From Candidatus Woesearchaeota archaeon (GTDB lineage: Archaea > Nanobdellota > Nanobdellia > Woesearchaeales > JACPBV01): DNA of 35,716 bases. Where the stretch lies: NCBI GenBank assembly GCA_016188175.1, contig JACPII010000008.1, forward strand, positions 1 through 35,716, in the 5' to 3' direction. A program made the position numbers and the translations under genes. Below the pieces are notes generated by a model. That model was given only the letters and a program-made list of their open reading frames with translations. It made no database searches and was not told where the DNA came from. This document shows, piece by piece, positions 1-35,716 of the stretch. Numbering within the stretch: position 1 is the stretch's first letter; each line of letters begins with the position of its first letter.

Positions 1-1
1 A

Positions 2-73
2 TGGCACCTTGATAATAAAAAACTGCTCAAGCTTCTTGAGCTTGAAGCAAAAAGGCAGGGGATTAATCTTTGA
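2..73 (+). CDS. C-terminal end of an unidentified protein (partial)
   Basis: An open frame enters from the left edge and ends at a TGA at 71-73. Its 23 residues (WHLDNKKLLKLLELEAKRQG and three more) form an amphipathic, Lys/Leu-rich tail like the end of a helical cytosolic protein. The family cannot be told from so little. About 215 bp without another gene follow before the lipid kinase; that stretch holds only AT-rich sequence and the kinase promoter. Confidence 0.45.
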   Translation, partial: WHLDNKKLLKLLELEAKRQGINL

Positions 74-259
74 TTTTGAGATTGTCAATCCTTTATTCTT
101 TCTCCGTATTGTTTCCAATAGTTCTTTTTTTGTGAATTTAATGCATTGAAGAAATAATAAATCCCAACCGCAGCAAGCTGCTGGGTATGAACCCATTTTG
201 AGGAATCAACCGTAGGGAAATACTTTCGGGATAGCACAACTTAACCCAAAAACACTAGT

Positions 260-268
260 TTTATAAAT
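260..268 (+). promoter_or_regulatory. TATA box for the lipid kinase gene
   Basis: TTTATAAAT is centred about 26 nt before the ATG at 290, the spacing expected for an archaeal TATA box driving a leaderless mRNA. Confidence 0.6.
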
Positions 269-289
269 TCTCCAATCCTATGGATCAGT

Positions 290-871
290 ATGGCAGCCAT
301 TTTCTTCAGGGAGCTGGGAAGAAAGATCCCTCACCTGTTAGTCCTTGCAACGGTTGGCCTGTTCGTCCTTCTGGAAAGAAGCGTTTCGAGGGAAATCGCG
401 CTCTTTACCCTGCTGTTTATCCTGCTGATTTTTCTCGCGCTCGAGTACCTGCGCATCGAACTCAATGTTTCCATCCCCTTCCTTAACAGCTGGGTAAGGG
501 CCAAAGAAGAGCGGACACTTCACGGGGCAGGTTATTTTCTTCTTGCTGCAGTTATCTCCATTGCCGTCCTCGATATAAGGATTGCCCTCGCAGCATTGCT
601 CATGGCAGTATTAGGGGACATGGCCGCAGGCATCGCGGGGAAGCAGTACGGAACAACACTGCTCTTTAAAGACAAGACCTTGCGCGGTGGCCTTGCAGAA
701 TTTATTACGAATGCGGTTGTCGGCCTTATCGTCCTCCACAATATCTACATCATTATCCTGATGGCCTTTACCGCAACCATAGTAGAAACCTTCATCAACG
801 ACCTCGAAGATAATTTGTATGTGCCTTTGTTCGCCGGATTTGTCGGCCAGCTGCTCATTTACCTTATCTAA
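290..871 (+). CDS. CTP-dependent dolichol/phytol/diacylglycerol kinase-like membrane protein
   Basis: A 193-residue polytopic membrane protein with about six or seven hydrophobic segments. It resembles the SEC59/DGK1/VTE5 family (COG0170), which phosphorylates polyprenols, phytol or diacylglycerol using CTP. Family-like features are the ALEYLRIE stretch after the second membrane segment, the basic loop RAKEERTLHGAGYFLLAA, GDMAAGIAGKQYG near residues 108-120, and KTLRGGLAEF near 127-136. Such enzymes act in the cell membrane in lipid or glycan-carrier metabolism. The ATG at 290 is chosen because a TATA box lies 26 nt upstream; an overlapping ATG at 280 opens a different, meaningless frame. The exact lipid substrate cannot be told. 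Confidence 0.75.
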   Translation: MAAIFFRELGRKIPHLLVLATVGLFVLLERSVSREIALFTLLFILLIFLALEYLRIELNVSIPFLNSWVRAKEERTLHGAGYFLLAAVISIAVLDIRIALAALLMAVLGDMAAGIAGKQYGTTLLFKDKTLRGGLAEFITNAVVGLIVLHNIYIIILMAFTATIVETFINDLEDNLYVPLFAGFVGQLLIYLI

Positions 872-894
872 ACGTCCGCGTCCCGAAGCCCCAA

Positions 895-918
895 TGGTTA
901 TTTCCTATCGAGCCTAAA
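895..918 (+). repeat. Fragment of dispersed repeat family C
   Basis: GGTTATTTCCTATCGAGCC plus TAAA nearly matches the end of the repeats at 5568-5672 and 30129-30356 (GGTTCTTTCCTATCC.GAGCCTAAA). It lies in the 138-bp gap between the convergent genes ending at 871 and 1010. Only this short portion is recognisable here. Confidence 0.45.
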
Positions 919-1009
919 TCACCAGGATGAATAAAAAATAGTACAACCTCCAATGACTGGGAAGAAAAGTTGGAGTCAGCCATAAGCGGTGAGCCGATTC
1001 AGAAAATAG

Positions 1010-1315
1010 CTATTTTTTCCTTATGCCCGTCTGCCCCAATCCCGTCTCGCTCCCTGAAGGGGTAACCATCCCTAAAAGCACCTGCTGGGATTTATTTTGC
1101 TCGTCGATGACCGGAATCGCGTAAAAGCCATTGGCCAATATCCCATTGATGATATTTCGCTGCTCCAGCAGCCTACCATCCTGCACTCCCTGGACATAGC
1201 TCGATTCCCGGGCATCTCTCAGCTTGTTCCCAAAGAAAAGAAATCCGCTGACGAACACCAAGAGAACGACGACTGCAATCAGCACGACAATCGCGACATC
1301 ACGGGCATCTTTCAT
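1010..1315 (-). CDS. Small single-pass membrane protein of unknown function
   Basis: A 101-residue protein with one strongly hydrophobic N-terminal segment (about residues 8-28, VAIVVLIAVVVLLVFVSGFL). A soluble tail follows, with a helical stretch and a hydrophilic end. It is not recognised. A good Shine-Dalgarno (AGGAGG, complement of 1320-1325) lies 4-5 nt before the ATG at 1315. It is the last gene of a minus-strand run after RNase J and PCNA, 38 bp after PCNA, so it is probably co-transcribed with them. The tail would be outside the cell or in the cytosol depending on topology; the charge pattern does not settle this. Confidence 0.65.
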   Translation of the reverse strand: MKDARDVAIVVLIAVVVLLVFVSGFLFFGNKLRDARESSYVQGVQDGRLLEQRNIINGILANGFYAIPVIDEQNKSQQVLLGMVTPSGSETGLGQTGIRKK

Positions 1316-1353
1316 ACAGCCTCCTAAACCCGATTGGGCAGCTCAGCAATCCT

Positions 1354-2094
1354 TCACTCGTTCTCCACACGAGGGGCAAGGATAAAGCTCAGGATAAGCT
1401 TGTCCATCTCTTTGAACATGATGCGCAAAGGGTAATCCTTGTTGAATGCCAGAGAAACTTCCTGGCTGAGCTTTGATCCTCCGATCATCTTCTTGAGGTA
1501 TTCGATGCTGTATTTCGCGGCTATCTTTTCATCCCCTCCCTGGATTTTGATGGTGTCTCCTGGAGCGATCTCAATCCTTGCGGAGGAAAGGTCTCCTGAT
1601 GCGCGTACAATGAATTTGCCGGGCTCAGTCTCAAATGCAACAGATTCAGCTACGATGCCCGCATCCTCGATCGCATTTGCCAGCACCGTTGAAGGCATCG
1701 TGATAGTGATGGGGAACTTTAGCTCAGGGACTTTTTGCTCGCGCTCCTCAAGCTCGACGAGCGGCAGGGTAAATGTCCTTACCGTCCCCCCCCGAAGCTG
1801 GATTTTAAGCCCCTCGCGCTCAAGCTCCAGATGAAGCATATCATTAGGGCTTGCCCTCCGGAGAATCTGCTTGAAGTTGCCAAGATGGACCCCCCATTGG
1901 GTGTCTTCTTTAACTTCATACTCAGTAAAGGATGACCCAAACAGTTTAAAAACGACCATCGCAACGTTCGCGGGGTCCATCGCAACGAGCTCTACTGCTT
2001 CCTTAGTGACCTTAAACCTTGCTTCCGTAACTAGGTCAGAAATGATGCTAATGCTTTCTTTTAACAAACCCGGCTCTGCCAGCGTTAATTTCAT
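1354..2094 (-). CDS. pcn: DNA polymerase sliding clamp PCNA
   Basis: A 246-residue protein with the length and pattern of archaeal PCNA. It starts MKLTLAEPGLLKESISIISD, has the conserved VELVAMDPANVAMVVFKL near residues 35-52 (DPA.VAMV), the interdomain connector near LVELEEREQKVPELKFP, and ends in the core LRIMFKEMDKLILSFILAPRVE. It forms a ring that tethers replicative polymerase, ligase and FEN1 to DNA. The ATG at 2094 is chosen because GGGGGTG lies 6 nt before it; a GTG at 2103 would overlap that ribosome binding site. It lies 50 bp after the RNase J gene and was probably transcribed with it. Confidence 0.96.
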   Translation of the reverse strand: MKLTLAEPGLLKESISIISDLVTEARFKVTKEAVELVAMDPANVAMVVFKLFGSSFTEYEVKEDTQWGVHLGNFKQILRRASPNDMLHLELEREGLKIQLRGGTVRTFTLPLVELEEREQKVPELKFPITITMPSTVLANAIEDAGIVAESVAFETEPGKFIVRASGDLSSARIEIAPGDTIKIQGGDEKIAAKYSIEYLKKMIGGSKLSQEVSLAFNKDYPLRIMFKEMDKLILSFILAPRVENE

Positions 2095-2144
2095 CGCAAA
2101 CACCCCCTATGGAAATTGCTGTAATAAATCTCCATTTAAATGCT

Positions 2145-3488
2145 TTATGGTGATTCAAGCGATAGTTTGTCCCCGTCATGGAGCAGATGGACATTCTTGC
2201 CTAGAATATACCCCTTTTCCACAGCAAGGCTCGCAAGGGCTCCCTTCATCCCGTCATCCCCGTGCGCAGGGATAAGATGATGGGGTTTTACGATATTGAG
2301 GAGGTCTCTAAGATCCTCGCGGGAAGCATGGCCGGAGACATGGATGTCAGTAAATATCCTCACATGATGCTGCTTCAATTTGTCCTCAAGCGCCCTCCGA
2401 TTCTCGATGTTGATGGGCGACGGGATAATGCCGCAGGAAAAGATGACGTGGTCTTCGGGATGGAACGGAAACGGGATTATCCCCTGGGCCATCTTCACAA
2501 GGACAGAATTTGGCTCCCCCTGATGCCCCGTAACGACAAGAAGATATTTATCGAGTTGATCCCCTATCTTCACGATCCGTTTCTTTATTTGTTTTCCAAA
2601 CCTGACCAGCTCTACTTCCTTGGAGAAATTAACAAGGCCGATATCTTCTCCAGCCCCAGCATATTTCGCAAGGCTCCTTCCCAGGAATATAACCTTTCTC
2701 TTGAGGTGCTTGCCAAACTCGATGATGGACTTCAGCCGGGCAAGATGGGAGGCAAAAGTAGTCACCATGATGGCCTTTCCTTTGCTGTTCACCCCTAAAA
2801 GCACATCCCGCAGCATCTCCCGCGCGACTATTTCCGAAGGGGTCTTCATCTCTTTTGCTGCCCGGGTAGAGTCGCATATCAGAACCCTCACCCCTTCCTT
2901 TCCGAGCTCCTGCAGCCGCTCATAGTTCGGCCGTTTTCCGATCGTAGGATGATTGTCAAACTTGAAATCGTTTGCATACAGCACCGCGCCCTCGGGAGTA
3001 TGCAGCGCAGCCATCACCGTCTGGGGGATGCTATGGGTAACATTGATGAACTCCAGGGTAAGGTTGGGGGAAAGCTTGTATGTGCTGTTCACCTGCAGCG
3101 CCGTCACCTTATTTTTCAGCTTGATGTGCTCATCCTTTGCTATCCGGTCGAGGACCGCTTTTGTGTACGGTGTGCAGAATACCGGGGCATCATACTTGTT
3201 GCTGAGGAAAATTACTGCTCCAAGATGGTCAAGGTGGGCATGGGTCGGCACTATCGCAACAACCTTATCGCGCCACGAGGAGATGGCCCGGTCATCAGGG
3301 ATTGCGCCAGCCTTCAACAGCTCATGAGGGGAAACTTCGCTGAGATCCTCATTTTCATTTTCCGTAAATTGGACATACTTATCGAGATAAAGCCCCATGT
3401 CAAAGATGACTGCCTCATCCCCATACTTCACGGCGGTCATGTTCTTCCCGATGAAATTGTAGCCGCCGACGGCGCAGATGTCGATCAT
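2145..3488 (-). CDS. Archaeal RNase J, metallo-beta-lactamase/beta-CASP 5'-3' exoribonuclease
   Basis: A 447-residue beta-CASP metallo-beta-lactamase. It shows VGGYNFIGKNMTAV at the start, the metal-binding THAHLDHLG near residues 81-89 (HxHxDH), a later histidine in NVTHSIPQT, the aspartate ANDFKFD, and beta-CASP motifs including the C-terminal VSGHAS and LIPAHGDD. Archaeal RNase J degrades or trims RNA from the 5' end in the cytoplasm. The start at 3488 is leaderless: TATAAAAA (on the plus strand at 3511-3518) is 23-30 nt away. A MITE-like element begins 46 bp upstream of the start. PCNA follows in the same direction. Confidence 0.93.
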   Translation of the reverse strand: MIDICAVGGYNFIGKNMTAVKYGDEAVIFDMGLYLDKYVQFTENENEDLSEVSPHELLKAGAIPDDRAISSWRDKVVAIVPTHAHLDHLGAVIFLSNKYDAPVFCTPYTKAVLDRIAKDEHIKLKNKVTALQVNSTYKLSPNLTLEFINVTHSIPQTVMAALHTPEGAVLYANDFKFDNHPTIGKRPNYERLQELGKEGVRVLICDSTRAAKEMKTPSEIVAREMLRDVLLGVNSKGKAIMVTTFASHLARLKSIIEFGKHLKRKVIFLGRSLAKYAGAGEDIGLVNFSKEVELVRFGKQIKKRIVKIGDQLDKYLLVVTGHQGEPNSVLVKMAQGIIPFPFHPEDHVIFSCGIIPSPINIENRRALEDKLKQHHVRIFTDIHVSGHASREDLRDLLNIVKPHHLIPAHGDDGMKGALASLAVEKGYILGKNVHLLHDGDKLSLESP

Positions 3489-3510
3489 AAGATAGAAAGC
3501 ACGGCTGCCC

Positions 3511-3518
3511 TATAAAAA
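3511..3518 (-). promoter_or_regulatory. TATA box for the RNase J - PCNA operon
   Basis: TTTTTATA on the minus strand is centred 26-27 nt before the RNase J ATG at 3488. The MITE target duplication at 3525-3533 abuts its upstream (BRE) side. Confidence 0.6.
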
Positions 3519-3533
3519 ACTTCGCCCCTAAAT

Positions 3534-3733
3534 GGGGTTGGTGCGAAATGGGGGTTGCCATCCTTTTTGCGAAGCTCAATGATTGGAACTTTGAGCTGAC
3601 AGGGGGACGTCCCTTACGGGGATGCCTCCGAACGGAGCGAGGTGGTTCCAGAAATTCCACTGAATTTCTCAGAACCTCCGAGCGGTAGCGAGCGATGGCA
3701 ACCCGAACGAAGTGAGAGTTTCGCACCAACCTC
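3534..3733. mobile_element. MITE-like element, family A, copy 1
   Basis: A 200-bp element with near-perfect 15-bp terminal inverted repeats. The left end is GGGGTTGGTGCGAAA; the right end read in reverse is GAGGTTGGTGCGAAA. It is flanked by a 9-bp direct repeat CCCCTAAAT at 3525-3533 and 3734-3742, the expected target-site duplication. Subterminal arms GGGTTGCCATC / GATGGCAACCC extend the palindrome. Internal hairpins include AGCTCAA/TTGAGCT and GTCCC-ttac-GGGGA. The frames inside are shadows and encode no transposase, so it would be non-autonomous. A second copy is at 22088-22299. Confidence 0.85.
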
Positions 3734-3819
3734 CCCCTAAATGAACCTCAAAATAGATTATCTCCCCAAGACCTAATCCAGATATTATCAAGAAAAAAGA
3801 TTATGTGGGGAAAAGATTA

Positions 3820-3836
3820 TGCGAGGAGGAGGATTC
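3820..3836 (-). repeat. 17-bp duplicate of the tRNA-Leu 3' end
   Basis: TGCGAGGAGGAGGATTC here is identical to 3918-3934, the acceptor stem and part of the T arm of tRNA-Leu. The two copies lie 98 bp apart in direct orientation. The 85 bp between hold small hairpins (GAACC-gaa-GGTTC) and no gene. It could be a scar of tRNA-targeted integration or a partial gene duplication. Confidence 0.6.
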
Positions 3837-3896
3837 CCACGTCAGAACCGAAGGTTCCGACACCTCCTGAGAGGGGTTTCGCTTCGCTCAAGCCCA

Positions 3897-3917
3897 GAAA
3901 GAAAAAAAAGAAAAAAA
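3897..3917 (-). terminator. Poly-T terminator of tRNA-Leu
   Basis: The plus strand is an almost pure A run just beyond the tRNA 3' end. The tRNA transcript therefore runs into a long T tract, the typical archaeal termination signal. Confidence 0.6.
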
Positions 3918-4054
3918 TGCGAGGAGGAGGATTCGAACCCCCGTAGGCACTAAGCCAATAGATGACTTACACGGATTTATCATCGCACTCGGTCAGAGCA
4001 CTCAACACTCAAATGCCTTGAGTCTATCCCGTTTGGCCGCTCCGGCATCCTCGC
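3918..4054 (-). tRNA. tRNA-Leu(CAA) with a 53-nt intron
   Basis: Read on the minus strand, the acceptor stem GCGAGGA/TCCTCGC pairs perfectly, with A73 encoded at 3918. The D arm is CCG...CGG with a Leu-type GGCCAAA loop. The T arm is GGGGG-TTCGAAT-CCTCC, and a 15-nt class II variable region is present. The anticodon stem ATAGA/TCTAT closes the loop CTCAAGA only if 3964-4016 is removed, which puts the intron at the canonical position 37/38. The anticodon is CAA (codon UUG). A TATA box (TTTTTTATAG) lies at 4082-4091 and a T-run follows the 3' end. Confidence 0.9.
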
Positions 4055-4081
4055 AAAACCCAGTGAAGAATAAAGCCCCGC

Positions 4082-4091
4082 TATAAAAAAC
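4082..4091 (-). promoter_or_regulatory. TATA box for tRNA-Leu
   Basis: TTTTTTATAG on the minus strand lies about 30 nt before the mature tRNA 5' end. It closely resembles the TATA box of the RNase J operon. Confidence 0.55.
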
Positions 4092-4192
4092 TTGTCAAAA
4101 TGGTTAGAAAGAAGGTATCAGCCTAGGTAATGAGTCTCTTGATAAAATCGGTTTCGGAAGCGAAGTTCTAAAAACATGCGACTGTAGAGTTA

Positions 4193-4373
4193 AAATTTTT
4201 CATTCCAGCGGAATCAGCGAGCCCTTAAGGGCAATTGCGACAAAGTTTTTTCATGGCGGAGATTTGACGGGGGTCGCCCCCTTCGGGGTGTCAAAAGGGC
4301 AAAATCCGCAGATTTTGACCGTCTCCCGCCATGAAATGAAAAAACTTTGTTGCCTGCAATCTATGAAAAATTT
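4193..4373. repeat. Large imperfect palindrome (181 bp)
   Basis: Nested inverted repeats: AAATTTTTCAT (4193-4203) pairs with ATGAAAAATTT (4363-4373). Inside, CAAAGTTTTTTCATGGCGG (4241-4259) pairs with CCGCCATGAAatgAAAAAACTTTG (about 4326-4349). The loop holds GGGGTCGCCCCCTTCGGGG and an AAAATCcgcaGATTTT hairpin. No open frame is credible. It may be a further MITE-like or REP-like element; only one copy is seen here. Confidence 0.6.
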
Positions 4374-4681
4374 GAAATTGAGCATAACCTCATGATTAAG
4401 AGAAGTTTCCCGTGGGCAAATTTGAGGAAATTTTCCGCAATAAAATTTACCTTTTAATCACTGTTGGGCAACTTAGCCTTGGTGAGGCAAACGAAATGAA
4501 GACTAATTCTTAAGAATACCTTTCGGAAAAAACGATATACTGCTGTATGAGGCTCATCCGGAATCTTGCCTTTTAGGTCTCTTTTTGAAAATTTCTTAAT
4601 TATAAAGCTTGCTGGAATTTGGGCACCCTGAACCTTCCAAAATTAATGATACCTTTTAAAATCCATTTACAACCCCCCCTT
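4374..4681. other. Gene-free stretch upstream of the lipoprotein gene
   Basis: About 300 bp with no credible gene. An AATTATAAAG TATA-like box lies at 4598-4607. A possible upstream in-frame extension of the next gene (TTG at 4619, ATG at 4646) lacks any signal-peptide character and is not adopted. Confidence 0.4.
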
Positions 4682-5545
4682 ATGAAACGGCTGCTGTTGT
4701 TATGCTGCCTTGCTGCATCTGGCTGCTCCATTGAAGCTGTCAGGCTGAAGGGTTACGCTTACGTGAATGAAAAGGATGGCGTGAATGAAAAGGATGAGCT
4801 GATAGATAACCTTTCAACAAGGTCACACCGCCTTATGCTAATCCGGGCATTAGACGAGATTGCGGCATCAGAAACTATTGACAGCAATTTTGCCGGAAAT
4901 CTTGGCACTATCCAATACCGGCTTTTTTTTGCCTCAGGAGATTTGGGAGGGAGGTATCATCCCAGGGATAACCACATTCAGGTCAATGCCAGCCCCTTTC
5001 GCGCCATCGAATCGAGATTTTCCGCAGATGAATTCTTACAAGGCCAATTCAGGATGGAAGGCATCATATCCCATGAGCTTGCGCATTCTTTTTGGGAGAA
5101 GCAGCTCTCCATCTCCCACCAGATTGAATTCAGGGAAATGGTTAAGGAATATTACGGGGCACATCTCAGGCTGAAAGAAACTTTTGGGAAGGCATATCCG
5201 TCGGATAGGCTTATGGAAGAGATTTGCCTGACAAAAAGCGAAGCACAAAGCCTTAGGAATTTCTTCAGCTTTGAAGATTTTTACAAAAAATATTATGGTG
5301 AGAAGTTTGAGAGCTATTTTCTCGGCACAGAGGCTTTTGCTAAATTATTCGAGGAGGAGGTGGCTGGAAAGATGGCTGCCCACAGGGTATTGCAGAAAGC
5401 CAACAGCAGCACTCTTGATTGCCTGACAGCAGAAATCTGCGCCCTTAAGATGGGCAATCTCGACTCAGTCCCCGTCAAATTGCGAAGGTTTTACTGGGGG
5501 CTTCTGCATAAAAGGTATTATGCCGATAAGCCTGATGAGTTTTAA
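4682..5545 (+). CDS. Lipoprotein with zincin metallopeptidase motif
   Basis: 287 residues. The start gives a lipoprotein signal MKRLLLLCCLAASGC with the lipobox Cys at residue 15, so the protein is probably exported and membrane-anchored. The metallopeptidase motif HELAH lies near residues 131-135 (ISHELAHSFWE). A Glu-rich helix GTEAFAKLFEEEVA, about 85 residues downstream, could supply the third zinc ligand (inference). The family beyond zincin is not recognised. A short tandem duplication (VNEKDG/VNEKDE) lies just after the signal peptide. The gene stands alone, flanked by palindromic repeats. Confidence 0.7.
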   Translation: MKRLLLLCCLAASGCSIEAVRLKGYAYVNEKDGVNEKDELIDNLSTRSHRLMLIRALDEIAASETIDSNFAGNLGTIQYRLFFASGDLGGRYHPRDNHIQVNASPFRAIESRFSADEFLQGQFRMEGIISHELAHSFWEKQLSISHQIEFREMVKEYYGAHLRLKETFGKAYPSDRLMEEICLTKSEAQSLRNFFSFEDFYKKYYGEKFESYFLGTEAFAKLFEEEVAGKMAAHRVLQKANSSTLDCLTAEICALKMGNLDSVPVKLRRFYWGLLHKRYYADKPDEF

Positions 5546-5567
5546 TGCAATTCTGCTACATTTACCT

Positions 5568-5672
5568 GTCAAAACCCCGCCCTAAACTACTGCGGGCTAA
5601 AGCCCGCTAAGGGTTCTTTCCTATCCCGAGCCTAAAGCCCAGAGATTGCGATTGGCAATTTCTGTTGTCTCA
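5568..5672 (+). repeat. Dispersed repeat family C, copy 2
   Basis: Shares several modules with 30129-30356. One is GTCAAAA(..)CCCCGCCCTAA. The second runs 5581-5635, with the hairpin GCGGGC-taa-AGCCCGC followed by GGGTTCTTTCCTATCC and ends in GAGCCTAAA. The third is AGAGATTGCGAT.GG.AATTTCTGTTGT. The order of the modules differs between the copies. The 5546-5868 gap holds this repeat and no gene. Confidence 0.65.
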
Positions 5673-5868
5673 AAAAAACCAGACTTCTCTGAAGCAATTC
5701 CATCTCCTACGACCGCACACACCTTCCCAAACACTCTTCGGGTTCTCTTTTCATAATTATTTTTATTGCCTTATTTTGAGATTCCATATTCTCTGACATA
5801 ATGCTAATTTTACAAGGGAGGTATATCAAGTTTCCTAAGAATTATTTTGTGTATCAACTATTAATAAC

Positions 5869-6258
5869 CTATCCCCCCATCTTCTGGACCGCTTCCTCAA
5901 GCTGCGCCAATTCTTCTTCCAGCCTCTGGACTTCAGTTGCTGGCTTGGCTTTTTCCACCGCAGGCACCATTTTTCCCTGTTTGGGCTGGGGCTGTTCTTT
6001 TGCCTTCTCAACTTTTGCTGCCGGCACCTTCAATTGCGGCAGCTCGCCTCGCAGCCTCCCGATCAGCAGCGATATGCTCCTTGCATCGCTCCTCAGCTGC
6101 TCAAACAGCATCCGTTTTTCCTCGCGCACCTGCTTAAACGATTCATAGGATTTTAAGCCTTCAAGAACATCACGGGAACTTTCCAATATATCCTTACGGA
6201 CCCGAAGGGGGTCTTTGACCCCTACAAAGATTCCATCTTCCTTTTCTTTTTTCTTCAT
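5869..6258 (-). CDS. Coiled-coil protein of unknown function
   Basis: 129 residues, highly charged. Two helical coiled-coil stretches (about residues 15-75 and 105-127) flank a Lys/Pro/Ala-rich linker (VPAAKVEKAKEQPQPKQG). No membrane segment or catalytic motif is visible. A strong Shine-Dalgarno GGTGGAG stands 3 nt before the ATG at 6258. It is the last of three tightly spaced minus-strand genes (gaps of 9 and 24 bp) that all encode small helical proteins, which suggests a cytosolic complex. No function is assigned. Confidence 0.7.
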   Translation of the reverse strand: MKKKEKEDGIFVGVKDPLRVRKDILESSRDVLEGLKSYESFKQVREEKRMLFEQLRSDARSISLLIGRLRGELPQLKVPAAKVEKAKEQPQPKQGKMVPAVEKAKPATEVQRLEEELAQLEEAVQKMGG

Positions 6259-6267
6259 CGCTCCACC

Positions 6268-6489
6268 TTACAGGGAAGGGCGAAGTAATGCCGCATCCAG
6301 ATCATTGACTTTTTGCTCAACCGACTCCAGTTTTCCGGACCAGCTTCCCAGCTCGGCATCCTCGCGCTCTTTGAGATTCTTGATCTTTCCAATAATCGCT
6401 TTTGCATGGGCAATCTTGTCTTTGATCATCCCCATGACCTCAAGCACGTCCTTGTAATCCCCAATTTTTACATAAACGCCGTTTTCCAT
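6268..6489 (-). CDS. Small helical protein of unknown function
   Basis: 73 residues (MENGVYVKIGDYKDVLEVMG at the start), almost entirely alpha-helical, with heptad-like spacing in the IKDKIAHAKAIIGKIKNLKE and LESVEQKVNDLDAAL stretches. The Shine-Dalgarno AGGTGATC ends next to the first of two consecutive ATG codons (6492), so the second (6489) has better spacing; a GTG at 6498 lies inside the Shine-Dalgarno. It is the middle gene of the coiled-coil trio. Confidence 0.7.
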   Translation of the reverse strand: MENGVYVKIGDYKDVLEVMGMIKDKIAHAKAIIGKIKNLKEREDAELGSWSGKLESVEQKVNDLDAALLRPSL

Positions 6490-6513
6490 CATGATCACCT
6501 GTTTTGAGCTCCC

Positions 6514-7233
6514 TCAGGAAGCCTTTTGAAAAAGTACTTTATCGACGTAGAGCAGCTTTCGGTTGATGTCCTTCAGGGAGGAGTTCCAATCTTCGTAGTC
6601 TCTTGTTTCCTCGTGGAGGTATTCTACCAGTTCAGACACATATTGGTGGACATCCCGCAGGTCAGACTTAGAGCTGTTGATGTCCTGCAATGCCTGCTTG
6701 AATGTCTCAAGAGAGATATACTTTTTGCCGGGAAATTGCGGCAGCGATAACGCAGCTTTAGGCGGCACCCTTGGTGCTTCGGGCCTCATTGGCGGAGAAG
6801 GCATCCTCAAAGGCGGTTGGATAGATTTTGGCTTATCCGGCATCATTTCAGGCCTGGGCGCTGGCCGTGGGAATTCTGGAAACGGGGGTAGCTCTGGAAA
6901 ATCGGGAAACTCATCGTTCCCTAACCCAAGCTCATCCCTGCCTTTCAATCCAGAGTCTTCATCGAACAACGGCTCCATGGGGGGAAAGCCCAAGTCCTCT
7001 TTTGGCGCAGGAGAACCATCCTGAAACGGAGACATGCCGCCAGAAATCTCAACGGTTTCTTTCTTCCTGGGAAATTGGGGAAACCGGGGGGTCGGCCGAA
7101 GCTCCTCATCGAGAGAAGCCGGCAAAGGGGGCAATTCGCCGAGATCGCTCAGTTTTGGCGGTTCGGGAGGCAGGTCTAGCTCTGGCTCAGATGGTTTCTT
7201 GAACCTTCCTTTAAGTGCATTGAAAAAACCCAT
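6514..7233 (-). CDS. Proline-rich protein with a C-terminal helical domain
   Basis: 239 residues. The start MGFFNALKGRFKK is a short amphipathic basic helix that could touch the membrane (inference). Residues about 15-165 are Pro/Glu/Phe-rich and disordered, with repeated PPxP, FPxFP and FPELPPFPEFP patterns. Residues about 170-239 form a helical domain (YISLETFKQALQDINSSKSD onward, with VSELVEYLHEE). This architecture suggests an adaptor with a long flexible linker. It is the first gene of the trio; a TATA-like CTTTAATAAT (plus strand about 7275-7285) and GGGGTG Shine-Dalgarno (7244-7249) precede it. No named family is recognised. Confidence 0.7.
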   Translation of the reverse strand: MGFFNALKGRFKKPSEPELDLPPEPPKLSDLGELPPLPASLDEELRPTPRFPQFPRKKETVEISGGMSPFQDGSPAPKEDLGFPPMEPLFDEDSGLKGRDELGLGNDEFPDFPELPPFPEFPRPAPRPEMMPDKPKSIQPPLRMPSPPMRPEAPRVPPKAALSLPQFPGKKYISLETFKQALQDINSSKSDLRDVHQYVSELVEYLHEETRDYEDWNSSLKDINRKLLYVDKVLFQKAS

Positions 7234-7385
7234 TGCTTGAAAACACCCCGAAGTGATGATAACATGAACCTGCCCATTATTAAAGCTTTTAGTAGCATTT
7301 TAAAATGGTAACATGCTGTCTATCGGAAAAGGGAACCGTCAAAAAGTTATTAAACAACAGCCTTATCTTTAAGCAGGGGGTTCCT

Positions 7386-9227
7386 ATGAAGATAAAACCG
7401 GTGCTTGTATCGCTTCTCCTTGTCCTGCCCGTAGCACACTCAGCCATCTCCATCAGCGAAATAATGGCCGCTCCGGAAGGGGAAGATGACTTGAACGAAT
7501 GGGTTGAGCTTTACAACAATGGCTCTGAGCCAATAAACCTATCGGGCTGGATCATCGGCGACCTTGCCGACAACGATACCCTCGAGGGCGGCCTTTTCTT
7601 TGGGCAGGGCGCGATAATTCCGCCAGGCGGGTTCGCCCTCATAACCGACGACAAGACAAGGGTGTACGATAACTTCAACGTCAGCCCTGAAGCGGTTCAC
7701 CTCTACAGCGACGATGCCTCCATCGGCAACGGCCTCAGCAACAACAATGATTCTGTTTTCTTGTTTGACAGCCTTGGCAGCCTCATAGACCAATTCCCCT
7801 ACTCCCGGACAGCATCGGGAAAAAGCATTGTCAGGATAGATGGCGCCCAAGCTCTGGCGTTCCCAACTCCGGGGTTTCCCAACGGGGGAAGCGCTTCAAT
7901 TTCCGACGAAGATTATTGTGACTGGGCTCTTGAGCCTATCCTCAACCAGACTATATTTCCCGACCCCCAGTCATTCTCGTGGAAGATCAGGGCAACAAGG
8001 CTTCAGGGAAACAGAACGTATCTTAATGCGACGGCAGCTATCACCGACCTCTTTGGCTCGACGGTTGCTCAAAATTCACCCTTTACTGACGATCCAGCAA
8101 CATTCCAAAAAACGTCATCGGCATTTAGCCCCAATCTCAAGCCAGGATTTTCCTACCTTCTTTCCGCAGCACTCAGCACCGGATGCAAAGACGTCAATCC
8201 CCAAAACAATAAGGCAGAAAAATCCTTTGCCATCCTCGACAAGCCGAAGGAAAACAGCTCATTCCTCGCCATTGAAAACATACTGGATTTAGGGGAAGAC
8301 AAAAAAGTGGCGTTCGGAGAAAGCATCCGGGTTAGGGTCCTTGCCTACCGGGGAGACACAGGTTCGAAAGTGGTTTCTTTATTCCTTGAGGATGGAAAAG
8401 ACCGCATCAGCAAGCAAAGCTCGTTCTCCGTGGAGGAAAAATTCTCAGAGCAGAGAATTACCATCCCTGTCCAGCTCAAGTTCAACTGCGATGATAAATT
8501 TGATGCAGGGTCCTACACTCTTTCGGTCAAAGGCCTGGGCACAGAAACTTCTTCACGCGTCAAAGTTGAAGAGAACAGGAAGAACCCCTGCCCGGAAAAT
8601 GCCGAAACCCAAAAACCTGTCACCTCAACCCCCCTCGTGGCATTGAAAAAAGTCCCTTCATCCATCCCCGCAAACGGGTCAATCCCCATCTCGGTCGCTA
8701 TCACCAACCCGGGCGATGAAGGGCACCTTATACGCATATGGAGCTATGTCAACCGGGGATCAAAGTCCTACTCAGGAGACCGGGAAGGCAACGTGCAGGA
8801 GATGGTTATTTCTCCAAACAGCAATGAGACGGTAACTCTTACAAACTCAATCGCCGATGCAGACGCAGGGATCTACAGCCTTATGGTCAAATACGAAAAG
8901 GACGGCCAAAAAACACAGCATTCCTTAAGCAGCCCGGTCGTTTTCAAAGGAAACAAGCGGACTACCGGGAAGACCGGAAGCCCTCAAAAGCAAAGCCCCC
9001 AGGAAACGCAAGCGCTTCAAAGCCGGCAAAGCAATACGATGGACCGGCCATTAGTATATTCCCCTGAGCCCCGCCTCCTCTTTGAATCTCCCTCATCAAA
9101 ATCAAAAAAGATTGCACCATTTTTCTTTGCAGGGGCATTGGCCCTGTATGCCTGCATTGCGACGTTCTTTCGAAAGGAGATCACCGCAGGGACAAAGGGC
9201 TCTCCGAAAGGAAGAAAAGAGAAATGA
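7386..9227 (+). CDS. Secreted lamin-tail-domain surface protein
   Basis: 613 residues. A signal peptide (MKIKPVLVSLLLVLPVAHSA) is followed by a lamin-tail domain at about residues 20-140, with the typical ISEIMAAP...NEWVELYNNGSEPINLSGW, GFALITDD and VFLFDSLGSLID. Several beta-sandwich, CARDB-like segments follow (residues about 175-550). A Ser/Gln-rich linker and one C-terminal membrane segment (about 576-594) end in a basic tail. It is probably a cell-surface protein anchored by its C-terminus. The ATG at 7386 is chosen because it begins the signal peptide and follows a GGGGG ribosome binding site; an upstream GTG/TTG-type extension would bury the signal. Confidence 0.8.
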   Translation: MKIKPVLVSLLLVLPVAHSAISISEIMAAPEGEDDLNEWVELYNNGSEPINLSGWIIGDLADNDTLEGGLFFGQGAIIPPGGFALITDDKTRVYDNFNVSPEAVHLYSDDASIGNGLSNNNDSVFLFDSLGSLIDQFPYSRTASGKSIVRIDGAQALAFPTPGFPNGGSASISDEDYCDWALEPILNQTIFPDPQSFSWKIRATRLQGNRTYLNATAAITDLFGSTVAQNSPFTDDPATFQKTSSAFSPNLKPGFSYLLSAALSTGCKDVNPQNNKAEKSFAILDKPKENSSFLAIENILDLGEDKKVAFGESIRVRVLAYRGDTGSKVVSLFLEDGKDRISKQSSFSVEEKFSEQRITIPVQLKFNCDDKFDAGSYTLSVKGLGTETSSRVKVEENRKNPCPENAETQKPVTSTPLVALKKVPSSIPANGSIPISVAITNPGDEGHLIRIWSYVNRGSKSYSGDREGNVQEMVISPNSNETVTLTNSIADADAGIYSLMVKYEKDGQKTQHSLSSPVVFKGNKRTTGKTGSPQKQSPQETQALQSRQSNTMDRPLVYSPEPRLLFESPSSKSKKIAPFFFAGALALYACIATFFRKEITAGTKGSPKGRKEK

Positions 9228-9274
9228 CGAGGTACAATAAAGGAATCAATAAACCGACCCAAACAAAGCAAACC

Positions 9275-9284
9275 TATTTATATT
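9275..9284 (+). promoter_or_regulatory. TATA box for the 9305 gene
   Basis: ATTTATATTT centred about 25 nt before the ATG at 9305 suggests a leaderless transcript. Confidence 0.6.
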
Positions 9285-9304
9285 TCTGATATTTCGACCC
9301 ACTC

Positions 9305-9892
9305 ATGGAAGAAAAGAAAGAATTCCTCCGGTGCAGGGCAATCCTCGAGATACTCGGAAAGCCAAAAGACCACGTTGAAAACACTCGGGACCTCCTTTTG
9401 GGCAGGCTCCGGGATGACCCTACATTGTCCATCCTCAAGGAGTACAGTGCACCGCTTTCGCCGAAAGAAAACACCCTTTTTACAACATATGTGGAGCTCG
9501 AGATGGTCTTTAAGGATCTCACCTCCCTGATTGGCTTTTGCTTTGATTATATGCCTTCCTCGCTCGATATTGAAAAGCCGGCATCGATCTCATTTGAAAA
9601 CCACGAGCTGTCCGCCATCTTAAACGACCTTCAGGCAAAATTGCACAATGTGGATATGGCGGCCAAGACCTTCCGCGCGGAAAGGGACGTCCTGAAAAAA
9701 AATCTCAACCTCATGATGTTGAATACGGTCACTATCCTCAGCAAGATCGGCAAATCGACCCTTGATGAGCTTTCGAAATTCTCCGGCATAGAAAAGGTGC
9801 AATTGGAAAAATTCCTCGATGACAGGGTCAAAGAGGGAGTTATTGAAAAGAACGGCGACCGGTTCCAGATAGCCTCAAAAAAGCAGGTATAG
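9305..9892 (+). CDS. Conserved helical protein with C-terminal winged-helix-like end
   Basis: 195 residues, cytosolic, with no membrane segment. The N-terminal half is helical (EFLRCRAILEILGKPKDHVE, then ELEMVFKDLTSLIGFCFDYM). The middle LSAILNDLQAKLHNVDMAAK is a long helix. The last 50 residues (TVTILSKIGKSTLDELSKFS, then EKVQLEKFLDDRVKEGVIEK) look like a helix-turn-helix or winged helix. I recognise it as the kind of uncharacterised protein conserved in archaea but cannot name a function. Its TAG stop is immediately followed by the structured repeat at 9893. Confidence 0.7.
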   Translation: MEEKKEFLRCRAILEILGKPKDHVENTRDLLLGRLRDDPTLSILKEYSAPLSPKENTLFTTYVELEMVFKDLTSLIGFCFDYMPSSLDIEKPASISFENHELSAILNDLQAKLHNVDMAAKTFRAERDVLKKNLNLMMLNTVTILSKIGKSTLDELSKFSGIEKVQLEKFLDDRVKEGVIEKNGDRFQIASKKQV

Positions 9893-10075
9893 GGAGTTTT
9901 GAATAACCAAAAAAATTTGTTCGAAACTCCAATACAGTAGAAGACGCAATATTGATGCAAAATTTTTGCGTCTTCTGAGCATACCAACTGACACGTTGCA
10001 TAATAATTTGTGCCAGTTGATATGGATTACTTTGAATAATCCCTCATCCAGAGGGTAATTCAAAGTCCCCTATAG
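9893..10075 (+). repeat. Structured 3'-end repeat, family B, copy A (with internal insertion)
   Basis: Begins right after the TAG stop at 9890-9892. Hairpin 1 pairs GAGTTTTGAA with TTCGAAACTC. Hairpin 2 pairs TTGAATAATCCCTC with GAGGGTAATTCAA around the loop ATCCA. The ends are also complementary (TATAGGGA... / ...TCCCCTATAG). Between the hairpins lies about 85 nt absent from copy B (20829-20925). That insert carries two further hairpins: AGAAGACGCAA/TTGCGTCTTCT (9939-9976) and CAACTGACAC/GTGCCAGTTG (about 9985-10019). Confidence 0.75.
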
Positions 10076-10137
10076 AAAACGGAACCCCCACACCCCGGGC
10101 ATCTGCTCCGGAAGAAAACAAAGCCAGACCGTATACC

Positions 10138-11202
10138 ATGTCAAATCTTAAGTACAAGATCGAAGCGCTGCTGTTCTCTTCAGGGAGAAGGATGGCCCTT
10201 GAAGAGCTGGAAAAGCTCACCAAAGCGGCACCTGAAGAGATCCGGGAGAGCATCGCAATCCTCAAAGACGAATACCTCCAGCGGAATTCATCGATCCACA
10301 TCATCGATGATGGGAACTCCTGGAAGCTTACCGTCAAGGACGAGCACCTGGACACCGTCAAGCAGATTGTCACCAAGACTGAGCTGAGCAGGAGCCTACT
10401 GGAGACCCTTGCCGTCATTGCCTTCAAGTATCCCATCAAGCAATCTGACCTCATCAAGCTCCGCACAAACAAAGCGTACGGCCACCTCAGCCAGCTGGAG
10501 GAGCTTGAATACATCACCCGGCAGAAATACGGGAGGACCAACCTCATCAAGCTCGCGCCAAAGTTCTTTGACTATTTTGACCTGCCTGCTGAAAAGCTCA
10601 AAGGCCAGTTTAAGGATTTTGAGGGGATTGCCAACGCTATCAAAGAGAAGGAGCAGGAGATAAAAACCATAAAAAAAGACCGTGAGAAAACATTGAAGGA
10701 GCAGCATAAAAGGCAGCAGCCCCGGGAAATTGGCCTTATCGACGGGCAGGGCGCCACGAGCCCATTAGAAGTTGTCGATGAGGAAAAAGAAGAAACCCCG
10801 CCGGAAGTCGCAGTTGAAGAAGAGCGGATGGGGCCCCTCAAAGTGGTAAATTTTGAGGAAGGATCTCCTGATAGCGAAGAAGAAAGCTTGGGCGAAGATG
10901 CTGCCGGACAGCAAGAGCCGTCCGATGGGGAACGTGCGCCAGAGGAACCCGCTGGGGTTGGCCAGTCCCCCAACGATGAAACCCCAGACGAAACCCGGCA
11001 GGAAGGAACACCGGGCGAAGATGAAGTTTCAAAAAGGGTTGATGCGATGATGAAAGGAAACGGTGAACAGGATCCATCGCCGGAACAGCCCCAGGAGCCT
11101 GAGGAAAAAAACCCCAGGAAGATTGAGGACCTCGACGAATTAACGGAAAAAAGCATCCCCCATACAAGCCCCCGAAGGGAGCAGAAGGGGCTGATCGAGT
11201 GA
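10138..11202 (+). CDS. scpB: Segregation and condensation protein B (ScpB)
   Basis: 354 residues. Residues 1-180 match ScpB: tandem winged helices beginning KYKIEALLFSSGRRMALEEL, with the signature SRSLLETLAVIAFKYPIKQS (about residues 82-101), then GHLSQLEELEYITRQ and FFDYFDLP. ScpB binds SMC-ScpA kleisin complexes and helps compact and segregate chromosomes. The C-terminal 150 residues are an acidic, Glu/Pro-rich, low-complexity tail not found in bacterial ScpB (usually about 200 residues); archaeal members can carry such tails. A zinc-ribbon gene follows after 4 bp and gyrA after that. No scpA or smc is in the window. Confidence 0.9.
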   Translation: MSNLKYKIEALLFSSGRRMALEELEKLTKAAPEEIRESIAILKDEYLQRNSSIHIIDDGNSWKLTVKDEHLDTVKQIVTKTELSRSLLETLAVIAFKYPIKQSDLIKLRTNKAYGHLSQLEELEYITRQKYGRTNLIKLAPKFFDYFDLPAEKLKGQFKDFEGIANAIKEKEQEIKTIKKDREKTLKEQHKRQQPREIGLIDGQGATSPLEVVDEEKEETPPEVAVEEERMGPLKVVNFEEGSPDSEEESLGEDAAGQQEPSDGERAPEEPAGVGQSPNDETPDETRQEGTPGEDEVSKRVDAMMKGNGEQDPSPEQPQEPEEKNPRKIEDLDELTEKSIPHTSPRREQKGLIE

Positions 11203-11206
11203 TCGC

Positions 11207-11404
11207 ATGTATATCTTTGACGTTCGCTGCCCGCATTGCAAAAACCACATGAAGTTCTCTTCACAGGAGATGAACATTGAAAAAAAAAGGAAATCATGCG
11301 TCTATTGCGGAAAAAGTTTCCCCATTAGGCAGAACATCTCTCCAACGGGGCCAAAGCAGCTTAATGCTGAATTCTCAACATTCTCCGTCGAGCCAAAACA
11401 TTAA
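11207..11404 (+). CDS. Small zinc-ribbon protein
   Basis: 65 residues with a four-cysteine zinc ribbon: CPHC at residues 8-11 and CVYC at about 31-34. A basic region (IEKKRKS) and a disordered tail are also present. Such proteins usually bind nucleic acid or a partner. It starts 4 bp after the scpB stop, so it is likely translated with scpB. Confidence 0.7.
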   Translation: MYIFDVRCPHCKNHMKFSSQEMNIEKKRKSCVYCGKSFPIRQNISPTGPKQLNAEFSTFSVEPKH

Positions 11405-11450
11405 AATTTTGGTCTATTAGGCTCTATTAGGGCAAAATTTATTAGTAACC

Positions 11451-11459
11451 TTTATATAT
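11451..11459 (+). promoter_or_regulatory. TATA box for the gyrA operon
   Basis: TTTATATAT lies 39-47 nt before the gyrA ATG. A transcript start near 11480 would leave a short leader holding GAGGGAA as ribosome binding site. Confidence 0.55.
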
Positions 11460-11497
11460 GGTTGGTGCCTGCCTATTGATGAGGGAATTCTAAAAAG

Positions 11498-14005
11498 ATG
11501 GAAACGCCTGCTCCTGAAACTGTTGAAAAAATAGTCCCCAGGATCATCGAAGAGGAGATGAAACAGAGCTATGTAGATTATGCGATGTCCGTCATCGTCG
11601 GACGGGCCCTTCCCGATGTGAGGGACGGGTTAAAGCCGGTCCACCGAAGGATTCTTTTTGCGATGAATGAGCTCGGGCTCCAGCACAACAAGCCGTTTAG
11701 GAAATGCGCAAGGATTGTCGGTGATGTATTAGGTAAATTCCATCCCCACGGCGACGTTGCCGTGTATGATTCGCTGGTGAGGATGGCCCAGGACTTTTCT
11801 TTGCGTTACACCCTGGTGAATGGGCATGGAAATTTTGGAAGCGTGGACGGTGATTCACCTGCCGCCATGCGTTACACAGAAGCGAAGCTCCAGAAGATTG
11901 CCGAAGAGCTCCTCCAGGATATTGACAAGGAAACCGTCCCCTTCCAGGACAACTTCGATGGGTCGCTGAAAGAGCCGGCCGTCCTCCCGTCGAAAATCCC
12001 CAACCTCCTCATCAATGGCTCTTCGGGGATTGCTGTCGGCATGGCAACAAATATCCCGCCCCATAACTTAGGGGAAACGGCCGACGCCGTCGTTGCACTT
12101 CTGGAAAACCCGGACATCTCAATAGAGAGCCTTATGGGATTTGTCAAAGGGCCTGATTTTCCGACGGGAGGCATCATTTGCGGCACCCAGGGGATAAAAG
12201 ATGCCTACACGACCGGCAGGGGAAAAGTGGTCGTGAGGGCAAAGGCCGAAATTGATGAAAAAGAAAACAGGGTTATCATCACAGAGATCCCCTTTGCCGT
12301 AAACAAGGCAGAGCTTATCACCCAGGCTGCGGAATTGGTTGAAGAGGGAAAGATAAAGGGAATCAGCGACATCAGGGATGAATCGGATCGGGAAGGGATG
12401 CGCATCATCTTTGAGTTGAAAAGGGACTCCCAGCCCGATGTTGTCCTTAACCAGCTCTACAAGCACACGAGGCTCCAGGACACCTTTGGAATCGGCATCG
12501 TCGCATTGGTTGGAAATAAGCCGATGCTCTTGACCCTTCGTGACCTGATATTTTATTTTGTTGAGCACCGGAAAGACATCATCTACAAAAGGACCGCATT
12601 CGACTTGCGAAAGGCGGAAGAAAAAGCCCACATTTTGGAAGGCCTCCTGACCGCCCTCAGGGATATTGACGCAACCATCCGGTTGATAAAAGAAAGCAAT
12701 ACCGTTGAGGCAGCGAAAGTCCGATTGATGCGCTCTCTGGTCATTTCCGAAAAGCAGGCTATCGCCATCCTCGATATGAAGCTCCAGAGGCTCACGGCGC
12801 TTGAGCAGGAAGAGATCGCTGAAGAGCATAAAAAACTCCTGGAAACCATCCAAGAGTTAAAGGGCATCCTTGCATCTCCCGAGAAGATCAGGAACATCAT
12901 CAAGGGCGAACTTTCCCAGCTCAAAGAAGAGTACGGGAATGATCGGAAAACGGCAATTATCGGAGAAGAAGCCGAGAGCCTCGCGATGGAAGACCTCATC
13001 AAGCAGGAGCAGATGGTCATTACCATCTCCCACGCAGGATACTGCAAGCGCCAGCCCCTCACCGCCTATAAGCAGCAGCGCCGCGGCGGGAAAGGCATCA
13101 TCGCCCAGGGAACGAAAGAGCTGGACTTTGTTGAAGACCTGTTTATCGCCAACACCCACGCCCATGTGCTGTTTTTCACGAACAAAGGAAGGATACACTG
13201 GCTCAAGGTCTATGAGATTCCCGAAGGCTCCAGGATTTCGCTCGGAAAGCCGGTCATCAATCTTCTTCAGCTCCAGCCCGGGGAAGTGGTCTCTGCATTC
13301 ATCCCCGTCGACCATTTTACCGATAATGAATATCTGGTGATGGCAACAAAGCAGGGAACAGTGAAAAAGACAAGGCTAAGTGAATACAGCAATCCAAGGA
13401 GGGGGGGGATAATAGCCATCACCCTTGAAGAAAGCGATGAGCTCATGAGTGTCGTCAAGACCGACGGGAGCAAAGAGATCATCCTTGCGACAAAAAACGG
13501 CCTCGCGGTGCGATTCAAAGAAACCGATGTCCGGGAGACGGGAAGAAGCGCAAAGGGGGTCAAAGGCGCTACGTTGAAAGAGAATGATGAGATCGTTGCG
13601 ATGGTAGTTGCCACCGACGACAAGGCCTTGCTGACCGTTACGGAAAACGGATTTGGCAAACGCTCACCGATTCAGGAATACCGCCTGATCACCCGGGGCG
13701 GCGTTGGCGTCATCAACATCCTGTGCTCTGAGCGGAATGGGAACGTCGTTGCGGTCAAGGCAGTCGATGAGTCTGATGAGCTGATGTTCATCTCCAAGAA
13801 TGGCATCACGATAAGGACTCCTGTCTCAGGCATTTCCGTTATTGGGCGCGCAACCCAGGGCGTGCGCCTCATGAAGCTCGAGCCCGGTGATAAGGTTGTT
13901 GCTGCTGCAAAGATTGTCGGCGACGAAAAAAGCATTGAAAATGGAAAGCCTGGGCAGGCACCCGGAAATCCTGAAGAGCAGAAGCAACCTGAACCGATGC
14001 CATGA
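11498..14005 (+). CDS. gyrA: DNA gyrase subunit A
   Basis: 835 residues, full length. The breakage-reunion domain has [33 protein letters not shown] and the catalytic Tyr126 in [10 protein letters not shown]. The C-terminal beta-pinwheel carries the GyrA box QRRGGKG (about residue 527), which marks a supercoiling gyrase rather than topoisomerase IV, plus repeated blade motifs ([20 protein letters not shown]). GyrA acts with GyrB to introduce negative supercoils. Gyrase in archaea is of bacterial origin. gyrB is not in this window, so the two subunits are not encoded side by side on this side. A GNAT gene overlaps the stop by 4 bp. Confidence 0.97.
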
Positions 14006-14538
14006 AAATAAGGGAAGTTCTAATCGGAAGCAGGAAGGATAATGCATTATGGAAAATGATCCGGAAGGAATGGCCGGGAAAAGGCAACGGCGAATTCGAA
14101 GCCAGATTGCGCAGGTGTGCAGGAGATAAAAGGTTCTTTACCGCTGCTGAAGTGATTATTGGCCATCGCAAAGTTATTGGAGGCTGTCGCCTTTCCAATC
14201 ACCCATCATGCCTAACAGGATTCTTGAGAAAATTCCCGTCGCTGAAGAATAAAAACCTCATCCGTGGGGAAGATTTTGTCATTCTCCCGGAAATGCGTGG
14301 AAAGGGGTTAGGGGAAAAGTTCTTAGGCAGGATCAAGAAGAGATATCTCAGAACGTTTGACGGCATCATCTTCCACTCCCGCATGCCCTATGTCCGGGAG
14401 TTTTACCAGAGGCTTGGAGCCGAAGTCCTTTTTGACGGCAGGAAGTTCGGCCAAAGATATTGCAGGGCATTCAAAAAAAATGTTCTGAAGAAGCGAAGCA
14501 TATTCTTGTTCTCCAAGAAACCATCTAAGTTTAAATAA
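14002..14538 (+). CDS. GNAT-family N-acetyltransferase
   Basis: 178 residues. The acetyl-CoA binding motif A is visible as [19 protein letters not shown] (about residues 92-110, R-G-K-G-L-G). A later GNAT-like [16 protein letters not shown] matches the usual beta6-alpha4 region (FYxxxGF). The substrate is unknown. The ATG overlaps the gyrA stop (ATGA), so translation is probably coupled. The C-terminus is very basic ([20 protein letters not shown]), which may favour RNA or ribosome contact (inference). Confidence 0.8.
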
Positions 14539-14547
14539 TAAAGGAAG

Positions 14548-15723
14548 ATGCAGCCTCTCATGCAAGCCCTTGGCATCTGCCCAAAAGGAATGGAGGATAT
14601 AGCATCCCGGGAAATAAGCGAGGTTATTTCTTCAGCCGCCCGGATAGGGGAAGGCTGCATCACTTTTGAGATCAATGCCCTCGCTGACCTCTGTAAACTG
14701 GCCTATGTCACCCAGTCCCTGGAGAAAGTGCTTTTGCTCATCGCAAAGGTCCCTTTTGATGATAAGGAGAAAGGGCTTGGGTCAATAAAGAAAGAGCTCC
14801 AGAAATTTCAATGGAAAGACTGGCTGGGGAAAAGGACAAGCTTCCGCATCAGCTGCCAGTCAATCAGCGAAAAAGGACTGTCCCTTGATGAGATTTCCGC
14901 AGAACTCGGGTCTATCGTTCGGGAAGTTGTAAAAGAACTGAATAAGTTTACGCCAAAAGTGGACCTTGACCATCCCGACATCATACTCTTTGCGTTCTTC
15001 ACTTCCGATGCCTGCTATCTGGGGGTTGACTTCACGGGAAGGGACCTCCACAAGCGGGAGTACAAGATATTTCCCCATTCTTCCTCCCTCCGGGGCACCA
15101 TTGCCTACGGACTCGTTAGGATTGCGGGCTTTGGAAAAAAAGATGCATTGATGGATCCTTTTGCCCATTCCGGCGAGATCCCCATTGAAGCAGCCTACTT
15201 CCAGGCGAAGATGCCCCTGCAGATGTTTGCGAAAGAGAAATTTGCATTCCTGAAATTGAAGCCGCTGAAAAAATTTGATGCCGGTAAATTCCTTGCTGAG
15301 ATCGATAAGCAGCAGCAGCCCATTAAGAAGGCAACAATATTTTGCGCCGACCCAACCGTCCCGAACCTTACCGCGTGCAAGAAAAATGCCAAGATTGCCG
15401 GACTCCAGAAAGCCATCAATTTTTCACGGATGGACATCGAATGGCTTGACACCAAGTTCAAAAAAGCTTCCATCGACAAGATCATCACCCATCCCCCTGA
15501 GCTCTCCAGGCAGGCGAACCAAAAAGACCGTGAGAAGCTCTATCATGAGTTCTTCTACCAGGCAGAATTCATCTTAAAGAAATCAGGGACAATCACCCTC
15601 ATTGCCAGGGATACGGAACCCTTCAAGGCACCCGCAGAAAAGTATAAGTTCTCCATCATCCATGAGCGGGCCGTATATTCCGGAAAGGAGCCGATGAAAG
15701 TGATAGTTTTTAACAGGCCATAG
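14548..15723 (+). CDS. THUMP-domain RNA methyltransferase (Trm14/RlmL-like)
   Basis: 391 residues. Residues about 1-165 form the N-terminal ferredoxin-like plus THUMP region that binds RNA (start LGICPKGMEDIASREI). Then comes the linker DLHKREYK. The SAM-binding UPF0020 domain has LMDPFAHSGEIPIEAA (about residues 201-216; the usual form is DPxCGSGTIPIEAA). The catalytic motif IV expected as NPPY reads THPPEL (about 312), a clear departure. The family methylates guanine N2 in tRNA or rRNA. The variant motif leaves activity uncertain. It lies 9 bp after the GNAT gene and is likely in the gyrA operon. Confidence 0.8.
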   Translation: MQPLMQALGICPKGMEDIASREISEVISSAARIGEGCITFEINALADLCKLAYVTQSLEKVLLLIAKVPFDDKEKGLGSIKKELQKFQWKDWLGKRTSFRISCQSISEKGLSLDEISAELGSIVREVVKELNKFTPKVDLDHPDIILFAFFTSDACYLGVDFTGRDLHKREYKIFPHSSSLRGTIAYGLVRIAGFGKKDALMDPFAHSGEIPIEAAYFQAKMPLQMFAKEKFAFLKLKPLKKFDAGKFLAEIDKQQQPIKKATIFCADPTVPNLTACKKNAKIAGLQKAINFSRMDIEWLDTKFKKASIDKIITHPPELSRQANQKDREKLYHEFFYQAEFILKKSGTITLIARDTEPFKAPAEKYKFSIIHERAVYSGKEPMKVIVFNRP

Positions 15724-15727
15724 CCGC

Positions 15728-16648
15728 TTAAACGGTAAATTCTCCGTATATGCAGCGCAGCCCAGCGCCCATGTTCACCTTTCCAAGCGGAACAACAACA
15801 ACTTCTATCCCCTTCCCCCGAAGATAGATTCTTTCCTCCGGGTGGATCTCGCTGGTAAAAATGTTACGGCCGTCAACAATAAGGTTGATTCCTTTTCCTC
15901 GTTTTGAAAATTCTTCCCATAGATTACTGGCATCCCAGGCCCTATTTCCATCTGGTGGCGCCTCACCTAAATAGTTCGCGGGATCAGGCTTGTATTCCCT
16001 CAGTTCAAAATTATGGGCCCTTGCTATGTGCTCCAGTTCTTTAAGCCCCTTGAGGGCTTGTTTTTCGCTATCATCCGGCCTGATAAGCCCTGGGCTGCTA
16101 AAGACCCCCGGGCTCCCATAAAGCACCCTTGCAGGATCAACGATTGCGTAATCGCAATCGATATGGCCTGCGCCTATGCTGGTTAGGCTTGGAAGAAAAT
16201 AATAAGGAACGTCCAAACCTGCCGACCTCAGAAATGTTTTCACCCGCCTCTTTTCCGTTGAGAAATCATCTGAAAAGAGAACAAATTCCTTACCCAGGAC
16301 AAAACGGCCGCCGTGCGAACTGCTTTTATCTCGGACGACCTCCAGGGCATAGTTCAGCTCCGAGAGTAATACATCAAGCGGGGATTTTTTCCAAAATTTT
16401 TTCAGAAAAGGATAAGAAAGGCTAGGGTGGACGGCTAAATGGTTCCCCCATTCAGTCATTAAATCTCTTCCATAAATCCTAAGCCCCGTCCCCCATCTTT
16501 CAGAGGCATCCATCTCCTGAACGTGGACACAAAGATGGCCTTTTAAGGCAGCATCAGAAACCTCAAAACTCGCGGACCTTCTGACTATTTCCTCCTCCAT
16601 GGTGTCCTTGGGATTGACCAACGTAACCCGAAAAAGATGCTTTGCCAT
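15728..16648 (-). CDS. Pentein-superfamily (amidinotransferase/deiminase-like) protein
   Basis: 306 residues. Two hallmarks of guanidine-modifying enzymes are present: GAGHIDCDYAIVDPARVLYG with the catalytic-type His-Ile-Asp near residue 160, and a C-terminal nucleophile Cys at residue 299 in MGAGLRCIYGEF. The family includes DDAH, arginine and agmatine deiminases and amidinotransferases. The N-terminal 90 residues (FRVTLVNPKDTMEEEIVRRS) do not look pentein-like and may be a separate domain. The substrate is unknown. Its leaderless start shares an AT-rich box with the divergent RNase P RNA. Confidence 0.65.
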   Translation of the reverse strand: MAKHLFRVTLVNPKDTMEEEIVRRSASFEVSDAALKGHLCVHVQEMDASERWGTGLRIYGRDLMTEWGNHLAVHPSLSYPFLKKFWKKSPLDVLLSELNYALEVVRDKSSSHGGRFVLGKEFVLFSDDFSTEKRRVKTFLRSAGLDVPYYFLPSLTSIGAGHIDCDYAIVDPARVLYGSPGVFSSPGLIRPDDSEKQALKGLKELEHIARAHNFELREYKPDPANYLGEAPPDGNRAWDASNLWEEFSKRGKGINLIVDGRNIFTSEIHPEERIYLRGKGIEVVVVPLGKVNMGAGLRCIYGEFTV

Positions 16649-16670
16649 TTCCTTTGGGAATGAAGATATC

Positions 16671-16679
16671 TTTTTAAAT
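16671..16679. promoter_or_regulatory. Shared bidirectional TATA box
   Basis: TTTTTAAAT is centred about 27 nt from the start codon of the minus-strand pentein gene (16648) and about 26 nt from the 5' end of RNase P RNA (16701). It reads as a TATA box on both strands, and no second box is visible in the 52-bp gap. Confidence 0.55.
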
Positions 16680-16700
16680 GGCTTAGATATTCTCTACCTG

Positions 16701-17021
16701 AGGACCACCGCTTAGCTAACGGTTCCTCCCGAAAGGGAGTCTGAACTGAGGAAAGTCCACCCTCCCCTTGCCTCTGGCAAGGCGAAAGCTGCTCACGGCA
16801 GTGAGGCGCAGTAATGTTCGGCAACCGCACAGAAACGAGACCCCTCACCGCGAGGATGAATGCTGTGAAGGCGTTGGCGACAACGCTGAGGTAACCAGCA
16901 GACGTTGCGGTGAGAATGGATGAAACGGCGAGCCCCGGCTGGAGCAAGTCTCAACGACGCTTAGTTCAATGCTAAGGCGGATGCAGCAATCATCCGACAA
17001 AAGGTGGCTTATGGTGGTCCT
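16701..17021 (+). ncRNA. rnpB: RNase P RNA
   Basis: A 321-nt RNA with P1 formed by AGGACCACC (16701-16709) and GGTGGTCCT (17013-17021). The conserved CR-I block GAGGAAAGTCC lies at about 16748-16758. CR-II/III-like AGAAACGAGACCCCTC is at 16830-16845, and GGATGAAACGGCGAGCCCCG at about 16916. The 3' conserved ACAAAAGGTGGCTTA (CR-V) is at about 16997-17011. It is the catalytic RNA that trims tRNA 5' leaders. The 5' end sits 26 nt after a TATA-like box, and a T-run follows the 3' end. Confidence 0.95.
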
Positions 17022-17029
17022 TTTTCTTT
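17021..17029 (+). terminator. T-rich terminator of RNase P RNA
   Basis: TTTTTCTTT directly follows the P1 3' strand, the typical archaeal T-tract stop. The converging minus-strand gene ends at 17100. Confidence 0.5.
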
Positions 17030-17099
17030 ATTGTCGCCAACTCGAATTAAGGCGCATGACTTAAGAATATTAAGACAAAAATCTTGAAAAAGAGATGGA

Positions 17100-18146
17100 T
17101 TACTTATGTTTTTTCTTAACGTCGTGGTATTGAGTTATCCCATCATCACCTAGATAAGGCTTTGAAAACCTTAAAAGCCGAAAGCCGTCAGAACTTATTC
17201 CCTTGTGCTGGAGAGCGGCAACAGCAAACGCATGCATGGCTTCTTTTACTCCCTTTCTTACGGTAGGTATTGAATCGACAGGATACCACAAGCCAACCAA
17301 CCTGCTGAAGTCTACTCCCCTTATTCGGTCATTGTGTGATGTATTGGGCCTAGTAGGTAGTCTATTATAATTTGGAAAATCTTTTTTCTCAAGATAAGCC
17401 AAATAATTCCCAATGAGGGTATTGAACCCTTTATCGGCAAGAGCCGCGTCCACCGGTAAACTTAGGCCTCCCTGATTTTCAGAAGGATATGTTTGGATTC
17501 CAATAACAGGAACCCCTCTTTCTGTAAGGGCAACAAGATTCTCCTGGGCGCACAACAGGCTTTCAATGACAACTCCCAATTCCATTCTCTTAAAAACCCC
17601 GGGCATTTGAGCAAATCTCTCTACCACCGATTTCTTTTCCCCCCGCCCGCGGACGTCCCAAGCCGGGTGCACCCCCATTGTTTCCCTGAATGGAAAAAAT
17701 TCAAGAGGTTCACCTCCCCGGATAATGCTAACGACCCTTTCGTAGAGGGATAGATCGAGAAAGAAGGCAGCTGCATCTTCCGGCATAGCTAAACGTGTTG
17801 CAGAAGAATGGCTTCCTGGAGCGAGCAGGTGGATTTTCACAAATCCTCCGGAGATTTGTCCGTAAACTTCCATTTGGTCAACTTGATATAATGTCGCATT
17901 GCTCCTCGTTGTCCTTCCAAACGCATGCGCCCCGTAAAATGAGGTAACATGCATCGGCCTTCCCCTTTTGATTCTAGCGCCAATATTTGAATACCCCAGT
18001 TCCTGGTGCACTCCTGCCAAAAAAGTGGATTTTCCAGCACCAACAGTGCCAATGCAGTTAAGTGCCAACGCACCATCAATTCCTGGATGAAGCTGTCTTT
18101 CGAGCTCCCCCTCGATGTTAGTCCGTCCCTCCAGTGTATCGCTCAT
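17100..18146 (-). CDS. P-loop NTPase, degenerate small-GTPase-like
   Basis: 348 residues. A Walker A motif GTVGAGKST sits at residues 33-41. A strand-loop VKIHLLAPGSHSSATRLA lies where Ras/MglA-type GTPases have DxxG (hhhhTxPG). A later hydrophobic strand PVIGIQTYPSENQ lies where NKxD would be. The canonical DxxG and NKxD residues are thus missing. The C-terminal 100 residues are not recognised. It could be a degenerate GTPase or an ATPase of another P-loop class. The start at 18146 is leaderless, with TTTTTTAAAT (plus strand about 18169-18178) about 27 nt upstream. Confidence 0.6.
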   Translation of the reverse strand: MSDTLEGRTNIEGELERQLHPGIDGALALNCIGTVGAGKSTFLAGVHQELGYSNIGARIKRGRPMHVTSFYGAHAFGRTTRSNATLYQVDQMEVYGQISGGFVKIHLLAPGSHSSATRLAMPEDAAAFFLDLSLYERVVSIIRGGEPLEFFPFRETMGVHPAWDVRGRGEKKSVVERFAQMPGVFKRMELGVVIESLLCAQENLVALTERGVPVIGIQTYPSENQGGLSLPVDAALADKGFNTLIGNYLAYLEKKDFPNYNRLPTRPNTSHNDRIRGVDFSRLVGLWYPVDSIPTVRKGVKEAMHAFAVAALQHKGISSDGFRLLRFSKPYLGDDGITQYHDVKKKHK

Positions 18147-18190
18147 AAGCCGAGAGGAGTACAGCCCAATTTAAAAAACTGAGCACAAGC

Positions 18191-18198
18191 TATTTAAA
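18191..18198 (+). promoter_or_regulatory. TATA box for Sec61 beta - NAC
   Basis: TATTTAAA is centred about 26 nt before the ATG at 18221. It is divergent from the box of the P-loop gene about 20 bp away. Confidence 0.6.
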
Positions 18199-18220
18199 CA
18201 ATAACTGCTTCCCTGGAGTA

Positions 18221-18397
18221 ATGGCGCAGGACCGCATCACGATGCCCTCCGGGATGGGCGGATTAGTCAGGTACTTTGATGAATATAAAAGCAAGCTTGA
18301 GTTCAAGCCAGGCCACATCGTCGCCCTCTGCCTCGTCGTTATCGTTGTTTTGTTCATTCTTTATTCCTATGGAAATAGGTGGATGGGGTTACCGTAA
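18221..18397 (+). CDS. Preprotein translocase subunit Sec61 beta
   Basis: A 58-residue protein typical of archaeal Sec61 beta (SecG-like). It has a polar N-terminus with MPSGMGGLVRYFDEYKSKLE, then GHIVALCLVVIVVLFILYSY as a single C-terminal membrane helix (about residues 33-52). It is the small subunit of the SecYE-beta translocon. NAC follows after 2 bp, so both early protein-targeting factors are made from one mRNA. Confidence 0.9.
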   Translation: MAQDRITMPSGMGGLVRYFDEYKSKLEFKPGHIVALCLVVIVVLFILYSYGNRWMGLP

Positions 18398-18399
18398 CA

Positions 18400-18747
18400 A
18401 TGTTTCCCGGCATTGACATGCGCCAGGCCCAGAAGATGATGAAGCGGATGGGCGTCCAGCAGCAGGATATTCCCGCTACTGAAGTTATCATCCGGACTCC
18501 AGAAACCGACCTCGTCATCAAAAATCCCAGCGTCGCAAAAGTCAACCTCCTTGGGCAGGAAAGCTTCCAGATTACAGGGGAAGTGGAAGAGCGCTCCCGC
18601 TCCACCGAGGCGGAAATAAACGAGGAAGATATCGCGACCGTCATGGAGCAGACGGGCTTGCCGAAGGATTCGGCCGTTGAATCTATCAAGCGCCATCAGG
18701 GCAACCTCGCTGCCGCTATCCTTGAAGCTTCCCAAAAAGGCCAGTAA
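18400..18747 (+). CDS. nac: Nascent polypeptide-associated complex protein (aNAC)
   Basis: 115 residues: MFPGIDMRQAQKMMKRMGVQ, then the NAC domain (IIRTPETDLVIKNPSVAKVN, FQITGEVEE) and a C-terminal UBA domain (EEDIATVMEQTGLPKDSAVE onward). Archaeal NAC binds ribosomes near the tunnel exit and shields nascent chains. The ATG at 18400 is chosen over an upstream in-frame start at 18379, because that one overlaps Sec61 beta and would add seven residues unlike other NACs. Confidence 0.95.
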   Translation: MFPGIDMRQAQKMMKRMGVQQQDIPATEVIIRTPETDLVIKNPSVAKVNLLGQESFQITGEVEERSRSTEAEINEEDIATVMEQTGLPKDSAVESIKRHQGNLAAAILEASQKGQ

Positions 18748-18814
18748 ACTCCTAAATACTTCCCCTACTTTTCACAACTTGGAATTTATTTCACAACCAA
18801 AAAGGGTGCAAAAC

Positions 18815-18822
18815 TATTTAAA
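18815..18822 (+). promoter_or_regulatory. TATA box for the 18847 operon
   Basis: TATTTAAA is centred 28 nt before the ATG at 18847 and only 16 nt before the ATG at 18835, which favours the inner start. Confidence 0.5.
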
Positions 18823-18846
18823 CTTCTGTGCCTGATGAAACCAGCC

Positions 18847-19362
18847 ATGACTGATTATCAGGGGCTCCAGCAGGAAGCCCAGAAACGATTGCAGACTGCA
18901 GACCACATGCTGCATGTCACCTATCCCAGTGTCAAGGAGCCGAAGATTCTGGTTGCTGTCCTCAGCCACCTCTTTCGTTCCCTTGAGGCATCCATCGCTG
19001 CGCTTGTCGCCCACGAGCGGCAATTTAAGCGTGTTCCTCCCTTTCCGCAATCCTTCATCGGCCAATTCGAGGTCTTCAGGAAACACTGTGTGCCGAACTA
19101 TGGGATTTCACCGGCGATGGTAAAGCTCGTCCAGGATGTCCATGAGGCATTGCAGCTCGGCCCAGGCCATATCGTTATTGAGGGGCAGCGGCCTCAATCG
19201 CAGCCCGCACAATGGGGAACCAAGGCCATCTCCGCAGCATACCTTGCTGCCTGCCTTGACCAGGGAAAATCCTTCTTACTCGCTGTTGACACCATCCTCA
19301 GCCAGAACCAGGAGGTCTTTGAAGCATCGGTAAGGAGCATCAGCCATGGAAGACGCGTATGA
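18847..19362 (+). CDS. Conserved helical protein of unknown function
   Basis: 171 residues, helical, with no membrane segment. LQTADHMLHVTYPSVKEPKI, HLFRSLEASIAALVAHERQF and FVLFRKHC-like stretches give a long-helix bundle. I recognise the pattern as an uncharacterised archaeal protein but cannot name a function. A HEPN-like fold is possible, but no RxxxxH motif is evident. The start at 18847 fits the TATA spacing; 18835 is the alternative. The next gene overlaps it by 17 bp, so the two are probably translated together. Confidence 0.65.
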   Translation: MTDYQGLQQEAQKRLQTADHMLHVTYPSVKEPKILVAVLSHLFRSLEASIAALVAHERQFKRVPPFPQSFIGQFEVFRKHCVPNYGISPAMVKLVQDVHEALQLGPGHIVIEGQRPQSQPAQWGTKAISAAYLAACLDQGKSFLLAVDTILSQNQEVFEASVRSISHGRRV

Positions 19363-19801
19363 ATCAACATTAGACGAGGTGAAGCGTGCAGAGCACCTGT
19401 ACTATGTGAGCTTGAAGTACACGAGGACCGTCGATGTCATCCGGAGCACGATGGAGCGGCTGATCAACACATTTGATAACGGTTTTCTCACTATCCTCCT
19501 TTTCGCCAAGCAAAAGAAAAAAGTCAAGGAAATACCTCCATCGCCTATCCTTCGGGCAAAAGAGCTCGAAAGATTGGGCATCTACCCCGAGATGAACCTT
19601 CCCGAATATCTCCAGCTCTATGCAAGGCTGAGGATGCTCATGCGCCTTCCCTACACAAGAAGAGAAGAGTTCAGGCGCCATGTGACGATGGTTGTGCAGG
19701 CTGAAGCAGGCCCCGAAGAGATCAATATCGACATTATCGGCGAATATTACCAAAAGACGTTTGACTTCCTGAAAAACCTCAAAAACCTGGTCCGGCCATG
19801 A
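19346..19801 (+). CDS. Conserved helical protein of unknown function
   Basis: 151 residues. An N-terminal helix (EVKRAEHLYYVSLKYTRTVD) is followed by a helical region rich in Arg (YLQLYARLRMLMRLPYTRRE) and a C-terminal helix (IDIIGEYYQKTFDFLKNLKN). It begins like its upstream neighbour (a Q/R-A-[DE]-H-xx-x-V/Y motif), so the two could be distant relatives forming a heterodimer (inference). It overlaps the upstream gene by 17 bp and the downstream gene by 4 bp. Confidence 0.65.
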   Translation: MEDAYESTLDEVKRAEHLYYVSLKYTRTVDVIRSTMERLINTFDNGFLTILLFAKQKKKVKEIPPSPILRAKELERLGIYPEMNLPEYLQLYARLRMLMRLPYTRREEFRRHVTMVVQAEAGPEEINIDIIGEYYQKTFDFLKNLKNLVRP

Positions 19802-20313
19802 TAGACTACGAAACGCTCCTTACCAAAGGATTTTCCAGGAAAGATGCCCGACGCACACTTGCGCTCCTGAAGCGCTCAGCCCAAAAGGACCAGCCATTCC
19901 CCAGGACCGATGCGCTGGTGTACTGGATCCTTATCCTCGTTTCCATCGTCGGGAACATGATCATTGCCGTTCTTCTCGTGCCATTCCTCCTTGCATTCAG
20001 GAACGCGCCCTTGTATATCACCATCGCCCTTCTCGCCGTCTTCTTCGGCTACATCTTTGATGTTCTTCTGAGGGACCTGGAAACGACAGGGAAAGAGCAC
20101 CTCCTTGCCTGGCTCTTCATCCCCATCCTTGCCGTCATCAACGTTTTTTACATGGTCAACTTTGCCAACTATCTCACAGCGGCTTTGCACCTGCCAACCG
20201 CCGTCCATTCCCCATTCTTGATCAGCTCCCTTTATGTTGTCGCCTATACGTTCCCCTACATCTTCCACAATATCCTTCTGGGGCTAAGAAGAAGGGAACC
20301 CGTAAACTTCTAG
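19798..20313 (+). CDS. Four-pass membrane protein of unknown function
   Basis: 171 residues. An N-terminal cytosolic stretch of about 40 residues (GFSRKDARRTLALLKRSAQ) is followed by four hydrophobic segments: about residues 41-63, 71-88, 100-122 and 135-158. It overlaps the preceding gene by 4 bp (ATGA), so the operon has two soluble helical proteins and one membrane protein. They may form a complex at the membrane (inference). The family is not recognised. Confidence 0.7.
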   Translation: MIDYETLLTKGFSRKDARRTLALLKRSAQKDQPFPRTDALVYWILILVSIVGNMIIAVLLVPFLLAFRNAPLYITIALLAVFFGYIFDVLLRDLETTGKEHLLAWLFIPILAVINVFYMVNFANYLTAALHLPTAVHSPFLISSLYVVAYTFPYIFHNILLGLRRREPVNF

Positions 20314-20335
20314 ATCTAGATCCAAGAAAAGCAAT

Positions 20336-20344
20336 CTTTAAAAA
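20336..20344 (+). promoter_or_regulatory. TATA box for eS17
   Basis: CTTTAAAAA is centred 27 nt before the ATG at 20367, indicating a leaderless mRNA. Confidence 0.55.
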
Positions 20345-20366
20345 CCCCCCCAAAGTCCTGCTCAGT

Positions 20367-20612
20367 ATGGGAAGAATAAAAACAGCGCCGATAAAAAGCA
20401 TTACCTGGAAGCTCGTGCAGGGGCACAAAGATAAGCTCAAGACCGACTTCAAGGAGAATAAAGCCATTGTTGGATCGCTGCTGGATATACCCTCAAAGCC
20501 GATTCGGAACAAGATTGCCGGGTATGTAACGAGGATCATGAAAAAAGAGCAGGAGCCAAAGCCGATTCCAAGGATTCACCGGGAGCCAAAGGGGGAGATG
20601 GAAAATGCCTAA
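20367..20612 (+). CDS. rps17e: 30S ribosomal protein eS17
   Basis: 81 residues with the archaeal/eukaryotic eS17 pattern: MGRI start, KTDFKENKAIVGSLLDIPSK and IRNKIAGYVTRIM. It is a component of the small ribosomal subunit. The C-terminal 20 residues are a basic tail. The next gene overlaps its end by 8 bp. Confidence 0.92.
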   Translation: MGRIKTAPIKSITWKLVQGHKDKLKTDFKENKAIVGSLLDIPSKPIRNKIAGYVTRIMKKEQEPKPIPRIHREPKGEMENA

Positions 20613-20823
20613 GGTCCACACAAGGGTCAAGAGAAGGCGGAACATGCCGACGCACAAGAACCCTTATTATTTGTTCCACCCCGTCCTGAGGATAAGGCCA
20701 AAAACGTTCTCCAGCGAGGATCGGGCCCATGCATTTGCAAAAGCCCGGAGCATTTCCGGCTACTCCCTTAAAATGGTTAAGAAAGGCGCCCGCTTCGAGA
20801 TTGTGCCGGCAGCGGAAAATTGA
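20605..20823 (+). CDS. Small basic protein, possibly ribosome-associated
   Basis: 72 residues, strongly basic (MPKVHTRVKRRRNMPTHKNP at the N-terminus). A C-terminal alpha/beta-like part follows (FSSEDRAHAFAKARSISGYS, then LKMVKKGARFEIV). It overlaps eS17 by 8 bp, and its N-terminus resembles ribosomal proteins in charge. I do not recognise the family, so the ribosomal link rests on context and composition. Confidence 0.65.
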   Translation: MPKVHTRVKRRRNMPTHKNPYYLFHPVLRIRPKTFSSEDRAHAFAKARSISGYSLKMVKKGARFEIVPAAEN

Positions 20824-20828
20824 ATATA

Positions 20829-20925
20829 TAGAGAGTCTTGAATAACCTATAAAATTGGTTCAAAACTCTGATAGATTACCTTGAATAATCCTGCATCCAG
20901 CGGGTTATTCAAAGTCCCCTTTAGA
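20829..20925 (+). repeat. Structured 3'-end repeat, family B, copy B
   Basis: Begins a few bases after the TGA at 20821-20823. Hairpin 1 pairs GAGTCTTGAA with TTCAAAACTC. Hairpin 2 pairs TTGAATAATCCTGC with GCGGGTTATTCAA around the same ATCCA loop as copy A. Stem changes relative to copy A (CCCTC/GAGGG against CCTGC/GCGGG) keep pairing. The remaining part of the 20824-21029 gap holds no gene. Confidence 0.75.
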
Positions 20926-21029
20926 TAATTCTGTTAATTAGGGCATGTTTTTGTGAAAGCTATCCGACGATAAATCCTTGAAGTTATGTATTCCAATAAG
21001 GGAATCATCAATAAATCCCTGAAAAAAAG

Positions 21030-21389
21030 TCATACAATAATGTCCTGAGGAGATTCTCTCTTTTCTTCAACGCACCGGTCAAACCCTTTTGTTGTTTTCC
21101 ACGTGCAGCTCCCCTGAACACATCCGCAGGTTATCTGCTGAAAGCATTCATACTCGGGAAGCCATTCGCAGGTTGAAATTGCCGGCTCCTCATTTCTGCT
21201 CTGGCAGATCGTTCGAGAGCAGCCCCCTCGCGTGCAATCAGCATCAGATGCGCAATCATTTCCTGGTGAAGAAGCGCCCGTACCCGTTCCATCGGGGATG
21301 TCTCCACCAGGGGCAGCGTCAGGCGGACTGCATGCTGCGATAAGAAATATCCCGATACCGATCAATGCCCAAAAGTTGGCAGCTTTCAT
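21030..21389 (-). CDS. Cysteine-rich lipoprotein (eight-cysteine-cluster-like)
   Basis: 119 residues with a lipoprotein signal (MKAANFWALIGIGIFLIAAC, lipobox Cys20). A short Gly/Pro-rich linker is followed by a domain with ten cysteines: CASDADC, GGC, TIC, STCEWLPEYEC, TCGC, GSC, DRC. The GGCS...C...TCEWLPEYEC pattern recalls the eight-cysteine-cluster domain proteins of unknown function. The mature protein would be outside the cell, with disulfides. A TATA-like ATAATTAAAC lies 27 nt upstream, overlapping the end of the HTH regulator gene. Confidence 0.7.
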   Translation of the reverse strand: MKAANFWALIGIGIFLIAACSPPDAAPGGDIPDGTGTGASSPGNDCASDADCTRGGCSRTICQSRNEEPAISTCEWLPEYECFQQITCGCVQGSCTWKTTKGFDRCVEEKRESPQDIIV

Positions 21390-21412
21390 AGTTGTGCAAT
21401 TGCGAATTCTGT

Positions 21413-22042
21413 TTAATTATCTTTCCTTTTTCCCCTCAGCCATTCAATGGCTAAGAAAACAAAGATAGCCGCAAAAGCCCCGATAAGGAACCAAAGGGCG
21501 ATGCTCGGCTCTTGAGCAGCTGCTTGGATAGTTTCCTTAACGACAGGAAGTGCAGCCTCGGTCGATCTATCGGCGCTCGACTCCATCACTCTCGATGCAA
21601 TCGCAGCTTTTTCAACGCCGCCAAGTGATGCTTGTTGTACCCCCGAAGAGCGTACCCTCGAAAGGAGATGGACAATCCCGGCTCCGATGATAGTTATGAT
21701 GCTCGCCGGCAGCAGGCTTTTCAGCCGCTCTGTGATTCCCGGAACCGCCTTGGGGGCGATGATGATATATTTGTTTGCAAGCTTGTAGTGGTTTACCTCC
21801 TTTCCCTTTGCTGAGTAATGGAACTCTTCCGAAACCACAAGGCCGGCATCCTGCAGATGTTTAAGGTTGTAATGGACGGTCGGAAGCGGAATGTGCAGCT
21901 TGATAGAAAGTTCCGTGGAGGTCGCCTCCTGCTCTGCAAGGTAATCCAGCATCTTCCTGCAGCTCTCATTGCTTATCACTTTTGCAACTGCTTTTGCCTT
22001 ATCTTCCTGCAGGTTGAGGAGGAGAAATGAGCTTTTTGCCAT
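21413..22042 (-). CDS. Membrane-anchored winged-helix transcription regulator
   Basis: 209 residues. Residues about 12-95 form an ArsR-like winged helix (SNESCRKMLDYLAEQEATST, LHIPLPTVHYNLKHLQDAGL, VSEEFHYSAKGKEVNHYKLA). Two hydrophobic segments follow: about 106-128 (SLLPASIITIIGAGIVHLL) and a C-terminal one at about 182-202 with a basic cytosolic end. The loop between them may lie outside the cell and sense a signal (inference). The ATG at 22042 is supported by a TATA box 23-30 nt upstream; a GTG at 22045 is less likely. A MITE-like element begins 46 bp upstream. Confidence 0.8.
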   Translation of the reverse strand: MAKSSFLLLNLQEDKAKAVAKVISNESCRKMLDYLAEQEATSTELSIKLHIPLPTVHYNLKHLQDAGLVVSEEFHYSAKGKEVNHYKLANKYIIIAPKAVPGITERLKSLLPASIITIIGAGIVHLLSRVRSSGVQQASLGGVEKAAIASRVMESSADRSTEAALPVVKETIQAAAQEPSIALWFLIGAFAAIFVFLAIEWLRGKRKDN

Positions 22043-22064
22043 CACCCGAAAGAAGGGTTGTATG

Positions 22065-22072
22065 TTTAAAAA
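22065..22072 (-). promoter_or_regulatory. TATA box for the HTH regulator
   Basis: TTTTTAAA on the minus strand lies 23-30 nt before the ATG at 22042. It is 7 bp from the MITE target duplication at 22079-22087. Confidence 0.55.
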
Positions 22073-22087
22073 AGTTTGTATGGGTTG

Positions 22088-22299
22088 GAGGTTGGTGCGA
22101 AATGGGGGTTGCCATCCTTTTTGCGAAGCTCAATGATTGGAACTTTGAGCTGACAGGGGGACGCCTCCGAGCGGTAGCGAGCGAGGCACAAAAAATGGAT
22201 ATTTTTTCGTGTCCCTTACAGGGATGTCAGCCTTTGGAGGTAGAAACAAAACTGAGCTTGATGGCAACCCGAACGAAGTGAGAGTTTCGCACCAACCTC
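22088..22299. mobile_element. MITE-like element, family A, copy 2
   Basis: 212 bp with perfect 15-bp terminal inverted repeats, GAGGTTGGTGCGAAA and its complement. It is flanked by a 9-bp direct repeat TATGGGTTG at 22079-22087 and 22300-22308. The first 70 bp and last 35 bp match copy 1 almost exactly. The centre differs: it carries the GCCTC...GAGGC hairpin and a CACaaAAAAT...ATTTTTTcGTG hairpin. There is no transposase frame. Confidence 0.9.
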
Positions 22300-22341
22300 T
22301 ATGGGTTGTGGTAGGTTAGCCGGCTGAAGTGACTTAACCAA

Positions 22342-22462
22342 GAAACCCAACAACAACAATGGGCTCGACGGTCAAATCCTCGCTTCGCTCGGATTTGCCC
22401 TGCTCGGTCACCCCGGAGGGGGCAAGTCCCCCGACCTCGCCTCGCCATTGTTGTTGGGTTTC
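22342..22462. repeat. 121-bp palindromic element
   Basis: The arms GAAACCCAACAACAACAATGG (from 22342) and CCATTGTTGTTGGGTTTC (22445-22462) pair, the left having one extra CAA. Inside are the hairpins AAATCC...GGATTT and CCCCGGAGGGGG. No target duplication is evident and there is no gene. It lies between the MITE copy and the promoter of the 22621 gene. Confidence 0.65.
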
Positions 22463-22588
22463 CCGACCGGATAAATAGGAATGTCAAAACCAAAACTTCA
22501 GGCTCCTGACTAAGTACTATGGGTTCAACGGGCATGGAAGTTAATGGTTTAGGTTCATTCCCGCCGATGGCTGCCCTCAGAGAAATAC

Positions 22589-22596
22589 ATATAAAT
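22589..22596 (+). promoter_or_regulatory. TATA box for the 22621 gene
   Basis: ATATAAAT is centred about 29 nt before the ATG at 22621, fitting a leaderless mRNA. Confidence 0.55.
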
Positions 22597-22620
22597 ACAG
22601 TCTCCCCGGCTGCTCAATGC

Positions 22621-23667
22621 ATGAAAAAAAGGGGGATTGTAGACATCCAGTTTAATTGGATATTTATCATTATAGCCGGCGCTTTGATCCTGATGTTCTT
22701 CGTCTCCCTCATCAACAAGCAGCGTTCTCTGTCCGACATCCGGTCAAGCCAGACCATTGCATCGAACCTTGATTCCATCCTCACGGGGGCGCAAATATCG
22801 ACGGACACCTCCAATACCATTGACCTTCCCGCTGTCCCCATCTCATTTTCCTGCGATGACTTTTCCGTCGGCCCTGTGCGAAGGAACCTCCTTCTCGACA
22901 TCGTGTTTTCCCCATCCCTCCTGAGGGGGAAGAAGATGATAACGTGGGCATTGGACTGGAGCGTCCCGTTCCGGGTGGCAAATTTCCTCTACCTCACCGA
23001 CCCTGAGCTGAGGTACATCATCGTGGATAACGCAAAAAACCTCGGGAGAAAGATAGTGGATGCCATGCCGAAAGAGGTGAATAAAGAAGTAGTCGCAAGG
23101 GCCAATGTAGGTTCCCTTATAGATAAAAACAACTACCACGTCCGCTTTGTGTTTCTTGGAGACCCGCCGGATACTCCTTTTGCCCAATTCCAGGGAATGG
23201 ATCCGGATGCCGTAAGCGCGGTCAGCTTCCCCGACCTGGCAGACAAAGGAGACATCCTGACGACGGGAAGGGCAGCCTTTTATTCGTTTGACAAGGCAGA
23301 TGGAAAATTTAAATCCCCCCAGGCAACCTTCTACCTCAAGGAGGAATCGTTTTTTGGCGCCTTGTTTGCCCCCGGAGCAGATGGCTATAATTGCGCCATG
23401 AAGAAAGCATTCCGCAAGCTGGAACGGGTTGCAGAGATGTATGCATCCCGGTCAATTTCATTGCAGCAGTACTATGGCCCGGGTAATCCCTGCTCAACCC
23501 ACCACCGGTCTAACACCATCCAGGAAATCGGCATCGCAGCAAAAAGCCAGAGTGAAAAATTCCCCACAACCCTCGCGGACATCCAGAAAATTCAGGAGAA
23601 TGCGCGAAGGCTGGGAGATGAGCAGAACCAGCAGCTGCAATTGATTTCATGCCCGCTCATCTACTAA
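22621..23667 (+). CDS. Membrane-anchored protein with prepilin-like N-terminus
   Basis: 348 residues. The start MKKRGIVDIQFNWIFIIIAG continues into one hydrophobic helix (about residues 10-30), like archaeal class III signal peptides (KKRG then a hydrophobic stretch). The rest is a soluble mixed domain with four cysteines (FSCDDF, YNCAMKK, GNPCST, SCPLIY), probably outside the cell. The family is not recognised. The ATG at 22621 begins the signal; an in-frame ATG at 22519 adds 34 residues lying within the promoter. It is the first of several such genes. Confidence 0.7.
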   Translation: MKKRGIVDIQFNWIFIIIAGALILMFFVSLINKQRSLSDIRSSQTIASNLDSILTGAQISTDTSNTIDLPAVPISFSCDDFSVGPVRRNLLLDIVFSPSLLRGKKMITWALDWSVPFRVANFLYLTDPELRYIIVDNAKNLGRKIVDAMPKEVNKEVVARANVGSLIDKNNYHVRFVFLGDPPDTPFAQFQGMDPDAVSAVSFPDLADKGDILTTGRAAFYSFDKADGKFKSPQATFYLKEESFFGALFAPGADGYNCAMKKAFRKLERVAEMYASRSISLQQYYGPGNPCSTHHRSNTIQEIGIAAKSQSEKFPTTLADIQKIQENARRLGDEQNQQLQLISCPLIY

Positions 23668-23831
23668 TCAAAGTTTCCCACTATACATTATGGTAAACTG
23701 AAAAAATAAAGCAGAAAAGATACAAAATAATGCAGCTCAATGTGCAAAACTAGGATTGATAATATAAGGATAATTGGTTGAAATTAGGAATAAAAAGCGA
23801 TGAGCAATAAAAAAGTAGCTAAAAAAGAAAC
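23668..23831. other. A-rich spacer
   Basis: 164 bp of A-rich sequence between two prepilin-like genes, without a credible frame. AT-rich stretches such as GATAATATAAGG could serve as a weak promoter. Nothing else is seen. Confidence 0.3.
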
Positions 23832-24311
23832 ATGAGAAAGAAAAAATCACAGATCCAGATGGGAGAAAGTGTCGCTATCCTCTTTATCTTCTTCATCCTT
23901 ATCGTATTTGGGTTTGTTTTTTACACCAAGGTGTTGAAGAGCTCCTCCAAGGTGGAAATCGAGGAAAACATCCAGCTGAAGGCCATCGCCGTCGCCCAAA
24001 GGGCTTCGTTCCTGCCGGAGCTCCAATGCTCGCAGGAAAACGTGAGGATGGAGAACTGCATTGACCTGCTCAAGCTCAACCATATTGACGAAGTGGCATT
24101 AAAAAATAAGCTGTACTACTATGATGTGTTCGGATTCAGCAGGATTATCGTCGAGCAGAAATATCCGCTGACGAAAACCATGAAGGTCTATGAAAGCGTC
24201 CCGGCAGCCTTTAAGAACAAGCTTGCAACGTTCATCCCCATCTCCCTGTACAATGCGACGGAAAACAGCTACGGCTTTGGCGTCCTCGCCGTTGAGGTGT
24301 TTTCCCCATGA
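23832..24311 (+). CDS. Membrane-anchored protein with prepilin-like N-terminus
   Basis: 159 residues. A basic N-terminus (MRKKKSQIQMGESVAILFIF) leads into a hydrophobic helix (about residues 13-34). Then come a charged helical stretch and a small soluble domain with two cysteines (LQCSQENVRMENC), likely disulfide-linked outside the cell. The architecture (basic N-terminus, hydrophobic helix continuing into a long amphipathic helix, globular head) is that of pilin-like subunits. It shares an ATGA overlap with the next gene, so the two are translated together. Confidence 0.65.
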   Translation: MRKKKSQIQMGESVAILFIFFILIVFGFVFYTKVLKSSSKVEIEENIQLKAIAVAQRASFLPELQCSQENVRMENCIDLLKLNHIDEVALKNKLYYYDVFGFSRIIVEQKYPLTKTMKVYESVPAAFKNKLATFIPISLYNATENSYGFGVLAVEVFSP

Positions 24312-24805
24312 AAAAAGGCCAGATGGAAATAATGGGATTGGCTGTTATTGTGATTCTCGTGAGCGTGGGAATTCTGTTTGCCATCCGTTTTGTCATTCTC
24401 AAGGAGCCGACTGATTACAAAAAAGGATTCACCCAGTCTGAGCTCGCTTCCAACATGCTCAGCTCCATGCTCCGGATAACGGCAGCAAACTGCAGCGGGA
24501 TGTCATTCACGGAACTGTTCCAGCACTGCGCAAGGAACCCGTCAACAACTGATGAAATCTGCTCAAACTTCCCCAATCCTCCCAGAACTTCCTGCAATTT
24601 CCTCAACCACACCGTCCAAAGGCTGTTCAACCAGACGTTCGGGGCATGGAACGTTGCCTATGAGTTTTCCGCAATGGCATCCTCAAACAAGCTGTTAAAG
24701 GCAGGAAAGCCCTGCCCCAAAGGCTTCAAGAGCAAGCTGTACCCCATCCCCGTTGACCCCGCAAGCCAGAAGACCCTTGAGCTTGAGCTGCATATCTGCG
24801 ACTGA
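24308..24805 (+). CDS. Membrane-anchored protein with prepilin-like N-terminus
   Basis: 165 residues. MKKGQMEIMGLAVIVILVSV is a good class III signal: a KKG/Q cleavage-type site and Glu at +3 of the mature chain, then a hydrophobic helix. The remainder has six cysteines (NCSG, HCAR, ICSN, SCNF, PCPK, HICD), suggesting a disulfide-stabilised external domain. It overlaps the previous gene by 4 bp. It resembles a minor pilin in layout; no named family is recognised. Confidence 0.7.
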   Translation: MKKGQMEIMGLAVIVILVSVGILFAIRFVILKEPTDYKKGFTQSELASNMLSSMLRITAANCSGMSFTELFQHCARNPSTTDEICSNFPNPPRTSCNFLNHTVQRLFNQTFGAWNVAYEFSAMASSNKLLKAGKPCPKGFKSKLYPIPVDPASQKTLELELHICD

Positions 24806-24837
24806 ATGGCAGAGCAACGGGAAGACTGACCAAAAGG

Positions 24838-24845
24838 TTTATATA
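24838..24845 (+). promoter_or_regulatory. TATA box for the DUF2683/RelE-like operon
   Basis: TTTATATA is centred about 50 nt before the ATG at 24891. This gives a leader of about 22 nt that holds an AAGGTGG ribosome binding site at 24879-24885, unlike the leaderless neighbours. Confidence 0.6.
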
Positions 24846-24890
24846 ACAAAACATAACATTTTATTATATTTCATTACAAAGGTGGTTCAT

Positions 24891-25136
24891 ATGGTACAAA
24901 CCCTCTTAGAATTGGGCGAGCGTCAGGATAGGGTTATCAATATCGTCAAAGGAAAGTATGGGATAAAAAACAAGTCTTCGGCAATAAATTTTGTCATCAA
25001 CAAATATGAGGAAGAATTTCTCGAGCCCGAGCTCAGGCCCGAATATGCCGAGAAGATAAGAAAGTTGGAAAAAGAAGGAGAGTTCCTCCACTATAAGGAT
25101 TTTGAATCCTTTAAACGGGCAATGGAAGATGCATAA
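24891..25136 (+). CDS. DUF2683-family antitoxin-like protein
   Basis: 81 residues. The N-terminal ribbon-helix-helix-like part (MVQTLLELGERQDRVINIVK, NKSSAINFVINKYEEEFLEP) is followed by ELRPEYAEKIRKLEKEGEFL. I recognise this as the archaeal DUF2683 family, normally paired with RelE/ParE-type toxins. It would bind its toxin and the operon promoter. The toxin start overlaps its stop region by 8 bp. The partner toxin is broken, so the antitoxin is now unpaired here. Confidence 0.75.
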   Translation: MVQTLLELGERQDRVINIVKGKYGIKNKSSAINFVINKYEEEFLEPELRPEYAEKIRKLEKEGEFLHYKDFESFKRAMEDA

Positions 25137-25561
25137 TTTCTCTGTTGAGGAGAACCTCAACAAAACCATGCTTAAGCTAAAGAAAAAAGATAGAGTGACC
25201 TATGATGCAATAATGAAAAAAATGGGGGAGATTATAAATAGCTCTGACATCGAGCATTACAAGAATTTACGGAACCCCTTGCAGCAATTCAAAAGAAATC
25301 CGACCACCCCCAGTCCAAGACTGGGGGATTGCTCGCTCCCTTCGGTCGCTCGGTCGGATTTCTAAGCATGCAACCATTCTGGATGGGGCTTCTGCGCCAA
25401 CCACCGGTCAAAGACCGGATGGAATGGTTGCATTCAAGCGGACCCACATCAACGGCCCGTTCGTGCTGGTGTTCCACTACAATAAGGCAGAAGATCAAAT
25501 ACGCTTCTACGACTTCGACCATCACGACAACATATACAGGAAACCGTTAACCCCCGTGTAG
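25129..25561 (+). pseudogene. RelE/ParE-like toxin gene interrupted by an insertion
   Basis: The first part (25129-25292) encodes MHNFSVEENLNKTMLKLKKK and onward to HYKNLRNPLQQFK. The last part (25438-25561) encodes RTHINGPFVLVFHYNKAEDQ, then IRFYDFDHHDNIYRKPL. Together they give a RelE-like mRNA interferase: LKKKD...LRNPLQxFKRTHI.GPFVLVF...F.DHHD.IY. The 145 bp from 25293 to 25437 are inserted with a 6-bp duplication ATTCAA (25287-25292 and 25432-25437). Removing them joins the two halves in frame into 95 codons and a stop. As it stands, the frame stops at 25363-25365. Confidence 0.85.
25293..25437. mobile_element. 145-bp palindromic insertion in the toxin gene
   Basis: Two palindromes in tandem. 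The first is a 68-bp repeat at 25295-25362 with ends GAAATCCGACC/GGTCGGATTTC; its second copy, inverted, is at 28565-28633. The second lies at 25369-25432 with arms TGCAACCATTC/GAATGGTTGCA and an inner CCGGT-caaag-ACCGG hairpin. The whole is bounded by ATTCAA direct repeats. It encodes no protein. Confidence 0.75.
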
Positions 25562-25651
25562 AAAATCTCATGCGCCATCCAAAGCCGCCCTTGCCAATGG
25601 GAGAAAGAAAATATCTGTATCTAATTCCAATCGAGCCTTTTGATGGCAACG

Positions 25652-25660
25652 TTTAAATAT
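25652..25660 (+). promoter_or_regulatory. TATA box for the 25682 prepilin-like gene
   Basis: TTTAAATAT is centred 26 nt before the ATG at 25682. Nearly the same box (TTTAAATATA) precedes the related gene at 28956. Confidence 0.6.
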
Positions 25661-25681
25661 ACCAAGAGTTCAGGGATTCCC

Positions 25682-26065
25682 ATGCATCGGAAAAACCACT
25701 GTAAAGGGAAAAAAGGCCAGGGCATGCCGATGAACGTGATCATTATTGCGGTCATGGTGCTTGTTGTCCTTGTTGTTCTCTGGTTTATCTTCAAAGGCAG
25801 AACAGAAAAGTTTGCCACAGGATTAAACCAACAGGATTTACAAAGGGATAGATTTGTTGATGAGGAGCTTCCTAAGTTGTTGGGGGGTGTGACTGCTGGC
25901 GGAAGTAGTGTACAAAGTTGTGTTCCTAATGTTGCATGTCCCATTACATCGGCAGGCGGTTGCCCAGCGGGTTGTAGGCTAGATGGATCAAAATGTATTC
26001 ACGATTGCGATCTCTATAACTCAAGAATTAGCAGTTGCCCAAGCCCATATTGTAAAGTCCAATAA
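25682..26065 (+). CDS. Cysteine-rich type IV pilin-like protein
   Basis: 127 residues. The N-terminus MHRKNHCKGKKGQGMPMNVI continues as a hydrophobic helix (IIAVMVLVVLVVLWFIFKGR), a clear class III prepilin signal with cleavage near KKGQG. The mature chain has a short helix and then a small domain with about ten cysteines (CVPNVAC, GGCPAGC, KCIHDC, SSC, YCKV), so it is probably disulfide-rich and extracellular. It is paralogous in its N-terminus to the gene at 28956 (xGxSxNxIIIAxxVLxVLVVLWxIFxGRxxKF). The leaderless ATG at 25682 is chosen; an upstream ATG at 25643 lies in the promoter. Confidence 0.75.
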   Translation: MHRKNHCKGKKGQGMPMNVIIIAVMVLVVLVVLWFIFKGRTEKFATGLNQQDLQRDRFVDEELPKLLGGVTAGGSSVQSCVPNVACPITSAGGCPAGCRLDGSKCIHDCDLYNSRISSCPSPYCKVQ

Positions 26066-26109
26066 TCAGTTTACCAATTCTCCAAAACCCCTGCCGATAG
26101 TTTTCTCCT

Positions 26110-26823
26110 TTACCTGCCAACCCCGACACCCGCGTAGTCCTGCCTCAATTCTTCCATCAGCCTTATTGCATTTTTCAGGCTGTCGGAAGGCAGCCGTTCT
26201 ATCGAGAAAACGCCTTTAAAGGAATCGGCAAAATCGGGGTTGTTAAAGAACGATAAAAGCAGCCCAATATTTTTCTGAACTTCCTTCCTGTCTCCACGGT
26301 GAACAAACTTAGCAACGGCCCCGAAATCGATGTGGTGGCATAGTGCAACAATATCCCTTGCATCAGTTAACCGTGCAGAATGAATCTTGAGGGCAATCAA
26401 TAGCTCCTTTGCGGGAATTCTTATGTGTACCTCTTTCTCTATTCCAACGATTTTCTTGGCAGCAGAATTCTTAAGCAAAGTTTCGAAGCAAAATGATGCA
26501 TTAGTGTTCCTGGAAACAACACTTCCCGCCATGATATCGACGGTAACTGGCAACTTTGTCTTCTTTTTGTAGCAGGCAATAAATCCAGAGTAAACATCCT
26601 CCAAATCTCTTCTTTTTTCCAAAACGAACTGTTTCTGATGGAGAATGCTCTGAAAATTCCCAAAATCTTTCCTGTCCATGCACACATCTGCATCAACAGA
26701 GAAGCGGTGCATATATGCCGATACTGCATAGCCGCCGATAAGAACAAACGGCAAACCGGCTGCCTCGAAGGAATGCAAAATATCAAAGATTTCATTTTCC
26801 CGCTCGATAAATGCGTCCATCAT
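26110..26823 (-). CDS. AbiEii-like nucleotidyltransferase
   Basis: 237 residues. The nucleotidyltransferase signature is LIGGYAVSAYMHRFSVDADV, with Gly30-Gly31 and the metal-binding pair Asp44/Asp46. A later acidic VTVDIMAG (about residue 95) could supply the third carboxylate. A helical C-terminal half with ELLIALKIHSARLTDARDIV fits the AbiEii / type IV toxin pattern (K...R..D..D). It starts within the stop of the upstream gene (4-bp overlap), so the pair is a unit. A role as a toxin-antitoxin or abortive-infection pair follows from family and arrangement; it is untested. Confidence 0.75.
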   Translation of the reverse strand: MMDAFIERENEIFDILHSFEAAGLPFVLIGGYAVSAYMHRFSVDADVCMDRKDFGNFQSILHQKQFVLEKRRDLEDVYSGFIACYKKKTKLPVTVDIMAGSVVSRNTNASFCFETLLKNSAAKKIVGIEKEVHIRIPAKELLIALKIHSARLTDARDIVALCHHIDFGAVAKFVHRGDRKEVQKNIGLLLSFFNNPDFADSFKGVFSIERLPSDSLKNAIRLMEELRQDYAGVGVGR

Positions 26824-27545
26824 GGCTGAGAATATGTTGCCTCCATTTGAGGAGGGTATAACTCGTCCAACATCTCCAACGCGGGCTGGAAGTTAAAGCG
26901 GTATTTCTTTGCCCACTCGACAGTTTTTGCCAAAGGTAAAACGGGGATATCGTCACAGTATTCCTTTTCGATTTCCGTTCTCCGCGAGATGACAAAGTAA
27001 ATGCCTTTTTTTTTTTCGTTTTTAAACGAATAAGATATGCCTAATCCGGAGAAGTATCCCACCCATGCAGCCTTGTCTTTTTCCACCACCTCAATAAAAA
27101 CCGGATAAGAATCCCTGCTCCTCCCGATATTATAGCCGCCCTTGGCCCAGATAAAAACCGCATCGGTGCTCGTGAAGGCATATTCCAATCCCGCTAAGTT
27201 CGGCAACAAATAGGCATCATTCAAGGCAATGGTTGCGGAGGACAACACGATTAATCTTTTCATTTCCTTATAAAAAGAATTGTTCCGATTAATCTGGATT
27301 GCCTGCCCATTTCTTTTCAAGGCACCGATGGCCTCCAAAGCCAACACCCATTTATAGGTCCATCCATAAGACTCCCGTATTTTTTTTGAGATTTTTCTAA
27401 TTGAATCTCCACCTCGGGCAGCTATCACTATTTTCGCAACATAGGGGTTAATTTCTGCAAACATATTATCATTATAATGATAATTTATATATAAAACTAT
27501 CGTTTGCAGGTATGCATTAAGCTCCGTTAAGAGCGGCTCTGCCAT
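26820..27545 (-). CDS. AbiEi-like HTH partner of the nucleotidyltransferase
   Basis: 241 residues. Residues about 30-95 look like a winged helix (NPYVAKIVIAARGGDSIRKI, SKKIRESYGWTYKWVLALEA, IGALKRNGQAI). The following 140 residues are an alpha/beta domain like the regulatory half of AbiEi-type antitoxins. It overlaps the nucleotidyltransferase by 4 bp. Its first 13 codons lie in the left arm of the inverted repeat 27510-27683, and no TATA box is clear upstream. The N-terminal dozen residues may therefore be of repeat origin, or the repeat may be an inverted duplication of the gene start. Confidence 0.65.
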   Translation of the reverse strand: MAEPLLTELNAYLQTIVLYINYHYNDNMFAEINPYVAKIVIAARGGDSIRKISKKIRESYGWTYKWVLALEAIGALKRNGQAIQINRNNSFYKEMKRLIVLSSATIALNDAYLLPNLAGLEYAFTSTDAVFIWAKGGYNIGRSRDSYPVFIEVVEKDKAAWVGYFSGLGISYSFKNEKKKGIYFVISRRTEIEKEYCDDIPVLPLAKTVEWAKKYRFNFQPALEMLDELYPPQMEATYSQP

Positions 27546-27683
27546 CCTAAGGTCAAAACTCTATTGATGAAAACAACAAGACCGTCGCGGGGGGACGTCC
27601 CTTACGGGGACGCAGGGCCATCGTTCAGCCCATCGGGAGTTTTGAAGATTGCAGAGCCGCTCCGATAGGAGCTTAATACATAC
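27510..27683. repeat. 174-bp inverted repeat overlapping a gene start
   Basis: Left arm: GTATGCATTAAGCTCC (27510-27525), 5-bp spacer, GAGCGGCTCTGC (27531-27542). Right arm, read in reverse: GTATGTATTAAGCTCC (27668-27683), 5-bp spacer, GAGCGGCTCTGC (27651-27662). Nested inside are TCAAAACTC (27553-27561) / GAGTTTTGA (27637-27645), and the GGGGACGTCCCTTACGGGGA hairpin also seen in MITE copy 1. The left arm is translated as part of the HTH gene. No other gene lies in 27546-27731. Confidence 0.7.
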
Positions 27684-27731
27684 GTTTGCAGATGAGGATG
27701 CCTTCCAAACACTAACTGCTGCAACCTTCAC

Positions 27732-28133
27732 TCACCAGGAAACCAAACTGAGGTATTTCGCTTTTTTCAAAGGCTGGAAATGTTCATCCCCCGAGAGAAG
27801 AGCGTCAGCATTGCATATCTTCGCTGTCGCGGCAACAAAAGAGTCGAGAAGCGGTATTCCAAATCTGTGGGCGATATTGGCGGCTTCCCATGCAATGTCT
27901 TTGGTAAGGGCCGACAATGAGGCCCTCTCTGAGCTTTCGGCAATTGCTAGGAATTCAAGAATATCCTCCTTGGCCGCCCCAATCTGGAGGAGTTTTTTTG
28001 CCGTCTCTGAAAAGGCGGCGATAGGAATAACCAGCCAATCTTTTTTATTTTTGGCGTTTTCGACAATGGAGACCGCTTTAGCCTCTTTTTGAAACAGTGC
28101 AATAAGAAACCAGGAATCGGTGCAGTAGCGCAT
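27732..28133 (-). CDS. vapC: VapC-like PIN-domain toxin
   Basis: 133 residues. MRYCTDSWFLIALFQKEAKA carries the first PIN aspartate (Asp6). AAFSETAKKLL holds the conserved Glu, and the C-terminal LLDSFVAATAKICNADALLS onward holds the Asp plus the final SGDEHF. PIN toxins are Mg-dependent ribonucleases. The ATG at 28133, 4 bp after the antitoxin stop, is chosen; an upstream in-frame start would lie inside the antitoxin gene and add 20 residues unlike PIN proteins. Confidence 0.85.
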   Translation of the reverse strand: MRYCTDSWFLIALFQKEAKAVSIVENAKNKKDWLVIPIAAFSETAKKLLQIGAAKEDILEFLAIAESSERASLSALTKDIAWEAANIAHRFGIPLLDSFVAATAKICNADALLSGDEHFQPLKKAKYLSLVSW

Positions 28134-28137
28134 GAAG

Positions 28138-28407
28138 TCAGCCCTCCCGTGCCCGCTCCTCTTCCATCTCCTTCCATACCTTGCGCCAGTCAAATTTTGG
28201 AATCCTGTCTAAAATTTCTAACATCTTATCCTCAGGGGTCATACCCCCCTCAATCCTGTTGAGAAACATCTCTCCATTGGGCATATGGGTTAATTTAAGG
28301 CGCCCATTTTCCATTAATCCATCTTCATCCCTGATTATCTTAGGGATGGTAATCTGCCCTTTTTTTCCCACCTTCAGCGTCTCGATAATGAGGGAACCCT
28401 GCGCCAT
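28138..28407 (-). CDS. vapB: VapB-like AbrB-type antitoxin
   Basis: 89 residues. The swapped-hairpin AbrB/SpoVT DNA-binding domain is seen at residues about 9-50 (LKVGKKGQITIPKIIRDEDG, then GRLKLTHMPNGEMFL). The C-terminal tail (EDKMLEILDRIPKFDWRKVW onward) would wrap the toxin. It precedes vapC by 4 bp, the usual order. The start is leaderless, with a GTTTAAATAAT box (plus strand about 28427-28437) some 25 nt upstream. Confidence 0.85.
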   Translation of the reverse strand: MAQGSLIIETLKVGKKGQITIPKIIRDEDGLMENGRLKLTHMPNGEMFLNRIEGGMTPEDKMLEILDRIPKFDWRKVWKEMEEERAREG

Positions 28408-28426
28408 TCCAAGTGAGAGAATTTCG

Positions 28427-28437
28427 GATTATTTAAA
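28427..28437 (-). promoter_or_regulatory. TATA box for vapBC
   Basis: GTTTAAATAAT on the minus strand is centred about 25 nt before the vapB ATG at 28407. Confidence 0.5.
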
Positions 28438-28511
28438 CTTTTCGGAAATATGCAGTAAATCGGATTTTTCTGGGCACGGGGATAATTCAAATAAAGATAT
28501 TCTATCAGTTA

Positions 28512-28784
28512 TTGACTGATGGCGTAAACCTGCTGGAAATGCAGCGGGAGTATCTTTATTCTCAGAAATACGACCCGAGCGACCGAAGGGAGCGAGCAAT
28601 CCCCCAGTCTTGGGCTGGGGGTGGTCGGATTTCTTTTGAATGGTGTAATCCCAAAGCGAGAATTTCCAGGATAATGGAAAAGATTTCCTCAAGGCATTTT
28701 CAGGACGGCCTTTCGGGAGTTTATGGGAAAGTGGATGAAAAAATATTTGAAAAGCACAAGAGAGCCATTTTAGATTTGGCTTGA
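28512..28784 (+). pseudogene. Possible gene remnant spanning a palindromic repeat
   Basis: A 90-codon frame whose middle (28565-28633) is the same 68/69-bp palindrome that breaks the RelE-like gene. The part after the repeat, encoding FEWCNPKARISRIMEKISSR then HFQDGLSGVYGKVDEKIFEK, reads like the helical C-terminus of a real protein. The part before it (LLEMQREYLYSQK) is short. No promoter or ribosome binding site is evident. It may be a decayed gene with the element inside, or chance. The rest of the 28408-28910 gap holds small hairpins only. Confidence 0.3.
28565..28633 (-). repeat. Palindromic repeat family D, second copy
   Basis: 69 bp matching, in inverted orientation, the repeat at 25295-25362, with ends GAAATaCGACC.../GGTCGGATTTC. 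The core (ACCGAAGGGAGCGAGCAATC, then CCCCAGTCTTGG) is almost identical between the copies. The left end differs by one substitution and one inserted base. Confidence 0.8.
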
Positions 28785-28879
28785 GGCGGCAAGATAAGGG
28801 ATAATAAGGATGCCAGCAGGTGTAATGGGGCAGGCTGCATAGAAGAACAGCCCCCCAACACCCAAAACCATTCGAAAGG

Positions 28880-28889
28880 TTTAAATATA
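28880..28889 (+). promoter_or_regulatory. TATA box for the 28956 prepilin-like gene
   Basis: TTTAAATATA matches the box of the 25682 gene but lies about 72 nt before the ATG, leaving a leader with GAGGTG (28942-28947) as ribosome binding site. Confidence 0.5.
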
Positions 28890-28955
28890 ACATAGCCCAA
28901 AGTTAGCCTATTGGTTAAGTGTTGGAATAAAGTATTCAAACGAGGTGCTCAGGAA

Positions 28956-29267
28956 ATGAAAAGAAAGGCTCAGGGTCTCAGTCTCAATACGATTATCATT
29001 GCAGCGATTGTTCTGATTGTTCTCGTTGTCCTCTGGGCAATATTCACCGGAAGGATGGGGAAGTTTACCCAAGACATCAAAACCCAAGATTTAAAAACCC
29101 AAGAATCCGCAAATAAGCTTGCAGCAATGTCTAAAGGTAACTGCCTAGATATTGCCACCAACGGTTGTGCTGGACTTAAAAAGGATGACCTTTGCAGGAT
29201 TGATAATGCAGGGGCTTGTGGTCTTTGTTCGGCGGATGCAGGAACTTGTACTGCACCAACCCCTTAA
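28956..29267 (+). CDS. Cysteine-rich type IV pilin-like protein
   Basis: 103 residues. MKRKAQGLSLNTIIIAAIVL is a class III prepilin signal with cleavage near KAQG, followed by a hydrophobic helix to residue about 29 and IFTGRMGKF. The helical stretch TQDIKTQDLKTQESANKLAA leads to a small domain with seven cysteines (NCLD, GCAG, LCRI, ACGLC, TCTA). It is an N-terminal paralogue of the 25682 product with a different head. The ATG at 28956 begins the signal and follows GAGGTG by 8 nt; a TTG at 28911 is rejected. Confidence 0.75.
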   Translation: MKRKAQGLSLNTIIIAAIVLIVLVVLWAIFTGRMGKFTQDIKTQDLKTQESANKLAAMSKGNCLDIATNGCAGLKKDDLCRIDNAGACGLCSADAGTCTAPTP

Positions 29268-29299
29268 TTTTTCTTTCTTTTTTCCTTTTATTTTTTTTC
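29268..29299 (+). terminator. T-rich terminator after the pilin-like gene
   Basis: A nearly pure T/C tract (TTTTTCTTTCTTTTTTCC, then TTTTATTTTTTTT) directly follows the TAA at 29265-29267, the form of a strong archaeal terminator. Confidence 0.6.
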
Positions 29300-29307
29300 C
29301 CTAGAAC

Positions 29308-29445
29308 ATGCCCAGATACCTCACCGAGACCACGCTGTTTGACATCGCTGCATTAATCGCATTGCTTATCCTTCTTGGCTTGCTGCTCCAGAGGCTTGAA
29401 GTCCTGAGCGAGTTTGGAAGAGTCCTGGATGTAATAGGTAGGTAG
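29308..29445 (+). CDS. Possible 45-residue single-pass membrane protein
   Basis: MPRYLTETTLFDIAALIALL continues into ILLGLLLQRLEVLSEFG, giving one hydrophobic helix (about residues 10-28) followed by a charged helix. It lies 40 bp after the pilin-like gene, beyond its terminator tract, and has no clear promoter or ribosome binding site. It is included because the hydrophobic-then-amphipathic layout matches its neighbours. It could be chance. Confidence 0.3.
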   Translation: MPRYLTETTLFDIAALIALLILLGLLLQRLEVLSEFGRVLDVIGR

Positions 29446-29459
29446 CGCTTGAGCGCCAT

Positions 29460-29645
29460 TCAACCCTTTGGCTTCATCCTTGACAGCCACTTTTTCCTTT
29501 GGGTTTCGAAGTTGGAAATTTCTTTTGGCCAGCAATCCATCCCAAGCTGGTTCCCCTCCGCCGAAGCTTTCGATAGTTTTTCCATATGTATGGAGATCTG
29601 CCCGTCAAATCCTCGTATCTTCTCTCTTATGCCAGCTTTTCCCAT
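29460..29645 (-). CDS. Small helical protein of unknown function
   Basis: 61 residues (IREKIRGFDGQISIHMEKLS, then WPKEISNFETQRKKWLSRMK), mostly charged helix. It overlaps the end of the preceding minus-strand gene by 19 bp, which suggests a translationally coupled pair. I do not recognise the family with certainty; a small partner such as an antitoxin is possible but unsupported. Confidence 0.5.
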   Translation of the reverse strand: MGKAGIREKIRGFDGQISIHMEKLSKASAEGNQLGMDCWPKEISNFETQRKKWLSRMKPKG

Positions 29646-30139
29646 TTTCCCCCCACTCTTTGGTAGGAATCCTCAACCACATCGAAAAGCCGGATCATAT
29701 CCTGATGCGACAGGGTTGTCTTCGGGGCGGGTTTACTGCCTCTCACGCACCGGAAAACTGCAATAAGCTCAGAGGCCTGTTTCCTCGAAAAGCCCGCCTT
29801 GAATAGTAATTCCATAAATCCCATCGTCGAGTGCTCTTTTCCATCGAGGAGAGCCTCAGTAAGGTAAACCGCGCGAAGCCTGAGAATGAGCGGATAGATG
29901 ATGCTCGGCAGCTCGCTCTGGAGCTCAAGGAGCCTTTGGGTGATCGCTAAAGAACTCTCCGTTGTTTCTATAAACTTTTCCAGGCTCTTCTTTGAAGGCC
30001 TTGCGTTGCGATACTTTTCCAGCAGATCACCGTTAAAAATGGGCCTGGATTCCCTTAACACTGGTAAAATGAATGAAGGATTGACTTCGATGGCATTTTC
30101 GAGCTGCTCTACGGTTCCATGAGAAGCTGTCAAAAACAC
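29627..30139 (-). CDS. Helical protein of unknown function, possibly 5'-truncated
   Basis: 170 residues, all helical, with no membrane segment (QLENAIEVNPSFILPVLRES, KKSLEKFIETTESSLAITQR, FMELLFKAGFSRKQASELIA). Only GTG (30139) or TTG starts are available. The GTG lies inside the conserved GTCAAAAA.ACCCCGCCC module of repeat family C (from 30129), and no promoter is visible. The repeat may have replaced the original 5' end. The 61-residue gene is its likely partner. The function is unknown. Confidence 0.5.
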   Translation of the reverse strand: MFLTASHGTVEQLENAIEVNPSFILPVLRESRPIFNGDLLEKYRNARPSKKSLEKFIETTESSLAITQRLLELQSELPSIIYPLILRLRAVYLTEALLDGKEHSTMGFMELLFKAGFSRKQASELIAVFRCVRGSKPAPKTTLSHQDMIRLFDVVEDSYQRVGGKWEKLA

Positions 30140-30356
30140 CCCGCCCTAAGGTCCCAAGGGGACAAAAACACAAAATGTTTTTTCGTACCCCGGAGGGATA
30201 CAAGAAATGTGAAGCATTCCTTCGTACCCGGAGATTGCGATGGGTAATTTCTGTTGTTTCCCTGCCCCCCAGAGACCTCTTCGGGGACGGAGAAATAAAT
30301 TCCTAAACTGCTGCGGACTGAAGCCCGCTAAGGGTTCTTTCCTATCCGGGCCTAAA
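30129..30356 (+). repeat. Dispersed repeat family C, copy 3 (rearranged)
   Basis: Holds the same modules as 5568-5672 in a different order. GTCAAAAACACCCCGCCC comes first (30129-30146). Then comes the GGAGATTGCGATGGGTAATT module ending TCTGTTGTTTC (30229-30260). Last is CCTAAACTGCTGCGGACTGA, then AGCCCGCTAAGGGTTCTTTC and CTATCCGGGCCTAAA (30302-30356). Between them are short hairpins. The 30140-30406 gap holds no gene. Confidence 0.65.
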
Positions 30357-30376
30357 CCAGTGGCCGGCAGAAAAGA

Positions 30377-30384
30377 TTTATATA
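30377..30384 (+). promoter_or_regulatory. TATA box for the 30407 operon
   Basis: TTTATATA is centred 27 nt before the ATG at 30407 and follows the family C repeat by 20 bp. Confidence 0.6.
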
Positions 30385-30406
30385 CAATGTTGCTCAGGGA
30401 AGAGAT

Positions 30407-30544
30407 ATGCGTCAAAGCATGAAAAAAAGAGGCCAAACATTGCTCACCACGAGGTGGGCAGTGATATTCTTGATTTTGTTCTTCCTGGTCCTGCTTCTTA
30501 TCATCATCAAAGAGAGGGGAGAAGCCATCCTCCCCATCGCATGA
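30407..30544 (+). CDS. Small pilin-like membrane protein
   Basis: 45 residues: MRQSMKKRGQTLLTTRWAVI, then FLILFFLVLLLIIIKERGEA. It has a KKRGQ prepilin-type motif and one long hydrophobic helix but almost no head. The leaderless ATG at 30407 fits the TATA box; an ATG at 30419 is an alternative. Its stop overlaps the next ATG (ATGA), so it heads an operon that continues to the window edge. Confidence 0.6.
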   Translation: MRQSMKKRGQTLLTTRWAVIFLILFFLVLLLIIIKERGEAILPIA

Positions 30545-31449
30545 GGCTGAAAAAAGAGAACATGGAAAAAAGTGCATATAAAAAGGCCCAGGAGTGGGGG
30601 ATGTCGCTGACGTCCATGCTCATCTTAGGGCTTTTTTTCCTTGGCATTGGGCTCCTGTTAATTCGGGAAATAGGAGCGGCAATGGCAACGGGGTATGACA
30701 AGCAGGCCTGCAAGACCAGCGTCGTCTACAACGCAAAATTCAGGATTCCCTTCATTGAGCGCGAGGAATTGGCCGTCGACTGCCCCACAAGATACATCAC
30801 GATAGATTCCGGCAATGTCCATTACGAAACGAGGGGCAAGAAAGTCAAGACGAAGATAAAGTGCGGCAATCTGGGGTCAAAGGAAGAAAAAGACTGCTGG
30901 GTCGGAAGGGTCAATGAAGTCATCGCAGGCGCCATGTTCGACTGCTGGGACCAGTTTGCCGCAGGGCAGGTGGCTGTGTTCAGCAAGTACCAGGTAGAAA
31001 GGCAATGCCTCATCTGCTCAAGGGTTGATTTCAGCCCGGGAGTCGTAAGCCAATTCGGGCCAAGTGCCCGCTCGTACATCAGCTTTTATGGCGGCATTGA
31101 GGATAAGAAAGACTCCAAGGGACTTGCAAAAATGAATCCAATGAAGGATTACCTTCAAACCCATAAGCCCATAAACCACGAGATTACCTATTATAATTTC
31201 CTAAATGATTTGACTGACACCGTCAGGTTGCCCTCTTATGATTATCAACTGGACAGGGCCTATGCAGCAGTCTTCATTGCCCTGAACCAATACCAGATAA
31301 ACACACTAAAAGATGCTGCATTAGACAAAATATTGCGATGGGTTAAAATAAAAGACGACCAAGGCAACACCCAGGACATCCAATTTGTGAATTCTTTTAA
31401 ATGGGTGCCTTATGATGAGGTGAAAGACGCATGCGACATCTTAGTGTAA
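30541..31449 (+). CDS. Membrane-anchored cysteine-containing protein
   Basis: 302 residues. A long basic N-terminus (MRLKKENMEKSAYKKAQEWG) precedes one hydrophobic helix (about residues 20-42, SLTSMLILGLFFLGIGLLLI). The external part has about nine cysteines, including ACKTS, VDCPTR, IKCGN, DCWVG, DCWDQF, QCLICS and DACD. The pattern is of a disulfide-rich envelope protein. The family is not recognised. It overlaps the genes on both sides (4 and 19 bp). Confidence 0.7.
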   Translation: MRLKKENMEKSAYKKAQEWGMSLTSMLILGLFFLGIGLLLIREIGAAMATGYDKQACKTSVVYNAKFRIPFIEREELAVDCPTRYITIDSGNVHYETRGKKVKTKIKCGNLGSKEEKDCWVGRVNEVIAGAMFDCWDQFAAGQVAVFSKYQVERQCLICSRVDFSPGVVSQFGPSARSYISFYGGIEDKKDSKGLAKMNPMKDYLQTHKPINHEITYYNFLNDLTDTVRLPSYDYQLDRAYAAVFIALNQYQINTLKDAALDKILRWVKIKDDQGNTQDIQFVNSFKWVPYDEVKDACDILV

Positions 31450-31595
31450 AGAAGAAAGGGATGGTCTGGAGCACCATCGGAAAGATCCTCTTAGTGATAT
31501 TTACCCTCTTCATTGCTTTTATGATTTTAGCAAAATTTTCCGGAAAATCATTCGAGCTGGGAGACTATATAAAAAAGATTTTTGGCATTGGGTAA
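31431..31595 (+). CDS. Small pilin-like membrane protein
   Basis: 54 residues: MRHLSVKKKGMVWSTIGKIL then LVIFTLFIAFMILAKFSGKS, and an amphipathic tail ending KKIFGIG. It has a KKKG prepilin-type motif, one hydrophobic helix and no globular head. It overlaps the preceding gene by 19 bp and is followed after 11 bp by the giant protein gene. Confidence 0.6.
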   Translation: MRHLSVKKKGMVWSTIGKILLVIFTLFIAFMILAKFSGKSFELGDYIKKIFGIG

Positions 31596-31606
31596 GATAA
31601 GGCAGT

Positions 31607-34600
31607 ATGAAAAAGAAGGGATTTATAGTCTTTGAGACCCTCATGAAAGGGATTTTGGTACTTATCGTTCTTGGATTTGGGATAAAATTAATCGGCTCCC
31701 TTTCTTCGAACCCCATCCAATACCTGCTTGGGTTTGGGGACATCAAAAAGTTTGACCAATCAATTTCCGAAAGGTTTGAAACTGCATCTCTTGAGGACAA
31801 AGAGGCAAGAGAATCAGTTTATGGGCTGCTTTATGCCCTTAATAAAATTGCAGTGTACAACAAAGAAGAAGAAGGCCGCCGCTCCAAGAGGGGAATTTTG
31901 CCATCCGACTTCCGGACATTTGGAAGCATTAAAGTTGAGCCCGCCATGTTTAATAAAAGGAACGTGATCCTAAAGGGGAATACCAAGGAAGAAGTGGCTG
32001 AGCAGGTTGCTTTAAACGTCCTCACCTGCGACACTATTTTTGAGGATGGCGCAAGAGACAACACAAGATGCTTTTCTTTGGATACAACCCAGCTTCCGGA
32101 GAAAGATGTAAATGGAAATAGGCTGATTATCGGGCGTGAAGATGTCGCCAAGGCATTTTTAAGAATTCGCGACACCCCCGACAAATGTAATGTTGACCTC
32201 CAGAAGGCCCAGGAAAGTTTCGGATCCATTACGAGTGATCAAGAAATATGCTTTGAAGCATGCAAACAGAGAGTTCGTGACCTCATCGGAGATTGGACAT
32301 GGTATAAGCCTTGGCAACTCTTTAACTGGAACAACTGGCATTGGGACAAAAATTTAGAGTTTGGAAACAAGTTCATCAAGCTTAGCGATACCCACGAAAT
32401 TTCTGGTTTTGGTGCCCTTCCCTTCCTCAGCATTTGCGGAGACAATAAAAATAAAAACGAGATTCATGTCACAACCAAAACAGAGGATCAGATAGACTCC
32501 TATCGCCAGAAAAAAGATAACATTTGTGAAATAGAAAAGATCGACCAGGCTTTTGGGTTTGTGGTTCATGATTTTTCTCTGCCCCAGGAATCGCCGTACA
32601 GCGGCAATTGGGCAAAAGACACCGTCAAGCAATGGTTAGGCGCTTATGGAAACCCAAAATATATGCTTTATTACGAGCAGTTTCCAAAAGGGGAAGATGT
32701 TTACTGGGAGCCGAATGCATATGGCGTTGCCTTCACAACCATTGTTGGAATTGAAATTGGCGGAGCCCTAGTTGGCGCCGGGTTGCCTTATGTGGGAAAA
32801 GCTTTTGTTTGGGTTGGCGCCAAGATTATACCAAAATTAACATTTGGGTTGAGTAGCTTATGGATAAATGTCCTCCAACCCGTGTTGATTGATGCTGGAA
32901 GATATGGGGCAAATCTTGCAGTTGCAATAGTAAAAAAGATACCCGTATTTGGAAAAACAGCAGTTGCAGAGTTAGACAAACTATATAAAGAATTTTTTCC
33001 TGCAGCAAACCAAGCGACAAAACAAGCCTTCGAAGACCTGTTTATAGCTGGAAAGCAGGCATATTATTCATTGTATCGGAAGGTCCTTGCCAACAACATG
33101 GTTGAGGATTACGTCCAGGTCCAGGCAGACAGGACAGTAGCAAGAGTCCTCAAAAGCCTCAGGCTGGATAAGATAAGCCCTGAAGCTGTTGATGCGATTA
33201 AGATGCAATATCGTGCTGCCCTGCAGCGTGCAAGAGACAGGCTTGAACAGGCAGAGGAATCATTTACTGATGAAATCTCGGGAAAGATTACCAGCAAAGC
33301 AAAAAATCTTATTAATGAAGAGATAGAGAATGCATTTAGGCAGTCAACTTATGATGACGAAATACGATTAGTAATCAAGAAGGTTATTGACGCCAGAAAA
33401 AGCATTTTGAGTGAAAGGATTAAAGCAGCCGACAGGGAACTGGTCATTAAAGCAAACGAGCTCGTATCAGAACTTGCCGAAGCGGAACGCTTGGGATACG
33501 TCTTAAAAGAAGTCGAAAAACTTGAGAAGGAAAAGGGAATAAAGATGTCCCAGGGTGACATTGCTAAGTTTATGGGCCAATTAAAGAAACAAATTCAGGA
33601 CAGCATGGATGGCCTCAACAATGAAAAAGCCATTTTAGAAAGTGAGCTAAAAGGGCTCACGGGTAAACTCGACGAGATGGTGAAATTCCCCGGCACTGCC
33701 GTTGATTTCATTGAGAAAGAGCTTCCACAACTGGAGAAAAGGGGTGAAATGCTCAAAAACCTCATAGCTGCAAAGAAAAAAGCCGTTCTTTTGGAACGGG
33801 ACTTCCTATCCTCTAGATATGGCGCTTCACAACGCCTCAAAGACCTTGGCATCGATGAGTCCCTCATTGGAAAAGAAAAGGCGCTGCAACAGGCAGATAA
33901 GCTAGTCAGAGAAAATATAAATAGATTAGAAGGTGAGATTTCCAGCATGGATGTTGAACTTGGGGCTGTCTCGCAACAGCTTAGTGAAGTCGGAGAATTA
34001 GCTTCTTTAAAGCAGGGTTCCAATCACATGTTAACCGCTCTTGAGCAGCAAAGGGCCTCGGTAGCGAAAGTCGAGGCAGAACTCAGCCCAAAAAATCCGA
34101 GGCTTCTTGGCAACCTCAAATTTTCCCTTAAGAATAACCTGGTCAAAGATATGGATGAAGCCGTGCTAAGGTGGGGCCCCCAAGCCATTGCATCTGCCTA
34201 CCGGACGAATATCCTCTTTAATGCCCGAAACAAGCTCCGTGAGCTGGCTGGCGGCCTGTCCGTTGACGAAAGGGCAAAAATATTGATAGAAATCCTCGAG
34301 ACAAATGGAAAATCTTTGAAAAACATGCAGGAAAGCGACATGATTAGGTTTGTTCTTTTCAGCAAGCAAAACCAGCAGATCATCGATTCTATCTTTAAAA
34401 ATGGAGATTACATCTGGGATGATATCCTTTTGCAAAAAGTTTCAGCCGCCCAAAAGGGTATATTTACAAAACAGATTGATGATGCAATAACGTTGATTGT
34501 TGACCCAAAAAAAACAAAGCTATCCCCTGACGCCCAATGGTTTCTCGGCTGGTCAACCCGGCTGGAAAAAGTTGCTGGCTTCCTCAGTCCTATCCAAAAC

Positions 34601-35599
34601 AAGAGGCATGTTGTTGCGGCGGCCGCGGTTTATTATGCCTTGAAGCTTGAAGACCAAAAAGCCCACTTCTATGGGGTCGGGACAAACGCATTGGGCTTTA
34701 AAAAAGTCCAGTCGCCCCCAGAGCCATTGGGCGAAGACAACATTAAAGGATACCTCCCAGCAGATTATGATGCGATGGACAGCCAGCAAAAACAGGAATG
34801 GCTCGAAAATAATTTTTACCCAAAAATAGAGAACGAGGGCGGTTTTCAGGGGCTCCTTCCTGAAGTGAGGGACTTCTACATATCTCTTACAAAAGATAAA
34901 TCAGCAGTCTGGGCAGACCAGTTTCCTGACAGGTTTCATTTGGTCAGCCCCTGTTACGCCGACTTATTCATCACGGTTTCAAGATGCACCTGTTATGGAA
35001 GGCCAACCAAAGACATGAAAGTTATCTGGTTTGAGGATGATGAGATATACAGAAGCGGGGAATATAATGGCAAGCTCAACCAAGAAGTTCACCTCTCTTA
35101 CAATAGGAAAGATACTCGAAAGGCGGTTTACTTTACCGACAAAGAAAAGAAGATTGAAGGAAAATATAACCAGATGCTCTACAAGCTTGACGAGAATGAC
35201 CATCCGGTAAAATACTGCCCCGATTCAGGTTACTTTACCATTGATGATGAATACCATCCAAAGTGCATAAAAATAAATCCTGTTTTGCAATACCGTCCAC
35301 AGTGCATAAAAATAAATCCTGTTTTGCAGCAAGGGATCCAGCCCAACTACTGCTACCATGGAAAAAGCATAGCATTGTCCGCTGCCCAAACGGGGCTCTT
35401 GTATGTTCTCCCGATTGGAACGTCTATTGCTTTAGGCACAACGTGGGGAGGCACCTGCGTTGCCGCAGGCGTTCTTGCGCCCCTTGCCCCATTATGCGGT
35501 GCAATGGGTGCTTTCGTTGGGGGAACCATTGCAGGCATCGGAGGATCGCTTACGTACGCATTAATCAGCACCAACCACCAATGGCCCCAGCACAGCTAA
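31607..35599 (+). CDS. Giant membrane-anchored coiled-coil protein (1330 residues)
   Basis: MKKKGFIVFETLMKGILVLI gives a prepilin-like basic motif, a Glu five residues after the Gly, and a hydrophobic helix (to about residue 31). Residues about 100-300 form a cysteine-containing domain. About 373-430 is a second hydrophobic region (TTIVGIEIGGALVGAGLPYV). About 500-825 is a long coiled coil (RDRLEQAEESF, KADRELVIKANELVSELAEA, LEKRGEMLKNLIAAKKKAVL). About 1105-1250 is a cysteine-containing domain. The Gly/Ala-rich C-terminus (about 1255-1320, GAMGAFVGGTIAGIGGSLTY) is hydrophobic. No homologous family is recognised. It could span or tether the envelope (inference). Confidence 0.75.
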   Translation: MKKKGFIVFETLMKGILVLIVLGFGIKLIGSLSSNPIQYLLGFGDIKKFDQSISERFETASLEDKEARESVYGLLYALNKIAVYNKEEEGRRSKRGILPSDFRTFGSIKVEPAMFNKRNVILKGNTKEEVAEQVALNVLTCDTIFEDGARDNTRCFSLDTTQLPEKDVNGNRLIIGREDVAKAFLRIRDTPDKCNVDLQKAQESFGSITSDQEICFEACKQRVRDLIGDWTWYKPWQLFNWNNWHWDKNLEFGNKFIKLSDTHEISGFGALPFLSICGDNKNKNEIHVTTKTEDQIDSYRQKKDNICEIEKIDQAFGFVVHDFSLPQESPYSGNWAKDTVKQWLGAYGNPKYMLYYEQFPKGEDVYWEPNAYGVAFTTIVGIEIGGALVGAGLPYVGKAFVWVGAKIIPKLTFGLSSLWINVLQPVLIDAGRYGANLAVAIVKKIPVFGKTAVAELDKLYKEFFPAANQATKQAFEDLFIAGKQAYYSLYRKVLANNMVEDYVQVQADRTVARVLKSLRLDKISPEAVDAIKMQYRAALQRARDRLEQAEESFTDEISGKITSKAKNLINEEIENAFRQSTYDDEIRLVIKKVIDARKSILSERIKAADRELVIKANELVSELAEAERLGYVLKEVEKLEKEKGIKMSQGDIAKFMGQLKKQIQDSMDGLNNEKAILESELKGLTGKLDEMVKFPGTAVDFIEKELPQLEKRGEMLKNLIAAKKKAVLLERDFLSSRYGASQRLKDLGIDESLIGKEKALQQADKLVRENINRLEGEISSMDVELGAVSQQLSEVGELASLKQGSNHMLTALEQQRASVAKVEAELSPKNPRLLGNLKFSLKNNLVKDMDEAVLRWGPQAIASAYRTNILFNARNKLRELAGGLSVDERAKILIEILETNGKSLKNMQESDMIRFVLFSKQNQQIIDSIFKNGDYIWDDILLQKVSAAQKGIFTKQIDDAITLIVDPKKTKLSPDAQWFLGWSTRLEKVAGFLSPIQNKRHVVAAAAVYYALKLEDQKAHFYGVGTNALGFKKVQSPPEPLGEDNIKGYLPADYDAMDSQQKQEWLENNFYPKIENEGGFQGLLPEVRDFYISLTKDKSAVWADQFPDRFHLVSPCYADLFITVSRCTCYGRPTKDMKVIWFEDDEIYRSGEYNGKLNQEVHLSYNRKDTRKAVYFTDKEKKIEGKYNQMLYKLDENDHPVKYCPDSGYFTIDDEYHPKCIKINPVLQYRPQCIKINPVLQQGIQPNYCYHGKSIALSAAQTGLLYVLPIGTSIALGTTWGGTCVAAGVLAPLAPLCGAMGAFVGGTIAGIGGSLTYALISTNHQWPQHS
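35262..35328 (+). repeat. 39-bp in-frame tandem duplication
   Basis: AGTGCATAAAAATAAATCCT plus GTTTTGCA occurs at 35262-35289 and again at 35301-35328. This duplicates CIKINPVLQ in the giant protein, with a period of 13 codons. Near-identity of the two units suggests a recent event. Confidence 0.8.
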
Positions 35600-35600
35600 C

Positions 35601-35716
35601 ATGGCAAGACAAAAAAAAGTGATCATCACAGTGATTTTGATTGTCCTGGGGATAAGTATAGCGGGAATAATCTCCCTGGTGCAGAAGCAGGTTCCCGTTG
35701 AAAAAAACGAATACTT
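35601..35716 (+). CDS. Start of a further membrane-anchored protein (partial)
   Basis: The 38 residues seen are MARQKKVIITVILIVLGISI and AGIISLVQKQVPVEKNEY: a basic N-terminus and one hydrophobic helix, like the other genes in the operon. The start lies 1 bp after the giant protein's stop. The frame runs off the window. Confidence 0.6.
   Translation, partial: MARQKKVIITVILIVLGISIAGIISLVQKQVPVEKNEY

Follow-up and report, generated by a model that had tools for sequence, protein, structure and literature searches.

Bacterial elements of the TnGBS, ISLre2-type and ISKra4-group kinds carry Mutator-like DDE transposases and insert upstream of sigmaA promoters, at a distance of 15-17 bp from the -35 element (PMC3942029). 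In yeast, the Ty3 retrotransposon integrates in a narrow window upstream of genes, and cryo-EM has shown its intasome in contact with TBP within TFIIIB (PMC8632968). For the archaeal element ISH6, which duplicates an AT-rich target, a possible promoter preference has merely been suggested (PMC3942029); in that element, the duplication itself constitutes the AT-rich motif, no BRE/TATA register has been shown, and the transposase belongs to another family. The initial annotation of the locus described here had put forward, as far as its author was aware, that promoter-finding integration was undescribed for an archaeal MITE. We likewise found no description of BRE/TATA-registered insertion by archaeal MITEs or by IS5-family elements, including those of Archaea, in the open-access literature searched.

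The window that we analysed is a stretch of 35,716 nucleotides from a Woesearchaeal genome (G000; 1.64 Mb, 75% complete). It contains two elements, A (3534..3733, plus strand, 200 bp) and B (22088..22299, plus strand, 212 bp), both belonging to the terminal-repeat family that we designated F1. Both are non-coding, carry 15-bp inverted repeats of the type GRGGTTGGTGCGAAA at their two ends and are flanked by 9-bp target-site duplications, and they meet the MITE criteria in these respects. The promoter-proximal end of A is its left repeat, GGGGTTGGTGCGAAA (3534..3548, plus strand), which differs from the inverted right repeat, GAGGTTGGTGCGAAA (3719..3733, minus strand), by one mismatch in 15; its target, CCCCTAAAT, is duplicated at 3525..3533 on the promoter side and at 3734..3742 on the distal side. 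In B, the left repeat, GAGGTTGGTGCGAAA (22088..22102, plus strand), is promoter-proximal and pairs perfectly over 15 bp with the right one (22285..22299, minus strand), and the target TATGGGTTG is found at 22079..22087 (promoter side) and 22300..22308 (distal). Within the window, the 13-base core GGTTGGTGCGAAA occurred without mismatch only at these four ends.

Both elements are located upstream of minus-strand genes, and at both a minus-strand BRE/TATA abuts the duplicated target. Downstream of A is an RNase J-like gene of 447 aa (2145..3488, ATG at 3488), with the BRE-TATA CGAAGTTTTTTATA, read from the duplication edge, at 3511..3524 (minus strand). Downstream of B is a gene for an HTH_20/ArsR-like regulator (21413..22042, minus strand), with the BRE-TATA CAAACTTTTTTAAA, read in the same way, at 22065..22078 (minus strand). 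Its ATG is at 22042; the ORF list starts it at a GTG at 22045, 3 bp upstream. The edge of the element is 46 bp from the ATG in both cases (from 3534 to the A at 3488 in element A), and the duplication at A covers positions 37-45 upstream of the RNase J ATG. The initial annotation, made from sequence alone, had given these limits, repeats, duplication and distances for A, placed its target against the TATA/BRE, and reported a second copy near 22042 with the same geometry and a different target. All of this held, with small corrections, namely the mismatch in the repeats of A and the listed GTG start of the gene downstream of B.

On its other side, A is neighboured by an intron-containing tRNA-Leu (CAA) gene (3917-4055, minus strand), which was detected only with the intron option of ARAGORN; a partial copy of its end apparently lies at ~3821-3840. 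Directly beside B, a separate inverted-repeat element (GAAACCCAACAACAACAATGG ... CCATTGTTGTTGGGTTTC) occupies 22337-22461 without an obvious target duplication. The window also contains an archaeal RNase P RNA at 16701-17021 on the plus strand (Rfam RF00373, 131.5 bits).

Copies in other genomes were collected by the terminal repeat alone, and therefore promoters played no part in the choice of copies. We obtained 87 insertions of two terminal-repeat families from 18 genomes of the same order, with both flanks available for 58. F1 was represented by ~9 copies in G000 and by copies at differing duplications in 12 further genomes of the order, thus meeting the MITE criterion of multiple dispersed copies at unrelated targets. 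F2, which was discovered because its interior matched the query, is distinguished by GGTCGCATTGAAAAGT ends and 8-bp duplications; it was present in 8 genomes, and its interior is partly common with that of F1. The duplication was perfect in 33 of the 58 two-flank sites and had at most one mismatch in 47 (counted by hand). Two relatives of the same order recur below: Candidatus Woesearchaeota RIFCSPHIGHO2_02_FULL_36_13 (G054) and Nanoarchaeota archaeon B4T1B8 (G175).

Several further features of these elements were observed. The F2 copies of G000 (L049-L056) lie at C87:1600, C40:1202, C26:15178, C25:8377, C14:5299, C55:8825, C61:15700 and C111:2977. F2 and F1 interiors are alike in GGTTGCCATC...GATGGCAACC and in hairpin modules, as if cores had been exchanged between differing transposon ends. 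One F1 element (L067, G000:C67:16572-17018) carries ~3 tandem repeats of a ~45-base module, GTTGCCGAATGAAATGAGCGCAACTAAGAAAATCCGAAGATTTTCT. A third MITE-like family, with ends GGGGTTGTTGCGAAA, was seen in G054 (L235 and L238, on C3 and C35); one of its copies adjoins AAAACCTTTATATA.

Promoters were scored with a general BRE/TATA consensus for Archaea, informative at 11 positions and placed at the duplication edge at phases -2 to +1 on both sides, with a score of at least 9/11 counted as a match. The consensus was written after some flanks had been seen, so the test was not blind; controls and sites were scored identically. At 53 of the 58 two-flank sites (91%; F1, 30/32; F2, 23/26), one side of the duplication had a match within -2 to +1 bp of its edge, and all 16 such sites in G000 passed. 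The control rate was 8.1% for 194,828 non-element positions and 12.9% for 18,961 positions lying between 15 and 150 bp upstream of an ORF start (binomial p ~1e-41 or below for 53/58 against these controls). As a phase control, windows of the same flanks were compared at a score of at least 10: the on-phase windows (-1, 0) gave 46 matches in 232 and windows 5-56 bp away gave 28 in 6,032, a 43-fold difference. Among the five sites under the cut-off, two or three look like weak promoters, and the others lack a matching duplication.

The logo of the aligned sites showed a BRE and a TATA on one side only; the signal was near background on the distal side and over most of the duplication. Counted from the distal end of the duplication, TATA starts at position 16 in F1 (9 bp) and at position 15 in F2 (8 bp), indicating that the promoter-proximal cut lies 7 bp before TATA in both families, which differ only in where the distal cut falls. 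The element can have either end towards the promoter (F1, 17:13; F2, 13:10). Ordinary promoters of the same genomes have a similar C-R-N-A-A pattern ahead of TATA. IS903 has an intrinsic palindromic target preference; we looked for such a preference on the distal side of the aligned sites and saw none.

Of the 59 promoter-facing ends followed by an ORF, 34 had 43-47 bp between the element edge and the start codon, which is where this distance peaked; the distance from TATA to the ATG peaked at 29-33 bp, as in leaderless mRNAs. The 46 bp to the ATG thus results from the register to TATA together with a leaderless mRNA; sites with longer leaders had a greater ATG distance and an unchanged TATA register. 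Promoters of tRNA genes are also targets: two promoter-facing ends lead to tRNA genes identified by ARAGORN, and two more (L060, L149) apparently do so, as judged by reading. The register is set by the promoter and not by the gene. The initial annotation had expected further copies to peak near 46 bp, beside a TATA box, and would have been refuted by copies at random distances from promoters; the expectation held, and random distances were not what the terminal-repeat search found.

A likely source of the transposase was found in G175, which contains ~10 copies of a longer element bounded by the F1 ends GAGGTTGGTGCGAAA and GAGGTTGGTGCATAA. In seven cases, the two ends could be matched to each other through their duplication, and every such pair has a promoter-like BRE/TATA beside one duplication. 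The F1 MITEs therefore have terminal repeats in common with an autonomous, multi-copy, transposase-coding IS, which is another criterion of a MITE. One end of the element encodes a 161-aa transposase N-terminus that matches the IS5-family model NCBIfam NF033579 (E 1.1e-6; the score, 28 bits, is under the curated cut-off of 140), and the opposite end encodes the C-terminus; the interior is missing from the MAG, whose contigs end within the element, so that no full-length F1 transposase sequence was available. No F1 transposase with matching ends was found in G000. Peptides from the F1 transposase ends had matches only in G175 and G054, with none in viral contigs or plasmids; weak matches in other genomes were rejected, being located in unrelated genes. 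For F2, no transposase with GGTCGCATTGAAAAGT ends was present in the loci retrieved.

The same register was seen in four full-length ISs, L283 (G000), L284 (G301), L287 (G180) and L288 (G175), which were assigned to the IS5 family by a near-full-length match, conserved acidic residues, terminal ends and 8-9 bp duplications. The matches of L283 (E 2e-32) and L284 (E 4e-29) to NF033579 were nearly full-length, both under the curated cut-off. The IS5-family transposases seen are 278-285 aa long with conserved acidic residues, and no extra domain was evident in them. Many IS ends of G240 lie in the same register; among one-sided IS ends from G240 and G301, 9 of 20 faced a BRE/TATA, near the half expected of single ends. 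The G240 MAG itself (L302-L320) is fragmented by two IS5-family ISs, with ~25 contig ends, and its one-sided ends extend the register data. Most IS5 relatives on haloarchaeal plasmids lacked recognisable ends or duplications and were excluded, leaving only ISHma10 usable. ISHma10 resembles the Woesearchaeal elements in its DDE transposase family (NF033579), its short terminal inverted repeats and its 8-bp duplication (8 or 9 bp in the Woesearchaeal ISs); however, none of its three insertions examined was in promoter register, and its transposase is only 21% identical to that of L284 in the alignment. The register is therefore not a property of the whole IS5 family; as far as these small numbers allow, it belongs to certain IS5 lineages.

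Orthologous sites without the element were also found. An insertion in G175 at AGAAAAACA has an element-free orthologue in G174 (L339) that is 74% identical, with no gap over 218 bases. Since this alignment is ungapped and reads as coding, the G175 copy entered a gene, and it adjoins a TATA-like stretch. The interrupted sequence (L074/L247 in G175) is apparently that of a phosphoesterase, and the presence of an IS copy at a TATA-like stretch within coding sequence implies that a true promoter may not be required. For an insertion at TACATTTCC, the orthologous sites in G174 (L345) and G178 (L340) hold a single copy of the target; empty sites without one, which would have counted against the initial annotation, were not what we observed. 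Only 6 of 55 testable sites were possibly inside an ORF. The precise duplications, the terminal repeats common with a transposase-coding IS and the empty orthologous sites together indicated that these elements move by transposition.

Like the TnGBS, ISLre2 and ISKra4 elements, the Woesearchaeal elements insert at a fixed short distance upstream of a promoter, with BRE/TATA replacing -35/-10, and, like those of the bacterial elements that have near-perfect inverted repeats, they insert in both orientations. They differ in host domain, in promoter machinery (BRE-TATA with TBP/TFB versus a sigma factor) and in transposase superfamily: the Woesearchaeal transposases match the IS5 model and not the Mutator/IS256 model, so the Mutator-like (p-MULT) criterion is not met. 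With Ty3, they have in common integration in a narrow window upstream of genes, and archaeal TBP and TFB are homologues of TBP and of Brf/TFIIB-type factors. However, Ty3 is a retrotransposon with an integrase, is confined to Pol III genes and has been seen by cryo-EM in its contact, whereas the Woesearchaeal elements are DNA transposons found at protein-coding and tRNA promoters alike, for which contact with TBP is only inferred.

The register is fixed and one-sided, it recurs across several IS5-family ISs as well as both MITE families, and the empty sites carry a single target copy. A and B are very likely non-autonomous MITEs moved by an IS5-family DDE transposase that inserts into promoters rather than at random. 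The promoter-finding integration proposed in the initial annotation is thus supported; a role of TBP/TFB, BRE-TATA sequence or DNA shape as the recogniser is only inferred. By inference, what is recognised is likely the promoter or proteins bound to it. In the proposed mechanism, the transpososome would be placed against the upstream face of a TBP-TFB-promoter complex, by analogy with Ty3 on TFIIIB. Cutting would then occur at two points: promoter-proximally at the upstream border of the BRE, with 7 bp between the cut and the first T of the TATA octamer, and distally 8 or 9 bp beyond that. TFB contacts the BRE just upstream of TATA (PMC4041446), which would put the proximal cut approximately at the edge of the TBP-TFB complex. 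Provided that the targeting is real, we lean slightly towards such a tether, although it rests on inference and no biochemical evidence implicates TBP or TFB. Because the core promoter is left intact, with the element always directly upstream of it, the gene stays expressible, and insertion at this fixed spot would let the elements spread without breaking genes.

The main rival explanation, which remains possible, is that the transposase itself reads the sequence, shape or flexibility of BRE-TATA DNA without any transcription factor. In its favour, the target logo is a clear DNA sequence, and the G175 insertion within protein-coding sequence, beside a TATA-like stretch, suggests that a working promoter is perhaps unneeded; TBP/TFB could, however, likewise bind a TATA-like stretch inside a gene. 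Against it, target preferences of DDE transposases are usually symmetric about the duplication, whereas the register here is strictly one-sided. Furthermore, the motif looks like the logo of ordinary promoters in these genomes, and it recurs across elements whose terminal repeats are unrelated and whose duplications are of two lengths.

Two other explanations fared worse. If insertion were random and copies persisted only upstream of core promoters, the others having damaged genes, most sites would be intergenic, as they are, and archaeal intergenic regions are short. Such survivorship is nevertheless very unlikely and strongly contradicted: selection predicts a one-sided limit and not a peak 1-2 bp wide, random upstream positions gave 13% against the observed 91%, and in at least one case coding sequence has been interrupted, at a TATA-like stretch. 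The phase control, in which off-phase windows of the same flanks were so much poorer in matches, led us to reject it. It is also very unlikely that the elements are immobile regulatory modules of the host that selection has positioned upstream of promoters. Similar internal modules do recur in elements with different ends and are common to many promoters; but the frequently perfect target duplications, the perfect terminal repeats in common with the multi-copy transposase-coding IS of G175 and the existence of empty orthologous sites all speak against this idea.

A bolder form of the TBP-TFB reading, which in our judgement could as easily prove wrong as right, is that a clade of archaeal IS5-family transposases evolved docking on TBP-TFB, an independent DNA-transposon counterpart of Ty3 on TFIIIB. 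Insertions by this clade would occupy a fixed position upstream of the BRE, in protein-coding as well as tRNA promoters, and the clade's MITEs may set common upstream sequences before many genes.

Previous demonstrations of promoter-directed transposition concern a single transposase superfamily in bacteria and the retrotransposons of yeast. The Woesearchaeal case is a third, independent one, in Archaea, with another enzyme family and base-pair-level precision. If TBP/TFB is the guide, a simple DNA transposon would exploit the very core factors on which Ty3 relies for guidance in yeast, and the mechanism would therefore be testable with few purified parts. The insertions also flag core promoters in uncultured archaea without transcript data, and they represent a natural experiment on replacing everything upstream of the BRE.
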